Shown here in pieces: positions 1-64,000 of a stretch of 64,000 nt of DNA (positions are counted from its first letter, which is position 1; every line of letters starts with the position of its first letter). The position numbers and the translations under genes were made by a program. The DNA is taken from the NCBI GenBank assembly GCA_027023025.1, contig JALVXB010000036.1, positions 13,916 through 77,915 on the forward strand, given 5' to 3'. The notes below the pieces were generated by a model. That model ran no database searches. It was not told the DNA's origin and saw only the letters and a list, made by a program, of their open reading frames with translations. This stretch comes from Caldisericaceae bacterium (GTDB lineage Bacteria > Caldisericota > Caldisericia > Caldisericales > Caldisericaceae).

Positions 1-290
1 TTTGTAGCCAACCTATAAGGAATTGAAACTTCTTTCAAATTCCTCATTCGTTTTTACCTCTGATGTTTTTAGCCAGCCTAAAACCCGGCAAGTCAAACTC
101 TTATACTTTGTAATCAACGAAGATGTTTTTGAAACACAAATAAAAAGCGCTCGTCGTAATTCCAATTGGTAATTCCAATTGTTTGAAATTTGTACTAAAG
201 CTTTATAATTAAAGCCTAAAAGGAAGTTATGTGCAGAGAATAAAATAAAATTGCATACCAGCAAAGAGAGTAAATAATGGAGGTTTAATC

Positions 291-1166
291 GTGTTTATTA
301 ACATTGCAAGGGAACAAATAAGGCTTGGCGTAGAGGCTGCGTTGAAAAACCATTCGGACTTTTTTAACGAGTATTTTTCTACACTTGAAAATAGAGAAGA
401 ATTCCTGAAAGGCATCCCCGATATTCTGAAAACTACCGACGCTGATCTCACAAACACCAATATCAGTTTGTTATCTAAAAAATTATCATTACTTATCCCA
501 TCGATTGAAAGCGCTGGTGGCACAAGCGCAGATAAAAAACTAATAATCCCTGACTTTGTTTTCTTTATCGGGTTAAATAATTTTGACGGGCACGGGCTTA
601 TTATACGCGGCAAGCCTTATGCGTTCTTCAATATGACGCCTATAAATAGACGGCTGGAAGATAAGTCGTTTATGGTCGAATCTCAATTACTTCACGAAAC
701 TTTCCACGCAATCCACTACTTCTACTCTCCGTCGTTTTACATTAAAAATTATACTTCTATTGAGCATCGATACCTAAAAAGAATGATTGCAGAGGGGATA
801 GCATCGTACTTTACACTCGTCGCAGGCGGGAAAAAGCAAAATCTTAAAGATGCATTCTGGTTCGGACTAGTGGACGAGGAGCACTTTAAGAAGTGGGTTG
901 AAAATTGTAAGTTTAAAAAGTCCTTTGTTTACGAAACGCTCAAAAAAGTGATAACAGGTAACGGTTTTGCCCCGACATTAGATGCCCTTTTATTTTATGT
1001 TCCTGGTGCAAAACAGGAAGAGTTAATACTTGGGCGTTTTGGTTATTACTACGGATTTGAAGTAGTAAGAAGGGTTGCCGAAAAAGAAGGAACGAAAGTT
1101 CTCTACACGCCTTACGAAGAATTTACCGAGCACATCTGGCACTACTTTGAAAGCAATGACGCGTAG
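291..1166 (+). CDS. putative HExxH zinc metallopeptidase-like protein
   Basis: A 291-residue soluble protein read from a GTG codon with a GGAGG ribosome binding site 6 bases upstream. Residues 135-139 are HETFH, a classic HExxH zinc-binding and catalytic motif. A second glutamate in AEGIASYF (E168) sits where gluzincin-type peptidases place their third metal ligand. This spacing is seen in DUF2268-like and related predicted Zn proteases, but I cannot assign a named family. There is no signal peptide or membrane segment, so it should act in the cytoplasm. It stands alone, with about 290 bases of non-coding sequence before it and 170 after it. Substrate is unknown. The metal-site reading is direct; the enzymatic role is inferred. 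Confidence 0.7.
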   Translation: MFINIAREQIRLGVEAALKNHSDFFNEYFSTLENREEFLKGIPDILKTTDADLTNTNISLLSKKLSLLIPSIESAGGTSADKKLIIPDFVFFIGLNNFDGHGLIIRGKPYAFFNMTPINRRLEDKSFMVESQLLHETFHAIHYFYSPSFYIKNYTSIEHRYLKRMIAEGIASYFTLVAGGKKQNLKDAFWFGLVDEEHFKKWVENCKFKKSFVYETLKKVITGNGFAPTLDALLFYVPGAKQEELILGRFGYYYGFEVVRRVAEKEGTKVLYTPYEEFTEHIWHYFESNDA

Positions 1167-1339
1167 TGGGTTCAATGTGTGTCTGTAAATCTACACTATC
1201 CTGTAAGTTAATCCCTGCTATAATTTCCATTATGCTTTAAAGAGGCGAAAAAGTGGCGAATTGTAAAAGCCTTTGGTAATTTAAAAAATCTTAACGATGT
1301 ACGCGCAGGAGTTTCTGGTTCTGCGCAAAGGAGGTGAAA

Positions 1340-1945
1340 ATGTCTCAAGAAGTAAGGTGCGTCGTGTGCGGACGCAAGAAAACATTCCTCAAAGAAGGCC
1401 GTTTTATAGACGGCAGTTGGGCAAAAGACGAACTCCTTCCTGAAAAGTATCGCAATAAGTGGGTCTGCTCGTACGCCTGCTATAAAAAACTATTTCCAAT
1501 CGAGATAGAAAAAACATTTGTGTATAACGGGATGATAACCTGGTATCCACCGGAACTCGTCAAAGTGCTTACGAGGTATACGGATAAAGAAATTAGAGAA
1601 ATTGCAGATAAAGAAGGCGAAAACGCGATAAGTATAGTAGTAAGCGGAAAAGAAAAAGTGGTTAAAGTAAAAGAATTTTGCGAGATGATACTTAACAAGA
1701 CGCTGACAGAAAAAGACATAACAGATACTGCCAGATTACACATGCAAAACCCGTCGGAGAGGACTACACTCGAGCACACATTGAGAATTCTTGCTGCAGG
1801 CCTCGAAGAAAACCTCGTCCTTATAACAGACGACTCTGCTGAAATGGGGGCAGATGCTTTTACCCTGGAAACAAACTTTGCATTAGACGAAATGAACTCC
1901 GTAAAAGGAGATAGAATAGAAACGCACTACATTTTTGTCTGGTAA
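1340..1945 (+). CDS. hypothetical protein with N-terminal four-cysteine zinc-binding motif
   Basis: I place the start at ATG 1340, five bases after an AAGGAGGTG ribosome binding site, rather than the in-frame GTG at 1334 that lies inside that site. The product is 201 residues. C7-x2-C10 near the N terminus and a later C-x3-C (VCSYACYKK, about residues 43-47) look like a zinc ribbon or treble clef. The rest is charged, alpha/beta in character and has no membrane segment. I do not recognise the family. It is monocistronic: 170 bases upstream and about 340 bases downstream are non-coding. A nucleic-acid or adaptor role would be a guess. Confidence 0.7.
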   Translation: MSQEVRCVVCGRKKTFLKEGRFIDGSWAKDELLPEKYRNKWVCSYACYKKLFPIEIEKTFVYNGMITWYPPELVKVLTRYTDKEIREIADKEGENAISIVVSGKEKVVKVKEFCEMILNKTLTEKDITDTARLHMQNPSERTTLEHTLRILAAGLEENLVLITDDSAEMGADAFTLETNFALDEMNSVKGDRIETHYIFVW

Positions 1946-2145
1946 GCCTATTTTAGCCCGTCTACCGTCTGATATACAACTTGATATGTATATGTTAATA
2001 ATTATAATATGTGGTATAATTTACACCAAAAATTACATTAAAAGTAACATTATTGCATACTCTTAGCAGAGTAAAAATTTTGGATAAATGTGAAAGTGCT
2101 CGGAATGTTTCGTTTTATCTTATTGTAAATTTTTAATTTATCTTA

Positions 2146-2173
2146 TTGTAAAAATTTTTGCATCGTGTATAAT
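2146..2173 (+). promoter_or_regulatory. putative sigma-70 type promoter upstream of the FIST gene
   Basis: TTGTAA (2146-2151) and TATAAT (2168-2173) are separated by 16 bases, with TG directly before the -10 box. The surrounding 1946-2291 stretch is very AT-rich, contains a short internal direct repeat (TATCTTATTGTAAA-like, around 2116-2152) and has no gene. Confidence 0.45.
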
Positions 2174-2291
2174 AATAATGGGGTTCTTTAGAATAAACTT
2201 AATTATTCTACACTACTGATTTATCTTTGCACGAATTTTTTAATTATTTATTTGAACCCTAAATTTATATAAATTGGGAGGGTAATTATGT

Positions 2292-3551
2292 ATGTGCGCG
2301 ATTGAAGTAAACAAAGGAGTGAACAAGGAAGTATTGAGTGTTGGCGTGGGGCAGTCGACAAACCCCAAAGAAGCAATAAGGGCTGCAGTTGAAAAGACGG
2401 GCAAGCCTGACCTTACTATTGTATTCTTTTCGTCTGCGTTTAGTGCAGAAGAAGTTTTTAATTCCATAAAGGAAGAAGTAGGCAACTCGGACATTATTGG
2501 TGGAACAACCGCAGGAGAGTATTCCAGCGCGGTCAGCAAACCAATGACGGGCACCGTTGCCGTAATGACGCTTAAAAGCCACTACTTAAAAGTGGGTGTT
2601 GGCGTAGGAAACGACATTTCGGAGAATCCTTTTGAAAGTGGTAGGGAAGCGGTGCACAAGGCATACGCTTCTTTAAAAGACAATCCTACTGCCTCGGCTA
2701 TTCTGTCTCTTACTTACATGAGCAAAAACAGCCCGGATCTTTTGAAAGTTAAGCCGTTTGTCAGCATCGTGCTTCCGGACGGCATGAGCGGACAGGAAGA
2801 GGAATTTTTAAGGGGGATGATTTCCGGAGTGGGAAGTAACCTGCCTATCGTAGGTGGCTCAACGGGTGACGACCTGAAGTTTGAAAAGACTTATCAATTT
2901 GCAAATGGTGTGTATACGAACTCTGGCGTCGTTGCCATTTTGAGCAGTGTCTTGAAAATAGGCGTGGGTTATGGACATCCGTACTTTCCAACGCAAAAAG
3001 GCGCAATCGTTACGAAGTCGAGTGGAAGAGTCGTTTACGAACTCAACGGAAGGCCTGCTGAAGATGTAATGAAGGAACTGCTCGAGACAGAGCAACTTAC
3101 TCCGGAAGTTCTGGCAAAAAAACCTATGGGCGTGAAGTCGTCGGATGTTTTTGGTGAGTATGTAATAAAGAGTGCGATGAAGCCTAACGGAGACGGAAGT
3201 GTTACTTTCTATGCCGAGGTAAACGAGGGAAGTTACCTCACCGTAATGGATACCAATAGGGAGTACACGATTGAATCGTTTAAGAATGCGTTGAACAGTG
3301 CAATAGAAAATGCAGGCTCTCCGAAGAAAATTGGTGCAATTATTATATTTAACTGCATCTTACGGCACCTCGTAAAGGAGAGGCTCGGAGTGAACGATGT
3401 CGACATAATTCACGAAATGCTCGGCGATGTGCCCGTAATTGGCTTTAACACTTACGGGGAGCAGGGCGCAACGAAAGGTGGCTCTATAGGACACTACAAC
3501 CAGACTTCGACAATCCTCGTTATTGGAGACGAAATTATTTCGCAAAAGTAA
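2292..3551 (+). CDS. FIST N and C domain signal-transduction protein
   Basis: This 419-residue protein matches the FIST architecture. An N-terminal FIST domain (about residues 10-200) includes the IIGGTTAGEYSS and VGGSTGDD glycine-rich turns. A FIST_C domain (about 215-400) ends in the GFNTYGEQG motif. FIST domains are proposed small-ligand (amino-acid-like) sensors, usually linked to chemotaxis or c-di-GMP proteins. Here it stands alone with no kinase or HD-GYP partner adjacent; the nearest c-di-GMP-type protein is the HD-GYP receptor about 9 kb away. ATG 2292 follows GGGAGGG with 9-base spacing, whereas the ATG at 2288 hits a stop after five codons. No signal peptide is seen, so it should be cytoplasmic. 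Confidence 0.88.
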   Translation: MCAIEVNKGVNKEVLSVGVGQSTNPKEAIRAAVEKTGKPDLTIVFFSSAFSAEEVFNSIKEEVGNSDIIGGTTAGEYSSAVSKPMTGTVAVMTLKSHYLKVGVGVGNDISENPFESGREAVHKAYASLKDNPTASAILSLTYMSKNSPDLLKVKPFVSIVLPDGMSGQEEEFLRGMISGVGSNLPIVGGSTGDDLKFEKTYQFANGVYTNSGVVAILSSVLKIGVGYGHPYFPTQKGAIVTKSSGRVVYELNGRPAEDVMKELLETEQLTPEVLAKKPMGVKSSDVFGEYVIKSAMKPNGDGSVTFYAEVNEGSYLTVMDTNREYTIESFKNALNSAIENAGSPKKIGAIIIFNCILRHLVKERLGVNDVDIIHEMLGDVPVIGFNTYGEQGATKGGSIGHYNQTSTILVIGDEIISQK

Positions 3552-3569
3552 GTTTGGTGCGGTGATTTA

Positions 3570-3600
3570 ATGCGCAGGTATTACACCTGCGCATTTTTTA
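3570..3600 (+). terminator. intrinsic terminator after the FIST gene
   Basis: A perfect 10-bp inverted repeat, ATGCGCAGGT (3570-3579) and ACCTGCGCAT (3585-3594), encloses a 5-base loop and runs into a T-rich tail. It lies 19 bases past the FIST stop codon. Confidence 0.92.
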
Positions 3601-3651
3601 TTTCTGGATAGGTTAGTGTGTAATTTTTAAAGGCGTTACTCGATTTGCAGC

Positions 3652-3879
3652 GTGGCGAAGGGCAGGATGAAAAGAGAAAAACAAAAAGCAAAAGATAGGA
3701 TTGTGCGCTTTGATGAATACGGTACAGAACACTTTAACGAAAATCTGAAAGGCGAACCTGACGAGCGGAGAGTGCGCATCAGAAAGTTTTCTCCTCTTGC
3801 AAGAAAAGTCATCATCTGGTTTGTTCTCTCTTCTATATTTTTGGTGATAATTGTTTTTATACTGTTTGGAGTGCTGTAA
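3652..3879 (+). CDS. small single-pass membrane protein, C-terminal anchor
   Basis: A 75-residue basic protein with one strongly hydrophobic segment at its C terminus (about residues 50-74). The N-terminal two-thirds is highly charged (Lys, Arg, Glu, Asp), so it probably has a cytoplasmic head with a tail anchor. The start is uncertain: GTG 3652 has no good ribosome binding site, while in-frame ATG 3667 directly follows GGGCAGG. No family recognised. It sits between the FIST terminator and a 1.1-kb non-coding stretch. Confidence 0.5.
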   Translation: MAKGRMKREKQKAKDRIVRFDEYGTEHFNENLKGEPDERRVRIRKFSPLARKVIIWFVLSSIFLVIIVFILFGVL

Positions 3880-4084
3880 ATTACTACGAAAGTGAATTGA
3901 TGTGAAATTAGTGTCTGCAAATTATCTATAAAGGCGTGTGTGGTATCGTTTATTGCCAGGCAGAAGTTAAAAACTAACTTACAAACGAGATACTTTTGGG
4001 ACTTTCTGCAAAAACCGAGCTAAAAACTTTTCCACGCGCATTGTAATTTTTCTCGTAAATTGAAAGCGCTTCCAGTGTTTATGA

Positions 4085-4230
4085 CTATCCTGATAAATAT
4101 TTCTCCTTCTTTAAAATAGTAACTGCGTTTTTTCGTCTGTATGCAGTGTGTGCGTAAGTTGCGATTATAACTACGCATAGGACGATTTCTCTCTTCGCCA
4201 TCCTCTAGCGAACATTTTTCTTTTCCGTCG
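4085..4230 (+). repeat. 146-base dispersed repeat, copy 1
   Basis: Identical at 145 of 146 positions to 7595-7740 (the difference is A versus G at 4212/7722). It contains an imperfect inverted repeat TGCGTAAGTT...AACTACGCA (about 4151-4177) with one bulged A, so a folded RNA or mobile element is possible. It ends within a GTCG/CCTCTAGCGAGC-type palindromic element. Confidence 0.9.
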
Positions 4231-4671
4231 TCGTATGCAAAGACGGAATGTTAAGGAATGCAGCAATAATCGGCACTTGATGAATTTATCAGACATTTTA
4301 TCTCATACGAACAATTTTTCGTTTCTCGGCCAGATTTTGCCCACTTTTGACCCTTAAGAAATCCTTTATTTATGTGGGTTTCTATTTTCGGTAATTTTAT
4401 TCAAAATGATAATTTCAGGGCAATTTTTGAGAAATGCTGATAAACACAGGTTTTATTGCGATTTTCTTATGCCCTAAAATAAGGCCGTTTAACGCATTTT
4501 GCAGGTATAATTACCCGATTTTTCTCAAGATTGCGCTCTACGGGCCCTAAATTAGCGATTTTGAAATGAGCACCGATCAATACAGGGTTTGTTCAAGATT
4601 ATTTTCCTATTCTGAGCCGTTTTTGACAAAACCTTCTGTAAGTAGTCTTTAATAGGAACGAAGTGCATTGC

Positions 4672-4850
4672 CGTTAAGGCAGAGTCTCTTCGCTGCGCTC
4701 AGAGTGACTTGTTAGTTACGCTTTTCAAAAGGTAAGGTGATTAAGGCAGAGATGCTTCACTTCGTTCAGCATGACAGGAATGGAGTCGTCCTCTAGCGAG
4801 CATTTTTCTTTTCCGTCGTCCTGAGCCGTCTTTGCGAAGGATCTCAGAAG
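4672..4850. repeat. cluster of short dispersed palindromic elements
   Basis: Two copies of the GCAGAG-type element (about 4672-4708 and 4741-4776, ending GTGAC or ATGAC) are followed by a compound of the GTCGTCC...GCGAAGGATCTC type (about 4789-4850). The same families recur at more than a dozen intergenic sites in this window. Confidence 0.85.
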
Positions 4851-5029
4851 GGCCTCACGCATTTGAAAAAGTACAGGATTCGTTTTTTAATTCTTAGTTA
4901 TAAAGGTGTGGGATTTTGGATTATGAACGAGTAAAAATGAACAAAGACTAAATGGTTGAGCCCTTTGTAAGGCAGTGTTTTGAGTCGTTTAGAGCAATAC
5001 AAAGCATCTAAAGGAAGGCGTGGAATTAT

Positions 5030-6595
5030 CTATCTTTTCGTGGACGCATCAGGTGGGTTGAAAATGTTACAGTACATAACTACTCGCCCTGCAGGGATCG
5101 TTTTTCCGGAATAAGTGTCTTTTTCCGTGCGAACTGTAACTTCAACTGAGTGGTTGCAAGCCTTAAACAGGTTTCTGCTAAACAGGTCGTAGCAGTACTT
5201 ATTTGCTGGAAGGAATTTGCTGGAAAGGCGTATTTTTTGCTCTATGCTTTGCCCGAAGTACACGAGTACGAACCCGTTTTCGTAAAAGCGCACGGCGTAA
5301 TTTTCTTTTTCGTTTTTCGTGAAAGTTTTCCCGAGAGGTTTCCCGAGGTTTGCAAAGTACACCTCGTCTTTTTCCAGCCTGCTGTCAAACGGCACTCCAA
5401 GGTATGCCGTTTCTCCTACGAGTTTTGCCGTAGCAAAGGATAGGTAGATTGCCTTTCTGGGTGGCTCTGCAATGTACTTTCCGATTGAGCGGTCAAATAC
5501 GAACTCGGGTGCAGCATAGTTCATAAAGACGAACTTTTTAAAGTCTTTGCTTCCGTAGCGTTTAACGAGATTTTCAACATAATTTAAATAGTATAATGTG
5601 TCGTTAAATGTTTCTTTGCCTTCTTCGCTTACGGGGAAGTACATAGTGTAAGGCACATCTATCGTTCCGTAATTCTCCGTCTCTATTCTTTGAGTTGTAT
5701 CTGAAGTTCCCGTAATGTAAGATTCTGCCATGTCGTAATTTGTATACGGCAGTACATTTTTTGCGTTTCTGTATCCCTGGTTTGTGAAGATAATGTAACC
5801 GTCAGGAAGAAGTTTTCTTTTGAGGGAATCGTAAAATGTACCGACTACGGTTTTGTAATTTAAAGAAGGGTGTTTACGCGTGAAGTTACTTTTAATCTGT
5901 GAATACTCTGGCTCGTCTATAAAAATACCTGGTGCCCAGTCCCAGAATACGCCTGTGTAGAAGTGTTTTTTCAGGAAGTTCTCCGTAAATGAGACTCTTT
6001 TGCTTATTACGGCAGGATTGCCGAAGTCCAGATAGTATTCGCGTGCAAAGTCGTACCCCATGCTTTCCGTGTGCGGGAATGGCCCGTCCGGGTTCAGCGT
6101 AGTTTCGTTTCTATTCTTATAAACCCAATTCGTAAAAGGATAATTCTCCCCGCTTAGGTAGTAGTAAACGGCAGGCATCCAGTCGTAACACAGAACTTCA
6201 CTTACGCCGTTTTTCTTAAGAAAAGTAATCGTTTCTGGGCGAGCACTGTCACCGACGCCTCCTATCTCTACGATGTCGAATCGTGCAAGCCACTTCAGCA
6301 TTCCATATTTAAGTGAGGTATAGGACGAGGCAAAGTCTCCCCTTTTTGTTGGATAGGTGAGGTATGTATGTAGTTCGTGTGGTGCCTTGCTTAAAGTTTC
6401 AAGTGTTCCGTTTTGCAGAATACAGACGGCTTTCTTTTGTCTTAAAACCGTGTCTTTTAAAATGGGTGCGGCTTTTGTGTTCGTAAAGATTAAGGTCGCC
6501 GTGGTAAAAATGATAATCAGAACTGCAAGGGTAACTGCTTTTAAAGTTTTTTTATGTCCGTTTTTTGTTGCTATATAATTTTTACTTCTGTTCAT
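5030..6595 (-). CDS. secreted or membrane-anchored glycoside-hydrolase-like TIM-barrel protein
   Basis: 521 residues. A basic N terminus and one hydrophobic stretch (about residues 18-38) form a signal anchor, so the body lies outside the cytoplasm. Features such as DIVEIGG, GVFWDWAPGIFIDEPE and YIIFTNQGYRNA resemble the barrel strands of the hypothetical glycosyl-hydrolase-like families (for example GHL15/DUF4015-type). The Asp and Glu residues of WDWAP...DEPE are candidate catalytic acids. Activity on a polysaccharide is inferred only. No Shine-Dalgarno precedes the ATG. Instead TTGACT and CATAAT boxes lie so that transcription would start at about the ATG. It is transcribed away from the neighbouring DUF2726 gene. 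Confidence 0.6.
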   Translation of the reverse strand: MNRSKNYIATKNGHKKTLKAVTLAVLIIIFTTATLIFTNTKAAPILKDTVLRQKKAVCILQNGTLETLSKAPHELHTYLTYPTKRGDFASSYTSLKYGMLKWLARFDIVEIGGVGDSARPETITFLKKNGVSEVLCYDWMPAVYYYLSGENYPFTNWVYKNRNETTLNPDGPFPHTESMGYDFAREYYLDFGNPAVISKRVSFTENFLKKHFYTGVFWDWAPGIFIDEPEYSQIKSNFTRKHPSLNYKTVVGTFYDSLKRKLLPDGYIIFTNQGYRNAKNVLPYTNYDMAESYITGTSDTTQRIETENYGTIDVPYTMYFPVSEEGKETFNDTLYYLNYVENLVKRYGSKDFKKFVFMNYAAPEFVFDRSIGKYIAEPPRKAIYLSFATAKLVGETAYLGVPFDSRLEKDEVYFANLGKPLGKTFTKNEKENYAVRFYENGFVLVYFGQSIEQKIRLSSKFLPANKYCYDLFSRNLFKACNHSVEVTVRTEKDTYSGKTIPAGRVVMYCNIFNPPDASTKR

Positions 6596-6601
6596 ATTGA
6601 A

Positions 6602-6629
6602 ATTATGGCAATGTTCAAGTTTAAGTCAA
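6602..6629 (-). promoter_or_regulatory. promoter of the glycosidase-like gene, leaderless arrangement
   Basis: On the minus strand TTGACT (6629-6624) and CATAAT (6607-6602) are 16 bases apart. Only six bases (6601-6596) separate the -10 box from the ATG at 6595-6593, and no ribosome binding site is present. Confidence 0.65.
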
Positions 6630-6795
6630 TACTATTTGAAGTTTGCCTATTGTAAGGGTAATTCCTGGCGTGTATAAGTCTTTCTGAAGAAAGGCGACTA
6701 ACTCTGTCTAAATCAGGAACTTCTCGGGATTTGGTAAAAGTGACTCGTTATAATAAAATAAAAAAACTTACCTGAAGTAGTAAAAGGAGGTTTTT

Positions 6796-7299
6796 ATGGT
6801 GCTTGACGCAAAAACTTTTTTACTGGCTATCGTAATAGTTGCGGCAGTAATTGCCGTCGTTATTCTTGCTGCCTTACTATCTCCTAAAAAGGAGAAGTTT
6901 GCATTCAAACTAAAGAAGACATTCCTCTCCAGAAAAGAAAAGGAAATTTTTATTTATCTCGTAAACGAAGGCTACATTCCCTGTCCGAAAGTGCGTGTTG
7001 CGGACTTTATGTACAAAGCGGACAAAAAGGAGTCTATTTCTAAAATTTCACAGAGGAGCGTTGACTTCCTCGTCTGTGCGGATGACTTCAAACCCGTATT
7101 TGCCGTGCTTATACGCAAAAGTTCTGACAGAAAGGCAAATGCAAACATGTATTTAAAGTCGCTTCTTGATAAGGCAGGACTCCCTGCGTATCTCGTAAGT
7201 GACGAAGAAGACTTAAAGAAACAGTTAGAAAAAGCGAAGGAAGCAAAGAAGGCTGCGGAGAATAAAGAAACGGATAACGAAGAGAAAATTAAAAATTAA
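6796..7299 (+). CDS. membrane-anchored DUF2726 (nuclease-fold-like) protein
   Basis: 167 residues. Residues 7-29 form a transmembrane helix, followed by a basic cytoplasmic domain. Residues about 35-145 match the DUF2726 pattern: conserved FLSRKEKEIF-type opening, then RSVDFLVCADDFKPVFAVLI (a strand with Asp, reminiscent of restriction-endonuclease-like folds) and a final LPAYLVSDEEDL. The C terminus is a Lys/Glu-rich helix. Such domains are suspected nucleases or nucleic-acid binders, but the function is unproven. ATG follows AAAGGAGG with 5-base spacing. A hairpin closes the gene, so it is probably monocistronic. Confidence 0.7.
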   Translation: MVLDAKTFLLAIVIVAAVIAVVILAALLSPKKEKFAFKLKKTFLSRKEKEIFIYLVNEGYIPCPKVRVADFMYKADKKESISKISQRSVDFLVCADDFKPVFAVLIRKSSDRKANANMYLKSLLDKAGLPAYLVSDEEDLKKQLEKAKEAKKAAENKETDNEEKIKN

Positions 7300-7323
7300 A
7301 ACTGCTGCAGGTTGCAGCAGTTT
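7299..7323 (+). terminator. hairpin at the end of the DUF2726 gene
   Basis: A perfect 11-bp inverted repeat, AAACTGCTGCA and TGCAGCAGTTT, with loop GGT starts at the last base of the stop codon. It lacks a long T tract, so it may act as an mRNA-stabilising end rather than a strong terminator. Confidence 0.6.
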
Positions 7324-7993
7324 ATGGGTTATAAAAAACTTTAAAGACGCGCTTTGCTTTTACAAAGATGTCTTTTGTAAGAGGCTCGTACGGATTTTAA
7401 AAAACCGTAGATTGTAAGAAGAGTATAAAGTATTGTGCCTGTCCGTGTGGACTTTGTGGCTGCAAAAGCTGTAAAAAATTTAGTTTGCTTTATCCTTGCG
7501 GGGTTAATCGAACTTATTAACACCTTGCATTCTAAACATTCTGGAATATAGTTTAGCAAGTAGAATGTTATGCTAAAATCCCGGAGAGTTATAGCTATCC
7601 TGATAAATATTTCTCCTTCTTTAAAATAGTAACTGCGTTTTTTCGTCTGTATGCAGTGTGTGCGTAAGTTGCGATTATAACTACGCATAGGACGATTTCT
7701 CTCTTCGCCATCCTCTAGCGAGCATTTTTCTTTTCCGTCGCCCTGGCCGCTTTTACGAAGGGCCTCATCTCACTTAAAAAAGAGGCAAATTCTCTTTCTA
7801 TTATTAGATATAAAGACGCGTGATTTTAGAATGTTATAAGAGTAAAATTGCTGCGAATGTCATTTTCAAATTCCTCTAATTGTAAAATGTCGTATGTTGA
7901 CATCTTTTGTGCCTGTCCTAAAATTTATACAGCAGGCTGCGCCAGTTTTTAAGTTTTTGGTTTGCAGCTGCAAAATTATAAAGGAGGTGCATT
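7324..7993. other. intergenic region with 146-base repeat
   Basis: About 670 bases with no supported gene. It carries copy 2 of the 146-base repeat and, after it, a degenerate continuation (7741-7860) that also resembles the sequence at about 4851-4940. AT-rich sequence leads to the gntP ribosome binding site. Confidence 0.65.
7595..7740 (+). repeat. 146-base dispersed repeat, copy 2
   Basis: Same orientation and 145/146 identity with 4085-4230, 3.5 kb away. Loss of identity is abrupt at both ends, as expected for a recent duplication or transposition. Confidence 0.9.
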
Positions 7994-9343
7994 ATGGCAG
8001 GTTGGTGGCTGCTTGTCGTACTGCTACTTGCGATTATCTTTATCGTTTATGCAACAGGCAAGCTTAAGCTCAACGCGTTCCTTGCGTTATTGCTTGCTGC
8101 GTACTTCACAGGTCTACTCGTGGGAATGCCTGGTGACAAAATCCTTTCTGCAATTACAGGCGGGTTTGGCAAAACTCTTGGCTACATCGGTATCGTGATT
8201 GCAGCAGGAACGATTATGGGGACTTATCTGGAAAAGTCTGGTGGAGCGCTCTCTATGGCAGAGGCAATTTTGAAGTGGGTTGGAAAGAAAAATGCTGCAC
8301 TTGCAATGTCTATTACAGGTTTCTTTGTGTCTATTCCCGTTTTCTGTGATTCTGGTTTTGTTATCCTTTCGCCTTTGAACAATGCACTTGCCGCAGCAGT
8401 AGGTGAAAGCGCTGCAGTGTTTGAGGTTGCGCTAAGCACGGGATTGTATGCGACGCACTGTCTTGTTCCTCCTACTCCAGGGCCGATAGCTGCAGCCGGC
8501 ATCTTAAAGGCAGACCTTGGCACGGTAATAGGACTTGGGCTTATTGCGTCTATTCCTGCAATGCTCGCAGGTTATTGGTATGCGGTAAAAGTGGCGCGCA
8601 AGTGGTATGTAAAGCCAAATGTTACGGAAAGTTACGAAGATTTGAAAAAGCACTTTGGAAAGTTGCCAGCAGCATGGAAGGCATTTACTCCAATTTTTAC
8701 TCCGATTGTCCTGATCCTTTTGAAATCTCTTGCTGATTTTCCTTCTCACATATTTGGCACGGGTATTTTTAAGTCGGTTATTGACTTTATCGGTAATCCG
8801 AATACTGCACTTATCATAGCTGTATTCCTTGCGATGTGGCTTCTCATAGAAAAGAGAAACGCAAAATCAATTCCTGAGTGGACGAACAAAGGGCTCTCCA
8901 ATGCAGCAATCATCATTCTTATTACCGGCGCGGGCGGCGCGTTCGGTTCTGTGTTAAAGGCAAGCGGCATAGGAAGTTATCTTGGCAGTTCGCTTTCCCA
9001 CGCACACCTTGGGATCTTACTTCCGTTTGTAATATCTGCGGCGCTTAAAACCGCGCAGGGCTCTTCTACAGTTGCTTTGATTACTACGCCAGCACTCGTT
9101 GCTCCGATTTTACCTTCTTTAGGGCTGGCATCTCCTGTGGGGCTTGCGCTTACGGTGCTTTCAATTGGTGCAGGCTCAATGGTCGTGTCGCACGTAAACG
9201 ACAGTTACTTCTGGGTGGTGAACCTGTTCTCTGGTAACAAAGATGTAACTCTTGGATACAAGACGCAGACGATGGCAACCTTTGTCGAAGGGATTGCTGC
9301 GCTTCTCACCGTGATTGTCCTTGCCGTTCTGTTCGTACATTAA
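7994..9343 (+). CDS. gntP: GntP-family gluconate/glycerate permease
   Basis: 449 residues with about 12 hydrophobic segments, the usual size for GntP transporters. Family signatures include the N-terminal LALLLAAYFTGLLVGMP, VFCDSGFVILSP with its conserved Asp in the first half, ITGAGGAFGSVLKASG, and the closing GSMVVSHVNDSYFWVV. GntP proteins are proton symporters for gluconate and related sugar acids in the cytoplasmic membrane. The next gene, nine bases downstream, is a glycerate 2-kinase, so D-glycerate is a likely substrate. ATG follows AAGGAGGTG. The long untranscribed-looking stretch upstream suggests that transcription of the pair begins near here. Confidence 0.92.
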   Translation: MAGWWLLVVLLLAIIFIVYATGKLKLNAFLALLLAAYFTGLLVGMPGDKILSAITGGFGKTLGYIGIVIAAGTIMGTYLEKSGGALSMAEAILKWVGKKNAALAMSITGFFVSIPVFCDSGFVILSPLNNALAAAVGESAAVFEVALSTGLYATHCLVPPTPGPIAAAGILKADLGTVIGLGLIASIPAMLAGYWYAVKVARKWYVKPNVTESYEDLKKHFGKLPAAWKAFTPIFTPIVLILLKSLADFPSHIFGTGIFKSVIDFIGNPNTALIIAVFLAMWLLIEKRNAKSIPEWTNKGLSNAAIIILITGAGGAFGSVLKASGIGSYLGSSLSHAHLGILLPFVISAALKTAQGSSTVALITTPALVAPILPSLGLASPVGLALTVLSIGAGSMVVSHVNDSYFWVVNLFSGNKDVTLGYKTQTMATFVEGIAALLTVIVLAVLFVH

Positions 9344-9352
9344 TTGTGCATT

Positions 9353-10720
9353 ATGATTAAAAATTTCAACGAGTTAACGAAAGGGCGTTTTGCAAAGGAG
9401 AGGGCGGACGCCCTCTCTGCACTTACTGCGGCAATTGAGCGCGTACTGCCTGAAAACTGCATAAAGAATGTATTAAAACTGCAGGGACATAAAATTTTAT
9501 GCAAAGACAAGGAGTACGACATAGAAAGTTACGAGCATATTTATCTTATTGCATTTGGCAAGGCAGCCGAGAGGATGGCAAAAAGCGTACTTGATGTGCT
9601 AAGTAGTGCTGTCCCAAATACTAAAATTGCCGGTGCTGTTTGTGTTACAAAAGAATTTAAAGGCCTGCTGCCGCCGTTTGTTAAAAAGATTACTGGCGGA
9701 CATCCTATACCAGACGAGCAAAGCGTACTTGCAGGAGAAGAAATCTTAAAACTTGCAAAAGAAACGGGCGAAAGAGATTTAACGATTATTCTCATATCTG
9801 GCGGCGGCTCTGCGATGGTGGAGAGCCCTCTTGTCCCTCTTAAAGACTTGCAGCACGCAACAAAAGTTCTTATGGAAAGCGGAGCAAACATAGAAGAGTT
9901 GAACGCAGTAAGAAAGCACCTGTCCAACATTAAGGGAGGCCGTTTGCTTGCTCATCTAAAAGGTGATGTTCTTGCTCTTATAATCTCTGATGTAATAGGC
10001 GATGAGTTAGGTACAATTGCATCAGGCCCTACGTATTTTGATAAAACGACATTCAAAGATGCGCTGAGCATAATCGACAAGTACGGAATAGAAAGTGAGT
10101 TGCCTGAAAGCGTTATTACGGTATTAAAAAAAGGTGCAAAAGGAGAGTTGTTAGAAACATTGAAAGAAAGAGAGTATTACGAGAAAAGTGTGGAAAATGT
10201 GCTCGTCGCAACGAACTTCGATGCAGGAAGCGAAGCCGTAAAGTATCTTAAAAACGAGGGATATTCCGTTCTTTATTTAGGAGATGCCATTCAGGGGGAA
10301 GCGCGCGAGGTTGCAAAGGTATTTGGCGGTGTTGCACAATCTGCCTATGCAGGCAAATTTTCTGTAAACGGCTTTCCTTTTGCGCTTGTGTTTGGAGGGG
10401 AAACTACTGTTACTGTAAAAGGAAGTGGAGTTGGCGGCCGAAACGAAGAGTTTGTCCTTGCCGTCCTGCCTTTTCTTTCAAAAACGAAAGCCGTGATTGC
10501 CTCTATTGGGACAGACGGAATTGACGGGAGAAGTAATGCGGCCGGCGCAATAGCAGACTCGGATACGCTGATACTATCTGAGGAAATGGGCGTTGATTAT
10601 TCTGATTTTTTACGAAATAACGATGCGCACCACTTTTTTGAACGCGCAGGAGGGCTGATTTTTACGGGGAATACGGGAACAAATGTTGCGGATATTGGGG
10701 TTCTAATTGTCGTGCGGTGA
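9353..10720 (+). CDS. glycerate 2-kinase, MOFRL family
   Basis: 455 residues from ATG 9353; an in-frame TTG at 9344 directly after the gntP stop is possible but less likely. The protein matches type 2 (MOFRL) glycerate kinases: GGGSAMVESP and VRKHLSNIKGGRL in the N-terminal GckA-like domain, IISDVIGDELGTIASGP, and a C-terminal MOFRL domain with GGETTVTVKGSGVGGRNEE and IGTDGIDGRSNAAGA. It phosphorylates D-glycerate to 2-phosphoglycerate with ATP, feeding lower glycolysis. No clear ribosome binding site lies in the 9-base gap, so translation is probably coupled to the permease. The two genes form a glycerate uptake-and-use operon. Confidence 0.93.
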   Translation: MIKNFNELTKGRFAKERADALSALTAAIERVLPENCIKNVLKLQGHKILCKDKEYDIESYEHIYLIAFGKAAERMAKSVLDVLSSAVPNTKIAGAVCVTKEFKGLLPPFVKKITGGHPIPDEQSVLAGEEILKLAKETGERDLTIILISGGGSAMVESPLVPLKDLQHATKVLMESGANIEELNAVRKHLSNIKGGRLLAHLKGDVLALIISDVIGDELGTIASGPTYFDKTTFKDALSIIDKYGIESELPESVITVLKKGAKGELLETLKEREYYEKSVENVLVATNFDAGSEAVKYLKNEGYSVLYLGDAIQGEAREVAKVFGGVAQSAYAGKFSVNGFPFALVFGGETTVTVKGSGVGGRNEEFVLAVLPFLSKTKAVIASIGTDGIDGRSNAAGAIADSDTLILSEEMGVDYSDFLRNNDAHHFFERAGGLIFTGNTGTNVADIGVLIVVR

Positions 10721-10858
10721 CTATTTAGTAACAGGCTTTTAAGATGGTATTATTCCAATTAAGTTTAATTATTTTTGCACCAAATCCTTTAAAAAGAATT
10801 TATTTTAGTGCTAATAGTGATTGGCTGTTTTTTTAAGATATTTAGTACAGTTTTTAGT

Positions 10859-10886
10859 TTGACAAGTTGTTCAACGCTGATATAAT
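10859..10886 (+). promoter_or_regulatory. consensus sigma-70 promoter of the protoglobin-like gene
   Basis: Perfect TTGACA (10859-10864), 16-base spacer and perfect TATAAT (10881-10886). A GGAGG ribosome binding site follows at 10913. Confidence 0.85.
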
Positions 10887-10922
10887 TTGTCATATATAAA
10901 TTTATAAATGTTGGAGGTAATT

Positions 10923-11465
10923 ATGGATTTAGTAAAAGCAATGGGGAATGTGGAATTTACTGATGCGGACAGAGAGAGAATACTTTCTTTATCTCCTTTT
11001 ATAAAAGAGAACTCCGGAAAAATTATTGACGAAGTAATATCGGTCGTTGCGAAGGACGAACGCGTTTTGAACATTCTCGAAAAAAATGGAATAACTGCAG
11101 CAGACGCAAAAAGGGCCTGGATGGGTGCGCTTGAAATGCTTTTTTCCGAACCTATGAACGATAAGATGATTGAAAGAATGTTTGAAATTGGCGTGGTCCA
11201 TGTGGATAAGGAAGTAAACGAAGAACTCGTGATAGAAGCGATGAATTTATTTATGCTGAAGACGCTTGAAGCGCTCTCTGCACACATGGAGGTAAGCAAA
11301 GAACTTTACTTTGCCGTCGTAAAACTATTTGCAGTTGCCTTATCTGCAATGATTACTTCTTACAGTAAAGAGCAGGAAAGAAGAAGAGAAGCACTTTTAA
11401 AGTCTCTTGGCATATCTGGAAGGCTGCTTAAAAGGCACATAGAGCTGGGAAAAAGGTATAAATAA
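10923..11465 (+). CDS. protoglobin-like heme sensor domain protein
   Basis: 180 residues, all helical, from ATG 10923 with GGAGG five bases upstream. The in-frame ATG 10908 lies before that site and is less likely. The pattern FTDADRERILSLSPFI...W...F...IGVVHVDKEV resembles protoglobin and globin-coupled-sensor domains. H93 in GVVHVDKEV sits at the expected proximal heme ligand. No output domain is attached; the chain ends in a basic helix. It may therefore be a free-standing gas or redox binding globin. The next gene (convergent) is an ODP-type di-iron protein, so an oxygen/NO theme is plausible but unproven. Confidence 0.65.
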   Translation: MDLVKAMGNVEFTDADRERILSLSPFIKENSGKIIDEVISVVAKDERVLNILEKNGITAADAKRAWMGALEMLFSEPMNDKMIERMFEIGVVHVDKEVNEELVIEAMNLFMLKTLEALSAHMEVSKELYFAVVKLFAVALSAMITSYSKEQERRREALLKSLGISGRLLKRHIELGKRYK

Positions 11466-11493
11466 CGCTTTTGCAGATCACTTACACAAACAT

Positions 11494-11529
11494 AAAAGCC
11501 CTGTTTCCTACATAAGGAGCAGGGCTTTT
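11494..11529. terminator. bidirectional terminator between convergent genes
   Basis: AAAAGCCCTG (11494-11503) pairs with CAGGGCTTTT (11520-11529). A-rich and T-rich flanks on both sides fit termination of both the protoglobin-like gene and the MBL-fold gene. Confidence 0.9.
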
Positions 11530-11553
11530 GAAATCTTCAAATAATTAAAAAAA

Positions 11554-12585
11554 TTACAGATAAATAATTTCCTTTACCAGCGAGGGTATCTTCCCTTTAA
11601 GTTTATTTGCATTGTCCATTGCGTAATTAATCAAAGGCATTTTTACTACTGCTGAGGCAATGCGGTTTTTCTCTCGAAGTTTCGTCATAAATTCTTTTAT
11701 TGAATCTGATGTTGCTGGTTTTCCGTTTAATACTTCCTGTTTTATCTTTTCTGCCTCTTCCTTGCCGAGTACTTCCGCTGCCCGTTTTGCCACGATGTCC
11801 AGCATTTCGTTCAGCATTTCCTGCGGAATTTCGTTCGTCGTTTCCATGTCGGCAATCTTTGCAGTAGCATTCTCGAGGAATATACCTGCTTTCATTTCTT
11901 TAAGCGTGTCCATTGCAGGTTTTACCAGTTCTTTCTTTATAATTGAGCCGTGCTGTGGGAGAATCATTTCGATCTCTTTTTGCTCGAACTTTTTAATCGT
12001 AAAGTTTGCAATTTCGCTCGACGGGACGTAGAGTTCGTTAAATGCTTTCATTGCGTCAAAGTAGCGCTCGTCAGCATACAAGTCCCAGTCTTTCTGGAAT
12101 GCACCGAAGATGTCGGAAGAGAATAATAACTTTTGCTCAGGCTCGTATGTCGCAAATGCACCGGGCGAGTGGAAGTAAGGCGTAAAGATGAACTCTAACT
12201 TTTTGCCGTTATCCCATTCCAGCGAGAAGTCGTGATAGTCGATGTTGTAAAGGTCAAGTTCTTTTGAATAAAAGACGAGCAAAGCAGATACTCTGCTGTG
12301 TGCAATGGTTTTGAACTTGAACCCTTCTTTTACGAAGAAGTACAGCGCCGACGAAACGTCAGGGTCCTGATGCTGGCAAACTACATACTTTAACTGCTCT
12401 TTTGGCACGATAGAAAGTACTTTGTCTCTTATTTGCTCGTATTGTACGAGTGAGCCTGGGTCAATTAATACTGCTTCGTTTTCGCCTTTAATGAGGTACG
12501 AGTTTGAACGGAAAAACGACTTCTCGTCGGTTACGCCAACCCAAAATACATTTTTTGCAACTTCAATTGCTTTTGTGTAATCCAT
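11554..12585 (-). CDS. ODP-type di-iron MBL-fold protein (flavodiiron-like, no flavodoxin)
   Basis: 343 residues. The N-terminal two-thirds is a metallo-beta-lactamase fold of the oxygen-binding di-iron (ODP) type: LIDPG, then HQDPDVSS (H72, D74, D76), FHSPGAF with a ligand His, LLFSSDIFGAF with a bridging Asp, and LPQHGS with the last His. In flavodiiron proteins this domain reduces oxygen or NO. Here the flavodoxin domain is missing and is replaced by a helical, Lys/Glu-rich C-terminal region (about residues 235-343), so electrons must come from elsewhere or the domain acts as a sensor. A GGAGGGT site precedes the ATG. It is convergent with the protoglobin-like gene. Confidence 0.82.
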   Translation of the reverse strand: MDYTKAIEVAKNVFWVGVTDEKSFFRSNSYLIKGENEAVLIDPGSLVQYEQIRDKVLSIVPKEQLKYVVCQHQDPDVSSALYFFVKEGFKFKTIAHSRVSALLVFYSKELDLYNIDYHDFSLEWDNGKKLEFIFTPYFHSPGAFATYEPEQKLLFSSDIFGAFQKDWDLYADERYFDAMKAFNELYVPSSEIANFTIKKFEQKEIEMILPQHGSIIKKELVKPAMDTLKEMKAGIFLENATAKIADMETTNEIPQEMLNEMLDIVAKRAAEVLGKEEAEKIKQEVLNGKPATSDSIKEFMTKLREKNRIASAVVKMPLINYAMDNANKLKGKIPSLVKEIIYL

Positions 12586-12848
12586 ATTCTACCCTCCATA
12601 ATTTATAATTTTTGCACATTTAAGTTCACAGTTTAATATTATATTTTCGTAGTAGATTTTTTGCAAATTGTTTTGATAAAAATTTTTAAATTTTAAGCGT
12701 AATGAACAAATTCAAAGTTGTTAAATTGCTTGCTTCCACTACTCTTTTGGTGGTTATGAATGGCTTTATAAACTTTTATCGTTTTTAGTTTTTCGGTGTA
12801 TGTGCTAAAATACGACACAGGGAATTTTTTAGCGAAAAGTGGAGGGTT

Positions 12849-15800
12849 ATGCTACTACAGGCTGTTGCTATTGTTAGTGAGTTACTACTTTACCTCGTCC
12901 CAATTGTTATTTTATTGAGGGATTTTTATTACATTTACAAGGTAAAGCGTATTGCGCAGGCTCAATACTACTTAACGCTGTATGTACTACCTATAGTAGT
13001 AATAGTTCTCAGTATTAAAGGTGTGTTAATATTCGAGCATCTGTCCGAGAATGCTTTCCTGTATGTGATTGACCTAATTTTGATTCTTTTTCTCGTAGCG
13101 TTTGCTTACATTCTGATAAACGACATTATTAAGCGTGTTCCTGAAAAAAAAGTAAGGCTTACTCTTTTAGACTTTGCAATTCCTCTTGCAGCTCTTGTGC
13201 CGACTTTCTGGCATAGGAGTTTTCCAAACTGGTTTGACTTTTTCACATACTGTACAATAGGCGTGGTCGTCGTATTTATCGGTATGTTTTTTGCAAAGTT
13301 AAGTAACCATTTTAAGAGATACGCATGGTTAGCGGTCGGCCTGGTTTACTTCGATGCCTTGCTGTTCGCTATCCTTGGTGCAAAACTCGTTCAATCTTAC
13401 TACGGTACGATTTTCCTCTCCGTGTCCGGTATGGTGGTTTTGGCTATCGTAATTAGAGAGGCTAATTTATTTACTCAGAATAACATTGCTCCAGTTGAAA
13501 TTCCGGAAGAGGTGCACAGGTGGCACCTAAAAACGATGTTAAAGGCACTTACCGTTGCAATCGTTATATCCGTACTCTCCGTTGTGGCCGTTGCATCGAG
13601 CACTGTGTATGTTGCTGCTATTTACAATAAAACGAAGTCCGAGCTTCTTCAGAGTCTTTTCCAGGAAAACAATGTGGTGATGGACAATTCAAAGAACATA
13701 CTGGTAAACTTGAGCAGTGCAGTAAAACTTGCTTCTTTAAAAATTACTTCTCCAAATAACCCAGATGCAGTAGAGAAAGCAATGAGTTCCGTGTTTAACT
13801 TATACCAAAACGACTTTTACTACTTTGATGTGGTAAACACGAAAGGAATAGTTGTCGAGGCGTATCCGTGGAAGTCTTCGGTGGGAGACTTCGTATTGAA
13901 CTACGGATACGCAGAACGCATATTGCTTACACATCTTCCTACTATAAGCCCGCCAATTTCTACACATCATGGGTTTAATACTATTTTCATTTGTTATCCT
14001 GTGTTCGTCGATGGCGAGTTCTCTGGTTTTGTGGAGGGAGCGGTAAATGTAAATGTTTTTAAGAGAGCGTTCGTAATGCTTGGGGGTGAAGGCATAACCT
14101 CTCACATACATACGATAATTTGCGAGAACGGGGTCGTCCTGAGTAGTTCCGGTGAAGTTCCTCCCCTTTCACGGGTTTCGAACTTCTACATAAAGTTGCT
14201 GTCGGGTAAACAAGTATTTTATAAAAAGGTTTCATTTGAGTATCTTAACGGAAAGTTTGGAGTAATTTCTTATGCTCCAAAGGATGCACTCGTCCACTTT
14301 ACGAATAGAGTAATGTGGCACACTGGTATTGCTTTGTTTTTAGTACTTTTTGCTTTGTTTTATGTTATGTATCTCGTAATGTCGATGCTGAGGAGCGTAG
14401 ACTTTCACCTCGGGGAGGCGGTTGAGCACGCAATACGCCGCGAAGAAGAGGCGAGAAAGTCTGCAGTTGATGTGTCTCAGCGCCTGATGAAACTTACGGA
14501 ATTCGTTAATACTGTATCGTTTGACCAGCCTGACAAAACTTTCTACGAGAACTTGCTCGATGTTGCTATAAAGGTGATTCCTTCTGCCCAGAAGGGAAGC
14601 ATTGCAATTAAAAAAGGTGATTACCTGGAGTTTGTTGCTTCTCACGGATTTTCTCTGGATAGGTTAAAGCAGATTCACCTTCCGTTTGAAAAGCAAAAGT
14701 TCTTTATGAAAAATAAAATTACCGTGATAAACGAGATCCGTAAATTAGACAAAAAGATATACTCGGATAGCGAGCTCAAAGACATAGCAGAGGCAGGACA
14801 TCTTGGAGAGATTAAGTCCACTTTAAGTGCGGCTATTTATTCTGAGGGAAAGTATGTAGGGAGCATTTTCATTGATAATATGGAAAGAGAGAATGCTTTT
14901 ACCACCGACGACATAAAAATAGCAGAAGCAATGTCAAATGTAGCATCAATGTTCGTCCAGGGTAAGCACTACATAAATCGAATAAAACAAACGCTGAAGG
15001 CAGATGCGATAGTTATTTCTTTAATGGGGGAATTGAGAGATAGAAAATCACACGATTCAATTATTTTCCGCGTTTTCAAGTCTTTGCACGCCGACATCTC
15101 TCCTGACATCGTCGGTGTGGGAATTATTACTCACTCAGTTACGGGGCTTTTAAAACTCTGCGCAACTGAAAAAGTTCACAGTGAGGCATCTATAGAAAAA
15201 TTTAAAATAGATACGACAAAGCCTGCATTTGTGGATCCTGACGACCTGGAAGATGTATTCTGGGCAAACAGTGTAAAGAGCGTTTACTTCGTCCCCGACA
15301 AAAAACTTACCGGTGAAGGGATGTGCGTTGGATTCTCGAAACCTGCAAACGATGTACCGAAAGATGTTCTTGAACTTCTTAATGTTTTGCTTCCTTCTGT
15401 GCACGACCTCGTTTCGAATGTCGAACTTTCTAAAGAACTTTCCCGCGTGTACATAGAACTACTCATTTCGATGATTCACTCTATAGAATTGAAAGACCCT
15501 TACACGCGCAACCACTCGGAGCGTGTTACTGTGTTTGCATATATGCTTGGTAAGCGTTATGGGCTTTCCATGCGAGAACTCCGCACGCTTTACTATGCGG
15601 CGATGTTGCACGACATCGGTAAGGTTGGCATACCGGACGAAATTTTGAAAAAACAGAGTAGTCTAAGCGAAGACGAGTTTACTGTCATAAAGCAGCATCC
15701 ACAGATAGGCGCCAATATGATTATGGATGTTACATTTCTTAAAGAGTCTGCTTATGTCGTTTTATTTCACCACGAGCACTACGACGGAAGCGGCTATCCT

Positions 15801-16070
15801 GCCCACTTGGAAGGTGACCAGATTCCTCTGCTCTCTCGTATAATCTCGATTGTAGATGCGTTTGACGCTATGATAACTGAGCGGCCGTACAAAAAGGCTT
15901 ACTCGATAGACGATGCGATCGAGTATCTGCGCAAAGGAAGAGGCACACACTTTGATCCAAAACTTACTGACCTGTTTATAGAAATGTTAGAGACCGAGCG
16001 TGAAAAGTTCGAAGATATTATAAGAAAACCTGATGTAATGAGTATTTACGAGGAACTGTTTGAGATATAA
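12849..16070 (+). CDS. large membrane sensor with Cache-like, GAF and HD-GYP domains
   Basis: 1073 residues. Residues about 5-205 hold six or seven membrane helices, and another helix (about 233-255) leads to an extracytoplasmic Cache/PDC-like domain (about 260-480). A helix at about 490-512 returns to the cytoplasm. A short coiled coil and a GAF domain (about 555-715), a second GAF-like region (about 730-880) and a complete HD-GYP domain (about 890-1060) follow. Catalytic motifs are present: HDIGKVGIPD (H921, D922) and HHEHYDGSGYP (from H974). HD-GYP enzymes hydrolyse cyclic di-GMP, and some act on cGAMP. The sensed signal is unknown. GGAGGG precedes ATG. The gene is monocistronic and divergent from the MBL gene. 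Confidence 0.88.
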   Translation: MLLQAVAIVSELLLYLVPIVILLRDFYYIYKVKRIAQAQYYLTLYVLPIVVIVLSIKGVLIFEHLSENAFLYVIDLILILFLVAFAYILINDIIKRVPEKKVRLTLLDFAIPLAALVPTFWHRSFPNWFDFFTYCTIGVVVVFIGMFFAKLSNHFKRYAWLAVGLVYFDALLFAILGAKLVQSYYGTIFLSVSGMVVLAIVIREANLFTQNNIAPVEIPEEVHRWHLKTMLKALTVAIVISVLSVVAVASSTVYVAAIYNKTKSELLQSLFQENNVVMDNSKNILVNLSSAVKLASLKITSPNNPDAVEKAMSSVFNLYQNDFYYFDVVNTKGIVVEAYPWKSSVGDFVLNYGYAERILLTHLPTISPPISTHHGFNTIFICYPVFVDGEFSGFVEGAVNVNVFKRAFVMLGGEGITSHIHTIICENGVVLSSSGEVPPLSRVSNFYIKLLSGKQVFYKKVSFEYLNGKFGVISYAPKDALVHFTNRVMWHTGIALFLVLFALFYVMYLVMSMLRSVDFHLGEAVEHAIRREEEARKSAVDVSQRLMKLTEFVNTVSFDQPDKTFYENLLDVAIKVIPSAQKGSIAIKKGDYLEFVASHGFSLDRLKQIHLPFEKQKFFMKNKITVINEIRKLDKKIYSDSELKDIAEAGHLGEIKSTLSAAIYSEGKYVGSIFIDNMERENAFTTDDIKIAEAMSNVASMFVQGKHYINRIKQTLKADAIVISLMGELRDRKSHDSIIFRVFKSLHADISPDIVGVGIITHSVTGLLKLCATEKVHSEASIEKFKIDTTKPAFVDPDDLEDVFWANSVKSVYFVPDKKLTGEGMCVGFSKPANDVPKDVLELLNVLLPSVHDLVSNVELSKELSRVYIELLISMIHSIELKDPYTRNHSERVTVFAYMLGKRYGLSMRELRTLYYAAMLHDIGKVGIPDEILKKQSSLSEDEFTVIKQHPQIGANMIMDVTFLKESAYVVLFHHEHYDGSGYPAHLEGDQIPLLSRIISIVDAFDAMITERPYKKAYSIDDAIEYLRKGRGTHFDPKLTDLFIEMLETEREKFEDIIRKPDVMSIYEELFEI

Positions 16071-16464
16071 AAAGTTTAGTTATGGATATTAGAGAATTAT
16101 TTCTTTGGTGATTTTTATCTTGAGTTATTAAATTTTCACTTGCTGCTTGCGGTTTGTGGCGGAAATCTTTGCTCAGCAACAAACATTCTCCCTATGAGTT
16201 ATATTGAAGGATCTTGCGAGGAAGAATTTCATATTTTGGGAGTATATCTTCTTTTGTCGCTCTGAGCGCAGCGAAGAGTCTCTGCCTTAACCACTTACGC
16301 CTGTTTTTACATATCTTTCAAATCTGTGCAAAAATTGATTTAAAATTTCTAAAGTATTTATCAGAGTTTCTGCAGAAAAATTTCGTTACTTTAGTTTCTG
16401 CATTCGTATATAAGGTGGGTGGAAGCGCTTCCGGACAATTAAAAAATTTTTCAGGAGGTGTAAT
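16071..16464. other. intergenic region with one inverted dispersed element
   Basis: About 390 bases with no gene. A GCAGAG-type palindromic element lies in reverse orientation at about 16256-16292 (TCTGAGCGCAGCGAAGAGTC core). The rest is AT-rich. AGGAGGTG at 16453-16460 serves the next gene. Confidence 0.65.
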
Positions 16465-16665
16465 GTGACTGTAACGGAAAAGAACGGAAGACTTGAAATT
16501 TTGTTTGATGCTGGGAACGGCAAAACGCGCAGAGAAGGGCTCACAGGAGTAAAGCCTGCTGCAGCAGACCAGGACATTTACGATGTTGCAAGCGGTATTG
16601 CAAACTTAATAAGTGACACTCTTGTGGACATTCAGCTTAGAAGCGTAAAGAGTTATTCAGCATAA
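16465..16665 (+). CDS. DUF1659 family small protein
   Basis: 66 residues from GTG 16465, four bases after AGGAGGTG; the overlapping ATG 16463 hits an immediate stop. The pattern GNGKTRREGLTGVKPAAADQD followed by a Val/Ala-rich helix (IYDVASGIANLI) is typical of DUF1659. Function unknown. Proteins of this family are habitually found beside DUF2922 and YvrJ genes, exactly as here, which supports the call. Confidence 0.82.
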   Translation: MTVTEKNGRLEILFDAGNGKTRREGLTGVKPAAADQDIYDVASGIANLISDTLVDIQLRSVKSYSA

Positions 16666-16690
16666 TTTGAGAGACGGGAGGTAAAGCATT

Positions 16691-16918
16691 ATGGCAGATA
16701 CGAGTTATACAGTGCTCAGACTCGTTTTCACCACTGAAAACGGCAAAAAGCACGCAATGGAGTTTAACAACCCAAAAAGTGATATTACGGAGCAGCAGGT
16801 GAACGACTTGATGCAGATGATTATTTCGAAAAATATATTTACCACGAAGAACGGCGACCTTACAGGTATTGCAGACGGCGGAGTTGTTACCCGTTCGTTC
16901 CACGACCTCGTTCCGTAG
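16691..16918 (+). CDS. DUF2922 family small protein
   Basis: 75 residues. LRLVFTTENGKKHAMEFNNPKSDI and a C-terminal GDLTGIADGGVVTRS pattern match DUF2922, the usual partner of DUF1659. ATG lies after a GGGAGG site, 25 bases past the previous stop, so the two are co-transcribed. Both proteins are small, soluble and beta-rich by appearance. No biochemical role is known to me. Confidence 0.85.
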   Translation: MADTSYTVLRLVFTTENGKKHAMEFNNPKSDITEQQVNDLMQMIISKNIFTTKNGDLTGIADGGVVTRSFHDLVP

Positions 16919-16941
16919 TCGTTTCTGAGCGTTTGACTCAA

Positions 16942-16962
16942 TGGGGCGGGAAAACCGCCCCA
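16942..16962 (+). terminator. GC-rich hairpin inside the DUF2922-YvrJ gap
   Basis: TGGGGCGG and CCGCCCCA form a perfect 8-bp stem with loop GAAAA. There is no T tract, so a partial terminator or mRNA processing/stability element is more likely than full termination. Confidence 0.6.
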
Positions 16963-17084
16963 CTTGCTGGTAGTATAACAGGGTGAGTTTTTGACGAAAA
17001 TTTTTGCGTTGCGGCTCTCGTGCGGCTTCATTTTTTGCGGAACATTTTTGTGTTTTAACGAGAATTTTTTAATGAGGAGGCAAA

Positions 17085-17240
17085 ATGACAGTAGAAGAAC
17101 TTATAAAAATAATAGGAAATGTGGGCTTTCCCATAGCAGTTGCGCTTTACTTGCTCGTAGTTTTTGGTAATAAACTGGACAAATTGTCTGCGTCTGTGGA
17201 CAACCTCGCCCGGTTTATAGAACAGCTCCACGCTAAGTAG
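17085..17240 (+). CDS. YvrJ family small membrane protein (holin-like)
   Basis: 51 residues, preceded by GAGGAGG with 4-base spacing. The sequence begins MTVEELIKIIGNVGFPIAVA, one membrane helix spans about residues 9-28, and a KLDKLSASVDNL amphipathic helix follows. This is the YvrJ family pattern. It lies seven bases before a cell-wall amidase, an arrangement like phage holin/endolysin pairs. A holin-like or amidase-export role is inference. The length (51 aa) is normal for the family. Confidence 0.85.
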   Translation: MTVEELIKIIGNVGFPIAVALYLLVVFGNKLDKLSASVDNLARFIEQLHAK

Positions 17241-17247
17241 GTGCGCA

Positions 17248-17892
17248 ATGAGGGAGATAAAGTACATTATTTTGCACCACTCTGCAACTGAGCCTATCTT
17301 GAACGCAGAAGACACGAGCGGTGCTGAACTTGCCAATGTCATTTGCAATCGTGCGCGTACACACTGGCAGAAGGAATTTCCCACCTACAGGTGTGACTAT
17401 CACTTTTTGGTGGGGCAAACGGGCGCGATTTTTAAAGGGCAGCCCGTCACGCTCCCTGCATGGCATGCGACGAACTATGCGGTAAATGTGCACAGCATAG
17501 GGGTGTGCTTCCTGGGCAATTTTCAAACCGGGATAATGAAAAGGGCACAATTCGAAAGTGGAGCTATGCTCGTAAGAAAGTTGATGCACCTTTACGGAGT
17601 GCCACTGAAAAATGTCCTTCGCCATAAAGATGTCGTTTCTGACATTACGCACCGCGCAAACTCCACGCTTTGCCCGGGAAAGAACTTCCCTTACATAAAG
17701 ATGCTTTCTGCTTTAAGCGAGCACGCTTTCGAAGACATTTCTCCTGTTTATCCGTACTACGAAGAAGTGGAATTTTTGAAAAAGCACGGCATTATAAAAG
17801 GTGTGGACGGGAAGTTTTTACCAAAGGCGCTTGCAAGTAGAGAAGAAGTGGCACTCGTTGCATATCGCATTCTGAAACTTATCTTAAACTGA
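17248..17892 (+). CDS. N-acetylmuramoyl-L-alanine amidase with C-terminal SLH-like motif
   Basis: 214 residues. The N-terminal domain (about 1-155) is an Amidase_2/PGRP fold: IILHHSA with the first zinc His, WHA in the central motif, LRHKDV and a TLCPG cysteine ligand (C142). These enzymes cut the bond between muramic acid and the peptide stem. Residues about 165-214 (FEDISPVYPYYEEVEFLKKHGIIKG...SREEVA) resemble one S-layer-homology motif that would tether it to the wall. No signal peptide is seen, so release may depend on the YvrJ protein encoded immediately before it. The start follows only a weak AAGTAGGTG, consistent with coupling. Confidence 0.88.
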   Translation: MREIKYIILHHSATEPILNAEDTSGAELANVICNRARTHWQKEFPTYRCDYHFLVGQTGAIFKGQPVTLPAWHATNYAVNVHSIGVCFLGNFQTGIMKRAQFESGAMLVRKLMHLYGVPLKNVLRHKDVVSDITHRANSTLCPGKNFPYIKMLSALSEHAFEDISPVYPYYEEVEFLKKHGIIKGVDGKFLPKALASREEVALVAYRILKLILN

Positions 17893-18250
17893 TAGGTTGC
17901 GGCGGGGACTTGTGTTGAAAGGTTCGCTGTTTTTGGCGTAAAGTTTTACGGGTCTCTGCCGCGCTGCGTGGATTTTTTATTGCAGCAACGCAGCTGAAAG
18001 TTCTATTAAGGTGTCTTTCTCGTTTTCCAGAAATTTTCTACTCTGGACTTTCCCGTTTTCGATTTTATCTGCCGTAATTTTTTAAGGCAATTTTTCACAG
18101 TGATTTTTCACGCTTTCAAAGCCAATTATCGTTAATCCTGAATCTATTGCGAAAAACTGTAGTTTTATTCCTGTAACTTTTTGTGCCTTTTAAATCGCAT
18201 CGTTTTGCACTATACTCTCACGGAAGTGTGCGAGTTTTAAGGAGGCAAAA
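17893..18250. other. intergenic region before queF
   Basis: About 360 bases without a gene. A GCTGCGT...ACGCAGC inverted repeat (about 17962-17994) enclosing a T-rich loop may end the amidase operon. I looked for a preQ1 riboswitch and could not see one. A TATACT -10-like box lies near 18213. Confidence 0.5.
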
Positions 18251-18670
18251 ATGGATTGGAAGTATACAGATAAAATTGGCAAAATGAGCGAAGAAGAATT
18301 AAAAAAGCGGATTAAAGAGGTGATGAGTCTTGATACTTATAAAAAAATCAGGCCGATTCCGTATGTAGGAAGTGACGAGAAAGTCGTTTACGAAACGAGC
18401 GAATTCGTTGCGCGTTGCCCTGAAACGGGTATCATAGACTTTTACAAACTGCGTATAGAATACATTCCAGAGAAAAAACTTCCGGAGCTTAAGTCTTTTA
18501 AGTATTATTTGATGCAGTTTGAAGAGATTCCCATCTCACACGAACACCTTGCTTCGAAAGTTTACGACGACTTTCAAAAGGTCGTTCAGCCAAAGCGCTT
18601 ATATGTGTACTTAGAGGTAAATGTCAGGGGCGGGATAAAAACATACATCGAGCGCGGAGAAAAGATGTAA
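18251..18670 (+). CDS. queF: NADPH-dependent preQ0 reductase QueF
   Basis: 139 residues, the short single-domain (unimodular) QueF type of the tunnelling fold. EFVARCPETG holds the catalytic cysteine (C56). KSFKYYLMQF and ISHEHLASKVYDDF match the NADPH/substrate-binding motif and the conserved Glu/His region. The enzyme reduces 7-cyano-7-deazaguanine to preQ1 in queuosine tRNA modification, in the cytoplasm. AAGGAGG precedes the ATG. The gene stands alone; no other que genes are in the window. Confidence 0.94.
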   Translation: MDWKYTDKIGKMSEEELKKRIKEVMSLDTYKKIRPIPYVGSDEKVVYETSEFVARCPETGIIDFYKLRIEYIPEKKLPELKSFKYYLMQFEEIPISHEHLASKVYDDFQKVVQPKRLYVYLEVNVRGGIKTYIERGEKM

Positions 18671-19432
18671 GCGCTTGCTTTTCCGTATTTGTTAGGTGGA
18701 CGCTTTATAAAGCAATTTTACGGTAATTTGCCTGCGGGAGCGTGTTAACTTTCGGATAAATTTTCTATTCAGGATAATTTACTTTGGGCGAATTAAAACA
18801 ACGGGTAAGATTTTTTATTTCCGCGACAGTTAATGCGGAGGCGGCTCGTTTTTTAGAATTAGACCGTGATTATATTTATCAACTCTTTCACGCTTTTCGA
18901 TGTGTTCTGCACGCCAAAAGGTAAAATTTCTGCTGCGCTTTCCAAAATGCATTGTCGTTAGGGCAGAGATTCTTCACTCGCTTCACTCCTTCAGAATGAC
19001 GGGTTTTTTGTCGTCCTCGAGCGAAGGTTTTTTCGCTGTTCTGATCGCTTTTACAAAGGTACAAAGGATTGTAGTTTCTGTTTTTTCCTGTAGGTTTACA
19101 GTTAGGGCAGAGACTCTTCACTGCGCTCAGAGTGACAGAGTGCACCTTCATTTGGAAAGTTTTATTCCCCGCCATTCTTGAGCAAACACCCTCTCTACCG
19201 TCGTACTGAGTTCTCTTTACGAAGAACCACATTTTTGTATTCATAAAATTTGTATTATACTTAATTAAAAGATTGTTACCTTGAAAACTGTATTATCAGC
19301 GGAAGCAAAATTATAAAGGAAACCTATATTCTTTCTATTGTCTTTTGCCATGGTTAAAAAGGTATTACAAGAAATATGAAACTTTAATCTTTTTAATATA
19401 CAGTTTAAAATTTTGCTGTACTAAGAGTATAA
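18671..19432. other. intergenic region with dispersed elements
   Basis: About 760 bases without a supported gene. GCAGAG-type palindromic elements lie at about 18956-19000 and 19101-19136, with degenerate GTCGTCC-type fragments between and after them (about 19010-19070 and 19200-19225). Confidence 0.65.
18956..19136 (+). repeat. pair of dispersed palindromic elements
   Basis: Copies read GTTAGGGCAGAGATTCTTC...CAGAATGAC and GTTAGGGCAGAGACTCTTC...CAGAGTGAC, with a TCGTCCTCGAGCGA fragment between them. Confidence 0.8.
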
Positions 19433-19582
19433 GTGTTCTCTCTCATCGTGCAAACCTGGGGCTCCAACGGATGGCAGACCACTGCCTGGACATCCAAAAT
19501 TACCTACACGGTGCAGGCAGACGTTAACGGAGAGTACATTACAATTGCAACTGCCGCTGACACGGTGGAGAGGGAGCCGTAA
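19433..19582 (+). pseudogene. probable remnant of a secreted-protein gene (49 codons)
   Basis: A clean reading frame from GTG 19433 to TAA 19580-19582 encodes a peptide containing VQTWGSNGWQTTAWTS and YTVQADVNGEYITIATA. It looks like the C-terminal beta-rich part of an exported protein and is richer in GC than the flanks. There is no ribosome binding site or signal peptide, and a stop codon (TAA 19430) lies immediately upstream in frame. It ends 36 bases before the next secreted-protein gene, so a truncated former neighbour is the best reading. Confidence 0.45.
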
Positions 19583-19618
19583 AGTGCAGAGGACAGATAG
19601 AATAGGAGGTGAAGTGAT

Positions 19619-21736
19619 ATGAAAAAGGTAATTGCACTTTTAATTGCCGTAATGATTATGCTAACAGTATTCACAGGTTACGCAAAAGCGGACAACCCTG
19701 CGGCGAATCCGTACGCACCTGTTTGGACTTCAAGGGATATTTACGTAGGCGACCACCTCGGCTTTCTCATAAACAATCCGTCGCCTACCGTTTACCTTAC
19801 ACCCAGGGGGCACATTATTGCCGTGCTTCAGTCCCTCGACAAGGACACAAAAGGAGATGCGTACATCGTTTGCATAGACCCCGATAAAGGAACTGTCCTC
19901 TGGAAGAAACCGCTTTTCTGGAAGATTGCAGATACTTCTACGAATGTATTTGCCGACCCGAAAACGGATATGTTATACCTGCTTCTCTTTAAAAAGTGGA
20001 AAACAGGCACAATACCGCATACGAACATAGACGAGTACAAAACTCAGTACGAAATTGCAGGGTTCAACCTGAAGACCGAAACGCTTGAGTGGACGTGGCA
20101 GACGCCGAATGACGAGGAAGTAGGGCTGTACGGCTTTGGTATGCCATTATCTACAATTCGTCCTGTTTACGGCAAGGGTATTTTCTTCGACTACGACCTG
20201 GAAACGCACGATCCTAAAGGACACATTATAGACCACTTCCGCACTCAGTTCATCACCACGGACGGATGGGCGAAGTTCGACCTGCAAGGTTCTGCATCCG
20301 CACCTATTTGTGCACCTCTTTATGTGAACAAAGACGGTTATATTGTAGGATACAACGCAGGTACTGTTTATATAATAGACCCATCCACCGGCAAGGTCGT
20401 CAAATCGTACCCTTTCCAGAGTAAAGACTTTTACGACAAGAAAAACACTATCTTAGTAGTAGCCCCCGCTCCCCTTGTCTATCCGTACACAGATGAAGGG
20501 GCGTACGGAAAGTTCGGGATATACAAGCAGGATAAGATGTGGACGGACAAAGTAGGGTTCGATATACTCGGCACCCTGAGAAAGGTAGGCGACCACTACG
20601 CAATATTGAACCCGTACAAAGTCGTTCCTAAACCTGCTGACGCAAAACTGTCAATGTTCCTTGCCTATCCAAACTTTTCTTTCAATTACTACATATATGA
20701 AACTCCGAAGTACGGGATCTTTATGGACTCTGCCGGGTACCACCTGAACCAGAGGGTAATGGTGTTCAACAAAAAAGACATATCCCTCGTGTGGGAGTTT
20801 GCAACTCAGACTTACAAAGGCGATAATACACACCCAGCAGTCGTTGCAGACAACAGCGCCGTTATATACAAAAACAACATGCTGCTCATAACTGACGGCG
20901 AGATCTACATGATGGACGTGGACACGGGAAACATTGCAAAAACTCTGCCTATTAAGATACCGAATGACGATACGAAAGAACTCCTTGCCACCGTGTCTGG
21001 TATATTCGACAACGGCTTCTTCATGCTGAAGTGGAGCGCAAAAGACAAGAACGACCTCGGCAACGATAAACTTTACCTCACTATTTACAGCAAGCCGTCT
21101 TCCACGCTGACCGTGCAGAACTCTATTCCTGGAACAAAGATAATTCTCAAAGACGAAGACGGCGTCGTGTGGAGCACGAACGCAAATACGCCTATTACGG
21201 TAAGGCCTGGAACTTACACGATTACTCTGCCTAAGCCCAACGCACCTTATATGGAATCTCCATCTCCCATTACGGTAACGCTTAAAGACGGAGAAAACAA
21301 AGTCGTGAAGTTCAACTACGTTAAGGACTACGAAGTGAAGCTCCAGGTAAACAGCAAGGAGTTCTTTGTGAACGGCAAGGCGTACACCTTAGACTCTCCG
21401 CCCGTCATTATTCCAAAGTGGGGAAGAACTGTCGTTCCGATAAGGGCAATAGTAGAAGCACTTGGAGGAACCGTTCAGTGGGATCCTGCAGAGCGTAAGG
21501 TAACGGTAGCGCTTGGAGGGCACAAGATTGCCCTGTGGATAGGCAAGAACAAGGCTCAGAAGGACGACTTCCTCATTATTCCCATAGACAAAGACCCGGA
21601 CGTAAAGCCTATTATTATAAACAACAGGACGATGCTGCCGTTGAGGTTCGTTGCAGAGTCGCTTGGATGCACGGTAAACTGGGACCCTGCGACAAAAACT
21701 ATCACCTTAGAGTACAAGAGTGAGTTAGGGGGATAG
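19619..21736 (+). CDS. secreted beta-propeller protein with C-terminal stalk (Cu-amine-oxidase N) domain
   Basis: 705 residues. A signal peptide (about 1-24, ending AKA) is followed by a repetitive PQQ-type propeller-like region (about 30-495; for example DPDKGTVLWKKP, DPSTGKVVKSY and DVDTGNIAKTL blades). A PEGA-like strand-rich domain (about 497-565, IPGTKIILKDEDG) comes next. The last 130 residues form a copper-amine-oxidase N-terminal-like stalk domain in two halves: WGRTVVPIRAIVEALGG, then NNRTMLPLRFVAESLGC. The stalk module is a surface/structural domain, not an oxidase. The propeller may bind a cell-surface ligand. AGGAGGTGAAGTGAT precedes the ATG. Confidence 0.82.
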   Translation: MKKVIALLIAVMIMLTVFTGYAKADNPAANPYAPVWTSRDIYVGDHLGFLINNPSPTVYLTPRGHIIAVLQSLDKDTKGDAYIVCIDPDKGTVLWKKPLFWKIADTSTNVFADPKTDMLYLLLFKKWKTGTIPHTNIDEYKTQYEIAGFNLKTETLEWTWQTPNDEEVGLYGFGMPLSTIRPVYGKGIFFDYDLETHDPKGHIIDHFRTQFITTDGWAKFDLQGSASAPICAPLYVNKDGYIVGYNAGTVYIIDPSTGKVVKSYPFQSKDFYDKKNTILVVAPAPLVYPYTDEGAYGKFGIYKQDKMWTDKVGFDILGTLRKVGDHYAILNPYKVVPKPADAKLSMFLAYPNFSFNYYIYETPKYGIFMDSAGYHLNQRVMVFNKKDISLVWEFATQTYKGDNTHPAVVADNSAVIYKNNMLLITDGEIYMMDVDTGNIAKTLPIKIPNDDTKELLATVSGIFDNGFFMLKWSAKDKNDLGNDKLYLTIYSKPSSTLTVQNSIPGTKIILKDEDGVVWSTNANTPITVRPGTYTITLPKPNAPYMESPSPITVTLKDGENKVVKFNYVKDYEVKLQVNSKEFFVNGKAYTLDSPPVIIPKWGRTVVPIRAIVEALGGTVQWDPAERKVTVALGGHKIALWIGKNKAQKDDFLIIPIDKDPDVKPIIINNRTMLPLRFVAESLGCTVNWDPATKTITLEYKSELGG

Positions 21737-21801
21737 TGTAAATAGAGATTGTTTGCTTTAAAAGCACTTTGCTAAAAGAAAAAAAGAGTATAATTCAATG
21801 T

Positions 21802-21978
21802 ATGAAATGGTTTCTTCTGTGGCTGTTTTTTATGCTGGTTAGTGTTGCTAATATAGTGAGTATCGTAATGGTCGTTAGAGGTTTTTCAAGGAGAGACGGA
21901 CAGCTGATAATAATTGGCGGACTTCTGGGGTTGCTCTCCCTTTACCTCAGCGTGAAGTTTGTCGGCACGCTTTTTTAG
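21802..21978 (+). CDS. small two-helix membrane protein
   Basis: 58 residues from ATG 21802; an upstream TTG (21769) would add 11 residues but has no ribosome binding site. Two hydrophobic helices (about residues 3-25 and 34-55) are joined by a short RGFSRRDGQ loop. TATAAT at 21789-21794 ends seven bases before the ATG, so a leaderless mRNA is likely. Its stop codon overlaps the stop of the convergent glycosyltransferase gene by four bases. Family not recognised. Confidence 0.5.
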   Translation: MKWFLLWLFFMLVSVANIVSIVMVVRGFSRRDGQLIIIGGLLGLLSLYLSVKFVGTLF

Positions 21979-23081
21979 CGCGCTGCGTTTTGCTTTATGC
22001 TGTCCACGATGCGCAGGAAGTTTTTTACAGAAACTGCCGTTTTGTGCAGCGGTTTTATTCCCGAGAAACTCTGCGCAACTTCCACATCGCGGGCGAGGTT
22101 TATCTCGTCCTGACTTACGGAGTAAAGCGTGCCTTTCGACTTGTGGTAGCGTGCAAGGTACTCCTGCTCACTCATTCCAGGTGTTGGCACGATCAACGCC
22201 TTTTTTTCAAGTTCTGCAAGGTCCATCAGAGTCGTGTATCCCGCACGCCCTACAATCATTTTTGCCCGGTTCATAAATGTAATTCTGTCCTCTCCGCTTA
22301 TGTACGGATATACGGTTATGTTGCCTGCAAGCTCCTCTTTTTCGCCGCCGCTCGGGTTGCCAAGCAGGAAAACTTTTTTGCCTTTGAGTTCTTTTGCCTG
22401 TGAGAGTAGTTTGCTGATAAATGTCTTCTTCTCGTCTACAATAAAACCGCTTATCACGAACAGGTAGTCGATGTCCTGTTCGATGTCTATTTTTTCGTAA
22501 CTCGAAGAGATTCCAATGTAGCGGATTTTTGAGATTGGTATAAGGCGGACATTGTGGCTGAGTTTTCCCGAAACTGAATACTCAAGGCTTGCAAAGTCAG
22601 GCACGACGATGCGGGTAAAGTGCGTAAAGTGCAGGCTGTTTGCAAGTTCTGTGCCTTTTTCTGCCAATTTCTCAAAGAGCATCGAGGCAAAGTGAAGCTG
22701 GTGCGTAATGATAATTGACGGCTTCATCAGGGTGAAGACCCCGTAACGGCCGTCCGTAATCGTCATATCTATATAGTACTGTTTTGCTAATTTGCTCGTG
22801 TATATGCGCTCCTGTAGAATCATTTTGCCCGTGCGTGTCAGGTCGCCAAGCAGTAAAAAGTAAAATGTCTTTTTGCCGTAACCCCTTTCCATTGGCGGAT
22901 AGCCAGGATAGTCGATGTACGCTTTCACGGAACTGCCGAGTTCTTTTTTGAGCAGTGCAAGTGCGTTGCCCGTACTGAGGATGTAAACTTCGTCGCCGCG
23001 CGCTATCAGCGCCTTTATCAGTGGCAGGCTTCTCGTTGCGTGCCCCAGTCCAAGGTTGCAAACTCCGTAAAGTATTTTCAT
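21975..23081 (-). CDS. GT28/MurG-like glycosyltransferase
   Basis: 368 residues with the two-Rossmann GT-B layout. The N terminus YGVCNLGLGHATRSLPLIKAL carries the glycine-rich acceptor loop seen in MJ1255/MurG-like enzymes. The C-terminal half has VFLLGNPSGGEKEEL and the nucleotide-sugar-binding IVGRAGYTTLMDLAELEKKALIVP. These residues predict transfer of a sugar from a UDP-type donor at the inner membrane face, but the acceptor is unknown. No Shine-Dalgarno precedes the ATG; an AT-rich TATAAAAT sequence lies 6-8 bases upstream, again suggesting a leaderless start. Confidence 0.8.
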   Translation of the reverse strand: MKILYGVCNLGLGHATRSLPLIKALIARGDEVYILSTGNALALLKKELGSSVKAYIDYPGYPPMERGYGKKTFYFLLLGDLTRTGKMILQERIYTSKLAKQYYIDMTITDGRYGVFTLMKPSIIITHQLHFASMLFEKLAEKGTELANSLHFTHFTRIVVPDFASLEYSVSGKLSHNVRLIPISKIRYIGISSSYEKIDIEQDIDYLFVISGFIVDEKKTFISKLLSQAKELKGKKVFLLGNPSGGEKEELAGNITVYPYISGEDRITFMNRAKMIVGRAGYTTLMDLAELEKKALIVPTPGMSEQEYLARYHKSKGTLYSVSQDEINLARDVEVAQSFSGIKPLHKTAVSVKNFLRIVDSIKQNAAR

Positions 23082-23251
23082 ACGATTATTTTATAGATTT
23101 CTCGGAAAATAAAAACTCAAAGCAAATACTTGCCTGAACATTTTTCCTCCTAAAACGGTTCCAATGTAAACGAAAAATTTGAAAATGTAATGTATTTTAC
23201 GGCGGCTTGCATACATTAGAAATAGATTTTCCTTGAAGTGTATTATCTTAT

Positions 23252-23279
23252 TGACATTATAAATTTTTTGAATATAATT
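23252..23279 (+). promoter_or_regulatory. consensus promoter with a long leader before the DgcN-like gene
   Basis: Perfect TTGACA (23252-23257), 16-base spacer and perfect TATAAT (23274-23279). Transcription would start near 23286, about 143 bases before the coding start. That leader contains a 48-codon frame (23308-23454) with AGGTG upstream, overlapping the main gene's start. Confidence 0.8.
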
Positions 23280-23428
23280 ACGCCTGATTTTAGAAATAGG
23301 TGAAAAAATGAAAAACAATACTGTGGTCGTATCTGATGAAGGTGAAAAGCCACCACCCTCTGAGTGGTCAGGTTCAATAGTTTTACATTCCAAATATTTC
23401 AAAAATATCTCTTTGGAGGGAAACCAAA

Positions 23429-24514
23429 ATGCAAAAAGCAATTATCCTCTGTGAGGGGAAGTTTGGCACGACAGAGGGAAAGTCTGCACACGGCCTCGTG
23501 CGTTATTCCAGGCGTTTTAAGATTGTGGGCGTAATCGACTCTACTTTTCGAGGAAAAGATGCAGGCGAAGTGCTTGACGGTGTACCAAACGGTATTCCGT
23601 TTTTTGGCTCGCTGGAAGAAGCGCTGAATGCAACTTCTGATGCGCACTACTTAATTATCGGTGTTGCAACTGACGGTGGAAAACTGCCGCCTTCTTACAG
23701 GAAAGTTGTGAAAAGTGCTGTTCTGCACGGGATGAACATCGTAAACGGGCTGCACGAATACATTTCTGACGATAAAGAACTCTGCGGCCTTGCACGGGAG
23801 CATAAGGTGCACATCGTTGACATAAGAAAACTTGCTAAGGGCAGCCACTTTTTCACCGGGGAGATTGAGTCGGTCAGGGCCGTAAAAATCGTCGTACTTG
23901 GCACGGATTCTGCAATAGGCAAACGCACTACTGCGCTGATGATTAAGGATGCTTTGAATAAAATGGGGCTGAAAACTGTTTTTATTGGAACAGGGCAAAC
24001 TTCGTGGATGCAGGGCGAGCGGTATGTTTCAATTATGGACTCTACTCTGAACGACTATGTGTCGGGTGAACTCGAGCACACCGTGGTGCGTGCTTACAGA
24101 AACGAAAAGCCCGATGTAATTATTATAGAAGGACAGGGAAGTATTTTACACCCTGCATATCCTGGAGGGTTTGAAATTATTACCTCTACAAAACCCGACG
24201 CCATTATTTTACAGCACAGCCCAAAGAGACTCCGCTTTGACGGATTTGAGAAGTACTACATTCCTTCTTTGAAAAAGTTTATTCTCGTGCTGGAAAAATT
24301 GTCCGACAGGAAGGTTATTGCAATTACCCTGAACCACGAAAAAATAAAAGACGAAGAATTGCTGAAGACGGAAAAGGAAATAGAGTATAGGTTTCACATT
24401 CCGGCATCTGATGTGCTGAAAGAAGGGCCGGGTAAGATCGTAAGTGCTATTCTGCATAGTTTCCCTAAACTAAAAAACAAACTGCACGACAAAAAACGGT
24501 TGAGGCAGCAGTAG
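23429..24514 (+). CDS. DUF1611 family protein, DgcN-like (D-glutamate N-acetyltransferase-like)
   Basis: 361 residues matching DUF1611/COG3367. An N-terminal Rossmann-like part (about 1-145) contains VGVIDSTFRGKDAGEVLDG. The C-terminal part has a P-loop, LGTDSAIGKRTTA (about residues 157-169), followed by FIGTGQTSWMQG and IIIEGQGSILHPAYPGG. A family member, DgcN, was described as an acetyl-CoA-dependent D-glutamate N-acetyltransferase acting with an epimerase-like DgcA. No dgcA is adjacent here, so that activity is tentative. GGAGGG sits 9 bases before ATG 23429. The gene is convergent with the PPC gene. Confidence 0.82.
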   Translation: MQKAIILCEGKFGTTEGKSAHGLVRYSRRFKIVGVIDSTFRGKDAGEVLDGVPNGIPFFGSLEEALNATSDAHYLIIGVATDGGKLPPSYRKVVKSAVLHGMNIVNGLHEYISDDKELCGLAREHKVHIVDIRKLAKGSHFFTGEIESVRAVKIVVLGTDSAIGKRTTALMIKDALNKMGLKTVFIGTGQTSWMQGERYVSIMDSTLNDYVSGELEHTVVRAYRNEKPDVIIIEGQGSILHPAYPGGFEIITSTKPDAIILQHSPKRLRFDGFEKYYIPSLKKFILVLEKLSDRKVIAITLNHEKIKDEELLKTEKEIEYRFHIPASDVLKEGPGKIVSAILHSFPKLKNKLHDKKRLRQQ

Positions 24515-24559
24515 ATTTTTTAAAGCGATTTCTAAAGGAGGTGTATTTATCCTGTGAAT

Positions 24560-25072
24560 TTACGGCTTTACCTTAAACAGAGTAAAGCCTGTTTCTTTAT
24601 CGAATTCCTTCTTTATGTGGATGTCTTTCATTTCGACGAGGGTGAGTTCCACCGTTGCGCAGACGAGATTTCCTTCTTCAAGGAGATGCCCGCCAAATGT
24701 GCGGCCTGTGCCGTCTGCAAGTAGTGCGTGGAAGTGGTATTCAATTGTACTTCCGCCCTCGTTCTGAGCAGGATTTTTGTCCTGAGCAGGCAATTTTTTT
24801 GCAGAAGGATTTTTGGCAATAAATCCAGAGAGGCTGATCAGTTCGCAGTTCTCCTTGAGCAAAATCGGCTCGTGGTATGTGCCATTTTTCGTGATAAATG
24901 TGTAATGAGTGCTTTCCAGGCTGCCTATTCCGTTAGGAACGAACGCTGCGCTGAAGCCCGTTTGCCGAAATGCCTGTAAAATTGCCTTTACGAGATTTGA
25001 ATGCGGCAGTATGCGGACGAATGCGATGCGACTCGTTTCACCGTTTTTAACTTCTACGCGCTCGCTATTCAC
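24560..25072 (-). CDS. PPC (DUF296) domain protein
   Basis: 170 residues. GSLESTHYTFI, ELISLSGFIA, EYHFHALLADG and the highly characteristic FGGHLLEEGNLVCATVELTL identify the PPC/DUF296 domain. It is found in plant AT-hook proteins and in bacterial stand-alone proteins that form trimers. A Lys/Ala/Glu-rich insertion (about residues 88-106) interrupts the middle of the domain. Bacterial members are of unclear function, often called DNA-binding by homology. It is transcribed alone and is convergent with the DgcN-like gene. Confidence 0.85.
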   Translation of the reverse strand: MNSERVEVKNGETSRIAFVRILPHSNLVKAILQAFRQTGFSAAFVPNGIGSLESTHYTFITKNGTYHEPILLKENCELISLSGFIAKNPSAKKLPAQDKNPAQNEGGSTIEYHFHALLADGTGRTFGGHLLEEGNLVCATVELTLVEMKDIHIKKEFDKETGFTLFKVKP

Positions 25073-25440
25073 TTATTGTGTCCTTTCTGCGTTCAGCGCA
25101 AATACCTGTTCGAATTTCGTTATGTTCTCTGGTAAGGAGCGTGCTCGCAGAAAAATTATTTCTTCAGAGGTAATAAAGAATAGACCTGCTTTTTCTGATT
25201 GCAGGCAGCACCGTGTAAAAATCTTCAACCTTTTATTCAAGTGTACTCCCCCTTTTCAGCTTATTTATGTGCTGTGCGGTGAAACTTTAAAATAGCACGG
25301 CTTTTAACAAATAGTGTTCTTAATTGCTTACTTTTGCGTGCTTCCCGCGCATTTTTCGTAAAATTTTGCATTCTGCTCCACCGCATTGTGCTTTTACATT
25401 ATAGGACGATTGTAAAAATTAAAAACTGGTTTTTATAGTT
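25073..25440. other. intergenic region, nothing recognised
   Basis: About 370 bases between the PPC gene (minus strand) and the tRNA. AT-rich, with no repeat of the dispersed families and no credible reading frame with a ribosome binding site. Confidence 0.6.
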
Positions 25441-25467
25441 TTGCTTTGTTCGTGTATTGCTGTATAA
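25441..25467 (+). promoter_or_regulatory. promoter of tRNA-Arg
   Basis: TTGCTT (25441-25446), 15-base spacer and TATAAT (25462-25467), about 17 bases before the mature tRNA 5' end. Confidence 0.6.
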
Positions 25468-25483
25468 TTTTGTGTGTTTGCGT

Positions 25484-25558
25484 GCGCCTGTAGCTCAAAG
25501 GATAGAGCGGCGGCCTCCGGAGCCGCAAATAGGGGTTCGATTCCCCTCAGGCGTACCA
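25484..25558 (+). tRNA. tRNA-Arg (anticodon CCG)
   Basis: A 75-base cloverleaf. Acceptor GCGCCTG pairs with CAGGCGT (one G-U at the end). The D arm is GCTC/GAGC. The anticodon stem GCGGC/GCCGC has loop CTCCGGA, giving anticodon CCG for codon CGG. The T arm is AGGGG/CCCCT with loop TTCGATT. The CCA end is encoded. Confidence 0.96.
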
Positions 25559-25808
25559 GTTTTGCCTGTTGCAGTGTGTATGTTTAGGTTTTACAAAAAT
25601 CGTTTCATAAAAGTGCGGCTTTTTATTCTTTGCCGTAAAGGTAGAGACTCTTCGCCGTAGTTAGAGTAATAGGAATAAATAAACGGCTTTGTTTAGTGTA
25701 TAGAGTCTTTGCTTGTAGTATCAAAAAGCGTAGATACTCTGCAATGCCTGTGGGGCCGTTTGCTCCAGGTATTGTAAGTTTTCATTGCTGGAGAATGCTG
25801 CACGAATT

Positions 25809-25836
25809 TTGCAAAACTCCCTCAAACTGTTAAACT
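25809..25836 (+). promoter_or_regulatory. promoter of the XRE regulator, leaderless arrangement
   Basis: TTGCAA (25809-25814), 16-base spacer and TAAACT (25831-25836). Six bases then lead straight to ATG 25843, and no ribosome binding site is present. Confidence 0.6.
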
Positions 25837-25842
25837 AAAACG

Positions 25843-26166
25843 ATGGGTATAAAGGAAACTTTTGCGGAGAAGTTAAAAAAAGAACTCAAAGATGCAGGCA
25901 TCACCCAGAAGGTGCTTGCAAGGCGGGCGCACATCTCGGAAGCGTACATAAGCCAGATCCTTTCGGGGAAGCGCACCCCAACGATTGCCGTTGCAAAGCG
26001 CATCGCTGAGGCACTGGGCAAACCCGTTTCTTACTTTTTAGAAGATAACTTTGATGTGCGGATTTTTCTGAGGAAGAGCAAAAATCTTTCCGAGGAAGAC
26101 ATAAAGGCAGTCGAGGCATTTATTGACTATCTAATAGAAAAGAAAAACAATGAAAAAGGTCGTTAA
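25843..26166 (+). CDS. XRE-family HTH regulator
   Basis: 107 residues. Residues about 10-65 form a five-helix lambda-repressor-type DNA-binding domain (GITQKVLARRAHISEAYISQIL carries the helix-turn-helix, then SGKRTPTIAVAKRIAEALG). A helical tail follows (about 70-107, SEEDIKAVEAFIDYLIEKK). It overlaps the following ImmA-like gene by 17 bases, the standard ImmR/ImmA-like arrangement in which the peptidase cleaves the repressor. It may control a mobile element or stress response, though no other phage genes adjoin. The mRNA appears leaderless. Confidence 0.88.
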   Translation: MGIKETFAEKLKKELKDAGITQKVLARRAHISEAYISQILSGKRTPTIAVAKRIAEALGKPVSYFLEDNFDVRIFLRKSKNLSEEDIKAVEAFIDYLIEKKNNEKGR

Positions 26167-26647
26167 AGAAATGCTTGAGCGCTTTCCAAACGGCGAGCCT
26201 CCGTTTCAGGTGGATGTAAAAGCCGCGCTGGAGCACTTTGTAGGAAAAGAAAACATTTACTATACGGAACTTCCACCTGCGGTGGGCGGTTTCCTTATAT
26301 TCATTAACGATACGCCAAATGTCGTAATCAATAAACTTCACGGGAAGAACAGGAGGCACTGGAGCGAAGCGCACGAACTTGCAGAATACCTGCTGCACAG
26401 GGACAAACTCCACAGTTCGCTTTACTTCCACCTGAGGGACATCGATACGAAAGAAGAGCACAAAGTAAATAAACTTGCAGGAGAGATGCTTATGCCAGCA
26501 CCGATAATCGTCCGCGCCGTAAGTGAATTCAAAAAGTTGGGTATTAGTGAGGCAAGAGAAGCATTTCTTGAACACCTTTGCAAACGGTTTGTAGTGTCGA
26601 AAGAAGCACTTTTAATTCGTATGGAAGAACTACACATTACGCTGTAA
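26150..26647 (+). CDS. ImmA/IrrE-type metallopeptidase-like protein with altered zinc motif
   Basis: 165 residues. The central NRRHWSEAHELAEYLLH region corresponds to the zinc helix of ImmA/IrrE peptidases, and EHKVNKLAGEMLMP matches the conserved downstream ExxAN-x-FAxxLLMP element. At the second zinc His of HExxH this protein has Glu (HELAE, residues 75-79), with another His at 83. It could use a shifted ligand set or be inactive. Overlap with the XRE gene implies translational coupling and a repressor/anti-repressor partnership. Confidence 0.78.
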   Translation: MKKVVKEMLERFPNGEPPFQVDVKAALEHFVGKENIYYTELPPAVGGFLIFINDTPNVVINKLHGKNRRHWSEAHELAEYLLHRDKLHSSLYFHLRDIDTKEEHKVNKLAGEMLMPAPIIVRAVSEFKKLGISEAREAFLEHLCKRFVVSKEALLIRMEELHITL

Positions 26648-26726
26648 TTGTTGGTTGTGAAAAAGGACGCGTGGATAATCACTCGTATCTTAGTGGCAAA
26701 TTTTTTGGTGACGCTTGCATTATTCT

Positions 26727-26768
26727 GTCACTCTGAGCGAAGCAGCTGAAGAACCTCTGCCTTAACGA
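26727..26768 (-). repeat. dispersed palindromic element
   Basis: A reverse-orientation GCAGAG-type copy (CTCTGAGCGAAGCAGCTGA...CTCTGCCTTAACG) in the convergent gap between the ImmA-like gene and the MFS gene. Confidence 0.8.
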
Positions 26769-26864
26769 CCATACCTTTAGGGAGTTGTTCTAAAAGAAAC
26801 GGCTAATAAAGAATTCCTGATTCGAGAACGAACATTTTGAAGAATAACCACTTTAATTACCACA

Positions 26865-27986
26865 TTAATAGTTTTGTGTGTTTTCTCCGCACTCTTCCTG
26901 CGGCACTCTGTCCAGTGACATCACGAGAAAACCCAGAAAAATAATAACGCCTGCTGCAACGAAAACTGCGCGCAAACTGTGAAACAAAAGAATCACCACT
27001 CCGCCGATAAACGGGCCTGCGATGTTCCCAAGGCTTACTGACGACTGGAACAAACCGCTTGCCGTACCTTTTTCCTTGTTGCGTGCAATAATTTCTCCGA
27101 GAGCGCCTGCATACATCAGCCCCCACCCCGTTCCGCTTACGATCTGAATAATAACGACCTGCAGCAAGTTTTGCGCAACCGCAAAAAACGGAAAACTCAG
27201 CGCGAGAATCAGCATCCCGATGCGCGGGTTGCGCACGCGAAGGCGCTTTGCAAAAAGCGTAAGCACTAAGAATTCGGTGAGCGGGTTTATCATAGTTATG
27301 TAGCCTACTCCAAACTGCGAAGTGTGTACGACTTTCAAGTACAGCACCCAGTAAGTCCAGGTAATCGTAATGCCAGAGAATGTGAGGAAGATAGCCGCGT
27401 ATATAAAAATGTTGCGCTTCATTATGTCAAGCGGAAACAGGGGAACCTCGACGGGCAGGATATTCTTTTCCTCAAAGCGCAGTGCAAGCAGAATGGAAAT
27501 CAGGTAAAAGAACGCCGTTGCAATAAAAATCCAGCGCACGCTTGAAACTCCCGCAACGATGCCTGCAAGGAAAATAAAGGTGGCAATTCCCAGCGAGCCA
27601 AACGCGGCAAAGTCTTCCATAGTTCCGCTGCTGTCGCTGATGAATGCGGCAAGCACTCCAGGATAAATGCCAACCGATATGCCCTGAAACACGCGAAGGA
27701 GGAAAAATGCGGAAAACTGCTGCATAAAAAACGACAAAGCATAGGTAGTCCCGCTTGCTAAAAACCCCAGTAAAAGTATGCGCTTCCTACCAATCCTGTC
27801 TGAAAGCCTTCCAAAAATCGCCGCCGAAGCAAACATAGAAAGTGCAAACACGCTGCCGAGCACGCCAATTTGAAAACGCGTTGCGCCGAGCATCTCTGCA
27901 AACTGCGGAACGAACAGGTCCGCCATAAGCGGTGCTCCGGAAACGACGAGCTGGACGAGCAGCGCAACTTTTAGATTTTTTCTCAT
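26865..27986 (-). CDS. major facilitator superfamily transporter
   Basis: 373 residues with 11-12 hydrophobic segments. The MFS signature loop GRLSDRIGRKRIL lies between helices 2 and 3 (about residues 60-72). FFLLRVFQGISVGIYPGVLAAFISD in helices 4-5 resembles drug/sugar-efflux MFS proteins. It is somewhat short for the superfamily (usually about 400). It sits in the cytoplasmic membrane; the substrate cannot be told from sequence. It is divergent from the YnbB-like gene with 357 bases between them. Confidence 0.88.
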   Translation of the reverse strand: MRKNLKVALLVQLVVSGAPLMADLFVPQFAEMLGATRFQIGVLGSVFALSMFASAAIFGRLSDRIGRKRILLLGFLASGTTYALSFFMQQFSAFFLLRVFQGISVGIYPGVLAAFISDSSGTMEDFAAFGSLGIATFIFLAGIVAGVSSVRWIFIATAFFYLISILLALRFEEKNILPVEVPLFPLDIMKRNIFIYAAIFLTFSGITITWTYWVLYLKVVHTSQFGVGYITMINPLTEFLVLTLFAKRLRVRNPRIGMLILALSFPFFAVAQNLLQVVIIQIVSGTGWGLMYAGALGEIIARNKEKGTASGLFQSSVSLGNIAGPFIGGVVILLFHSLRAVFVAAGVIIFLGFLVMSLDRVPQEECGENTQNY

Positions 27987-28343
27987 AACGGGCCTCTTAA
28001 CGGGTATCTTGCGGCAGAGTATTTAGATAAGAATTTCCCCTGCAAAGGTTCGTAGTTTTCCACACTTCTTTTGCAAAGGCTTCTAATGGGAATGGTTCTT
28101 GCACAGGTATTCTAAGTGAAAAGGGAAATTTATACGCAAATGAAAATTTCTCAAAGAAGCGTCCAAAGGTGCGTATTTTACAATTCGGCGTTATTTTCAT
28201 AAATTCATTTTACACGACTTTGCCGTATTTAAAAAGCAATTTAAAGAACATCCGGGTATGTTTCAAGGCATTTGGAGCAGTCCACTTTTGCAAAAGTTGC
28301 TTTGAACTATAATGGTGGAAGTTAAAACAATCGAGGAGAGTGT
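27987..28343. other. divergent intergenic region
   Basis: 357 bases between the MFS and YnbB-like genes, with no gene. A TATAAT box at about 28309-28314 with TTGCAA at about 28289 (14-base spacer, short) may drive the YnbB-like gene. No dispersed element seen. Confidence 0.45.
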
Positions 28344-29588
28344 ATGGAATTTGCAGAGATAAGCGAGCGTATAAGGAAACTTGGCGAAGAAACGGAAAAC
28401 GAATTAAGCAGCGTGTTTTCAGAGATAGACAGAACGCGTGAGAAAAACTTTTTGAAAGTGCTTGGTGCATTCAGGAAGTCGCGCGTTTCCGACTTTCACT
28501 TCAAGGACACATCCGGCTACGGGCTGAGCGACCCGGGTAGGGATAAAGTCGAGGAAGTTTACAAAAACATATTTCACAGCGAAAGTGCCCTGGTGCGTCC
28601 GCAGATTATTTCAGGAACTCACGCAATTGCGATCACTCTTTTTGGGCTGCTGCGCCCGGGGAATACGCTGCTTTACCTGAGCGGTGCGCCGTACGAAACG
28701 GGCGAAGCAATCATTGGTATAAGAAGCGCAAAAACTTCTCTGAAGGAGTTTGGCGTGGAGTTTGCGCAAACGGACACTTCAAAAGGAGTGAGTGCAGAGA
28801 GCGAAAAACTCATAAAAAATGCAACGGTTGGCGTAATCCAGCGCTCTGGCGGCTACTCTTACAGAAAGGCGCTCACGATAGGGGAAATTCGCAGGATGAT
28901 TTCTGATGCAAAGCGGATAAACCCGCACATTACGATAATGGTGGACAACTGCTACGGTGAGTTCGTCGAAACGGAGGAGCCTACCGATGCAGGCGCAGAT
29001 GTCGTCGTGGGTTCGCTGATTAAAAATATGGGCGGTGCAATTGCCCCAACTGGCGGGTACATCGTGGGTACGGAAAGCGCCATTTCAAAAATAGAGGGAA
29101 TGCTCACTGCGCCGGGGACTGGCAGGGAGATAGGGCCAATGCTGGGACTTACGCGTGCATTTTTGCAGGGTGTTTTTTTTGCTCCACAGGTCGTATCCAA
29201 TGCGCTGAAGGGGGCAGTGTTTGCCGCGCGCCTCTTTGAAAAGTTAGGGTACGAAACACGCCCGAAGTGGGACGAAAAGCGTGGTGACATCGTGCAGGCG
29301 ATAAAATTGGGCTCGCCTGAAAAACTTATTGCGTTTGCACAGGCCGTGCAGTTCGTTTCTCCGGTGGATTGGGACGCTGAAGTAGAGCCGTCTTACCTTG
29401 CAGGGTACGAAAACGACATATTGATGGCTGCGGGCACTTTCGTGCAGGGCTCGTCCATTGAACTTTCTGCAGACGCGCCGATGAAGCCGCCTTATGTGAT
29501 TTACCTGCAGGGAGGAATCTACTACGAACACTCCAAACTTGCGTCGCTCGTTGCGGCAAGCAGGATAGAGAAACTCATCGGGCGGTAG
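28344..29588 (+). CDS. YnbB / aluminium-resistance-family PLP enzyme (cystathionine-lyase-like)
   Basis: 414 residues of the 'methionine gamma-lyase family / aluminium resistance protein' group (fold type I PLP enzymes). Signatures: SDFHFKDTSGYGLSDPGRD near the N terminus, RPQIISGTHAIAITLFGLLRPG in the PLP phosphate region, MVDNCYGEFVETEEP with the cofactor Asp, and GSLIKNMGGAIAPTGGY with the Schiff-base lysine K227. Members are usually annotated as Cys/Met lyases but have no firm substrate. GAGGAG precedes the ATG. Monocistronic. Confidence 0.88.
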   Translation: MEFAEISERIRKLGEETENELSSVFSEIDRTREKNFLKVLGAFRKSRVSDFHFKDTSGYGLSDPGRDKVEEVYKNIFHSESALVRPQIISGTHAIAITLFGLLRPGNTLLYLSGAPYETGEAIIGIRSAKTSLKEFGVEFAQTDTSKGVSAESEKLIKNATVGVIQRSGGYSYRKALTIGEIRRMISDAKRINPHITIMVDNCYGEFVETEEPTDAGADVVVGSLIKNMGGAIAPTGGYIVGTESAISKIEGMLTAPGTGREIGPMLGLTRAFLQGVFFAPQVVSNALKGAVFAARLFEKLGYETRPKWDEKRGDIVQAIKLGSPEKLIAFAQAVQFVSPVDWDAEVEPSYLAGYENDILMAAGTFVQGSSIELSADAPMKPPYVIYLQGGIYYEHSKLASLVAASRIEKLIGR

Positions 29589-29746
29589 CGCTTCAAAAAT
29601 TCTTTATCCGTTTCGTTTTTGTATTAATAAATATTCAAAACGCAGGCTTCTAAGTGTAGTTAAAATTTTTTAGAAAAACTCTTGCAAATTGGGCATTTAT
29701 ATGATAAACTTTCTTGCTCTTATTTTACTACTGAATGGAGGTTGAT

Positions 29747-30040
29747 ATGGAGATTAAAGAAAACTGCTTTCCTAAAAAGTTTGCTGCTGTAAAGGGTGTT
29801 ATTTCTCTGCTGTTGTTAGTAACTTTTATCGTTGTGTTCCTTACGGGATTGGGACTTGCTCTTGCTCCGCGTGGCAGAATTGCAATAGAAACAGGTTGGA
29901 CTTTTCTTGGTATTCCGAAGTTTAAGTTAGTAAGGTTGCACGATGTTTCTGGTTTTTTAATGTCTGGATTGATCGTTGTGCATCTGTTACTGAATCATAA
30001 ACTCTTGATAATGGAGTTAAAGGCACTGTTTAAAAAGTAA
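29747..30040 (+). CDS. DUF4405-like small membrane protein (possible heme binder)
   Basis: 97 residues from ATG 29747 after GGAGG; the ATG at 29735 lies before the site. Two to three membrane helices (about residues 14-38 and 60-85) are present. The pattern LHDVSGFLMSGLIVVHLLLNHKLL, with two His residues separated by about one helix turn set, resembles DUF4405/cytochrome-b-type small membrane proteins that hold heme between helices. No redox partner lies next to it. The role is inferred. Confidence 0.6.
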   Translation: MEIKENCFPKKFAAVKGVISLLLLVTFIVVFLTGLGLALAPRGRIAIETGWTFLGIPKFKLVRLHDVSGFLMSGLIVVHLLLNHKLLIMELKALFKK

Positions 30041-30123
30041 TTATTATACTGTGCTGTGTCTGTAAGTTTAAGGCACTTTGAAAGTGAAAGTATCCCCTTA
30101 TAATAAAGTAAGGGGGTATTTTT

Positions 30124-30411
30124 ATGGCAAGAGTAACTGTTTTATTACACGGGGAAGTTGCAGAAAAGGCAAAAACGAACAGGCTTTACCTTGAAGGCAA
30201 AACGGTTAAAGATGTTTTTGAACAGTTAAAAGAAAAACTGCCTTTCATAGAGGAAGATTTAAAGTACAATCGCGTGGTGTGCCTCGTAAACGGGCGCAAC
30301 ATCGAAACTCTAAAAAAGGAAAATACGAAGCTGGAAGACTTCGATGTGGTTAGGTTAACGCTTAAAGGTGGCGGTTTTATAGACTTTTTCCCACCGGACG
30401 GCGGCGGATAA
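30124..30411 (+). CDS. MoaD/ThiS family ubiquitin-like sulfur-carrier-type protein
   Basis: 95 residues with a beta-grasp pattern: VTVLLHGEVAEKAK, an LEGKTVKDVFEQLKEKLP helix and VVCLVNGRNIE. It ends in ...PPDGGG, so a C-terminal Gly-Gly suitable for adenylation and thiocarboxylation is present. MoaD and ThiS carry sulfur for molybdopterin and thiamine. No E1-like ThiF/MoeB gene or cofactor operon lies nearby, so its pathway is open (it could also serve tungsten enzymes). AAGGGGGT precedes the ATG, and TATAAT lies at about 30101. Confidence 0.78.
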   Translation: MARVTVLLHGEVAEKAKTNRLYLEGKTVKDVFEQLKEKLPFIEEDLKYNRVVCLVNGRNIETLKKENTKLEDFDVVRLTLKGGGFIDFFPPDGGG

Positions 30412-30427
30412 AACTGCAGCGAGCGAA

Positions 30428-30502
30428 GGACCTTACATTGGAAAGGACACGAAGTTTCTTTTCCAACTTTTCTTCCTATGGGAGTGGAAGATGAATTGGT
30501 AG
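30428..30502 (+). repeat. dispersed hairpin element, copy 1
   Basis: A 29-base hairpin (30438-30466; arms TTGGAAAGGA and TCTTTTCCAA) is followed by CTTTTCTTCCTATG. A related copy lies at 62740-62800. The reverse complement of the same element forms the head of each satellite CRISPR array (25 of 29 hairpin positions equal, with a compensatory A-T/G-C change in the stem). Confidence 0.8.
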
Positions 30503-30570
30503 GCAAGTTACGAAAAGATTTCTGTGCACCAAAAGGGAAAATTACTGCTGCGCTTTTGCAAAGATAAAGT

Positions 30571-30971
30571 CGTTAAGGTAGAGACTCTTCACTTCGCTCA
30601 GAGTGACAAAGCGCACTGTCATTTGCAAAGCCATCCTCCCCAGTCATCCTCGAGCGAGCATTAGCGAGCGAAGGATCTTATAAGTACCGGTCGTGCAGTT
30701 TGATGTTTTTGGCGTTAACAAAAGGTGAAATGGTTATGGCAGAGACTCTTCACTTCGCTCAGAGTGATAAGAACGGAGTCGTCCTGAGCCGTCTGTGCGA
30801 AGGATCTCGTAAGAAATCGGTGTGCAGAACAATGTTGGTAAATGTAATTCCCAGATGCATTGCCGTTAAGGCAGAGATTCTTCACTCGCAAGCTCAGAGT
30901 GACAGGAAAAAGCGCAAGTGGTTCAAAATTGTCGTTAAGGTAGATATTCCTCACTTCATTTAGAGTGACAA
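30571..30971 (+). repeat. cluster of six or more dispersed palindromic elements
   Basis: GCAGAG-type copies at about 30571-30607, 30736-30770, 30864-30902 and 30933-30970 alternate with GTCATCC/GTCGTCC-type copies at about 30643-30679 and 30778-30812. The unit 30643-30821 is repeated nearly intact at 45672-45850. Confidence 0.88.
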
Positions 30972-31152
30972 AGAAGTTTGTAATAACACAGTGAAATTAT
31001 TTGCCGCTGCAATAGAGATTCTTTGCTACATTCCCCCCTAAATCCATTTAGAGAACGAACAGCAAAGTAGAATGACGATAGGAAAAATCAAAATGAGACA
31101 ATAAAATAACAATGAAAAAGGCGACTATTGATTTAGGAGATTTATGTACTTA

Positions 31153-31371
31153 TTATCTCTTTTCTAAAAATTCTTCTACAGTTAACCTGCTTTTTCTGAT
31201 CAATCCTCTTAAGAGTCCGGGGGCTAATTCCTTATGATTTGGGATAGATAGTGTAGGGCGTGCCTTGTGATATAGAATTATGTGGCTTCCAGTTTGATGA
31301 TCAACTACATATCCAAATTTGCAGAAAATCTTTACGGCATCCTTACCAGAGATATTAGAAAGTTTACCCAT
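31153..31371 (-). CDS. hicA: HicA toxin (mRNA interferase)
   Basis: 72 residues, normal HicA size, double-stranded-RNA-binding-like fold. GKDAVKIFCKFGYVVDHQTGSHIILYH contains the catalytic GSH with its conserved His. The protein cleaves mRNA when free of HicB. It begins immediately after the stop codon of the upstream antitoxin gene (no gap), so the two are translated together. Order here is antitoxin first. Confidence 0.93.
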   Translation of the reverse strand: MGKLSNISGKDAVKIFCKFGYVVDHQTGSHIILYHKARPTLSIPNHKELAPGLLRGLIRKSRLTVEEFLEKR

Positions 31372-31590
31372 CTATACAGTGACTTCACCTATAAAGACTT
31401 CTTTATCTTCGCTAATGTTAAATCGTCCGTGTTTCTTTTCTACTTCGATCCAGCCTCTAATGGCATCCTTTATGTTTCTTAATGCTTCGTCTATTGTTTT
31501 TCCCTCACTCATACAACCTGGTAGTTCAGGAACATCAACTACATAACCCTGGTATTCTTCGTCATAAGTTATTACTACCTTAAATTTCAC
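31372..31590 (-). CDS. hicB: HicB antitoxin
   Basis: 72 residues from GTG (31590-31588), which lies seven bases after AGGAGG. An upstream in-frame GTG at 31608 would overlap that site and is less likely. YQGYVVDVPELPGCMSEGKTIDEALRNIKDAIRGWIE is the partial RNase-H-like HicB domain that blocks HicA. No separate DNA-binding tail is obvious after SEDKEVFIGEVTV, so autoregulation would need another contact. It is the first gene of a two-gene operon on the minus strand. Confidence 0.93.
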   Translation of the reverse strand: MKFKVVITYDEEYQGYVVDVPELPGCMSEGKTIDEALRNIKDAIRGWIEVEKKHGRFNISEDKEVFIGEVTV

Positions 31591-32437
31591 TATAATGCAC
31601 CTCCTCACGAAGCCGTTAGGTTATAAATTGCATTACCTCTAACCCTTCCATATCAGGATAGTATTTACTTTAATTGTGTCAAGTGCAAAGTTATTATTGC
31701 CTGATGTTCAAAACGAATGCGAGAAGTGGAAATAAGATTCTTTGCTCGCAAGCCCTTCAGAATGACAGAAAAAATGCAAGTGGTTTAGGAAAGTTTTTGC
31801 CGTTAAGGCAGAGATTCTTCACTCGCAAGCTCAGAGTGACAGGAAAAAGCGCAAGTAGTTCAAAATTGTCGTTAGGGTAGAGATTCTCAACTTCGTCCAG
31901 AATGACGCGACGGAAGTAAATGGTTATCGTAGGTCTTTTGTTTTGCCTGAACATCTTAAAGAGTATATGTGGTTAAGGCAAAAAAACTATTTGCCTGTAG
32001 TTTCTTTGGAACGATAGAAAAAGTAAGTCCCACGAAAAGCCTGCTATCCAAGTGTAAATTCTTTAGTTACAGCACCGAATAATTGAAACGACGGAGAAAG
32101 ATTTAATGTCCACATTTAGGTAAAATTACCTTTGCCTGTGAAATCAAGCGATTTTTTATTTTGCGTGCCAGAAGCCCATTCCCCGAAGCTAAAAAGAATG
32201 GGATTATTTTTACACGGCTTAAAACTTTCAAACATAGCGGACAATTTACAAATTCTTTAAAATTCTTCAAATACCAATTCCTTAAAAATTTCTTAAAGTT
32301 TTTTGTTTGTAGTCTATTTTGTTTTTTCTGAAAAAAGGTTTATCATTAAAAAAACGGATTTTTAAAAATACTTGTGAGTAATTGTATATAAGAAGTGCTT
32401 TAAATAATATGCAAACAACAGAAAAAAGGAGAATGTA
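31591..32437. other. intergenic region between hicB and the cas operon
   Basis: About 850 bases without a gene. Three palindromic elements lie at about 31732-31905. A terminator-like hairpin, CCCATTC (32175-32181) with GAATGGG (32196-32202) followed by ATTATTTTTA, separates this block from the cas genes. A weak promoter candidate is TTGTAT (32382-32387), 17 bases, TAATAT (32405-32410). Confidence 0.55.
31732..31905 (+). repeat. three dispersed palindromic elements
   Basis: GCAGAG-type copies, one near-identical to the element at 30864-30902 (CACTCGCAAGCTCAGAGTGACA core). Confidence 0.8.
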
Positions 32438-33580
32438 ATGCACGATAAATTAAATAATACTTCTGGCGCTTCGAGTCATTCAAGCACTTCAAGCGCTTTG
32501 GGCAAGTCTGAAATGTCCGATGTATCTTCGAGGGAAATTAACGGCTCGGGAATTTCTCAAGGTCTGTCGCACAACTCAGAGACGCTTCACAAAAATTCGC
32601 TTTCCAAAGGCAAACTTTACGAAAGTACACTTTTTAATCTTCCTTTTCCAGACCTTACTTTTTCCGAATTCTTTATCAAACTCCGCCTTGACGAAGACAG
32701 TCCGTTCCTTAAAGAAACTTTTTTAGGTGCTGCACTCCGCGGTGCCGTAATGAACAGGACAAAGTACCTTTTGTGTGCAAATAAAAAGTCGTTCAACGAC
32801 TGCAGCAAGTGCATACTCGTGCAAAAGTGCGTGTATGCCCAGCTTTTTGAAACGAAACAGCGCGCAAGTGCAGAAATTATGAAAAAGTACAGAGAGATTC
32901 CCCACCCGTTTATTATGACTCCTCTTTTGGAGCAAAACGAAAACGGCAATTTGTCCGTTCGCATCGTGCTTTTCGGCGAATTTATCGAATACTTTCCCTA
33001 CTTCTACTTCGTATTTAAGTCTATGGAAGAGCGCAAAAAGTATAAAGTATTATCCGTTCAAAACTTTGATAAAGATGTACTAAATAACGGTAAACTAATA
33101 ACGCCTTTCGTCCGAATTTCTTCTAGAGATTTTGTTAACAGTGCAAACGGTAGTAAAACTTCGGAAAGTGCAGAGGTGGAAGTAACTTTTCTAACGCCGC
33201 TCCGTATTAAGAAAAATGGAAAACTCGTAAATCCCACTACTTTTGACTTCCAGTCATTCCTCACGAATGTCTTAAGGCGTATTACACTACTTTCTTACTT
33301 TTACGGCAATGAGTGGGGCGTTAGCGGTAAAGATGTGAAGGAGATAATCCGTGCAGCATCGTCCGTGTGCATCGTTAAAAACGAATTGGGCTGGCTGGAA
33401 CTTGAACGCTATTCTTCGCGCAGTAAAACATTTATGCCTATGGGTGGCATCGTGGGAAAAGTCGTTCTCTCAAAAGAGGCTTCGAAGTTCATTCCATTTT
33501 TAAAAGTAGGGCAATACACACAGGTGGGCAAGAATACTTCTTTTGGGCACGGCTATTACACGATAAAGTTGATTTTATAA
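32438..33580 (+). CDS. cas6: Cas6 CRISPR RNA endonuclease, with Ser-rich N-terminal extension
   Basis: 380 residues. About 60 Ser/Asn-rich residues come first. A RAMP-type protein follows: FLKETFLGAALRGAV, a cysteine cluster (CANKKSFNDCSKCILVQKC, about residues 110-128), and the Cas6 C-terminal signature GQYTQVGKNTSFGHGYY. It cuts the precursor crRNA within each repeat, leaving an 8-base 5' tag (ATTACAAC expected). AAGGAG precedes the ATG. It opens a nine-gene same-strand operon, 24 bases before csm1. The Ser-rich head is unusual for Cas6; an in-frame ATG lies at codon 26. Confidence 0.88.
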   Translation: MHDKLNNTSGASSHSSTSSALGKSEMSDVSSREINGSGISQGLSHNSETLHKNSLSKGKLYESTLFNLPFPDLTFSEFFIKLRLDEDSPFLKETFLGAALRGAVMNRTKYLLCANKKSFNDCSKCILVQKCVYAQLFETKQRASAEIMKKYREIPHPFIMTPLLEQNENGNLSVRIVLFGEFIEYFPYFYFVFKSMEERKKYKVLSVQNFDKDVLNNGKLITPFVRISSRDFVNSANGSKTSESAEVEVTFLTPLRIKKNGKLVNPTTFDFQSFLTNVLRRITLLSYFYGNEWGVSGKDVKEIIRAASSVCIVKNELGWLELERYSSRSKTFMPMGGIVGKVVLSKEASKFIPFLKVGQYTQVGKNTSFGHGYYTIKLIL

Positions 33581-33604
33581 GTTAAATAAGACGAGGGGGT
33601 GATT

Positions 33605-36055
33605 ATGAACGGAAAAGGTGTAAGTGATGAGGAACGGCTCGTTGCCGTCGCTGCCTTAATGCACGACATAGGAAAGTTCATGCAAAGAGACAACGATTAC
33701 GACGACATTTTCTCCTTATCTATGTTATTCCGAGATGTTCCTGAACTAAAAACCGGGTTTAACATTTCAGAAAGTAAAGAGTTTATTGATGGTATGAAGT
33801 TCCTTGTTAGGCACCATCACGAAAAAGACCTGGACAAACTTAAAAGTCCAGATGAACATTCTGCTGATGAGATGCGTGTACTTGCAGAGATTATCTCCGA
33901 AGCAGATAACATCTCAAGCAGAGAGAGGGAGGAGCTGAAAGGGCGCAATTTGCCTTTGATGAGGCCAATATTTTTAGAAGTGGGTTTCTCTGAAAGTGCC
34001 GTAAATAGAAGCACCGCAGACCAAACTACTACTGACGAAAAAAGCAAGGACTACTACTTTAAAATTTCTCCTCTGGACTTCAGCAAAGGTAAAGAAACTG
34101 TTATTCCTGAAAAAGGCACGCTTCCAGACGAAAAAATCGAAGAACTCTACAAAAAGCAGTGGCAGGCATTTAAAGAGGAATTTAAAAAGGTATTAAAACG
34201 CACGAAGGGCAGGTTAAATCCGGATGCGCTTTACTACCTTATGGAAAAATACTTCTGGTGCGTGCCTTCTGCTAACCCTAACGGCGTGCCCGATGTATCG
34301 CTGTTTGAACACTCAAAAGTTACTGCAGGCGTTGCTGTTTCAATGCTGCGCTCCAGAACAGGAAAGAATGCAGAGAAAGGGCGCTACCTCCTTGCGGGCA
34401 TTGATGTTAACGGAATTCAGAAGTTTATTTACTCTATTTCCTCAAAAAAGGCACTGAAAAGCCTGAAGGGGCGCTCAATTTTCGTGCAGTTCATTACGAA
34501 TTTAATCGTGCACAACATTCTCTGGGATAAAGAAGTAAACCTTTACGAGTCTAACATCATTTATATGGGCGGCGGCAAAGCGTATCTTATTTTGCCTGCT
34601 ACAGTGAAAGAGCGCTTGCAAGAGCTCTCTAAGGAAATAGAGAAATCTCTGTTTGAAAAGTTTGGAGAAGGGCTTTCCGTAACGGTTGGCTGGGTGGAGG
34701 CATCTGCAGATGACCTTATGCGCGGCAACATCTCGAAGACCTGGAACAACTTAATGTATGCACTTGCAGACAGGCGTACGCATAAGTACAGCGAAATCAT
34801 CCAGTCAGACTTTGCGTCGTTCTTTAACCCCGAAGAGAGCGGCGGTGAATTTAACGAGGAAGGCATCGGAAAAGGCAGGGTGATTTGCCCAATCTGCAGA
34901 AAGGAAGTGCCAGAGAGCGAAACAAAACTTACTCGAGATGGCCTTAAAGTGTGCAAAGAGTGCTATACCTACATTTCAATTGGGGAAAAGTTAAACTCAG
35001 ACGAACTTTACGCAATTATTACGACGGATAGTCTGTCAGGTAATAACATCGAAATTTCGCTTCCGAACCTGCCCGTAAAAATTTACCTTTCAGAAAAACC
35101 GGCAGAGCAAAATAATTCTGACCGTATGCTCACATTAAATGTGACTTCAACGGACCTTACAAAGGCGGACGGATTTATGCTTAATGCAGGTGGTAAATCG
35201 AATGTTTCTGAACTTTCAGGATTTATTGATAGTTCTGACGGTTTTAGGAGAATAGGTATATTAAAAATGGATGTGGACAGCCTTGGCGAGATTATGGCTT
35301 TAGGTATCAAGAATAATGAGAACAGGACGCTTTCCCGCATTTCACAGCTGAGCAGTTCTATTTCTATATTCTTTAAAGGGCACCTGCGGGAAATTTTAAT
35401 GCAAAAAGAATTTTCCGATAGAATCTACATTATTTATGCAGGTGGTGACGACCTGTTTGCAGTGGGTAACTGGCGTGCAATGCCGGCATTTGCAAAAAAG
35501 GTGCGCAGCGACTTCAAGCGCTTTGTTTGTGAGAACCCCGACATTTCTATTTCGGGCGGTATATTTATGATTAAGGATAAGTATCCAATTGCGCGCGGCG
35601 CAGGTTATGCGGACGACGCCGAGGAAGAAGCGAAGAGTTACGAGTATAAAACCCACAAAAAGGATGCAATTTACTTTCTTGGCAAGGCGTTAAGCTGGAA
35701 CGACTTTGAAGTTGCAGAGCATCTCAAAAACGAGCTCGTAAACTATACAGTTGAAGCAAAAAAGAAGTCAGCAATTCACAAGTTAAGACGCATTTACAAC
35801 CTTTACGAGCGTTCTCTAAATGTACTTTACAAAAAGGAGATAAGCGAGGAGGACATAGAGCGCAAGGCGCGGTGGTCAAAGTGGGTGTGGATACTTGCCT
35901 ACTATGTAGGTAGAAAAGACGGCGAAGCGCTCAGACCGCTTCAGGAAGCGCTTACAACAGACCAATTTGACGGTTTAGTTAGCGAAAAACAAATAATTTC
36001 ATATCTTGATGTCCCGGTAAACTGGGCAGACTTATTAACAAGGAGGGAAAAATAA
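33605..36055 (+). CDS. csm1: Cas10/Csm1, type III-A signature subunit
   Basis: 816 residues from ATG 33605, six bases after GAGGGGG (GTG 33599 overlaps that site). The N-terminal HD nuclease domain has MHDIGKF (H20, D21) and RHHHEKD. A zinc finger follows in the middle (CPICRKEVPE...CKEC). The palm domain contains YAGGDDLFAVG with GGDD at residues 613-616. The HD site cuts single-stranded DNA, and GGDD makes cyclic oligoadenylates after target RNA binding. Both sites look intact, matching the presence of a CARF-HEPN csm6 downstream. The stop and the csm2 start overlap (TAATG). Confidence 0.95.
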   Translation: MNGKGVSDEERLVAVAALMHDIGKFMQRDNDYDDIFSLSMLFRDVPELKTGFNISESKEFIDGMKFLVRHHHEKDLDKLKSPDEHSADEMRVLAEIISEADNISSREREELKGRNLPLMRPIFLEVGFSESAVNRSTADQTTTDEKSKDYYFKISPLDFSKGKETVIPEKGTLPDEKIEELYKKQWQAFKEEFKKVLKRTKGRLNPDALYYLMEKYFWCVPSANPNGVPDVSLFEHSKVTAGVAVSMLRSRTGKNAEKGRYLLAGIDVNGIQKFIYSISSKKALKSLKGRSIFVQFITNLIVHNILWDKEVNLYESNIIYMGGGKAYLILPATVKERLQELSKEIEKSLFEKFGEGLSVTVGWVEASADDLMRGNISKTWNNLMYALADRRTHKYSEIIQSDFASFFNPEESGGEFNEEGIGKGRVICPICRKEVPESETKLTRDGLKVCKECYTYISIGEKLNSDELYAIITTDSLSGNNIEISLPNLPVKIYLSEKPAEQNNSDRMLTLNVTSTDLTKADGFMLNAGGKSNVSELSGFIDSSDGFRRIGILKMDVDSLGEIMALGIKNNENRTLSRISQLSSSISIFFKGHLREILMQKEFSDRIYIIYAGGDDLFAVGNWRAMPAFAKKVRSDFKRFVCENPDISISGGIFMIKDKYPIARGAGYADDAEEEAKSYEYKTHKKDAIYFLGKALSWNDFEVAEHLKNELVNYTVEAKKKSAIHKLRRIYNLYERSLNVLYKKEISEEDIERKARWSKWVWILAYYVGRKDGEALRPLQEALTTDQFDGLVSEKQIISYLDVPVNWADLLTRREK

Positions 36056-36555
36056 TGGATAAAACAATCGAAGGCTTACAAAAAGCGACGAAAGAATTAG
36101 CCAAAGCAAGTTGGAGAGATCGAGAGAAATTTGACAGTATGAGAAAACTTTTAGAAAACACGGATGGATTATCCACTTCGATTATTGAAAAAGGTGATTC
36201 AAAAGTGCTTGTTGTAGCAGCTGAGGCAATGGGATTGTATTTAATGAAGCGGGGCATTACAAGCAGCCAGTTAAGAAACATCTTTGGATATGCCAAAAGG
36301 ATTGACGAGGAAGTTAAAAATACGAGTGAGCCGTTGAGCAGCGATGTTGTCCATAAACTCCTATTACTCTCTCCAAAACTTGCCTATGTTGCAGGAAGAG
36401 AAACAAACAGAGATAAAAAAGGAGCGCTCGAACTTTTACGTGAGTTTTTTGATAAGTGCGTGGAGAAAATAGGGACAGATGCAACAAAGTTCAAGCGTTT
36501 TATTGATTTATTTGAATCGATTTTATCTTATCATAAGTTTTATGGTGCAAAATAA
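36055..36555 (+). CDS. csm2: Csm2, small subunit of the type III-A complex
   Basis: 166 residues, helical. ITSSQLRNIFGYAKRI and LLLLSPKLAYVAGRE in the centre and FIDLFESILSYHKFYG at the end match Csm2. Several copies line the crRNA-target duplex in the complex. The start codon overlaps the csm1 stop by one base (TAATG) after AAGGAGGG, so the two are coupled. The N terminus carries about 45 extra residues before the core. Confidence 0.92.
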   Translation: MDKTIEGLQKATKELAKASWRDREKFDSMRKLLENTDGLSTSIIEKGDSKVLVVAAEAMGLYLMKRGITSSQLRNIFGYAKRIDEEVKNTSEPLSSDVVHKLLLLSPKLAYVAGRETNRDKKGALELLREFFDKCVEKIGTDATKFKRFIDLFESILSYHKFYGAK

Positions 36556-36573
36556 TTAAAGGAGGGATAAACA

Positions 36574-37305
36574 ATGGAAAGAGAAAAAGCACAACTCAAG
36601 AAAAAAATATTTATCAGGGGAAAGTTAAAGGCAATTACCGGTTTGCACATAGGAGGTTCTGACCAATCCCTTTCGATTGGCGGCGTGGACAATGTCGTGG
36701 TAAGGGATCCTATTACGAGTATGCCGTATGTCCCAGGCTCTTCAATAAAGGGGAAGATGCGCACCCTCGTCGAAAAACTACACGGACTTATAGATGAGAA
36801 AGGCAAAGTTTACGAACCAGGCGAAGATGCACCTAAAGAGGGCAAACTACTGGGGAAAGTGTTCGGCGTTTCTGCGCAGAATAAACTTAGTGAGCCCACT
36901 CGTTTAATCGTGCGCGATGCGATGCTTACTGAAGAAAGTGCAAAAGAGTTGGAGCGTTTGGAAACGGACCTTCCTTATACAGAGGTAAAAACAGAAGTTA
37001 CGATTAACCGTCTTACATCGGCGGCAAATCCCCGCCAGATGGAGCGCGTGCCCGCAGGTGCAGAGTTTGCTTTCGAGATGGTGCTGAACATTTACCAGGG
37101 AGACGATGAGAAAGAACTACTGAAGATGGTGTTTGAAGGTATGGAACTTTTGCAGGATGACTTTTTAGGAGGCAGCGGAACACGTGGATACGGCAAGATA
37201 AAACTCTTCGTGGACAATCTGCATTACAAAGATGTAAACACTTACAAAGAGTTGCAGCCAGAAAAGGAATACGCAGAGGTTAAAATTCCTGAAGCATTGA
37301 AATAG
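36574..37305 (+). CDS. csm3: Csm3, backbone RAMP and target-RNA nuclease
   Basis: 243 residues. GLHIGGSDQSLSIGGVDN gives the RAMP N-terminal strand with the catalytic Asp (D39), then RDPITSMPYVPGSSIKGKMR. The C-terminal glycine loop is GGSGTRGYGKI. Csm3 forms the backbone filament and cuts target RNA every six bases. The catalytic Asp is present. Length is typical. GGAGGG precedes the ATG, 18 bases past csm2. Confidence 0.96.
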   Translation: MEREKAQLKKKIFIRGKLKAITGLHIGGSDQSLSIGGVDNVVVRDPITSMPYVPGSSIKGKMRTLVEKLHGLIDEKGKVYEPGEDAPKEGKLLGKVFGVSAQNKLSEPTRLIVRDAMLTEESAKELERLETDLPYTEVKTEVTINRLTSAANPRQMERVPAGAEFAFEMVLNIYQGDDEKELLKMVFEGMELLQDDFLGGSGTRGYGKIKLFVDNLHYKDVNTYKELQPEKEYAEVKIPEALK

Positions 37306-37317
37306 TGGTGGTTCACT

Positions 37318-38367
37318 ATGGACACATACATTTATAAACTGAAGTTCCGCTCTCCGCTGCACATAAGTTCCGATGCGCTTTCTCTTGGGAAGCCAGATGT
37401 ATTTTTGCATTCAGATACGCTGTTTTCTGCAATCGTGAACAGTTGGATAAACCTATACGACTTATCTGCACAATTTTTTGAAAACCCACCGTTTATTATC
37501 TCGTCTGCTTTTCCGTTTTACAAAGATACTCTTTTCGTAAAAAAGCCGTACGCCCGCTTGAAAATCAATCAACAGGAATTTGAGCGACACCGCAAAAAGA
37601 TTAAAAAGACTGTTTTCATTTCTATGAGTTTATTTGAAAAGTTTGCGAAAGGAGAAGAAGTGTCCGTTTCGGAAAAGAACTTTCTTGAGGGCGGTTTTTT
37701 ATCGGATGTGGAGATAAACGAGCGGATTTATTCCGTTCAAGAACGCCCCCGCTCCTTCATTCCAAGGTACATTCCCGATTCTTCGGCAGACTCTTCAGAA
37801 GGCTTTGCAGCAGATGAGGGTGAGAATGTAAAAACGGAGATTTTCTACACCACCGCAGTACACTTCTCTGACAACGCCGGGCTTTTCTTCTTTGCATCGT
37901 TTGAAAGTAAAGAAGTAAAAAAGCAGTTTGACGGTGCGCTTTACCTTCTGGGAGATACAGGGATAGGTGGAAACAGGACGAATGGGTACGGACTATTTGA
38001 GGTGGAAAAAACAGAAAAGTTCAACAATCCTTTTGAAAGTGGCGATTATGCTATTGCGCTTTCTCTATACCACCCAAAGGAAGAAGAAGTGAAAAACGGC
38101 ATTCTAAGCGGTGCGCACTTTAGCGTTGTTTCTCGCCAGAGCTGGATTTTCTCTGGTAGTGCACGCCCCTACCGCAGCAAAAAGGTGCGTATGTTTGACG
38201 AGGGCAGCATATTTAAGGGCTGCGGTGATTTAAGTGGTGATGTGCCAGACATTACTCCCCGCATTGCAGAAGAAGCGAACATCTTTCCTCACAGAATTTA
38301 CCGCTATGGAAAAATTTTCAAATTCTGTCTTCCAGCAAGTGTATTAACGGAGGCAAACGATGGATAA
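37318..38367 (+). CDS. csm4: Csm4, 5'-tag-binding RAMP subunit
   Basis: 349 residues. YKLKFRSPLHISSDALSLG at the N terminus and the glycine-rich LGDTGIGGNRTNGYGLFEV loop in the centre are Csm4 hallmarks. It binds the 8-base 5' tag of the crRNA and docks Cas10. A loop rich in Ser/Asp (about 155-180) looks like an insertion. Its end overlaps the start of csm5 by eight bases. Confidence 0.93.
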   Translation: MDTYIYKLKFRSPLHISSDALSLGKPDVFLHSDTLFSAIVNSWINLYDLSAQFFENPPFIISSAFPFYKDTLFVKKPYARLKINQQEFERHRKKIKKTVFISMSLFEKFAKGEEVSVSEKNFLEGGFLSDVEINERIYSVQERPRSFIPRYIPDSSADSSEGFAADEGENVKTEIFYTTAVHFSDNAGLFFFASFESKEVKKQFDGALYLLGDTGIGGNRTNGYGLFEVEKTEKFNNPFESGDYAIALSLYHPKEEEVKNGILSGAHFSVVSRQSWIFSGSARPYRSKKVRMFDEGSIFKGCGDLSGDVPDITPRIAEEANIFPHRIYRYGKIFKFCLPASVLTEANDG

Positions 38368-39559
38368 AAGTATAAAAATACCGCTAACTATGGAGTTTCT
38401 CACGCCTCTCCACATAGGAAGCGGCAAAACATTGCGTTTTGGACAGGATGTATTCCGCTCTAAGGATGGAGACCTTTTTGTAATCTCATTCGATAAATTG
38501 CTTGAAGAACTTTCAACAGATAGGCACTTATTTGCTCAAATAACAGATGCGCTGAGCAGAGGGGAGGGAGTAGAACGCCTTGTCCCTGAAGAACACTTGA
38601 AAAAATACGAAATTTACAAATTGGAAAATGTATCTACTGCTTATGCTACAGATGTATCCGGTTTTATAAAAGATGCGTACAACCGTCCTTTTGTGCCAGC
38701 AAGTTCTATAAAGGGTGGGCTGCGCACGCTTATCTTCCGTGCGTTCTTAATGGACCATCCAGAGTTTGTAAAAGAATTTGAAGATTCTTTACCACGGGGA
38801 CGCATCAGAAAAGAAGATCAAAAGAGAATTAAACAGCGTGCTTTGAGCTTTGAAAAAGACATTTTTGGCAGGAATGCTCAAAAAGATCCGTTGAAGGCAC
38901 TGCGCGTTGTGGACGCATACTCTAACGGCCTTAGGCTTGCCACTGTGAAAGTGCTGGACCTTTCGAACGACGGCACTCAGTGCGGCTGGAGAAAAGCGGC
39001 GGGACAGTTTGGCAAGTTAGAAAGCATTGACAGGGCAACGCCGATAAGTGTCGAAGTGGGTTTTTCAAGTACTGCACAGGTGGAACTCTATATAGATACA
39101 TTCTTTATGGAGCGTTTTAATACAAATTTATTTAAAATGTCTAAACCCAAGTGGTTCGTAGCATTGTTTAATAATTTCTACGAAAAATTTGTGGATTACT
39201 CTAAAAAGTTTGCTCTTTACGACATTGATTACGAAATAGATTTTCTTAACGAGTATGCAAATCGTTGTAATGTAACAGATGTAATTAAAAAGTACAAAGC
39301 GCTTAAAGAACAGGTAAAAAGTGAAGACGGAATTTTTATGCACATTGCCTGGGGAATTGGCTGGAGAGGTATGGGTGGAAGCGTTCTTTCTGATGAAAGT
39401 GCATTGACGCTTGCTCATTCATTAGGGTTGGACAGGTGGAGAAGTGCTTCTATATTCCCAAAGACGCGCCGCTACATCACGGTAAACCTAAAGGGAGAGG
39501 GAGAAAGAGCGAAATTCCCTCTTGGCTGGGTAAAACTCTCTAAAGGAGGTGTAAAGTGA
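38360..39559 (+). CDS. csm5: Csm5, 3'-end-capping RAMP subunit
   Basis: 399 residues. MEFLTPLHIGSGKTLRFGQDVF, RPFVPASSIKGGLRTLIF and the C-terminal GWGIGWRGMGGS region match Csm5. It caps the 3' end of the backbone and recruits trimming nucleases. The stop codon overlaps the GTG start of csm6 (GTGA), after AAAGGAGGTG. Confidence 0.93.
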   Translation: MDKSIKIPLTMEFLTPLHIGSGKTLRFGQDVFRSKDGDLFVISFDKLLEELSTDRHLFAQITDALSRGEGVERLVPEEHLKKYEIYKLENVSTAYATDVSGFIKDAYNRPFVPASSIKGGLRTLIFRAFLMDHPEFVKEFEDSLPRGRIRKEDQKRIKQRALSFEKDIFGRNAQKDPLKALRVVDAYSNGLRLATVKVLDLSNDGTQCGWRKAAGQFGKLESIDRATPISVEVGFSSTAQVELYIDTFFMERFNTNLFKMSKPKWFVALFNNFYEKFVDYSKKFALYDIDYEIDFLNEYANRCNVTDVIKKYKALKEQVKSEDGIFMHIAWGIGWRGMGGSVLSDESALTLAHSLGLDRWRSASIFPKTRRYITVNLKGEGERAKFPLGWVKLSKGGVK

Positions 39560-41157
39560 TTATCGTTTATCCACTGGGAAACAGCGATATGGTTTTTGAT
39601 GAGGCTCCTCTTTTAAAGGCATTTGGAGACAAAGACAACATACGCAGCGGAACGGAGAAAATAATCAAGGAAATAAATAGCAGCGGTTTTGAGTTGCGCA
39701 CATTTCCTGCAAAACTCCAGTCGTCCAGAGTGTACGGCATCATCTATCCAAAAAACGGAAAAGAAAAGCACACATTGAAGTTTCCGTTGCTCAGCGCTTT
39801 GTTTGAGTATATAGATGAGGAATATCGGAAGAGGCCAAAGGATGTCCGCTATTATTTTCTCTACACAAACCAAACAGGCGACAAAAATGGACAGGACACG
39901 ATCCACATCTACGAAATTATAGAGAAATTTTTGAAAGAAGGGCTTCAAATAAAAGATGTGCGCGGTAAGTCTATTGAGGTTAATCCTACCAAACTTTCTT
40001 TGCTTAAAGGCGTGGCAAAGTCCTTGCGTACTGATTTAGAAGAAATGGTAAAAACAAGTTCTGGAAATGAGGAAATAATCATTGCAATTGGTCCGGGCAC
40101 ACCTCAAATGAATATAGCGCTCCTCCTATACCTGTTTGATGTGGAGAATGTCCACTTTGCTTACATCCCGCGTGGAGATAGACCGTATAACCTCCAATTT
40201 GCCCGTGAAATTCACTCTTCACAAACAAAGCGTGCCGTGCTGCAGCTCGTAGAGCACTTTGACTACCGCTCGGCCCTGCTTCTTTATAAGGATTTGCCGG
40301 ACGAAGAAAAACGGGAAATAAATTTGCTCAGGGCTCTTTCTCTGCGTGTGGACTTTAACTTCAATGAAGCATACGAGGCATTGCGCAAGTATCTGGACAA
40401 ATTCGAGCATAAGCCCAGTGAACTAAAGGATTTTGAGTTAGAATTAAAGCGGCTTGCAAACCTGGACAAAAAAGCCTTGCTTCAGGAACTCTACTACGAG
40501 TTTGCTTTAAGAATAGAAATGGAGCATTATCTTGAAGCAGTAGCAATGCTGTTCCGCATAGAAGAAGAACTTTTGAAAATGCTGGTGGAAAAAGTGCTCA
40601 ATGTCACAATAGAAGGTGAGAAAACTCCAAATGGAGATCTTTCGTTCGGTTGGTTCTGGAAAAGGTTGTCTGATGAGAACAAAGACCTCGTGGAAGAGTT
40701 AAATAAAGAAAAAGTCCGTACGAGCGGCACACCGAACAGAATAACCTATCAGAAAATTCTTAACTACTTATACAACGAGTACAAAAGTTTGAGTGAGGAT
40801 AAAAGAAAAGAGAAGGAAAAACTTGGAGTTAAAAACATTACCGAATTAGAAAAGGCCCTTAAAGAAAACATCAGCAAAGTAGAAAAAGTCCTGGAGTTTT
40901 ACGAGTACATAGAAAAGGAAAAAAGAACCGGCGCAAAGTACAGTCTGGTTGAGTTAAGAAATAAAACTCCGTTCGCGCACGGCTTTGAAGGTGTAAGCGA
41001 GAAGAAAGTAAAAGAAACTGCAATACCCGTAGATGAATTGCTCGGAAAGGTGAAAGAGACATTTAAGGCACTTGATGTGGATGTGATACCTCCAAACGAT
41101 TTGGCGTTCCCTTTCAGAAAAGTGAACGGTTATTTAGAAAAGAAACTTAAAGAATAA
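39556..41157 (+). CDS. csm6: Csm6-type CARF-HEPN ribonuclease
   Basis: 533 residues from GTG 39556. The N-terminal CARF domain (about 1-225) has IIAIGPGTPQMNIALLLYL, a ligand loop for cyclic oligoadenylate. A helical linker (about 230-400) leads to a HEPN domain whose catalytic R-x6-H is RNKTPFAH (R468, H475). When Cas10 makes cyclic oligoadenylate, such proteins degrade RNA nonspecifically. The CARF type (preferred ring size) cannot be told by eye. Overlaps csm5 by four bases and cas1 by one base. Confidence 0.9.
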   Translation: MIIVYPLGNSDMVFDEAPLLKAFGDKDNIRSGTEKIIKEINSSGFELRTFPAKLQSSRVYGIIYPKNGKEKHTLKFPLLSALFEYIDEEYRKRPKDVRYYFLYTNQTGDKNGQDTIHIYEIIEKFLKEGLQIKDVRGKSIEVNPTKLSLLKGVAKSLRTDLEEMVKTSSGNEEIIIAIGPGTPQMNIALLLYLFDVENVHFAYIPRGDRPYNLQFAREIHSSQTKRAVLQLVEHFDYRSALLLYKDLPDEEKREINLLRALSLRVDFNFNEAYEALRKYLDKFEHKPSELKDFELELKRLANLDKKALLQELYYEFALRIEMEHYLEAVAMLFRIEEELLKMLVEKVLNVTIEGEKTPNGDLSFGWFWKRLSDENKDLVEELNKEKVRTSGTPNRITYQKILNYLYNEYKSLSEDKRKEKEKLGVKNITELEKALKENISKVEKVLEFYEYIEKEKRTGAKYSLVELRNKTPFAHGFEGVSEKKVKETAIPVDELLGKVKETFKALDVDVIPPNDLAFPFRKVNGYLEKKLKE

Positions 41158-42143
41158 TGAGCACGATATACCTCACCACTCAGGGCTCAACTTTACGGAA
41201 AGAGGAGCATCGTTTCACTGTGGTAAAAGACGGGAAGACGGTGCTCTCCGTCCCGGACTTCAAAGTGGACAGGATTCTCGTCTACGGAAGTGTGCAAATT
41301 ACGACTCAGGCGTTGCGCTTTGCCTTACACAACGACATTCCCATTACATTTCTCACTATGTACGGCCGTCTTATCGGTGCGGCGCTTCCCTCTTTTTCCA
41401 AAAATATATTTTTGCGCATAAATCAGTTTAAAAGATTGTCTTTAGATAGTGAGCGGGTTCTTTTGGCTAAAAAGGTACTTTCAGCAAAAGTTTCAAATAG
41501 CCTTACGATGCTAAAGCGCTTTGCCCGCAGCAAAGGCTTTCAAATTATAAACGAAAATAAGTTTCACTCTGCTCGCTTTGACATAGAAAACGCAAATTCG
41601 ATAGGGACGCTGCGCGGTGTGGAGGGTGGCGTATCTTCTGTGTACTTTATGAACCTTCGTGAGTTGCTTTCGCCTGAAGTATCATTTAAAGGAAGGAACT
41701 ATCACCCGGCAAAAGACCCTTTTAACTCTCTGCTTAACTTTCTTTACAGTTTGCTTTCCAATGAAATGCTGGGAGTAATCCACTCAAAAGGGCTTGATCC
41801 TTATCTTGGGTTTTTGCACTCCGTTGAGTACGGTAGGTTTTCTCTGGTGTTTGACCTCGTGGAACCGTTTCGTGCGTGTATTGCCGACGCCGTTGCAGTA
41901 AAACTGTTCCGCAAAGGAATAATAGACGGAACAGACTTTAAAAAGCACAAACTCTACGGTTTTGTATTAAAAGATGATATGAGGAAAGTTGTTCTGAAAC
42001 ACTACGAAGAGAAAGTGGAAACAGAATTTATATACGAAGGTGCACGATTAAATTTCAGACAGGTGTTTGTGAAAATGGTAGACAGTTTTTCAGATTACAT
42101 CTCTGAGGGTAAGGATTTTAGGCCATTTGTTTTGAAAAAATGA
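41157..42143 (+). CDS. cas1: Cas1 spacer integrase
   Basis: 328 residues. Metal-binding residues E156 (LRGVEGGVSSVYF), H221 (LGFLHSVEYGR) and E236 (FDLVEPFR) are all in place. Cas1 with Cas2 inserts new spacers at the leader-proximal repeat. TAATG overlap with csm6 and ATGA overlap with cas2 place adaptation inside the interference operon. No reverse transcriptase is fused. Confidence 0.96.
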   Translation: MSTIYLTTQGSTLRKEEHRFTVVKDGKTVLSVPDFKVDRILVYGSVQITTQALRFALHNDIPITFLTMYGRLIGAALPSFSKNIFLRINQFKRLSLDSERVLLAKKVLSAKVSNSLTMLKRFARSKGFQIINENKFHSARFDIENANSIGTLRGVEGGVSSVYFMNLRELLSPEVSFKGRNYHPAKDPFNSLLNFLYSLLSNEMLGVIHSKGLDPYLGFLHSVEYGRFSLVFDLVEPFRACIADAVAVKLFRKGIIDGTDFKKHKLYGFVLKDDMRKVVLKHYEEKVETEFIYEGARLNFRQVFVKMVDSFSDYISEGKDFRPFVLKK

Positions 42144-42424
42144 AAAAGAAGTTCTATGTGATTAGTTACGACATAAAGGACGACAAGCGGAGGACCCGCG
42201 TATTTAAAATAATGCGTAACTTCGGCACGCGGGTTCAGTTTAGCGTTTTTGAGTGCATACTGTCAGACGAAAAAATGCAGGAACTACACGATAAAATTGA
42301 AAAAACAATTAAAACCGACGAAGACAGCGTAAGGATATACTACATTCCCGAAAGTTTGAAGAAAAAAATAAAAATTATTGGCGTCGGGGAAGTGGTGCGT
42401 GACCAGAAGTATTTCGTCGTTTAA
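42140..42424 (+). CDS. cas2: Cas2
   Basis: 94 residues. FYVISYDIKDDKRRTRVFKIMRNFGTRVQFSVFEC is the Cas2 ferredoxin-like fold with its conserved N-terminal Asp. The end VRDQKYFVV is also typical. It bridges two Cas1 dimers during spacer integration. It starts inside the last codons of cas1. The CRISPR leader begins directly afterwards. Confidence 0.96.
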   Translation: MKKKFYVISYDIKDDKRRTRVFKIMRNFGTRVQFSVFECILSDEKMQELHDKIEKTIKTDEDSVRIYYIPESLKKKIKIIGVGEVVRDQKYFVV

Positions 42425-42645
42425 CTGGAAAAATGCTGTTGCAATTTAGGCTCTTTATGACTATAATAAAAAGTAAAGTTTTTTGAGATCCACGAAAAGT
42501 GGAAAAGTTGTAGTTGTTTTATTTATTTTTTGCTGCAGTATTTGCATAGAAAGTGTAAAAATATACCTTGACAATTGCACGATTTTTTGAGATCCACGAA
42601 AATGAGCCTGCAAATCCTCTGTTTATCAGTGCCCATACGAGGGGT
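42425..42645 (+). promoter_or_regulatory. CRISPR leader with two 20-base direct repeats
   Basis: AT-rich leader between cas2 and the first repeat. TTTTTTGAGATCCACGAAAA occurs at 42479-42498 and again at 42583-42602 with identical sequence, 104 bases apart. The second copy ends 43 bases before the first repeat. TTGACA (42568-42573) is a possible -35 box. CCACGAAAAGTGG at the first copy can form a small hairpin. Confidence 0.8.
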
Positions 42646-44016
42646 GTCTGAATCTTGCCCTGATTAAAAAGGGATTACAACCTGTGATTTCAAATTTTTT
42701 ATACTCTTCGTATTTTTGCCCGTCTGAATCTTGCCCTGATTAAAAAGGGATTACAACTTTCAAAAGATTCGTTCAGCGTGGAAAAAGTGGTTGGTCTGAA
42801 TCTTGCCCTGATTAAAAAGGGATTACAACACCAGAAGCCAAATCCGGAGAGACTAAACCTTTTGTCTGAATCTTGCCCTGATTAAAAAGGGATTACAACA
42901 TAATTCACCATTTTGCACAAGAGCCAGTCGGCTATTATGTCTGAATCTTGCCCTGATTAAAAAGGGATTACAACTTCAAATTGCTCCATCTTATTCTATA
43001 TGGAGCATAAGTCTGAATCTTGCCCTGATTAAAAAGGGATTACAACACGACAATTATTATCTCTACAATGAAGGCTACTTCTGGGTCTGAATCTTGCCCT
43101 GATTAAAAAGGGATTACAACGTTTACCTGCTATTGTTGCTGTTGCACAAGCGGTATTAGAAGTCCGAATCTTGCCCTGATTAAAAAGGGATTACAACGCA
43201 AGACGCAATGCTAAGTACAGCATACTTCGCCTCCTTTGTCCGAATCTTGCCCTGATTAAAAAGGGATTACAACTTCAATACGACGGCTGAGTAAAACGGG
43301 TGCATTTTGTCTGAATCTTGCCCTGATTAAAAAGGGATTACAACTCCATATAACGCTTTGAGGTCTTCATCCATTTCCTCCTTTAGTCCGAATCTTGCCC
43401 TGATTAAAAAGGGATTACAACATATAATTGTGTTCAGTATCAACAGTTGAAATATCTTCGTCCGAATCTTGCCCTGATTAAAAAGGGATTACAACAGGAT
43501 TATATCCTATTGAGTGTCTTTTTATAACTTCAAGTCCGAATCTTGCCCTGATTAAAAAGGGATTACAACGTTTACCTGCTATTGTTGCTGTTGCACAAGC
43601 GGTATTAGAAGTCCGAATCTTGCCCTGATTAAAAAGGGATTACAACGCAAGACGCAATGCTAAGTACAGCATACTTCGCCTCCTTTGTCTGAATCTTGCC
43701 CTGATTAAAAAGGGATTACAACTTTCAAAAGATTCGTTCAGCGTGGAAAAAGTGGTTGGTCTGAATCTTGCCCTGATTAAAAAGGGATTACAACATCTAC
43801 TTCGTTGCCGACGGCTATCAATATCTTTTATGTCTGAATCTTGCCCTGATTAAAAAGGGATTACAACAATTTGCTGCATAAGTGTTCTTGCTTGCACTAA
43901 ATTGTCCGAATCTTGCCCTGATTAAAAAGGGATTACAACTCCATATAACGCTTTGAGGTCTTCATCCATTTCCTCCTTTAGTCCGAATCTTGCCCTGATT
44001 AAAAAGGGATTACAAG
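42646..44016 (+). CRISPR. main CRISPR array, 19 repeats and 18 spacers (14 distinct)
   Basis: 36-base repeats begin GTCYGAATCTTGCCCTG and end GGGATTACAAC, with an internal CCCT/AGGG stem. The first is at 42646-42681 and the last, whose final base is G, at 43981-44016. Spacers are 34-41 bases. Spacers 7 and 8 (43121-43161, 43198-43237) recur as 13 and 14 (43570-43610, 43647-43686). Spacer 2 recurs as 15, and 10 as 18. Position 4 of the repeat is T in repeats 1-7, 10 and 15-17, and C in the others. It is transcribed rightwards with the cas operon if the leader at 42425-42645 is used. Confidence 0.98.
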
Positions 44017-44020
44017 CAAA

Positions 44021-44041
44021 TCGAGGGACGGATTCCCTCGA
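44021..44041 (+). terminator. hairpin closing array 1
   Basis: TCGAGGGA and TCCCTCGA, perfect 8-bp stem with loop CGGAT, followed by a pyrimidine-rich tail. The same hairpin follows every array here. Confidence 0.75.
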
Positions 44042-44379
44042 AACTCCTTTCTTTTGTGAAGGTGTTCAATAATTTTACGGTGGTTAATTTTTTATGTGTT
44101 TAACACCCGTATTGTTTTTTTAGTGCTTATAACTTCCAATTGAAGGCATTTAATGCAGAGACTCTTTGCTTCGCTCAGAGTGACAAAGTGTTTTATCATT
44201 TTAAGCACATTTTTTTAATTCCACTATCATTTGTGAGCCATTCTCAGAGTTTTTCTCCCCCGTCATCCTCGAGCGAGCGTCAGCGAGCGAAGGATCTCGT
44301 TTTTAAATCCTTCAAGTTTGCACTATACTTTATTAGCAGTTTGCTTACCTTGAAAAGCGCACGAACATAGGAAGCAAAG
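44042..44379. other. spacer region between array 1 and first satellite
   Basis: No gene. Sequence 44042-44165 is homologous to 45491-45617 after the last satellite (shared TTAATTTTTTATGTGTTTAAC). Two dispersed palindromic elements (about 44150-44183 and 44263-44297) follow. Confidence 0.7.
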
Positions 44380-44408
44380 TTAGAAAGGAAACTCCGTGTC
44401 CTTTCTAA
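44380..44408 (+). repeat. head hairpin of satellite array A (inverted dispersed element)
   Basis: TTAGAAAGGA and TCCTTTCTAA form a 10-bp stem with a 9-base loop. This is the reverse complement of the dispersed hairpin family at 30438-30466 and 62740-62768. It lies directly before a truncated CRISPR repeat. Confidence 0.8.
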
Positions 44409-44414
44409 TGTGTT

Positions 44415-44808
44415 TTGCCCTGATTAAAAAGGGATTACAACCACAACAGTAATTTCTGGAACATCAACAGTAAGTAATTTGTCTGAATCTTGCCCTGATT
44501 AAAAAGGGATTACAACTCAATACCTAAGTCCATTTCCTCACCCCTTTTATTTTGTCCGAATCTTGCCCTGATTAAAAAGGGATTACAACATTGTAAACCG
44601 TTGCTCTTCAATTGCTCTGCTTTGTCCGAATCTTGCCCTGATTAAAAAGGGATTACAACTTCATCGTGTCGAGAACAATACAAAGAGCTTCCTCAAGGTC
44701 CGAATCTTGCCCTGATTAAAAAGGGATTACAACACAAAGCAACTCTGAATATTCTATCTCCTTAAAGGACGTGTCCGAATCTTGCCCTGATTAAAAAGGG
44801 ATTACAAG
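44415..44808 (+). CRISPR. satellite CRISPR array A, 6 repeats (first truncated), 5 spacers
   Basis: The first repeat keeps only its 3' 27 bases (44415-44441, from TTGCCCTG). Full repeats start at 44481, 44554, 44624, 44698 and 44773. The last ends in G instead of C, exactly as in array 1. Spacers of 34-39 bases. No leader like 42425-42645 precedes it. Confidence 0.96.
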
Positions 44809-44812
44809 CAAA

Positions 44813-44833
44813 TCGAGGGACAGGTTCCCTCGA
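44813..44833 (+). terminator. hairpin closing satellite array A
   Basis: TCGAGGGA/TCCCTCGA with loop CAGGT, three bases longer downstream by one G. Same position relative to the last repeat as in the other arrays. Confidence 0.75.
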
Positions 44834-44889
44834 GGCTCCTTTCGTTTTGCCTGCTTGCAATGAATTGCCTACAGGTTAAAATGTGAAAA

Positions 44890-45284
44890 GTGCTTACCTT
44901 GAAAAGTGCCCGAACAGAGGAAGCAAAGTTAGAAAGGAAACTCCGTGTCCTTTCTAATGTGTTTTGCCCTGATTAAAAAGGGATTACAACCACAACAGTA
45001 ATTTCTGGAACATCAACAGTAAGTAATTTGTCCGAATCTTGCCCTGATTAAAAAGGGATTACAACTCAATACCTAAGTCCATTTCCTCACCCCTTTTATT
45101 TTGTCCGAATCTTGCCCTGATTAAAAAGGGATTACAACTTCAATCTCTTCTTTCAATCCCATCTTTCTCTCCTTCGTCCGAATCTTGCCCTGATTAAAAA
45201 GGGATTACAACGGAATTACTGAGTTCATCCTGTTTTTACCTCCTCTTTGTCCGAATCTTGCCCTGATTAAAAAGGGATTACAAG
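44890..45284 (+). CRISPR. satellite CRISPR array B with head module, 5 repeats (first truncated), 4 spacers
   Basis: The head module (44890-44963) repeats that of array A, including the hairpin. The truncated repeat is 44964-44990. Full repeats start at 45030, 45103, 45176 and 45249, the last with the terminal G. Spacers 1 and 2 equal those of array A; spacers 3 and 4 (45139-45175, 45212-45248) are new. Confidence 0.95.
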
Positions 45285-45288
45285 CAAA

Positions 45289-45309
45289 TCGAGGGACGGA
45301 TTCCCTCGA
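45289..45309 (+). terminator. hairpin closing satellite array B
   Basis: TCGAGGGA/TCCCTCGA with loop CGGAT. The following 45310-45366 is almost identical to 44834-44890, marking a tandem unit. Confidence 0.75.
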
Positions 45310-45366
45310 GGCTCCTTTCTTTTTGCCTGCTTGCAATGAATTGCTTACAGGTTAAAATGTGAAAAG

Positions 45367-45490
45367 TGCTTACCTTGAAAAGTGCACGAACAGAGGAAGA
45401 AAAGTTAGAAAGGAAACCCCGTGTCCTTTCTAATTGTTTTGCCCTGATTAAAAAGGGATTACAAGCAAATCGAGGGACAGGTTCCCTCGA
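45367..45490 (+). repeat. collapsed satellite module: head hairpin, one fused repeat, tail hairpin, no spacer
   Basis: The head module (hairpin with loop AACCCCGTG) leads into a truncated repeat (45439-45465) that already has the terminal G. It runs directly into the tail hairpin (45470-45490). First and last repeats seem to have recombined, deleting all spacers. Confidence 0.88.
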
Positions 45491-46071
45491 AACTTCTTTC
45501 TTTCATAGAGGTGCTTACCAATTTCGTGGCAGTTAATTTTTTATGTGTTTAACATTTGCATTGTTTTTTCTTTCGGTGCTTGCGTTTGTAATCGAATGCT
45601 TTTGAGGCAGAGATTCTTCAGTCGCTTCGCTCCTTCAGAATGACCGGAAAAATCAGGGAATGCCTTCCCCCGTCATCCTCGAGCGAGCATTAGCGAGCGA
45701 AGGATCTTATAAGTACCGGTCGTGCAGTTTGATGTTTTTGATGTTAACAAAAGGTAAGGTGGTTATGGCAGAGACTCTTCGTTTCGCTCAGAGTGATAAG
45801 AACGGAGTCGTCCTGAGCCGTCTTTGCGAAGGATCTCGTAAGAAATCGGTTGAGCAGTGAGATGTTCTTTATTTGTTAACAAAAGGCAAATGGTTAATGC
45901 AGAGCCTCTTCACTGCGTTCAGAGTGACTGAAGGACACGGGCAATAAAAAAAGCATTGCCATTATGGCAGAGACGCTTTACTCCGCTCAGAGTGACACAT
46001 CAAAGAGGTAGGGCGGTTAGCAGCGTGTTGAGCGAAGCAAAGAGTGGCAAAAAGGAATCCTGAAGAGGGCT
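45491..46071. other. repeat-rich intergenic region after the arrays
   Basis: About 580 bases with no gene. Homology to 44042-44165 comes first. The 179-base composite repeat (45672-45850) and further palindromic elements up to about 46050 follow. Confidence 0.75.
45602..46050 (+). repeat. cluster of seven dispersed palindromic elements
   Basis: GCAGAG-type copies near 45604, 45763, 45893, 45963 and 46020 alternate with GTCATCC/GTCGTCC-type copies at about 45672-45706 and 45808-45840. 45672-45850 matches 30643-30821 over 179 bases with only a handful of differences. Confidence 0.88.
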
Positions 46072-47571
46072 TTACTCTTTCTTTTTTATCGTAATTGTCT
46101 TTGTCTTGCCATCCCACTCGACGGTGCAGCCTAAATTCTCTGCGACGAACCGTATGGGCACCATCGTGCGGTCGTTTATAATAACGGGCTTTACGCTGTG
46201 ATTTTTTGAATCAATCCACCGCTTTTCGCCGTTTACATAGGCAACGGGGTTGTCTATCTGCATTACTATGTAAATCGTGTGCACTGGAGGCGACGGGGGA
46301 AGTTGCTTTTCGTTCAGTGTAATCGTGATTGAGCGAGTCTTTCCGTCCCACTCGATCGTTCCGCCCAGTGCTTCTACGATTGCGCGAATCGGCACGACCG
46401 TTCTGCCCCACTTTGGTACGATGACGGGTTTTGTGCCTCTGCCTGGGTCGATTTCTTCCATTATGCCGTTAACGAACATATACTGGCTGCCTATTTTCAT
46501 TTCTATCACTTTCTCGATGTCCACCGTAAAACTCTGCGCTTTTGACCACACGGAAACCTTTTCTCCGTTGAGGCTGCGTGCACGCACATAGTAAGTCCCA
46601 GAAATTAAGCTCCTGAAGTCTATGCTTGTGTGAAATGTCTTTTTGTCTGCTATTACAAACTCAAACTTTGGATCTGGTGCAATTTGCACCTCAAATTCCG
46701 TTGCGCCTTTTCCCCCGCTTAACTTTATCGTAACGGGCATAGAGGTGAATGTGTTTGTTACGGGGGAAACTGCAGGCGGAGTAAGCGCAGAAACTCTGCT
46801 GTTTACGCTTTGCATTGCACTCTGGTAAATTTCACGCGTCTTTGCGCCCTGCACAAACGCAACGATGTATAGGTTTGCCGGGTTAAATGTGCTGTCCAGT
46901 GAAAACTCCACGCTCTTTTCTCCGCGCGTGAATCCGTCAAATTCCTTTATGCGCCTTACGACGAAACGGTAGTCTTTTCCCTTGTACTCTACATGGTCTT
47001 CAACGAGTAGCACGAAGAGGTTTGCGTCCTCCGATAGCTCTGAATCCGTGCTGACGAATGCTTTTACGCTCGTTTTCGTAAGGTTTACGGACTGGATTAC
47101 CAGCGATACCTCAGCCATTTTTTGTGCATCGAACAGTGCCCTATCAACGCCCTTCTGGACGATCTGGTCAGAACCTATAAACTTGTACTTTCCGTTTACT
47201 ACGCCCGTTGGTGTGCCCATCACATAGTAAAACCGCGCGCGACTTTCCGTTTCCTTTGTGCTGAGTCCGTCGTTTCCTATGTGGTACTCAAGAAATATAA
47301 AGTCGCCTTTGTGGTTTGCATACGCCTCGCTTACGCCTTTTTCTGCCGCCGGGCAGAAGTGGCACCAGGTTGCGGTGAAAAGTTCTATGATTGAAACGCG
47401 TTTGTCTGCTGCAAGCGCCGTGTTCACAGAATGTAATGCAGCGCTGCCATAATTATTTACAAAGCGCAAAGGGGAGAATGCGTTCGTAAAAATTCCTGCT
47501 GAAAACGCAAATCCCGTTACGCTAAAAACGACTGCAAACACTAAAACTGCGGTTAAAATTCTCTTTTTCAT
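46072..47571 (-). CDS. secreted thioredoxin-like protein with C-terminal stalk domain
   Basis: 499 residues. A signal peptide (about 1-25) precedes an Omp28-like thioredoxin domain (about 55-165) with FTATWCHFCPAAEKG. The CxxC pair is C70 and C73, and MGTPTGVVNG is the cis-Pro region. Beta-rich domains follow (about 165-365). The last 130 residues are a stalk domain (WGRTVVPIRAIVEALGG, then NDRTMVPIRFVAENLGC). The redox domain should sit outside the membrane and could reduce or form disulfides; the stalk anchors or spaces it. Three other stalk proteins occur in the window. Confidence 0.82.
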   Translation of the reverse strand: MKKRILTAVLVFAVVFSVTGFAFSAGIFTNAFSPLRFVNNYGSAALHSVNTALAADKRVSIIELFTATWCHFCPAAEKGVSEAYANHKGDFIFLEYHIGNDGLSTKETESRARFYYVMGTPTGVVNGKYKFIGSDQIVQKGVDRALFDAQKMAEVSLVIQSVNLTKTSVKAFVSTDSELSEDANLFVLLVEDHVEYKGKDYRFVVRRIKEFDGFTRGEKSVEFSLDSTFNPANLYIVAFVQGAKTREIYQSAMQSVNSRVSALTPPAVSPVTNTFTSMPVTIKLSGGKGATEFEVQIAPDPKFEFVIADKKTFHTSIDFRSLISGTYYVRARSLNGEKVSVWSKAQSFTVDIEKVIEMKIGSQYMFVNGIMEEIDPGRGTKPVIVPKWGRTVVPIRAIVEALGGTIEWDGKTRSITITLNEKQLPPSPPVHTIYIVMQIDNPVAYVNGEKRWIDSKNHSVKPVIINDRTMVPIRFVAENLGCTVEWDGKTKTITIKKKE

Positions 47572-47656
47572 TTTTACTCCTTACCCGTTTTTTAACAGCA
47601 TACCGAAATTTCCGTTTGTGTCAAATATCTGTCAAGTAAAAAACTTGTCAACTGAA

Positions 47657-47685
47657 TTTGCTTCTCTTTGTTTTTGTGATACAAT
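47657..47685 (+). promoter_or_regulatory. promoter of mnmA, leaderless arrangement
   Basis: TTTGCT (47657-47662), 17-base spacer and an extended -10 TGATACAAT (-10 at 47680-47685). Six bases separate it from ATG 47692; no ribosome binding site exists. Confidence 0.65.
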
Positions 47686-47691
47686 GCGGCT

Positions 47692-48708
47692 ATGAAAGTA
47701 ATCGTTGGAATGAGCGGCGGCGTGGACAGCAGCGTTGCTGCATACATTTTGAAAGAGCGCGGTTTTGAGGTTTACGGGGCATACTTTAAAATGCTCAAAG
47801 GGAAAGAAAGCGACATAAAAGCGGCCGAGCAAGTTGCCCGCCACCTAAACGTCCCGTTTGCCGTGGTAGATGTAAAAAAAGAGTTTTTTGACGCCGTGAT
47901 AAAGGACTTTCTTGAGAGGTATAAAAGTGGACTTACGCCGAATCCGTGCGTGATTTGCAACGAAAAAATAAAGTTTGGCATTTCTTTCAAAAAAGCAGAG
48001 ACCATTTTTGGCAGGGCGCTTTCTTCAAGCGGACACTACGCAATTATAGAGAAAGCGGGTAGCAGCGTGCACCTCAGAAAAGGCATTGACGAACGGAAAG
48101 ACCAGTCGTATATGCTGTGGAAACTTACCCGCGAGGAGCTTTCAAACACCGTTTTACCGCTTGGCACGCTTACGAAAGAAGAAGTGTATAAAATTGCAGA
48201 GCAAAGCAGAATCCCTTTTATAAAAAAGGAGAGCCAAGACATTTGCTTTGTAAACGGCAAGTTAAGGGAATTTTTAAAAGAGCACTTTAAGGAAAAGAAA
48301 GGGGACATCGTTTTTCGCGGAAAGGTTATCGGCACGCATCGCGGCGCATACTTCTACACGGTGGGGCAGAGGAGTGGACTGGGCATTTCCTACAAGGAGC
48401 CGCTGTATGTCGTTCGCATCAATGCAAAAACGAACACCGTTTATGTGGGGACGCGCGAGGAGTGCTTTTTTAAGTATGCAGAAATTTCCGAAACGAACTT
48501 TATTGAAGGGTGGAGCGGATGGCCCATTCCACTTTACGGGAAGGTGCGCTACCAGTTTAAAGAAAAGCCCTGTACTTTGAAAAAGGAAAACGGAAAAGTT
48601 ATCGTCGAGTTTAAGGAAAAGCAGTTTGCAATCACGCCGGGGCAGTCGCTCGTGCTTTACAGGGGCGATTTCGTCTTTGGCGGGGGGATTATAGTAAAGG
48701 CGTATTGA
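47692..48708 (+). CDS. mnmA: tRNA-specific 2-thiouridylase MnmA
   Basis: 338 residues. N-terminal PP-loop GMSGGVDSSVAA binds ATP. NPCVICNEKIKF contains the first catalytic Cys, and SQDICFVNG the second. HRGAYFYTVGQRSGLGIS belongs to the central domain, and a C-terminal beta-barrel follows (KVRYQ...ITPGQSLVLY). The enzyme thiolates U34 of Lys, Glu and Gln tRNAs using persulfide sulfur. It is slightly shorter than the usual 350-370 residues but all motifs are present. No iscS lies adjacent. The ATG has no Shine-Dalgarno; see the leaderless promoter. Confidence 0.95.
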   Translation: MKVIVGMSGGVDSSVAAYILKERGFEVYGAYFKMLKGKESDIKAAEQVARHLNVPFAVVDVKKEFFDAVIKDFLERYKSGLTPNPCVICNEKIKFGISFKKAETIFGRALSSSGHYAIIEKAGSSVHLRKGIDERKDQSYMLWKLTREELSNTVLPLGTLTKEEVYKIAEQSRIPFIKKESQDICFVNGKLREFLKEHFKEKKGDIVFRGKVIGTHRGAYFYTVGQRSGLGISYKEPLYVVRINAKTNTVYVGTREECFFKYAEISETNFIEGWSGWPIPLYGKVRYQFKEKPCTLKKENGKVIVEFKEKQFAITPGQSLVLYRGDFVFGGGIIVKAY

Positions 48709-48779
48709 GATTGTATATTAAACAGCGAGGCTTGCTATACTTGCTTTGTGTTCTCTCACAGTCTTATTACGAGGTTTAC

Positions 48780-48815
48780 TTGCAAACAAATTATTTTTGT
48801 TTATAATGTATACAT
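48780..48815 (+). promoter_or_regulatory. promoter and palindromic operator of the RelBE-like pair
   Basis: TTGCAA (48780-48785), 16-base spacer and TATAAT (48802-48807). A perfect palindrome ATGTATACAT (48806-48815) overlaps the -10/start region, the expected place for antitoxin autorepression. Confidence 0.7.
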
Positions 48816-48847
48816 AGTAAATATTATATGATAAGTGAGGTGATAGT

Positions 48848-49075
48848 ATGAGTAAAGAAGATGTCGTAATATCTGTCAGAATTCCTGCGAAACTGAAAAA
48901 GCAGATAGAAGAACTCTCAAAGGTGACGGAACGCCCTAAGAGCTATTTTGTTAAGAAGGCCCTTGAAGCATACTTTGAAGATGTTGCAGATTATACAGTT
49001 GCACTTGATAGGTTCACAGATAAAAAATCTAAGTATCTCTCAACAGAAGAGGTAAAAAAGATTCTTGGCCTATAA
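48848..49075 (+). CDS. ribbon-helix-helix antitoxin (RelB/CopG type)
   Basis: 75 residues. VVISVRIPAKLKKQIEELSKVTERPKSYFVKKALEAYFE is a ribbon-helix-helix DNA-binding domain. The remaining tail (TVALDRFTDKKSKYLSTEEVKKILGL) would wrap the toxin. It overlaps the toxin gene by 11 bases. The palindrome in its promoter suits dimer binding. GAGGTGATAGT precedes the ATG. Confidence 0.88.
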   Translation: MSKEDVVISVRIPAKLKKQIEELSKVTERPKSYFVKKALEAYFEDVADYTVALDRFTDKKSKYLSTEEVKKILGL

Positions 49076-49325
49076 AGTAGTATGGCACGAAAAATCTGTT
49101 AAAGACCTTGAACGGTTAGGAAAGAGGGAAGCAGCTTTAATAATAGACAAGGTAACAAATTATCTTTCAAAGGATCCGATAAAATTAGGTAAATTGTTAA
49201 AAGGTAATTTAAAACTATTCCGTAGATATCGAATAGGTAAATTCCGAGTGATATATACGATTAACGAAAAAGAGAAATTGATTTTAATATTAAAAGTCGG
49301 AAACAGAAACAGTGTTTATAAATAA
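49065..49325 (+). CDS. RelE/ParE-family toxin
   Basis: 86 residues from TTG 49065, inside the end of the antitoxin gene; no later Met exists. YKVVWHEKSVKDLERLGKREAALIIDKV, LKGNLKLFRRYRIGKFRVIYTI and ILKVGNR match RelE-family folds. Basic residues (R67, R72-type pattern in RYRIGKFRV) suit a ribosome-dependent mRNA interferase. A ParE (gyrase) activity cannot be excluded by eye. Confidence 0.88.
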   Translation: MAYKVVWHEKSVKDLERLGKREAALIIDKVTNYLSKDPIKLGKLLKGNLKLFRRYRIGKFRVIYTINEKEKLILILKVGNRNSVYK

Positions 49326-50018
49326 GTTTCTATTCTTAGATGAAGTTCAGAATTTTATATAAAAATTAGGAGTATAAATTTTAGCTACGCATTACTGATA
49401 TAGATTTATTTTTCTGCGTTTCAAAATTAAGAATAATGTGTTTCATAGGTTATGAGGTCTTTCGCAAAAGCGGCTCAGGACGACAAAAGAGTAAATGTTC
49501 TTTAGATCGACAGAATAGAGAAGCATACTTCTAGAGTAAACAGAGTAAAAAGAAAAGAGTGGTTGATAAAGTGCGACCGCCCCCTGTCACTCTGAGCGCA
49601 GCGAAGAGTCTCTGCCTCAAAACTGCCTATTTGTAATATAGAGTTCTTTACGAAGTTTGCTCAAGGCAAGTGGAAAATTACTTAACCAAAAGGCAAAGTA
49701 AAGTGCATACTTACCGGGCACAACCGCCATTCTACCTGCCGTAATGGCACCGGGTAATAATTGCAGGTTGCTGCATTATATGAGTCTTAAACTCCATACT
49801 GGTAAAGGCGAGCTACATTTCAGAAAGGAAGAGCTCAAATAGTTATAGCAGTGATATTTTTCCAAAAAGTTGACAAAACTATACGAACTGGTAAAATTCC
49901 CTGTTTGGCAGTTTTGGTTTTTAGCAAAAAACGGATGTTCGGAAGTGCATTGTTTAATTAGCAGGCTTTTAGAAGTTGTGCACTGGATACTAAAAACTGC
50001 TGAGCAATTGGAGGCAAA
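49326..50018. other. intergenic region with one inverted dispersed element
   Basis: About 690 bases with no gene. A reverse GCAGAG-type element is at about 49588-49622 and a degenerate GGACGAC fragment near 49465. GGAGG at about 50010 serves the next gene. Confidence 0.6.
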
Positions 50019-51470
50019 ATGGCAAAAATCAGGCTTTCGAAAGGCAAAGTAAGAGGAATAATTTACGGAATAGTAGGGTACATTATTTTTATACTAATCT
50101 TTGTTTACCTGCCGAAACCATTCCGTTGTGGCCCCTATACGAACACGCCTTTTCCGCAGGTGAAGATAGAAAAAACGGACAGGGTGCTCGTCGTTTCCCC
50201 ACACCCAGACGATGCAGCGCTTTCCTCCGCAGGCATTATCCAGAAGTGTATTAAAAACGGCGCACAGGTAAAGGTTCTTTATGTGACCTGCGGCAGCCAC
50301 AACACGGATACGATGGTAAAAAAGAATTTCGTCCCCAACCCCGTCAGCGCAATAGCGCTTGCGCGCACGAGAGATAGGGAAGCGGTAAAGGCGATGAGTA
50401 TTCTTGGGCTAAATAGAAACGATCTAATATTTTTTGGATTTCCAGACTTCGGCACGCTTAAAATCTGGACGGACTACTTTAACGGCGCTTCCTACTTCGA
50501 CGGGCTTACGCTGCACAACTCCGTTTTTTGCAAGTATGCATACAAAAAAGGCGTGCCGTTTACGGCAAAAGAGGAATTAGCACTTTTTGAGGATGTTCTT
50601 GAACAATATAAACCTACGAAAATATTTTATTCAACGACATACGACCTTAACTCAGACCACAGGGCAACGGGCTTGTTTGTGGAGGCTGCAGTGTGGGACC
50701 TGGAGCACAGAAAGTTAAAGGAAGACTACGAAAATGGCACCTTCCGCCCCGAGCTTTACGCATACTTTATGCACGCAGAAGGGTGGCCTGTGCCCATTGG
50801 GTATCATCCTTCGATGTATCTTCCGCCACCTGCGTACATTTACCACATAAGTAAGAACTTCGTGTGTGATCTGCTGACGAAGCCAGAAGAAACAAAAAAG
50901 GAGCAGGCAATACGCGCCCACAAAAGCCAGGTGGACACAAAGCCCGATTTTATGCTTTCGTTTGTAAGAAAGGACGAGATATTCCTCCCGTTTTCGTTTG
51001 ACCCAATAGGGAAAATGCTGCCCGTTTGGAGCAAGGAGGTTTCCCAGAAGTTTGGCATCACGCCGTTTGTGAGCGGTGCAGAAATTGAGGATAGAGAAAA
51101 GTATGTGAACTTCCACATCACGCTTTACGAGGGGCTGCCTGTGCTTACCAAGCTCAATGTATTTGTGTTTCCGTTTGGTAGCGGAACGCCTTTTTCCGAT
51201 ATGCCGAAGTACAGGCTCGTGATAACGCACCTCGTAGGGCACACGCTTTCAGTGAAACTTTACGACGACGGAAAGTACATCTACGCAAAACGGGCGTTGC
51301 TTTCTGGCAGAGAGAAAAACCTCACTCTGGATGTAGAATTTTCTAAAAAGTATCTGGACGATGCGGACGGATTTTTCAGCTCTGTTATGCTGGAAACGGG
51401 TCTTGTGCGCACCTCTGAAACGCCGTGGTGGTGCATCAATTTGAAGAGTGCGCCGTGGCAGGGCAAATAA
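50019..51470 (+). CDS. membrane-anchored PIG-L family deacetylase
   Basis: 483 residues. One transmembrane helix (about 12-31) is followed by a PIG-L/LmbE deacetylase domain (about 53-290): VVSPHPDDAALSSAG (H62, D64, D65) and LNSDHRATG with the third zinc His. A beta-rich C-terminal domain (about 340-483) is unlike standard PIG-L enzymes. The family removes acetyl groups from GlcNAc-type sugars; here the topology suggests action on an extracellular glycan. TTGGAGGCAAA precedes the ATG. Confidence 0.85.
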   Translation: MAKIRLSKGKVRGIIYGIVGYIIFILIFVYLPKPFRCGPYTNTPFPQVKIEKTDRVLVVSPHPDDAALSSAGIIQKCIKNGAQVKVLYVTCGSHNTDTMVKKNFVPNPVSAIALARTRDREAVKAMSILGLNRNDLIFFGFPDFGTLKIWTDYFNGASYFDGLTLHNSVFCKYAYKKGVPFTAKEELALFEDVLEQYKPTKIFYSTTYDLNSDHRATGLFVEAAVWDLEHRKLKEDYENGTFRPELYAYFMHAEGWPVPIGYHPSMYLPPPAYIYHISKNFVCDLLTKPEETKKEQAIRAHKSQVDTKPDFMLSFVRKDEIFLPFSFDPIGKMLPVWSKEVSQKFGITPFVSGAEIEDREKYVNFHITLYEGLPVLTKLNVFVFPFGSGTPFSDMPKYRLVITHLVGHTLSVKLYDDGKYIYAKRALLSGREKNLTLDVEFSKKYLDDADGFFSSVMLETGLVRTSETPWWCINLKSAPWQGK

Positions 51471-51521
51471 TATTGCACCTCGGGCAACTCCGCCCCCCGT
51501 TTTATAACCAGCACTTTGCAA

Positions 51522-51550
51522 TTGACACACGAGCGCATTGCTCGTACAAT
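51522..51550 (+). promoter_or_regulatory. promoter of the SbcC-like gene
   Basis: TTGACA (51522-51527), 17-base spacer and TACAAT (51545-51550). GAGGTG follows at about 51559. Confidence 0.75.
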
Positions 51551-51573
51551 TAACTTATGAGGTGTAAGTAATT

Positions 51574-54500
51574 ATGCTACCCGAAGAGTTGTCTCTCAGG
51601 GGGTTTTTAAGTTACAGGAAAAAGCAGACGCTCGACTTTACGAAGTTCCATGTCGCGCTCATATCCGGCGACAACGGGCAGGGGAAGTCGTCCCTGCTTG
51701 AAGCGATGACTTTTGCACTTTACGGCATTGCACGCGGAGTGGAGAAAAACCGCAGCGGAATAGGCGACCTCGTCTCCAATGGGGAAAACTTCCTTGAGGT
51801 GACATTCCGCTTTAAGCAGGCAGGCAAAACTTACCGCATCGTGCGCGTGTTCAATAAAATTAAAAACAGTTCCGATGTGCGGCTCGAAATTTTGCGAGGT
51901 GACGGTTTCGTCAACCTATCTGAAGGCTCTATCAGGGAAACGGACAGAAAAATCAGGGAAATTATCGGAATGGATTACGACGCATTCGTCACATCTTCCT
52001 TTATTATGCAGGGCAGGGCAGACTTTTTTACGCGCAAAAAGGAAAGCGAAAAGATAGAAATTTTAAGGCAAATTCTTGGGCTTGAACTTTACGAGAATGC
52101 GCGGGAACTTGCAAACGAGAAGATAAAACTCATTACGAGGGATATTGAAGCACGCCTGGACGAACGCAAGGCAATTGAAACTGATGTAGCACAAAAGGAT
52201 GCTCTAAAAAGCGCAAAAGAAAGTGTGCTAAGGGAAAAAACGGCGCTCCTTGAAAAAAAGAAAGCGCTGGACGAAGAGTTTGAAAAACTCCAGAAAAAAC
52301 TCACGCACCTTAATGTACTGAAAGAATCGCTAAGAAGCAGCGAGCAAAGTTTGAGAGACACGGATAAAAAACTTTCCGAAAAGAAAGCGCTTCTTGAAAG
52401 CCTTGAGGAAAAGTACGCGCACTTTGAAGAGGTCTTAAAAAACGAAGCGGAGATTCTTAAAGGATACGACGCACTTTTGAAGGTGCGCGAAGAGTTAACG
52501 GAACTGTTGAGCAAAAAGAGTTTAACGGAGCAGAAAAAACGCGAGAAGGAGTCACTTGAAAACCGCATAAAAACGGAGCGTTCGCTGATAGAAAGCAAAA
52601 TTGAGAATGCAAAAAATGTTATAGACGAAAGTAAAGAAGTTGTAAAAAGTAAGCAGTTGGAAGTGCTTAATTTAGATAAGGAAATTGCTGCCCTTGAAAA
52701 GACGCTGAGCGAAACCCAGACTAAGTCAGAAAGCACGGAAGAGTCGCTAAATGCGCTTGAAGAGAGAACAGAAAAAGCGCGTGCAGATTTGCAGAAAAAG
52801 GAGAAGGCGCTCTCCGAAGTAAAGCGGATAAAGTCCCTCGAAGAAGAGAGAGAACAGGCGCTGAAAAAGGAAGTTGCCTCAATAGAGAAGCGGATAAGTG
52901 TCTTGAAAAAAGAAAAAGAAAAGGTGCGCTCCGCTATTACGCTTCCCTACGAGACGCTTGCTGAAAAAGTAAAAACGCTTTCAGAAAGGCTGGACTTATT
53001 GAGTAAGAAGCGGGAAAATTTGCTTCAACTACTTACGAAAACTAAGAGCGACCTTTCGTTCGTTAAAAGTGCAATTTCTGAAACGGAGGAAAAGGCGAGC
53101 CTTCTTTCGAGCGGGGAAGGCAGGTGTCCCCTCTGCGGCTCGCCTCTCACCGAGGAGCACCTCAGAGAGCTCGTCGTAAAGTTTGAAACGGAAAAGTCGG
53201 AATTAAGCGAGAAGCAAAAGGCGCTTTCCGAAAAGGTAAAGTCTCTACAAAAAGAAATTGGCAAACTCGAGAAGGAAGCAGAAGACTTGCTTAACGATAA
53301 AAAAGCGCTTGAGAGTAAAAAGGAAGATGCGGCAAAACTTGAAGAAAAGATTGCTGCACTGGACGAGCAAATTGAAGAGTTAAGTAATGAGCGTGAAAAA
53401 CGCCTTTCTAACGGCGTATTCCTCAACGAAGAAGAGCAAAATGCACTAAAAAACTACACGCAGATTGCAACTGGAATTAGTATAAGTGCAGACGACTTAA
53501 AATCTATGGAAGCGCAGCACAAAACGCTTGCGCAAAAACGCACGCACCTGCAAAAGAAACTCTCCAGCCTTTCGGGTATGCTCTCTGCTCGGAAGGAAGC
53601 ACTGAAGAACGCAAAAGAGCAGATTGCCCTTTCAGAGGAAAGGAAAAGTGAATCCGAGAAAACATTGGAGGAACTTTCCGCGCTGCTTAAAAACCCCGAC
53701 TTTATGAAGGAGGAAAAAACGCAAATTAAAAGTATAGAAGAGGAAATTGAGCGCATAGGCTTTAGCGAAGAGGGCTTAGAAAGTGCACGCTCAAAGGCGG
53801 GAAAGCTCAAAACATTTGAGGAGCAGTACAGGGCGCTTACGGATGCACGCTCCCACATCAGCGAAATAAAGGAGCAAATGGCACTTCTAAAAGAAGAGAT
53901 TGCACAGCTTGAGCAGAAAAAAGCGCAATTAAAAAGGGAAGTAGAGCGCTTGAAAACAGAAGTGGAAGGCCTTGCGGGCGTGGAAGGAGCGCTTTTACAG
54001 AAGAAAAAGGAAAAGCAATTGCTGGACGAGGAAATAAAAAAAGTGGTTTCAGAAGAAGCAAAACTCGTTGAAAAGCTCAGCGAAATTGAGAGAAAAGAAA
54101 AGCGGCTCGAAGAATTAAAAAAAGAAGTTACGAAAAAGGAAGAAACGGTGCAGATTCTTACTGCTTGCAAAAAGATGTTTGGAAAAGAAGGCATCCAGAT
54201 TTCCATAATCAGGGACGCCATTCCGCAGATAGAAGGCATTGCAAACGAGATGCTTTCAAGGATGACGAACGGGCGGATGAACCTGAAGTTCGATACTTTA
54301 AGGCAGCTCAAGACGCGCGATGTTTCAAAAAGCACTCTGCGAATCAGCGTTTACGACAACGGGGAAAAGAGGCGCTACGAACTTTTCAGCGGAGGCGAGC
54401 AGTTCAGGATTAACCTTGCGATACGCATCGGCATTTCGATGTTTCTTTCCGAGCGTTCCGGTATGCCGCTTGAAATGCTCGTGATCGACGAAGGGTTCGG

Positions 54501-54669
54501 CAGCCAGGACGAAAACGGCAAGATGCGTATTTTAGAGGAGATAAATTCTTTCAAAGATAGGTTCAAAAAGATTATTATCATTACGCACGTTTCAGACATA
54601 AAGGAAAACTTCCCTTACGAGATCCGTGTGGTTAAGGACGAAACGGGCTCTCACTTAACTATTATGTGA
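51574..54669 (+). CDS. sbcC: SbcC/Rad50-type SMC-like ATPase
   Basis: 1031 residues. Walker A GDNGQGKS (about 32-39) is in the N-terminal head. About 700 residues of heptad-rich coiled coil are broken by the zinc hook CPLCGSPL (C518, C521). The C-terminal head has the ABC signature FSGGEQFRINLAIRI and Walker B MLVIDEGFGSQD. With SbcD/Mre11 it processes DNA ends and hairpins. No sbcD gene is adjacent, which is unusual, as the two normally form one operon. Own promoter and GAGGTG site. Confidence 0.92.
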   Translation: MLPEELSLRGFLSYRKKQTLDFTKFHVALISGDNGQGKSSLLEAMTFALYGIARGVEKNRSGIGDLVSNGENFLEVTFRFKQAGKTYRIVRVFNKIKNSSDVRLEILRGDGFVNLSEGSIRETDRKIREIIGMDYDAFVTSSFIMQGRADFFTRKKESEKIEILRQILGLELYENARELANEKIKLITRDIEARLDERKAIETDVAQKDALKSAKESVLREKTALLEKKKALDEEFEKLQKKLTHLNVLKESLRSSEQSLRDTDKKLSEKKALLESLEEKYAHFEEVLKNEAEILKGYDALLKVREELTELLSKKSLTEQKKREKESLENRIKTERSLIESKIENAKNVIDESKEVVKSKQLEVLNLDKEIAALEKTLSETQTKSESTEESLNALEERTEKARADLQKKEKALSEVKRIKSLEEEREQALKKEVASIEKRISVLKKEKEKVRSAITLPYETLAEKVKTLSERLDLLSKKRENLLQLLTKTKSDLSFVKSAISETEEKASLLSSGEGRCPLCGSPLTEEHLRELVVKFETEKSELSEKQKALSEKVKSLQKEIGKLEKEAEDLLNDKKALESKKEDAAKLEEKIAALDEQIEELSNEREKRLSNGVFLNEEEQNALKNYTQIATGISISADDLKSMEAQHKTLAQKRTHLQKKLSSLSGMLSARKEALKNAKEQIALSEERKSESEKTLEELSALLKNPDFMKEEKTQIKSIEEEIERIGFSEEGLESARSKAGKLKTFEEQYRALTDARSHISEIKEQMALLKEEIAQLEQKKAQLKREVERLKTEVEGLAGVEGALLQKKKEKQLLDEEIKKVVSEEAKLVEKLSEIERKEKRLEELKKEVTKKEETVQILTACKKMFGKEGIQISIIRDAIPQIEGIANEMLSRMTNGRMNLKFDTLRQLKTRDVSKSTLRISVYDNGEKRRYELFSGGEQFRINLAIRIGISMFLSERSGMPLEMLVIDEGFGSQDENGKMRILEEINSFKDRFKKIIIITHVSDIKENFPYEIRVVKDETGSHLTIM

Positions 54670-54760
54670 TAGTCTGGTATTTCTACAAATTTCGTTTTAC
54701 TGTTTATGGGTTCCCTTCTCAGGGAGGAGGCGAAGATGTGGCAAGGTGCTTTAAAAGGAG

Positions 54761-54796
54761 AGAGCCTGTGAAAAGGAGGATGGAAACACAGGCTCT
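54761..54796 (+). other. hairpin with a Shine-Dalgarno in its loop
   Basis: AGAGCCTGTG (54761-54770) and CACAGGCTCT (54787-54796) form a perfect 10-bp stem. The 16-base loop contains AAAAGGAGG followed by ATG. No T tract follows, so it is not a typical terminator. Confidence 0.7.
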
Positions 54797-54917
54797 TGTA
54801 TGATGTGTACGGTTGGCTCTTTTCTATTTCTGGCCTAATTATACAAATTGATTGTGAAAAAAATATGAAACGCTATTTTAAATTTAAAAATTTTGCAGGA
54901 ACGCCCTAAAATTTCGT

Positions 54918-55012
54918 TGTTAAGGCAGATACTCTTCGCTTCGCTCAGAGTGACTGACTGGGGGAGTGCTTATCGTTAATGTATAGACTCCTCGCTTCGA
55001 TTAGAGTGACAG
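54918..55012 (+). repeat. two dispersed palindromic elements
   Basis: GTTAAGGCAGATACTCTTC...CAGAGTGAC and a degenerate GTTAATGTATAGACTCC...TAGAGTGAC copy. Confidence 0.75.
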
Positions 55013-55141
55013 GGAAAAATGCAAATACTGCGAAATGCATTTCGCAAATATAAAAGAATATTTAATTACCACAAACGAGCATTTTAAGACTTTGTTCAAA
55101 AGGACTATCTTTTAAGATTTCCTCGATTTCTTTTTGCCTAT

Positions 55142-55175
55142 AAAAATACGGCTCTCGAGTTTTTAACCGAGAGCC
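55142..55175 (-). terminator. terminator of the PadR-ABC-ferredoxin operon
   Basis: GGCTCTCG (55150-55157) pairs with CGAGAGCC (55168-55175). Read on the minus strand it is followed by a run of T residues (A43-A46 on the plus strand, 55142-55146). Confidence 0.8.
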
Positions 55176-55257
55176 CATTGGTTTACATACTTCTGCAAAG
55201 TAAATTGCTTAATAAAAAATTCTCTAACCCGATACAAAAGTAATTAAAACGCCCTGC

Positions 55258-55617
55258 TTAAAAGTACTTTTTCACATTCTGGATGTGCTTTTTGTTCATA
55301 TCTACTTTCACCTTTTCGGGGTGGAGAAGCCACGACACGAGTGCAACGATTACAGGCCTCTGTCCTTTCCCGTTTACAGCGATTGCGCCCACAGGGCAGA
55401 ACGACGCGCACCGCCCGCACCCCGTGCATAGGTCCGTGTTTACGGGAACGGGGCGCATTTTCTTAACACGGCCTTTCAAAAATTGGTCAAACTCGACTTC
55501 TTTGTACTGCCATATCTTTTCCCCGAACGGGCAAACGGAGATGCACTCCCCGCCTGCCCCGCAGTACTTATAGTTAATTTCTATTTTGTTACGAGTTACT
55601 TTATTCTGCGACTGCAT
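55258..55617 (-). CDS. small ferredoxin with two [4Fe-4S] motifs
   Basis: 119 residues. CGAGGECISVCP (a C-x5-C-x3-CP variant) and CTGCGRCASFCP are two iron-sulfur binding clusters. They flank a Lys/Arg-rich linker. The C terminus (about 85-119) is basic and without cysteines. It overlaps the permease gene by 17 bases and so is translated with the ABC exporter, an unexpected partner. It may supply electrons to a process linked to the exported compound, or simply share the operon. Confidence 0.88.
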   Translation of the reverse strand: MQSQNKVTRNKIEINYKYCGAGGECISVCPFGEKIWQYKEVEFDQFLKGRVKKMRPVPVNTDLCTGCGRCASFCPVGAIAVNGKGQRPVIVALVSWLLHPEKVKVDMNKKHIQNVKKYF

Positions 55618-56383
55618 TTTTAAACACCCAGTTCGTCCAGAGCATTACGGCTACATCTATTGCAAGAATCGCAAGCGTGTACCAGAGAATGTGTATGTTC
55701 CACCCGCTCACCGTAAGGTCGCGCATCGGGATAATTGCGTATGTAATCGGGTTCACTTTTGCAATTGTTTGAAGCCACGCAGGCATCACTTTTACAGGGA
55801 ACAGTGCGTTGCTTGCAAACATAAGCGGCATCATAAACAGATTTATTATCGCCATCAGCGTTTCTATCGTTTTTATTTTTACTGAAAGTGCAAGCGAGAA
55901 CCCTGCAAGTATAAACGAAAGAAGCGTTGCAATGAAAAGTATTGCGAGTATACCCAAAAAACCGCTCTGAAACTTCACCCCAAAGAGCAGTGCAACGATA
56001 ACGATAATAACTGCCTGCAAAAGTCCCTGCACGGCAGACGCCGCCATTTTTCCAAAGGGAATTGCTCCACGCCTTATTGGTGCAGCAAGCAGTTTGTCCA
56101 GATATCCGAATCGCCTGTCCCACACGACGGTCGTTCCTGAAAATATACTGGAGAACATTACGGTCATAAGAATTACGCCCGGCGTCATAAATGTGAGGTA
56201 GTTACCCGTTCCTAAGAATTGTGCGGCAAATGGATTGTTCGTCAGTCCGCTCATTGCATTCCCCATTAGGACGAGCCATAGGAACGGCTGTATCACCGTT
56301 ACGATGAGTCTCGTTTTACCCCTGAAGTACTTTTTAAGTTCTCTCCATGCGACATAGTAAGAGTCGATAATCAGTGCGTTCAT
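55601..56383 (-). CDS. ABC-2 type transporter permease
   Basis: 260 residues with six membrane helices of the ABC-2/DrrB type. The pattern GNYLTFMTPGVILMTVMFSSIFSGTTVVWDRRFGYLDKLLAAPIRR is the conserved cytoplasmic loop. It forms the channel for the ATPase encoded upstream. Its ATG overlaps the ATPase stop (ATGA). Drug, lipid or polysaccharide export is possible. Confidence 0.92.
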   Translation of the reverse strand: MNALIIDSYYVAWRELKKYFRGKTRLIVTVIQPFLWLVLMGNAMSGLTNNPFAAQFLGTGNYLTFMTPGVILMTVMFSSIFSGTTVVWDRRFGYLDKLLAAPIRRGAIPFGKMAASAVQGLLQAVIIVIVALLFGVKFQSGFLGILAILFIATLLSFILAGFSLALSVKIKTIETLMAIINLFMMPLMFASNALFPVKVMPAWLQTIAKVNPITYAIIPMRDLTVSGWNIHILWYTLAILAIDVAVMLWTNWVFKNAVAE

Positions 56384-57387
56384 CTTCTTACCCTCCCCTG
56401 TATAATGCGTGTTTTTCTCCCTTCTTCACGGGTAGATTCTGCTTCCCTTATCGTCCTGCCCGTGTACTTCATGTACACATCGTCCAGCGTGGGCCGTTTC
56501 AGCCTTACGGATGTGATGTGCACGCCAAACTCGTCTGCCATTTTGAACAGGCGCGGAATCATTTCGTCTCCGTTTTTCTCCACGACGATGCTGTAAACTC
56601 CGTTTTTCATACGGGCAACTTCTTTTATCTCTGGAATCTCTTTTACTTTTTCAAGGTACTTGCTTACATCGTCTTCTTTGAATGTCATCGTGATTAGATC
56701 TCCGCCGATTTGAGACTTCAGTGCGCCTGGCCTATCCAGCGCCATAATCTTTCCTTTGTCGATAATTGCCACCCTGTCACAGAGTGCATCTGCTTCCTCA
56801 AGGTAGTGCGTCGTAAGGAATATCGTCATTCCGTTTTCTTTGAACTTTCTTATGTAATCCCAGATTGCGCTGCGCGTCTGGATGTCGAGCCCCAGCGTCG
56901 GTTCGTCAAGAAACAGAATTTTTGGCTGGTGTATCAGCGCTGCTGCAATGTCAAGCCGCTTCATCATTCCGCCTGAAAATGTTTCAACGAGAGCATTTCT
57001 CCTTTCCCACAGCCCAAACATCTTCAAAAGTTGCTCTGCATTTTTCTCTATCTCGCTGCTCTCCATGTGGAAGTACTTTCCCTGAAGGTATATGTTTTCG
57101 TATGCAGTGAGTCGGTCGTCCACTGCAGTTTCCTGTGATGCGTACCCTTTTACGAGGCGTGCCCTGTAGGAATCTTTCAGCGCATCTATTCCGTCCAGAA
57201 AAATTTTCCCTTCTGTGGGTTTCAAAAGCCCTATCACAGTTTTTATCGTGGTGGACTTGCCCGCACCGTTCGGGCCTAAAAATCCGAATATTTCCCCGTA
57301 GTGCACGGAAAAACTGACGCCGCGCACTGCTTCCACTCCGTTTGAGTAAACCTTTTTGAGGTTTTCCACTACAATTGCTTCATTCAT
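56380..57387 (-). CDS. ABC transporter ATP-binding protein (DrrA-like)
   Basis: 335 residues. Walker A GPNGAGKST, ABC signature TFSGGMMKRLDIAAAL, Walker B ILFLDEPTLGLD and the switch His in LTTHYLEE are intact. The extended C-terminal domain (about 240-335, DLITMTFKEDDVSKYLE...IRLKRPTLDDVYMKYTG) is that of daunorubicin-resistance-type exporters. GGAGGTGTTCG precedes the ATG, which lies inside the end of padR. Confidence 0.94.
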   Translation of the reverse strand: MNEAIVVENLKKVYSNGVEAVRGVSFSVHYGEIFGFLGPNGAGKSTTIKTVIGLLKPTEGKIFLDGIDALKDSYRARLVKGYASQETAVDDRLTAYENIYLQGKYFHMESSEIEKNAEQLLKMFGLWERRNALVETFSGGMMKRLDIAAALIHQPKILFLDEPTLGLDIQTRSAIWDYIRKFKENGMTIFLTTHYLEEADALCDRVAIIDKGKIMALDRPGALKSQIGGDLITMTFKEDDVSKYLEKVKEIPEIKEVARMKNGVYSIVVEKNGDEMIPRLFKMADEFGVHITSVRLKRPTLDDVYMKYTGRTIREAESTREEGRKTRIIQGRVRR

Positions 57388-57769
57388 CGAACACCTCCGT
57401 TTCTATAGATTTTGCTACCTCCGCAAGTTCTTTTAACTTTATTTCAATGAAAAATTTACTATTTTCGTATGCCGCTTTGCCGCTTTCCGTAATGGTATAA
57501 TCTCTTCGCGGGTGTATGCCACCCATATTCCACCTGCCCGATATGAGCCCTTCTTTTTCCATTTCTTTTAGCAGAGGGTAAATAGTTGCAGGGCCCATTA
57601 TGAGTTTGTGCTGCGTAAGTTTTTCGATTTCTTTTCTTATGCCTCTGCCGTGCAGAGGCTTTTTCGTTAAAGTGTGCAGCACTATAAAGTGTAAAAAGCC
57701 TGGCGTTTTTATCAGGGCATTTACAAATTTGTTTCTCTTTTCGTTTAAAACATCAACGCACTTTTTCAT
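57380..57769 (-). CDS. PadR family transcriptional regulator
   Basis: 129 residues. A winged-helix DNA-binding domain (about 20-100): GFLHFIVLHTLTKKPLHGRGIRKEIEKL, GPATIYPLLKEMEKEGLISG and HPRRDYTITESG. A helical dimerisation tail follows. PadR proteins repress adjacent multidrug exporters until a ligand binds. It is the first gene of the operon, overlapping the ATPase by eight bases. A 22-bp palindrome sits between its promoter and start codon. Confidence 0.93.
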   Translation of the reverse strand: MKKCVDVLNEKRNKFVNALIKTPGFLHFIVLHTLTKKPLHGRGIRKEIEKLTQHKLIMGPATIYPLLKEMEKEGLISGRWNMGGIHPRRDYTITESGKAAYENSKFFIEIKLKELAEVAKSIETEVFDE

Positions 57770-57781
57770 TTTAATTTTCCC

Positions 57782-57803
57782 TATATATAAAATTTTATAT
57801 ATA
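57782..57803 (-). promoter_or_regulatory. 22-bp perfect palindrome, likely PadR operator
   Basis: Two 11-base arms (TATATATAAAA and its complement TTTTATATATA) meet without a gap. It begins where the -10 box ends and precedes padR, so bound repressor would block initiation. Confidence 0.8.
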
Positions 57804-57830
57804 TTATATGCTGAATATTTTTAGTGTCAA
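57803..57830 (-). promoter_or_regulatory. consensus promoter of the padR operon
   Basis: On the minus strand perfect TTGACA (57830-57825), 16-base spacer and perfect TATAAT (57808-57803). Confidence 0.88.
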
Positions 57831-58026
57831 TAGACTGTTTAAAATAGAATTTCTTTTCTCGGAATTTTTGCAGGATAAATCGTTAAGTGTTTTTAAACGG
57901 ATTTTTGCTTTATTTAGTAGGTTTTCGGGTGCGTGCTTCACTATAGCCAGGATAATTTGCAAAAAATTTCAATTTGACAAAACCTAAAATTACATCTATA
58001 CTGTTAAAAAATTCAAGGGGGAAGAT

Positions 58027-59943
58027 ATGAAAAAATTTGTCGCATTTGTTCTCGTTGTACTACTTTCTTTGCCCGTCCTTTTTACAGGTAAAGTATCTGC
58101 AGGTCTTGTATCGCCGACTGATTTTCAGGCATATGGTTACGGAAAAGATATGAAACTGCAATGGAAGTATTCCGGCGCAGTGGACAAGAATCTGAAAATC
58201 GAGGTGTTTGAGTATGATTACACGAGTTTAAAGTGGAAGAGCCTCGGTACGACGCCTTACCAACCAGATATAGTAATTCCTGATGTTTCTTATGGAAGGC
58301 ACATTTACAAAGTAAGAGCGGAACTTAACGGGCAGTACAGCGATTTTTCCAATACAGATACGGGGTTTATTTTAAAAGCCCCCGGCGGAAAACCGATTGT
58401 CTCGCTGAACAAGTTTACACCGCCCTCTTTCAAAGGGGAAGAGGCAGTCACAATAAAGTGGCCTGCCGTAAAAGATGTATTTACCACGCATATAGGGGTT
58501 TACAGGAAAAAGCCTAACGGCAGTTACAAATTGCTTGAAATGGTGGACAAATCAAAAACTTCCTACAAAGATGCAGATGTCCAGCCCAACACAGAATACA
58601 TTTATACGATCGTAAATATGCGAAAAGACGGAAAGAAAATGCCTGACTTTTCTGTATCTGCGGTGCAAAGCGGCTCAACGCTCACTTATCCTGCGCCCGT
58701 TAAGAACTTTACTGCAAAGGGCAACGGCTCAAAAGTAATCCTTAAGTGGGACAGGCAAAAGTATTGTGACGGAATTAAAGTGTACAAGCAGATAAGTACA
58801 CTTAAGTGGACGCTCGTAAGAAACCTGAGCAATGCGGTTGTACAGTTTACGCTCTTAAACCAGAGTCCTGGCAAGTACACATATCAGGTTGTTGCGTACA
58901 ACGCAAGCGGAAATGCACCGAACTCCGTAGCAAAAACGGCATTCGTGTTAAAAACTATTCACATATCAAGCGTAAAGGCGGTTGCACCAGACGAAGCGCA
59001 CATTTATTTTACGGCACTTGACTCAAATGCAACCGGGATAGATACATTTTACAGCAAAGACGGAAAAACCTTTAATTCCATTGGGATAATTACGCTAAAA
59101 TCAGATACGAAATATGTAAAAGTGCAAGGTATGAAACCGGATACAAAGGTGTACTTTAAAATTGCAGCGACGAGGGGAGAGAACGAATCTGCACAGTCAA
59201 ATGCGGTTTCCGTCACGACACCAAAGGAAAGCACGGCGCCTGAAGCCCCGTCGGATTTGAAGGCGACACTTACAGAGGAAAAGAATGTTTTACTTACCTG
59301 GAAGGACAATGCAAATAACGAAGCAGGGTTTAAAGTTTACAGAAAAGAGTCATCTGAGACGAACTTTGAGATGATTGCAGATTTGCCCACTGATACTTCA
59401 GAGACAAAATACATCGATAAAGCGGTAAGCCCGGGCAAGACATATATTTATCGTGTCGTTGCCTACAATTCCGTAGGAAGCGCAAATTCAAACGACATTA
59501 CGATAACGACTCCTTCAAATGCTGTGCAGAAAACGGTCATTAAACTCCAGCCAGATAACGAAGTGATGACTGTAAACGGAGTTCAGCAGGAAATAGATTC
59601 TGGCAGAGGTACAAAACCCGTTATCATACCAAAGTGGGGCAGGACGGTCGTCCCAATTAGAGCAATAGTTGAAGCGTTAGGCGGAACGATAGAGTGGGAC
59701 GGAGTTGCAAGGAAAGTTACGATACACTTCAACGGAACGACGATAGAGCTCTGGATAGACAATCCCAAAGCAAGGGTAAACGGAACTGTGAAGTGGATAG
59801 ATCCAAACAACCACGATGTTAAACCCATTATCGTAAATTCAAGAACGATGCTACCATTAAGGTTCGTTGCAGAATCTCTCGGCTGCAAAGTGGAGTGGGA
59901 TGCAACATCGAGGACGATAACTCTTACTTATCCTGCATCGTAA
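58027..59943 (+). CDS. secreted FN3-repeat protein with C-terminal stalk domain
   Basis: 638 residues. A signal peptide (about 1-25) precedes four or five FN3-like domains (for example about 125-215, 220-310 and 395-490: APSDLKATLTEEKNVLLTWKDNANNEAGF). The last about 130 residues form the stalk domain (WGRTVVPIRAIVEALGG; NSRTMLPLRFVAESLGC). It should be a surface adhesin or scaffold. The stalk-coding 389 bases are nearly identical to those of the next gene. AAGGGGGAAG precedes the ATG. A terminator follows. Confidence 0.82.
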   Translation: MKKFVAFVLVVLLSLPVLFTGKVSAGLVSPTDFQAYGYGKDMKLQWKYSGAVDKNLKIEVFEYDYTSLKWKSLGTTPYQPDIVIPDVSYGRHIYKVRAELNGQYSDFSNTDTGFILKAPGGKPIVSLNKFTPPSFKGEEAVTIKWPAVKDVFTTHIGVYRKKPNGSYKLLEMVDKSKTSYKDADVQPNTEYIYTIVNMRKDGKKMPDFSVSAVQSGSTLTYPAPVKNFTAKGNGSKVILKWDRQKYCDGIKVYKQISTLKWTLVRNLSNAVVQFTLLNQSPGKYTYQVVAYNASGNAPNSVAKTAFVLKTIHISSVKAVAPDEAHIYFTALDSNATGIDTFYSKDGKTFNSIGIITLKSDTKYVKVQGMKPDTKVYFKIAATRGENESAQSNAVSVTTPKESTAPEAPSDLKATLTEEKNVLLTWKDNANNEAGFKVYRKESSETNFEMIADLPTDTSETKYIDKAVSPGKTYIYRVVAYNSVGSANSNDITITTPSNAVQKTVIKLQPDNEVMTVNGVQQEIDSGRGTKPVIIPKWGRTVVPIRAIVEALGGTIEWDGVARKVTIHFNGTTIELWIDNPKARVNGTVKWIDPNNHDVKPIIVNSRTMLPLRFVAESLGCKVEWDATSRTITLTYPAS

Positions 59944-59978
59944 AAACAATAGGAACAGGAAAAAATAAAGATTCATTA

Positions 59979-60007
59979 ACGGGCTACTTTAGGTGGCCCC
60001 GTTTTTG
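59979..60007 (+). terminator. terminator after the first FN3/stalk gene
   Basis: ACGGG...CCCGT-type stem with an imperfect inner part (CTAC/GTGG) and a TTTTTG tail. Confidence 0.75.
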
Positions 60008-60115
60008 TTATAACAATACGGAAAAATCTGCTTACAAAAAATTTTATCTAATTCAAAATTTTTATTTGCAATTTGAAAATAAATTTATTATACTTTAAGC
60101 ATAGGGGGGATATAT

Positions 60116-62602
60116 ATGAAAAAATTTCTTGTCGTATTGATCGCGGCACTTTTATTGTTGCCGTTTTTGGGGGTTAAGAGCGTTTCTGCTGCGGTTGCTC
60201 CACCAGCCAATTTCCGGGCAGTTGCTAAGGGAACGACGATTACGCTGTATTGGGACTACACTTATAACGGCTCTGATAAACTAATCTTTCAGATCTACGA
60301 GTACGATTATAGTGCACATCAGTGGAAGTATAAAAAAGGGATAAAGTATCCGTACAAAAAAGCCGTGTTCACAGATGCATCTTACGGAAAACATGCCTTC
60401 AAAGTGCGTGCTAAGATCGACAGGATCTGGCCACTTTCTGATCTGTACAGCGACTATACTCATGTGGATTATGCCTATGTTTTGCACATGCCTACGCACT
60501 TAAATGTGGATGTTTCGTCTTTTACCTCTCCAGTGTTTGTAGGCGACTCGTATGTTCACCTCGGGTGGGACTTACCAGACCAAAATGCAACGAATGTTTT
60601 CGTGTATAGAAGAATTCACGGAACATCAGTAGTTTCTCGTATTGGGGGGTTGCCAAAAACTGCAACATCGTTTATTGACAAAACAGCCAAGCCCAATATG
60701 AAGTACGACTACTGGATAGTGTTTTACAGAAAAGACGGTTCTTACGGTGACCTTTCCAGAAGTTCAACTATTTATGTTATACTTACTTACCCGGCGCCTC
60801 CGACTGACTTTAAGGCAAACGGCATATTAAACGAAGTGTATATGAGTTGGAAGCACACGAAAAACTGCACTGGATACAAAATTTACATAAAAAAAAGTAT
60901 TACTCAGTGGACGAAAATTGTTGAGCTGGATAAGAACAAAACTTCATTTGTAACGGGTAAGTTATCCCCGGGTGTTTACATTTATCAGGTAGTTGCTTTC
61001 AACGCTACGGGAAATTCTCCGCATTCACCTGTTGTTAAGGCGTACATCCTTAAGCAGCCTACGGGGCTTACTGCAACGGCAATTTCTCCTACAGAAGTAA
61101 AGTTAACATACGACCCGGTGGATTCAAACGCTAAGAAAATAAGAGTGGACGAAAGCACAGACGGAGGAAATTCTTACCACGCGATTGGAACCGTACTTGC
61201 CAGCGCTCCGTCAATTTATATTAAACACCTTACTCCTGAAACGGAGTACTACTTCAGGATAACGGCGCTGAGAGATTCAAATGTTTCTTTCTCTTCTGAT
61301 GCGGTGCACATTAAAACGCCCGCCGAAGAAACTGTGCCAAACGAACCTGAAGACCTGGAAGCGACGGCTGTAAGCCCGTCCGAAGTAGACCTTTCCTGGG
61401 CTGATAACTCAGACAACGAAGACGGCTTCAAAATAGAAAGAAAAGAAGAAGATGGGGCTTATTCCGTTATTGCGACGGTGCCTGCGGATACGACGACATA
61501 CAAAGATACGAGCGTAGAAGCGGAAAAAACATATTATTACAGAGTAAAAGCATTCAACGGGAAGGGAGATTCAGCTTATTCTAACGAGGCACAGGTAACC
61601 ACCCCTGCTCAGCAAACGGCACCTTCTGCACCCACCAACTTAACTGCAAGTGCTACCTCCTGCTCTGAAGCTCACCTGAGCTGGACGGATAACTCTGATA
61701 ACGAAGAGCACTTTATTGTAGAAAGAAAAGAAGAAAATGGGAGTTATTCTACGCTTGCAACACTTGATTCTGATACGACGGAATATACAGATAGCACCGT
61801 TGAAGGCGGAAAGACATACTACTACAGAGTAAAAGCAGCAAACGGAACAGGAGACTCAGGATATTCAAACGAAGCAAATGTTTCTGTCCCGGAATGTGAA
61901 GCATTACCTTCTGCGCCAACTAACCTGTCAGGAACAGCAGTAAGTTCTTCAGAGATAGACTTAACCTGGAGTGATAATTCAGACAACGAAGACGGGTTTA
62001 AGATAGAAAGAAAAGAAGAAGATGGGACTTATTCCGTTATTGCGACGGTGCCTTCGGATACGACGACATACAAAGACACAGAATTAAGTGCAGATACCAC
62101 CTACTACTACAGAGTAAAAGCATTTAACAATAAAGGAGAGTCTAATTACTCAAACGAGATAAGCGTAAAGACAGAAAGTGCCCCTGCCGAGCAGACGGTC
62201 ATTAAACTCCAGCCAGATAACGAAGTGATGACTGTAAACGGAGTTCAGCAGGAAATAGATTCTGGCAGAGGTACAAAACCCGTTATCATACCAAAGTGGG
62301 GCAGGACGGTCGTCCCAATTAGAGCAATAGTTGAAGCGTTAGGCGGAACGATAGAGTGGGACGGAGTTGCAAGGAAAGTTACGATACACTTTAACGGAAC
62401 GACGATAGAGCTCTGGATAGACAATCCCAGAGCAAGGGTAAACGGAACTGTGAAGTGGATAGACGACAAAAACCACGATGTTAAACCCATTATCGTAAAT
62501 TCAAGGACAATGCTTCCGTTAAGGTTCGTTGCGGAGAACCTCGGCTGCAAAGTGGAGTGGGATGCAACATCGAGGACGATAACGATTACATACACGCCGT
62601 AA
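60116..62602 (+). CDS. secreted FN3-repeat protein with stalk domain (paralogue)
   Basis: 828 residues. A signal peptide (about 1-26) precedes two or three divergent beta domains and three closely related FN3 repeats (about 410-690). Each repeat contains LSW.DNSDNE and TYYYRVKAFN-type ends, so it arose by internal duplication. The C-terminal stalk domain is the same as in the upstream paralogue. Likely a cell-surface or S-layer-associated adhesin. It has its own ribosome binding site (AGGGGGGATATAT) and terminator. Confidence 0.83.
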   Translation: MKKFLVVLIAALLLLPFLGVKSVSAAVAPPANFRAVAKGTTITLYWDYTYNGSDKLIFQIYEYDYSAHQWKYKKGIKYPYKKAVFTDASYGKHAFKVRAKIDRIWPLSDLYSDYTHVDYAYVLHMPTHLNVDVSSFTSPVFVGDSYVHLGWDLPDQNATNVFVYRRIHGTSVVSRIGGLPKTATSFIDKTAKPNMKYDYWIVFYRKDGSYGDLSRSSTIYVILTYPAPPTDFKANGILNEVYMSWKHTKNCTGYKIYIKKSITQWTKIVELDKNKTSFVTGKLSPGVYIYQVVAFNATGNSPHSPVVKAYILKQPTGLTATAISPTEVKLTYDPVDSNAKKIRVDESTDGGNSYHAIGTVLASAPSIYIKHLTPETEYYFRITALRDSNVSFSSDAVHIKTPAEETVPNEPEDLEATAVSPSEVDLSWADNSDNEDGFKIERKEEDGAYSVIATVPADTTTYKDTSVEAEKTYYYRVKAFNGKGDSAYSNEAQVTTPAQQTAPSAPTNLTASATSCSEAHLSWTDNSDNEEHFIVERKEENGSYSTLATLDSDTTEYTDSTVEGGKTYYYRVKAANGTGDSGYSNEANVSVPECEALPSAPTNLSGTAVSSSEIDLTWSDNSDNEDGFKIERKEEDGTYSVIATVPSDTTTYKDTELSADTTYYYRVKAFNNKGESNYSNEISVKTESAPAEQTVIKLQPDNEVMTVNGVQQEIDSGRGTKPVIIPKWGRTVVPIRAIVEALGGTIEWDGVARKVTIHFNGTTIELWIDNPRARVNGTVKWIDDKNHDVKPIIVNSRTMLPLRFVAENLGCKVEWDATSRTITITYTP
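62195..62583 (+). repeat. 389-base near-identical stalk-coding segment (partner 59533-59921)
   Basis: Offset is constant (2662 bases). The first about 195 bases are identical; the rest has about 15-20 scattered differences. The segment encodes the stalk domain of both paralogues. Confidence 0.9.
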
Positions 62603-62631
62603 GTTACTCGTGAGTTTTTGAATTTTTTACA

Positions 62632-62657
62632 GGCAGGGTGAAAGCCCTGCCTTTTTT
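62632..62657 (+). terminator. terminator after the second FN3/stalk gene
   Basis: GGCAGGG (62632-62638) and CCCTGCC (62645-62651) with a short loop and six T residues. Confidence 0.93.
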
Positions 62658-62702
62658 GATGAACCTTTCTTCTCACTTAAGGGAGCGTTTCCTCTACTGT
62701 CC

Positions 62703-62800
62703 TCCTCGAGCGAGCGTTAGCGAGCGGAGGACATTACACTGGAGAGGACACGAAGTTTTCTTTCTAACTTTTCTTCCTGTTGAGTGTAGAAAGTGGGTGA
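62703..62800 (+). repeat. dispersed hairpin element, copy 2, with GTCATCC-type element
   Basis: TCCTCGAGCGAGCGTTAGCG...GGAGGAC (about 62702-62732) is followed by the 29-base hairpin homologue (62740-62768) and CTTTTCTTCCTG, parallel to 30421-30502. Confidence 0.78.
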
Positions 62801-63200
62801 GAAGTTGGTTATACCAACAGGGATTTTACATTTTTGTCGTGTAAAATCCCCGTTGACTGCATTTTTTCAAAAGTAAAATGGTTGAGGCAGAGGCTATTTG
62901 CTTCGTTCAGGATGACCTGACGAGTAGAGGTCTGCTGTTTGGGTAAAGACTCTTTCCAATCGCAAAGTAGCAGGACTAAGGCACTGATAGTGATAGTTCT
63001 TTAGCGCTTCAGAATTTTTCTCCCTGTATTATTTATGCACATTCTTAAACCGTTCTATGAAAACTTTCTATTACTTATCTGTATTATTACCCAGCGGATA
63101 TTTGCATTATTTCCCTGTAAACGCAAACTCACCACTGCGAATTATCTAATATTTATAAATGTAGTATAATAAACTACGACACGACTTTGGAGGTAAAATA
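62801..63200. other. intergenic region before the last gene
   Basis: No gene. One degenerate GCAGAG-type element at about 62880-62918. TATAAT at 63165-63170 with TTATCT at 63142-63147 (17-base spacer) is a promoter candidate for the next gene, and GGAGG lies at about 63189. Confidence 0.55.
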
Positions 63201-64000
63201 ATGGGAGAATTAAAAGAAAGGCTTTTGGATGTGCGGTTTTTATCAGAAGTAGTCGTTGCAACTGTTTTAATGATAGCAATGCGATTTTTTACGGGCGAAA
63301 AGTTTATCGGGGTGCTGATGCCGTCTCCTCAGGGGAAAATGATTCTTTCGTACTTCGTTGAATACCTTATTATCGCAGCAATGCTCGTTTCCGTATACTT
63401 CATAGAGAAAAAAGAAGTTCGCTCGGCGCTGTTTGTGCCGTTTTCTATATTACTTCTTATCGTGACATTTTACTATTCTGCCACCTGGTTTGAAGGCTAC
63501 GCCGTGTACTACGGAAGTCTTTCTCTGCAGCACTTCGTACGCACCACGGTATTCTACTACATAAAGGCATTTGCAAACATTCAGGCCGTGCCGATTTTAA
63601 TAGCTGCAATGCAACTTGCAAAAGTCGTTAAAAAGGACCCGGCAAAACCCTTTTACGGAATTCTCATCATTCAGTATGTGTTTGTTGCTGTGAATGTATT
63701 TTTGATGGGGCACATCTTAATAGGGTTAAAACATCCCAGTGCGTTTGAAATTACTCTGTACCAATTTATAGAATACACGATTATCTATGCGCTGTTTGCG
63801 TTCGTTCCGTACTTTGTTTCCCGCGGCGCTTTCTGGAAAGAGGCGTGGAACGGCGTAACTTACGCATTTAAGCGGTTCCCCCTTGCACTCTGGGCGTCTG
63901 CACTGTTTGTGTTCCTTATCCTGTTTATTCCTGCGTTTATCCTGAATATGGGAAATACTGCACAGACGCTTACCGTTTACAGCACGGCGCGTGCACTGAT
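63201..64000 (+). CDS. polytopic membrane protein, incomplete at window end
   Basis: The reading frame is open from ATG 63201 to the last base (266 codons), so the 3' end lies outside. GGAGGTAAAATA precedes the ATG. At least six hydrophobic segments are seen (about residues 16-34, 48-66, 78-97, 128-150, 165-185, 195-215 and 240-258). No family motif recognised. No signal peptide. Confidence 0.78.
   Translation, partial: MGELKERLLDVRFLSEVVVATVLMIAMRFFTGEKFIGVLMPSPQGKMILSYFVEYLIIAAMLVSVYFIEKKEVRSALFVPFSILLLIVTFYYSATWFEGYAVYYGSLSLQHFVRTTVFYYIKAFANIQAVPILIAAMQLAKVVKKDPAKPFYGILIIQYVFVAVNVFLMGHILIGLKHPSAFEITLYQFIEYTIIYALFAFVPYFVSRGAFWKEAWNGVTYAFKRFPLALWASALFVFLILFIPAFILNMGNTAQTLTVYSTARAL

Follow-up and report, generated by a model that had tools for sequence, protein, structure and literature searches.

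The Shine-Dalgarno-ATG (SD-ATG) sites that several CRISPR spacers of this Caldisericaceae genome carry on their reverse complement are most probably a product of the retention of mRNA-antisense guides by a type III system, with the 4 to 5 positive spacers among 26 reflecting a chance excess or, at most, a mild preference peculiar to this array, over a baseline of ~3 to 4%. Capture of DNA by Cas1-Cas2, either unbiased or mildly biased, would be the most likely first step. Because the activity of the Csm complexes requires pairing of the crRNA with a transcript, mRNA-antisense spacers would be kept and sense spacers would tend to be lost, and spacers taken from gene starts would consequently display SD-ATG on the reverse complement. 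That the retention is due to selection is suggested by analogy with an experiment in Thermus, in which positional and strand bias were produced by counter-selection (PMC7515739), and we infer that the targets are viral genes.

The type III-A locus and the direction of its arrays

The window, i.e., the whole stretch of 64,000 nucleotides that was analyzed, belongs to a 1.66-Mb genome with a completeness of 99.9% and contains a complete type III-A CRISPR-Cas operon free of reverse transcriptase (RT) (positions 32438 to 42424), which is followed by rightward arrays. All genes are located on the plus strand and encode Cas6 (32438 to 33580; PADLOC E value of 1.7e-73; Pfam PF10040), Cas10/Csm1 with HD and palm domains (33599 to 36055), Csm2, Csm3, Csm4, and Csm5 (36055 to 39559), a Csx1/Csm6-like CARF-HEPN protein (39556 to 41157), Cas1 without an RT fusion (41157 to 42143), and Cas2 (42140 to 42424). 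The presence of Cas10/Csm1 together with Csm2 to Csm5, and of a CRISPR array adjoining Cas6 and cas1-cas2, identifies a genuine type III-A operon, and the gene content thus supports the RNA-targeting type III system predicted in the initial annotation. The host genome encodes a single Cas1 and no Cas3 above the cut-off.

As in other RT-free type III-A (Csm) systems with their own Cas1-Cas2, a full operon with Cas6 is combined with a 36-nt repeat ending in ATTACAAC, spacers of 34 to 42 nt, and an antisense-to-mRNA bias; there is no categorical difference from these systems, but here a conserved inter-array element divides the arrays into modules. An exact search for the repeat among the named genomes gave no match, and the Cas1-based search in the same genomes returned solely the ortholog contig, which belongs to a Caldisericaceae MAG. 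The Cas1 of the orthologous system in a genome of the same family (G005) is 61% identical. Rfam yielded only weak CRISPR-repeat models.

Since no RT domain was found in Cas1 or Cas6 or (as RVT_1) anywhere in the 99.9%-complete genome, the system does not belong to the type III group with an RT fused to or located near Cas1, and the capture of spacers from mRNA 5' fragments via reverse transcription is largely refuted. The position of the SD at one end of the spacer is what would be expected of an RNA 5' fragment, but this route is also at odds with the probable mRNA-sense orientation of spacer 7 (see below), and we rejected it as very unlikely.

A leader of ~220 nt (42425 to 42645, plus strand) separates cas2 from the first repeat of the main array (42646 to 44016), which comprises 19 repeats of 36 nt and is followed by arrays A (44406 to 44808) and B (44955 to 45284), both of which are plus-strand arrays starting with a truncated repeat. 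The window contains 27 spacers, 21 of them distinct, and contigs C37 and C38 contribute five full spacers, resulting in 26 full distinct spacers plus one that is cut. The array on C38 has an identical repeat and is preceded by a near-identical copy of the leader, and the terminal repeats are degenerate at the right-hand side. Both observations indicate that the leader is at the left-hand end and that the crRNAs would carry the plus-strand spacer sequence. The position of the leader, the decay of the trailer-end repeats, and the 3' end of the repeat agree and indicate that transcription is rightward, a prediction in line with the rightward transcript assumed initially from the sequence, which the location of the leader on the cas2 side supports.

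Spacers 2, 7, 8, and 10 are each present twice due to internal repeat-spacer duplications (42722 to 43980), and the first two spacers are common to arrays A and B. The inter-array module is conserved at positions 44017 to 44405, 44809 to 44954, 45285 to 45429, and from 45466 in the window as well as at two further loci (L085 and L143, genome G005). It consists, in this order, of the terminal repeat, a CGAGGGAC..TTCCCTCG hairpin, a TACCTTGAAAA element that the leader also contains, a TTAGAA..TTCTAA inverted repeat, and the truncated repeat that restarts the array. The module is present in two genera, sometimes with zero spacers between two copies (45430 to 45465), and possibly combines a terminator with a secondary leader or promoter. 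Two dispersed intergenic repeats adjoin the arrays, i.e., GCAGAGACTCTTCGCTTCGCTCAGAGTGAC-like repeats (44143 to 44186, 45756 to 45799, 45887 to 45930, and 45955 to 45998) and CCCCCGTCATCCTCGAGCGAGCG (44256 to 44297 and 45666 to 45707).

Start sites and strand orientation of the spacers

Five of the 21 distinct spacers in the window show SD-ATG on the reverse complement, and the motif scan detected such a site on the sense strand of none of them (0/21), which confirms both counts of the initial annotation. The minus-strand sites are located in spacer 8 (43198 to 43237; AAAGGAGGCGAAGT-ATG), spacer 10 (43345 to 43385; TAAAGGAGGAAATGGATG), spacer 2 of array A (A2; 44517 to 44553; AAGGGGTGAGGAA-ATG), spacer 3 of array B (B3; 45139 to 45175; GAAGGAGAGAAAG-ATG), and spacer 4 of array B (B4; 45212 to 45248; AAAGAGGAGGTAAAAACAGG-ATG). 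The SD-like stretch lies 4 to 9 nt upstream of the ATG, and in all five cases the reading frame is open from the ATG to the end of the spacer. None of the five full spacers from C37 and C38 is positive; the partial spacer at the end of contig C38, whose reverse complement reads TATTCAAGGGGTGGTGATTATGAGTAAT, is probably a sixth case, positive by eye with a weak SD of length 4. Under a strict rule (an SD that matches AAGGAGGTGATC over at least 5 nt, a spacing of 3 to 12, ATG, and a frame open to the spacer end), A2 fails because of its weak SD (GGGGTGAGGAA ATG), and 4/26 are left.

For comparison, the strict rule was applied to 287 spacers of other type III arrays (19 from the ortholog in G005, 86 from other loci of the phylum, and 182 from systems of other phyla in the plasmid collection), a few of which are also located near type I genes. 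The control set comprised 356 spacers from arrays of the host and its relatives, most of them beside type I-B cas genes (Cas3 and Cas7) and the smaller arrays not individually typed; it also includes the second array of the host (37 spacers at C36:1-2486), which is adjacent to another type III operon. Antisense and sense start sites numbered 4 and 0 in this array, 10 and 1 in the other type III arrays, and 6 and 9 in the controls, and pooling of all type III arrays including this one gave 14 antisense sites to 1 sense site. The codon-usage strand test pointed in the same direction, with 67 to 79% of spacers being antisense-coding in the type III arrays of relatives versus 49 to 55% in control arrays (P values of 1e-3 to 1e-6). 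In this array alone, 16 to 18 of 26 spacers were antisense-coding (13 to 14 of 21 without the SD spacers), which was not significant in a sign test but was higher than in the control arrays (P ~ 0.02). The antisense bias is thus evident for the pooled type III arrays and suggestive for this array alone (0 versus 4 start sites). The earlier proposal that the crRNAs would pair with mRNA is supported in the sense of a predominantly antisense orientation, given the ratio of 10 to 1 in the other type III arrays versus 6 to 9 in the controls.

This orientation is the general, published coding-strand bias of type III systems, which is needed for RNA targeting, and the strand bias alone accounts for the lack of sense-strand SD-ATG sites. 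Coding-strand targeting has been reported for ~65% of type III spacers (PMC8482600). Our data resemble those of Vink et al. 2021 (PMC8482600) in the antisense orientation of type III spacers and the approximate strand balance of type I-linked arrays, but here the strand was deduced from SD-ATG and codon usage inside the spacers, without protospacers. Searches with concatenated spacers against phages gave chance matches only (E value of 6), and no protospacer was found in plasmids or in 49 genomes of the class. Viral contigs likewise yielded no protospacer in two exact scans with 20- to 23-mers or in six degenerate scans with two spacers each; these covered only part of the spacers and demanded exact matches over 20 to 27 nt, so that mutated protospacers would escape. 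Self-derived spacers were absent; apart from these arrays, the genome contains one good match, which is itself a spacer belonging to a different array.

Spacer 7 (43121 to 43161, plus strand) is a probable exception to the antisense orientation in this array. It has a coding frame on the sense strand (LPAIVAVAQAVLE), and its homolog is spacer 6 in the second array of the host (L061, ~360 to 394; 28 nt, 93% identity). In the ungapped overlap, the two spacers differ at three sites, each of them a third codon position in the sense frame LPAIVAVAQAVLE, indicating that both arrays sampled homologous genes and that the spacer 7 crRNA is probably mRNA-sense. Separate CRISPR arrays of the same genome accordingly have targets in homologous genes, and the differences between the two spacers are all synonymous. 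We take the peptide motif of spacer 7 to resemble that of glucosaminidase lysins, as a lead only; a tblastn search with the peptide extended by glucosaminidase consensus residues provides no independent support, since the match is driven by the residues that were added. The second array (repeat GTTTGTAGCCAACCTATGAGGAATTGAAAC; 37 spacers) is located directly to the left of the window (C36:1-13915) beside a type III operon encoding Csm6, a Cas10 in which no HD domain was detected, five RAMP proteins, and a CARF protein. No cas1 was observed in this operon. The spacer strands of this array appear to be balanced.

Frequency of start sites and spacer acquisition

The frequency of start sites was compared with a baseline of 38-nt windows tiled across two real phages, which carry such sites on the mRNA strand at rates of 4.2% and 2.9%. 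The antisense rate of the other type III arrays (3.5%) matches these values, and the rate on either strand is 4.8% in type III arrays versus 4.2% in controls (P = 0.85). The general bias toward initiation regions raised in the initial annotation was therefore not borne out: pooled type III arrays are at the random phage rate, and the ortholog array has only 1/19 antisense start sites, its sense-looking GGGGG-ATG spacer being left out by the strict rule. A rate above that of random draws was not replicated in independent arrays.

In this array, 4/26 stands against ~1 expected, with a Fisher P value of 0.02 relative to the 287 other type III spacers. Relative to the two phage baselines, the P values for 4/26 are 0.022 and 0.0065 with an SD of at least 5 nt and 0.0033 and 0.0007 with at least 6 nt, and those for 5/26 under the loosest rule (at least 4 nt) are 0.057 and 0.034. 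Equality with random draws from target genomes, named at the outset as evidence against a start-site bias, thus applies to type III arrays in general and not to this array, whose excess (P ~ 0.02 to 0.0007) is post hoc. The excess is nominal, depends on the definition of the SD, and is without replication in the ortholog, so that a start-site preference is at most a weak, array-specific extra.

The strongest remaining indication of a preference in acquisition is a motif at the spacer end. The SD lies within ~8 nt of the spacer 3' end in all five SD-ATG spacers, a placement not predicted by pure sampling; across the other type III arrays, its offset is scattered from 0 to 26 nt. Position 3 of the reverse complement is an A in 19 of 26 spacers and in 14 of 21 without the SD spacers, and more weakly in the ortholog array (10/19), with motif and positions having been picked after the inspection of many positions. 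A preference of Cas1-Cas2 for gene 5' ends, mediated by AAAGGAGG-like purine tracts at the leader-distal spacer end or by single-stranded or structured DNA near starts, would explain this terminal position of the SD, the recurrent A, and the 4 to 5 of 26 versus ~3.5%. It is nevertheless unlikely in view of the 1/19 in the ortholog, the lack of an excess in other type III arrays, and the post hoc choice of motif and positions. According to a review (PMC9048733), naive spacers of the likewise RT-free III-A system of Streptococcus thermophilus (Zhang et al. 2021) are enriched close to start codons, which favors such a preference, but the enrichment concerns the encoding strand 10 to 50 bp downstream of the start codon, whereas the spacers studied here lie over the SD-ATG on the opposite strand. 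The narrower proposal that Cas1-Cas2 in this lineage favors the capture of ribosome-binding-site DNA in template orientation with the SD at the leader-distal end, and thus targets starts without reverse transcription, is more doubtful still. Selection could also act on position, if guides covering ribosome-binding sites conferred more protection than those directed at other parts of the transcript and were hence retained; the same counts and an orientation compatible with mRNA pairing would fit, but other type III arrays, which should share this benefit, show no excess, and we regard this explanation as similarly improbable.

Strand marking in uncultured lineages

The antisense bias of type III arrays is an already known rule. 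The SD-ATG content marks the strand of spacers without recourse to protospacers (antisense-to-sense ratio of 14 to 1 for type III arrays versus 6 to 9 for controls) and thereby offers an inexpensive way to verify the orientation of arrays and RNA targeting where a lineage is uncultured and its viruses are unknown. A preference for start sites, which the present evidence does not establish, would, if true, bear on how RT-free type III systems choose their spacers.

Follow-up and report, generated by a model that had tools for sequence, protein, structure and literature searches.

The type III-A CRISPR locus of a Caldisericaceae genome (G000, 1.66 Mb) is followed by short satellite arrays in which the inner leader and the beginning of the first repeat are replaced by a hairpin, and the same design is present in two further genera of the family. 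This architecture is real and conserved, and it is a variant of duplicated, leader-defective CRISPR arrays; no description of it was found in the literature searched. We propose that the satellites are duplicated mini-arrays whose leader-repeat junction was swapped for a hairpin, and that they are transcribed and processed, read-only at the head and reshuffled by recombination. Our judgement on this proposal as a whole is evenly divided.

The locus and its satellite arrays

The window, i.e. the whole stretch of DNA that was analysed (64,000 nucleotides, G000:C36:13916-77915), contains a locus in the order cas6-csm1-6-cas1-cas2-leader-main array, and approximately 280 bp past the main array three satellites with 5, 4 and 0 spacers. 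The features of this region, and a related unit 23 kb upstream of the array, are as follows.

19276..19374, plus strand: decayed solo satellite (leader motif, hairpin and cut repeat; no tail hairpin), 23 kb upstream of the array
32438..42424, plus strand: type III-A cas operon (cas6, cas10/csm1, csm2, csm3, csm4, csm5, csm6-like, cas1, cas2), NCBIfam matches
42425..42645, plus strand: leader of the main array, ~220 bp, with promoter-like site and leader motif
42439-42467, plus strand: promoter-like site TTGCAA-17-TATAAT in the main leader
42565-42574, plus strand: leader motif ACCTTGACAA in the main leader
42646..44016, plus strand: main array, 19 repeats and 18 spacers
44018..44041, plus strand: tail hairpin of the main array, TCGAGGGA/TCCCTCGA, then AACTCCTTTC
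44302-44329, plus strand: promoter-like site of satellite 1 (within the head stretch 44302..44366)
44347-44356, plus strand: leader motif ACCTTGAAAA of satellite 1
44366..44412, plus strand: stretch of satellite 1 in common with dispersed copies, CATAGGAAG..AATGTG, including the hairpin 44380-44408
44415..44808, plus strand: array of satellite 1, 5 spacers, final repeat ending with ACAAG
44415-44441, plus strand: first repeat of satellite 1, lacking 9 nt
44810..44833, plus strand: tail hairpin of satellite 1
44855..44957, plus strand: head of satellite 2, with promoter-like site 44855-44882, motif ACCTTGAAAA 44896-44905 and hairpin 44929-44957
44964..45284, plus strand: array of satellite 2, cut first repeat and 4 spacers
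45286..45309, plus strand: tail hairpin of satellite 2
45331..45433, plus strand: head of satellite 3, with promoter-like site 45331-45358, motif 45372-45381 and hairpin 45405-45433
45439..45465, plus strand: satellite 3, a solo unit with one repeat lacking its first 9 nt, last base altered, 0 spacers
45467..45490, plus strand: tail hairpin of satellite 3

In the cas operon, Csm1-5, Cas1 and Cas2 exceed the NCBIfam cut-off, and Cas6 and Csm6 fall below it. With 36-nt repeats and spacers of 34-41 nt adjoining the III-A cas genes, the main array has the constant-length repeats and unique spacers of a functional III-A array. Its leader-first-repeat junction is intact, and a second locus, on contig C38, has the same leader. 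The final repeat (43981-44016) ends with ACAAG and not with ACAAC. Along the main array (42646-44016), the repeats are of the type GTCTGAATC near the leader and change to a mixture with GTCCGAATC farther off.

Each satellite starts with a promoter-like site, followed by the motif ACCTTGAAAA, the sequence GGAAG[CA]AAAG, a 29-nt head hairpin of the form TTAGAAAGGA-N9-TCCTTTCTAA and a cut first repeat; then come the spacers, if any, a final repeat with the ACAAG end and a tail hairpin. The cut repeats start at TTGCCC (44415, 44964 and 45439), which corresponds to the repeat without its first 9 nt, GTCYGAATC. When the arm pattern of the head hairpin was searched with up to three mismatches, four matches were obtained, and none in 100 shuffles. 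A previous description of this DNA, made from the letters alone (the sequence-only reading), had reported three modules consisting of a 29-base hairpin and a repeat without its first 9 bases, and was right in coordinates and description. Beyond it, we note that the third module is spacerless and that the main array is closed by the same tail hairpin, TCGAGGGA..TCCCTCGA, as every satellite (44018, 44810, 45286 and 45467).

The leader-first-repeat junction of the satellites is not intact: both the inner leader and the repeat start (9 nt) have been replaced, and the distance between motif and repeat is 82 bp in the main leader of the window and 68-69 bp in its satellites. In the predicted fold, the head hairpin and the repeat stem are separate. 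A leader-repeat hairpin in which the leader pairs with an extra repeat was also considered and rejected, since the repeat stem is predicted to be free of the leader. Satellites 1 and 2 have 248 nt in common at 98% identity, in agreement with the earlier suggestion that element, array and tail were amplified together in tandem. The decayed solo satellite at 19276-19374 is 79% identical to satellite 3 over 99 nt (E 2.4e-16), and satellite 3 is 99% identical to a solo unit beside the second array on C37.

The same design in other genera

In G005 (genus g5, JALSNB01), a member of the same family as G000, the same modules of head hairpin, cut repeat and tail hairpin exist beside leadered arrays. 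On its contig C345 the main leader, an array and a tail hairpin are followed by satellites with 2, 1, 4 and 0 spacers, and one further satellite with 2 spacers is located on C62. The hairpins of these satellites have the 29-nt geometry of those in G000, each with a cut first repeat. This bears on the possibility of an assembly artefact or of collapsed repeats. Indeed, contigs of both genomes break within such arrays (C37, C38, C62, C118 and C345), and the exact copy number in 44.0-45.5 kb of the window could still be wrong. However, independent assemblies from different genera agree in the order of the modules while their sequences and spacers differ, and the second locus of G000 repeats the arrangement. 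An artefact in the module order, which the sequence-only reading had named as a refuting outcome, is a very improbable explanation of the satellites.

In G013 (genus g7) the layout is the same, and a hairpin of different sequence (TTCGAAGGGG..CCCCTTCGA) occupies the same place; its relation to the hairpins of G000 and G005 is suggested by position and a short stretch in common only. The satellites of G013 are spacerless units with repeats lacking about the first 5 nt. One of them, on contig C62, is away from arrays and adjoins an ileS-like gene (named from its sequence by eye). Here a leader of approximately 200 bp, homologous to the main leader of G013, ends at ACCTTGACAACTGAA and is followed by hairpin and cut repeat. 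The score of this leader homology was reached by none of 1000 shuffles. The corresponding leader similarity in G000 and G005 involves approximately 20 bp, with 2 to 56 of 1000 shuffles reaching its score. All three genera have the motif ACCTTGA[AC]AA in their main leaders, and most satellite heads contain it as well; it is missing from some satellites of G005 and G013.

Based on the occurrence of the same design in two related genera, we regard it as an old, inherited arrangement, older than the G000 genome. An exact-repeat scan of public genomes other than G000 itself returned G005 alone among Caldisericaceae, and near other cas1 genes of the family an array detector identified repeats of other types. 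In G013, the closest Cas1 match is only 26% identical. Its satellites are possibly relics, and its arrays on C13, C96 and C62 may be orphans or may depend on other cas genes.

Solo units were found in all three genera, two of them at a distance from arrays (19276 in the window and G013:C62, beside ileS). Together with the 99% identity of the solo units in the window and on C37, this could mean that the satellite is a small mobile or selected RNA unit, whose basic form is the spacerless one and serves to sequester Cas6 or the effector, the spacers being secondary and due to recombination. We consider this unlikely, since most satellites are arranged in tandem behind an array and the stand-alone copies are decayed or leadered, as array remnants should be; further, a hairpin and not a guide follows the solo repeat, and there is no link to a transposase. 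CreTA ectopic repeats (PMC9458426) and RNA anti-CRISPRs (Racrs, PMC10651486) are similar in that they also are solitary or degenerate repeat units outside normal arrays, but the units described here are not viral, show no toxin RNA or guide, and have a hairpin after the solo repeat.

Dispersed relatives of the hairpins

Hairpin copies were counted genome-wide with a covariance model (E below 1e-4). The head hairpin is present in 30 copies in G000, four of them at CRISPR satellites (three in the window and one on C37, next to the second array). The other 26 are dispersed, and all 22 dispersed copies examined are intergenic. Two dispersed copies are located in the window:

30438..30466, minus strand: dispersed head-hairpin copy, away from CRISPR
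62740..62768, minus strand: dispersed head-hairpin copy with imperfect stem

These two relatives had already been recognized from the letters of the window, and they are real; the genome-wide count extends them to a family, so that the hairpin is not unique to CRISPR loci. Having many intergenic copies, it is a dispersed palindromic repeat (REP/MITE-like). CRISPR-linked and dispersed copies have approximately 47 bp with sharp ends in common (44366-44412). The compensatory stem change that had also been proposed holds for one stem pair (A-T to G-C, also T-A), while the stem at 62740 itself is imperfect. We rejected strong covariation of the stem, because this pair alone varies on both sides: 89% of cells are paired, the covariation score was equalled by 3 of 500 shuffles, and slid controls scored similarly.

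Like REP- and MITE-type palindromes, the dispersed copies are short intergenic hairpins in tens of copies, forming mosaics with other palindromes of the GTCATCCTGAG type; unlike for such elements, no terminal repeats or target duplication are shown, and the CRISPR-linked copies are conserved across genera. No family match was obtained in an Rfam search of the element at E 0.1. Mobility of the hairpin-bounded unit by an IS200/IS605-type mechanism was rejected, since a Y1 transposase (PF01797) is absent from the G000 genome. At two places (L028, G000:C43:48872, and L075, G001:C52:10293) the loop of the hairpin has the opposite orientation to the flanking sequence, which looks as though the centre of the palindrome had been flipped by recombination.

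The abundance of the head hairpin differs between genomes: G001, which is of the same genus as G000, 77% complete and without this CRISPR repeat, has 19 copies, and G005 has exactly seven, all seven at satellites. The sequence-only reading had proposed that a mobile palindromic element was inserted into a CRISPR repeat at the window locus and that the interrupted array was then amplified in tandem. The 26 dispersed copies in G000, the 19 in G001 and the sharp ends of the common stretch would be in line with this. After a simple insertion, however, the missing 9 nt of the repeat start should be found beyond the element, and GTCYGAATC is absent within 120 bp upstream of every hairpin in the window, so the two halves of a target repeat do not flank the element. 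Moreover, the design is present in other genera, all hairpin copies in G005 are CRISPR-linked, the leader is cut away as well in G013, and G000 has no Y1 transposase. We could not sustain the insertion for these reasons and judge it an unlikely history of the locus. For an empty-site comparison, the flanking mnmA gene was looked for in G001 and not found in that 77% complete genome.

The event is a replacement at the leader-repeat junction, older than G000. We regard G013:C62 as the clearest case; its head substitutes for the leader-proximal segment and the repeat start in an otherwise homologous leader. As to the direction of spread, the hairpin could have come either from the dispersed family into CRISPR or from CRISPR into the dispersed family.

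The tail hairpin directly adjoins the last repeat, and in two genomes, G005 and G013, it takes the place of the last 4 nt of the crRNA tag. In its searched form it is present in five copies in G000, all at CRISPR. G002, which lacks this CRISPR repeat, has 27 dispersed copies of a close relative. At these 27 places (L158-L187) the tail-type hairpin CGAGGGAACACATTTCCCTCGAAACTCC is located mostly directly after GTCACCCTGAG..CAGGGTCT. Both array caps therefore belong to hairpin families with dispersed members somewhere in Caldisericaceae. The idea that the head hairpin is an inverted tail hairpin (both read hairpin-AACT-pyrimidines) was dropped: most comparisons with random hairpins were non-significant, and 2 of 16 pairs gave low values.

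Duplication, probable expression and proposed loss of the writing site

The second locus on C38 (L129, G000:C38:23895-24153) starts inside a cas2 copy, of which the 3' end is present (VVRDQKYFVV*), and continues with the same leader. This is direct evidence of segmental duplication, in which the array was copied together with its leader and the breakpoint was inside cas2. Satellites 1 and 2 have identical first two spacers and differ in the rest (three in satellite 1, two in satellite 2), and two satellites of G005 have the first spacer alone in common. In both genomes with such pairs, the shared spacers are thus head-proximal and not tail-proximal. This fits satellites that do not gain spacers at the head, since acquisition at the head end after duplication predicts the opposite, but the signal comes from two satellite pairs only, and recombination between repeats could erase or mimic it. 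Such recombination would best explain the later spacer differences, and the main array, with its duplicated blocks of spacers, is in line with it.

Duplicated or leaderless short arrays are known (PMC12814883), and the satellites resemble them as extra short arrays with the same repeat near one cas locus and with partial spacer overlap. They differ in that a specific hairpin repeatedly replaces the junction and is kept across genera, and in that head-proximal spacers are shared, whereas the cited survey expects leader-distal spacers to be shared longest.

No protospacers for the arrays were found in phage records. Viral contigs searched with three spacer cores, and 61 genomes searched with one satellite spacer, likewise gave no match beyond the arrays themselves. 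In a post hoc test with spacers from 42682-45248 of the window and from the G005 and G013 arrays, 8 of 65 distinct spacers were antisense to a ribosome-binding site with ATG and none was sense, with ~0.6 expected from random segments of the window. Translation starts thus seem to be over-represented among the spacers, although Cas1 gave no match to a reverse transcriptase.

The satellites retain the promoter-like site, the repeat stem CCCT..AGGG, the crRNA 5' tag of 8 nt (ATTACAAC) and, in most cases, the upstream leader motif; they have lost the inner leader and 5-9 nt from the start of the first repeat. Promoter-like sites are present once per leader (main array and three satellites), all on the plus strand; two are homologous, the motif is loose, and the four matches in the region do not exceed chance (5.8 expected). 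In our model of duplicated mini-arrays, in which a hairpin known also from dispersed palindromic copies has taken the place of the junction, this upstream site would still drive transcription of each satellite, and Cas6 would probably still process the transcripts, since the repeat stem and the tag are intact. The sequence spanning the leader-repeat junction is read by Cas1-Cas2 in studied systems (PMC6895254, PMC4574026). As this junction is gone, Cas1-Cas2 would no longer be able to insert at the satellite head, by analogy with type I and II systems, from which the junction requirement is known. Recombination between repeats and between modules would have increased the number of the resulting read-only arrays and rearranged them.

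At the other end, the tail hairpin may end the transcript and spoil the extraneous crRNA of the last repeat. In class 1 systems extraneous crRNA derives from the last repeat (PMC13187072); thus the tail hairpin could silence a by-product, and it alone could have a crRNA-blocking role here. Hairpins beside the first repeat are also found in type II-A and VI-B systems, where leader-repeat hairpins block extraneous crRNA (PMC13187072), and in II-C arrays with terminators or hairpins (PMC12080349). In leader-repeat hairpin systems, however, the leader RNA pairs with the repeat, whereas the satellites have a cut repeat and a hairpin that pairs only with itself.

Alternatively, the head hairpin could be an insulator against antisense transcription, the antisense strand reading hairpin-AACTTTTCTTCC, with the tail hairpins stopping sense transcription. 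Upstream terminators were reported to insulate II-C arrays (PMC12080349), and few parts of the element are as well conserved as the flank GGAAGNAAAG. We hold this function to be quite unlikely, since a terminator scan detected none at the head hairpins and, in sense, a T-rich tail after only one of the tail hairpins, and the heads in G005 and G013 have no T-run after them in the sense direction.

It is tempting to speculate that Caldisericaceae keep a heritable second class of arrays, read-only and hairpin-headed, made by exchanging the acquisition end of the leader for a hairpin and kept by selection as a protected long-term memory beside a normal, growing array; we regard this as rather unlikely. 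Even if the locking of the satellites were wrong, dispersed hairpins cap both ends of CRISPR arrays in Caldisericaceae, and a single array design has undergone copying and reshuffling on the time scale of genera. If our model of read-only mini-arrays is true, the satellites would be a natural in-cis separation of reading and writing of CRISPR memory, in which promoter and processing signals are kept and the writing site is removed in a defined way common to three genera. This would make it possible to test what a III-A leader needs for acquisition and for expression, and how arrays multiply.
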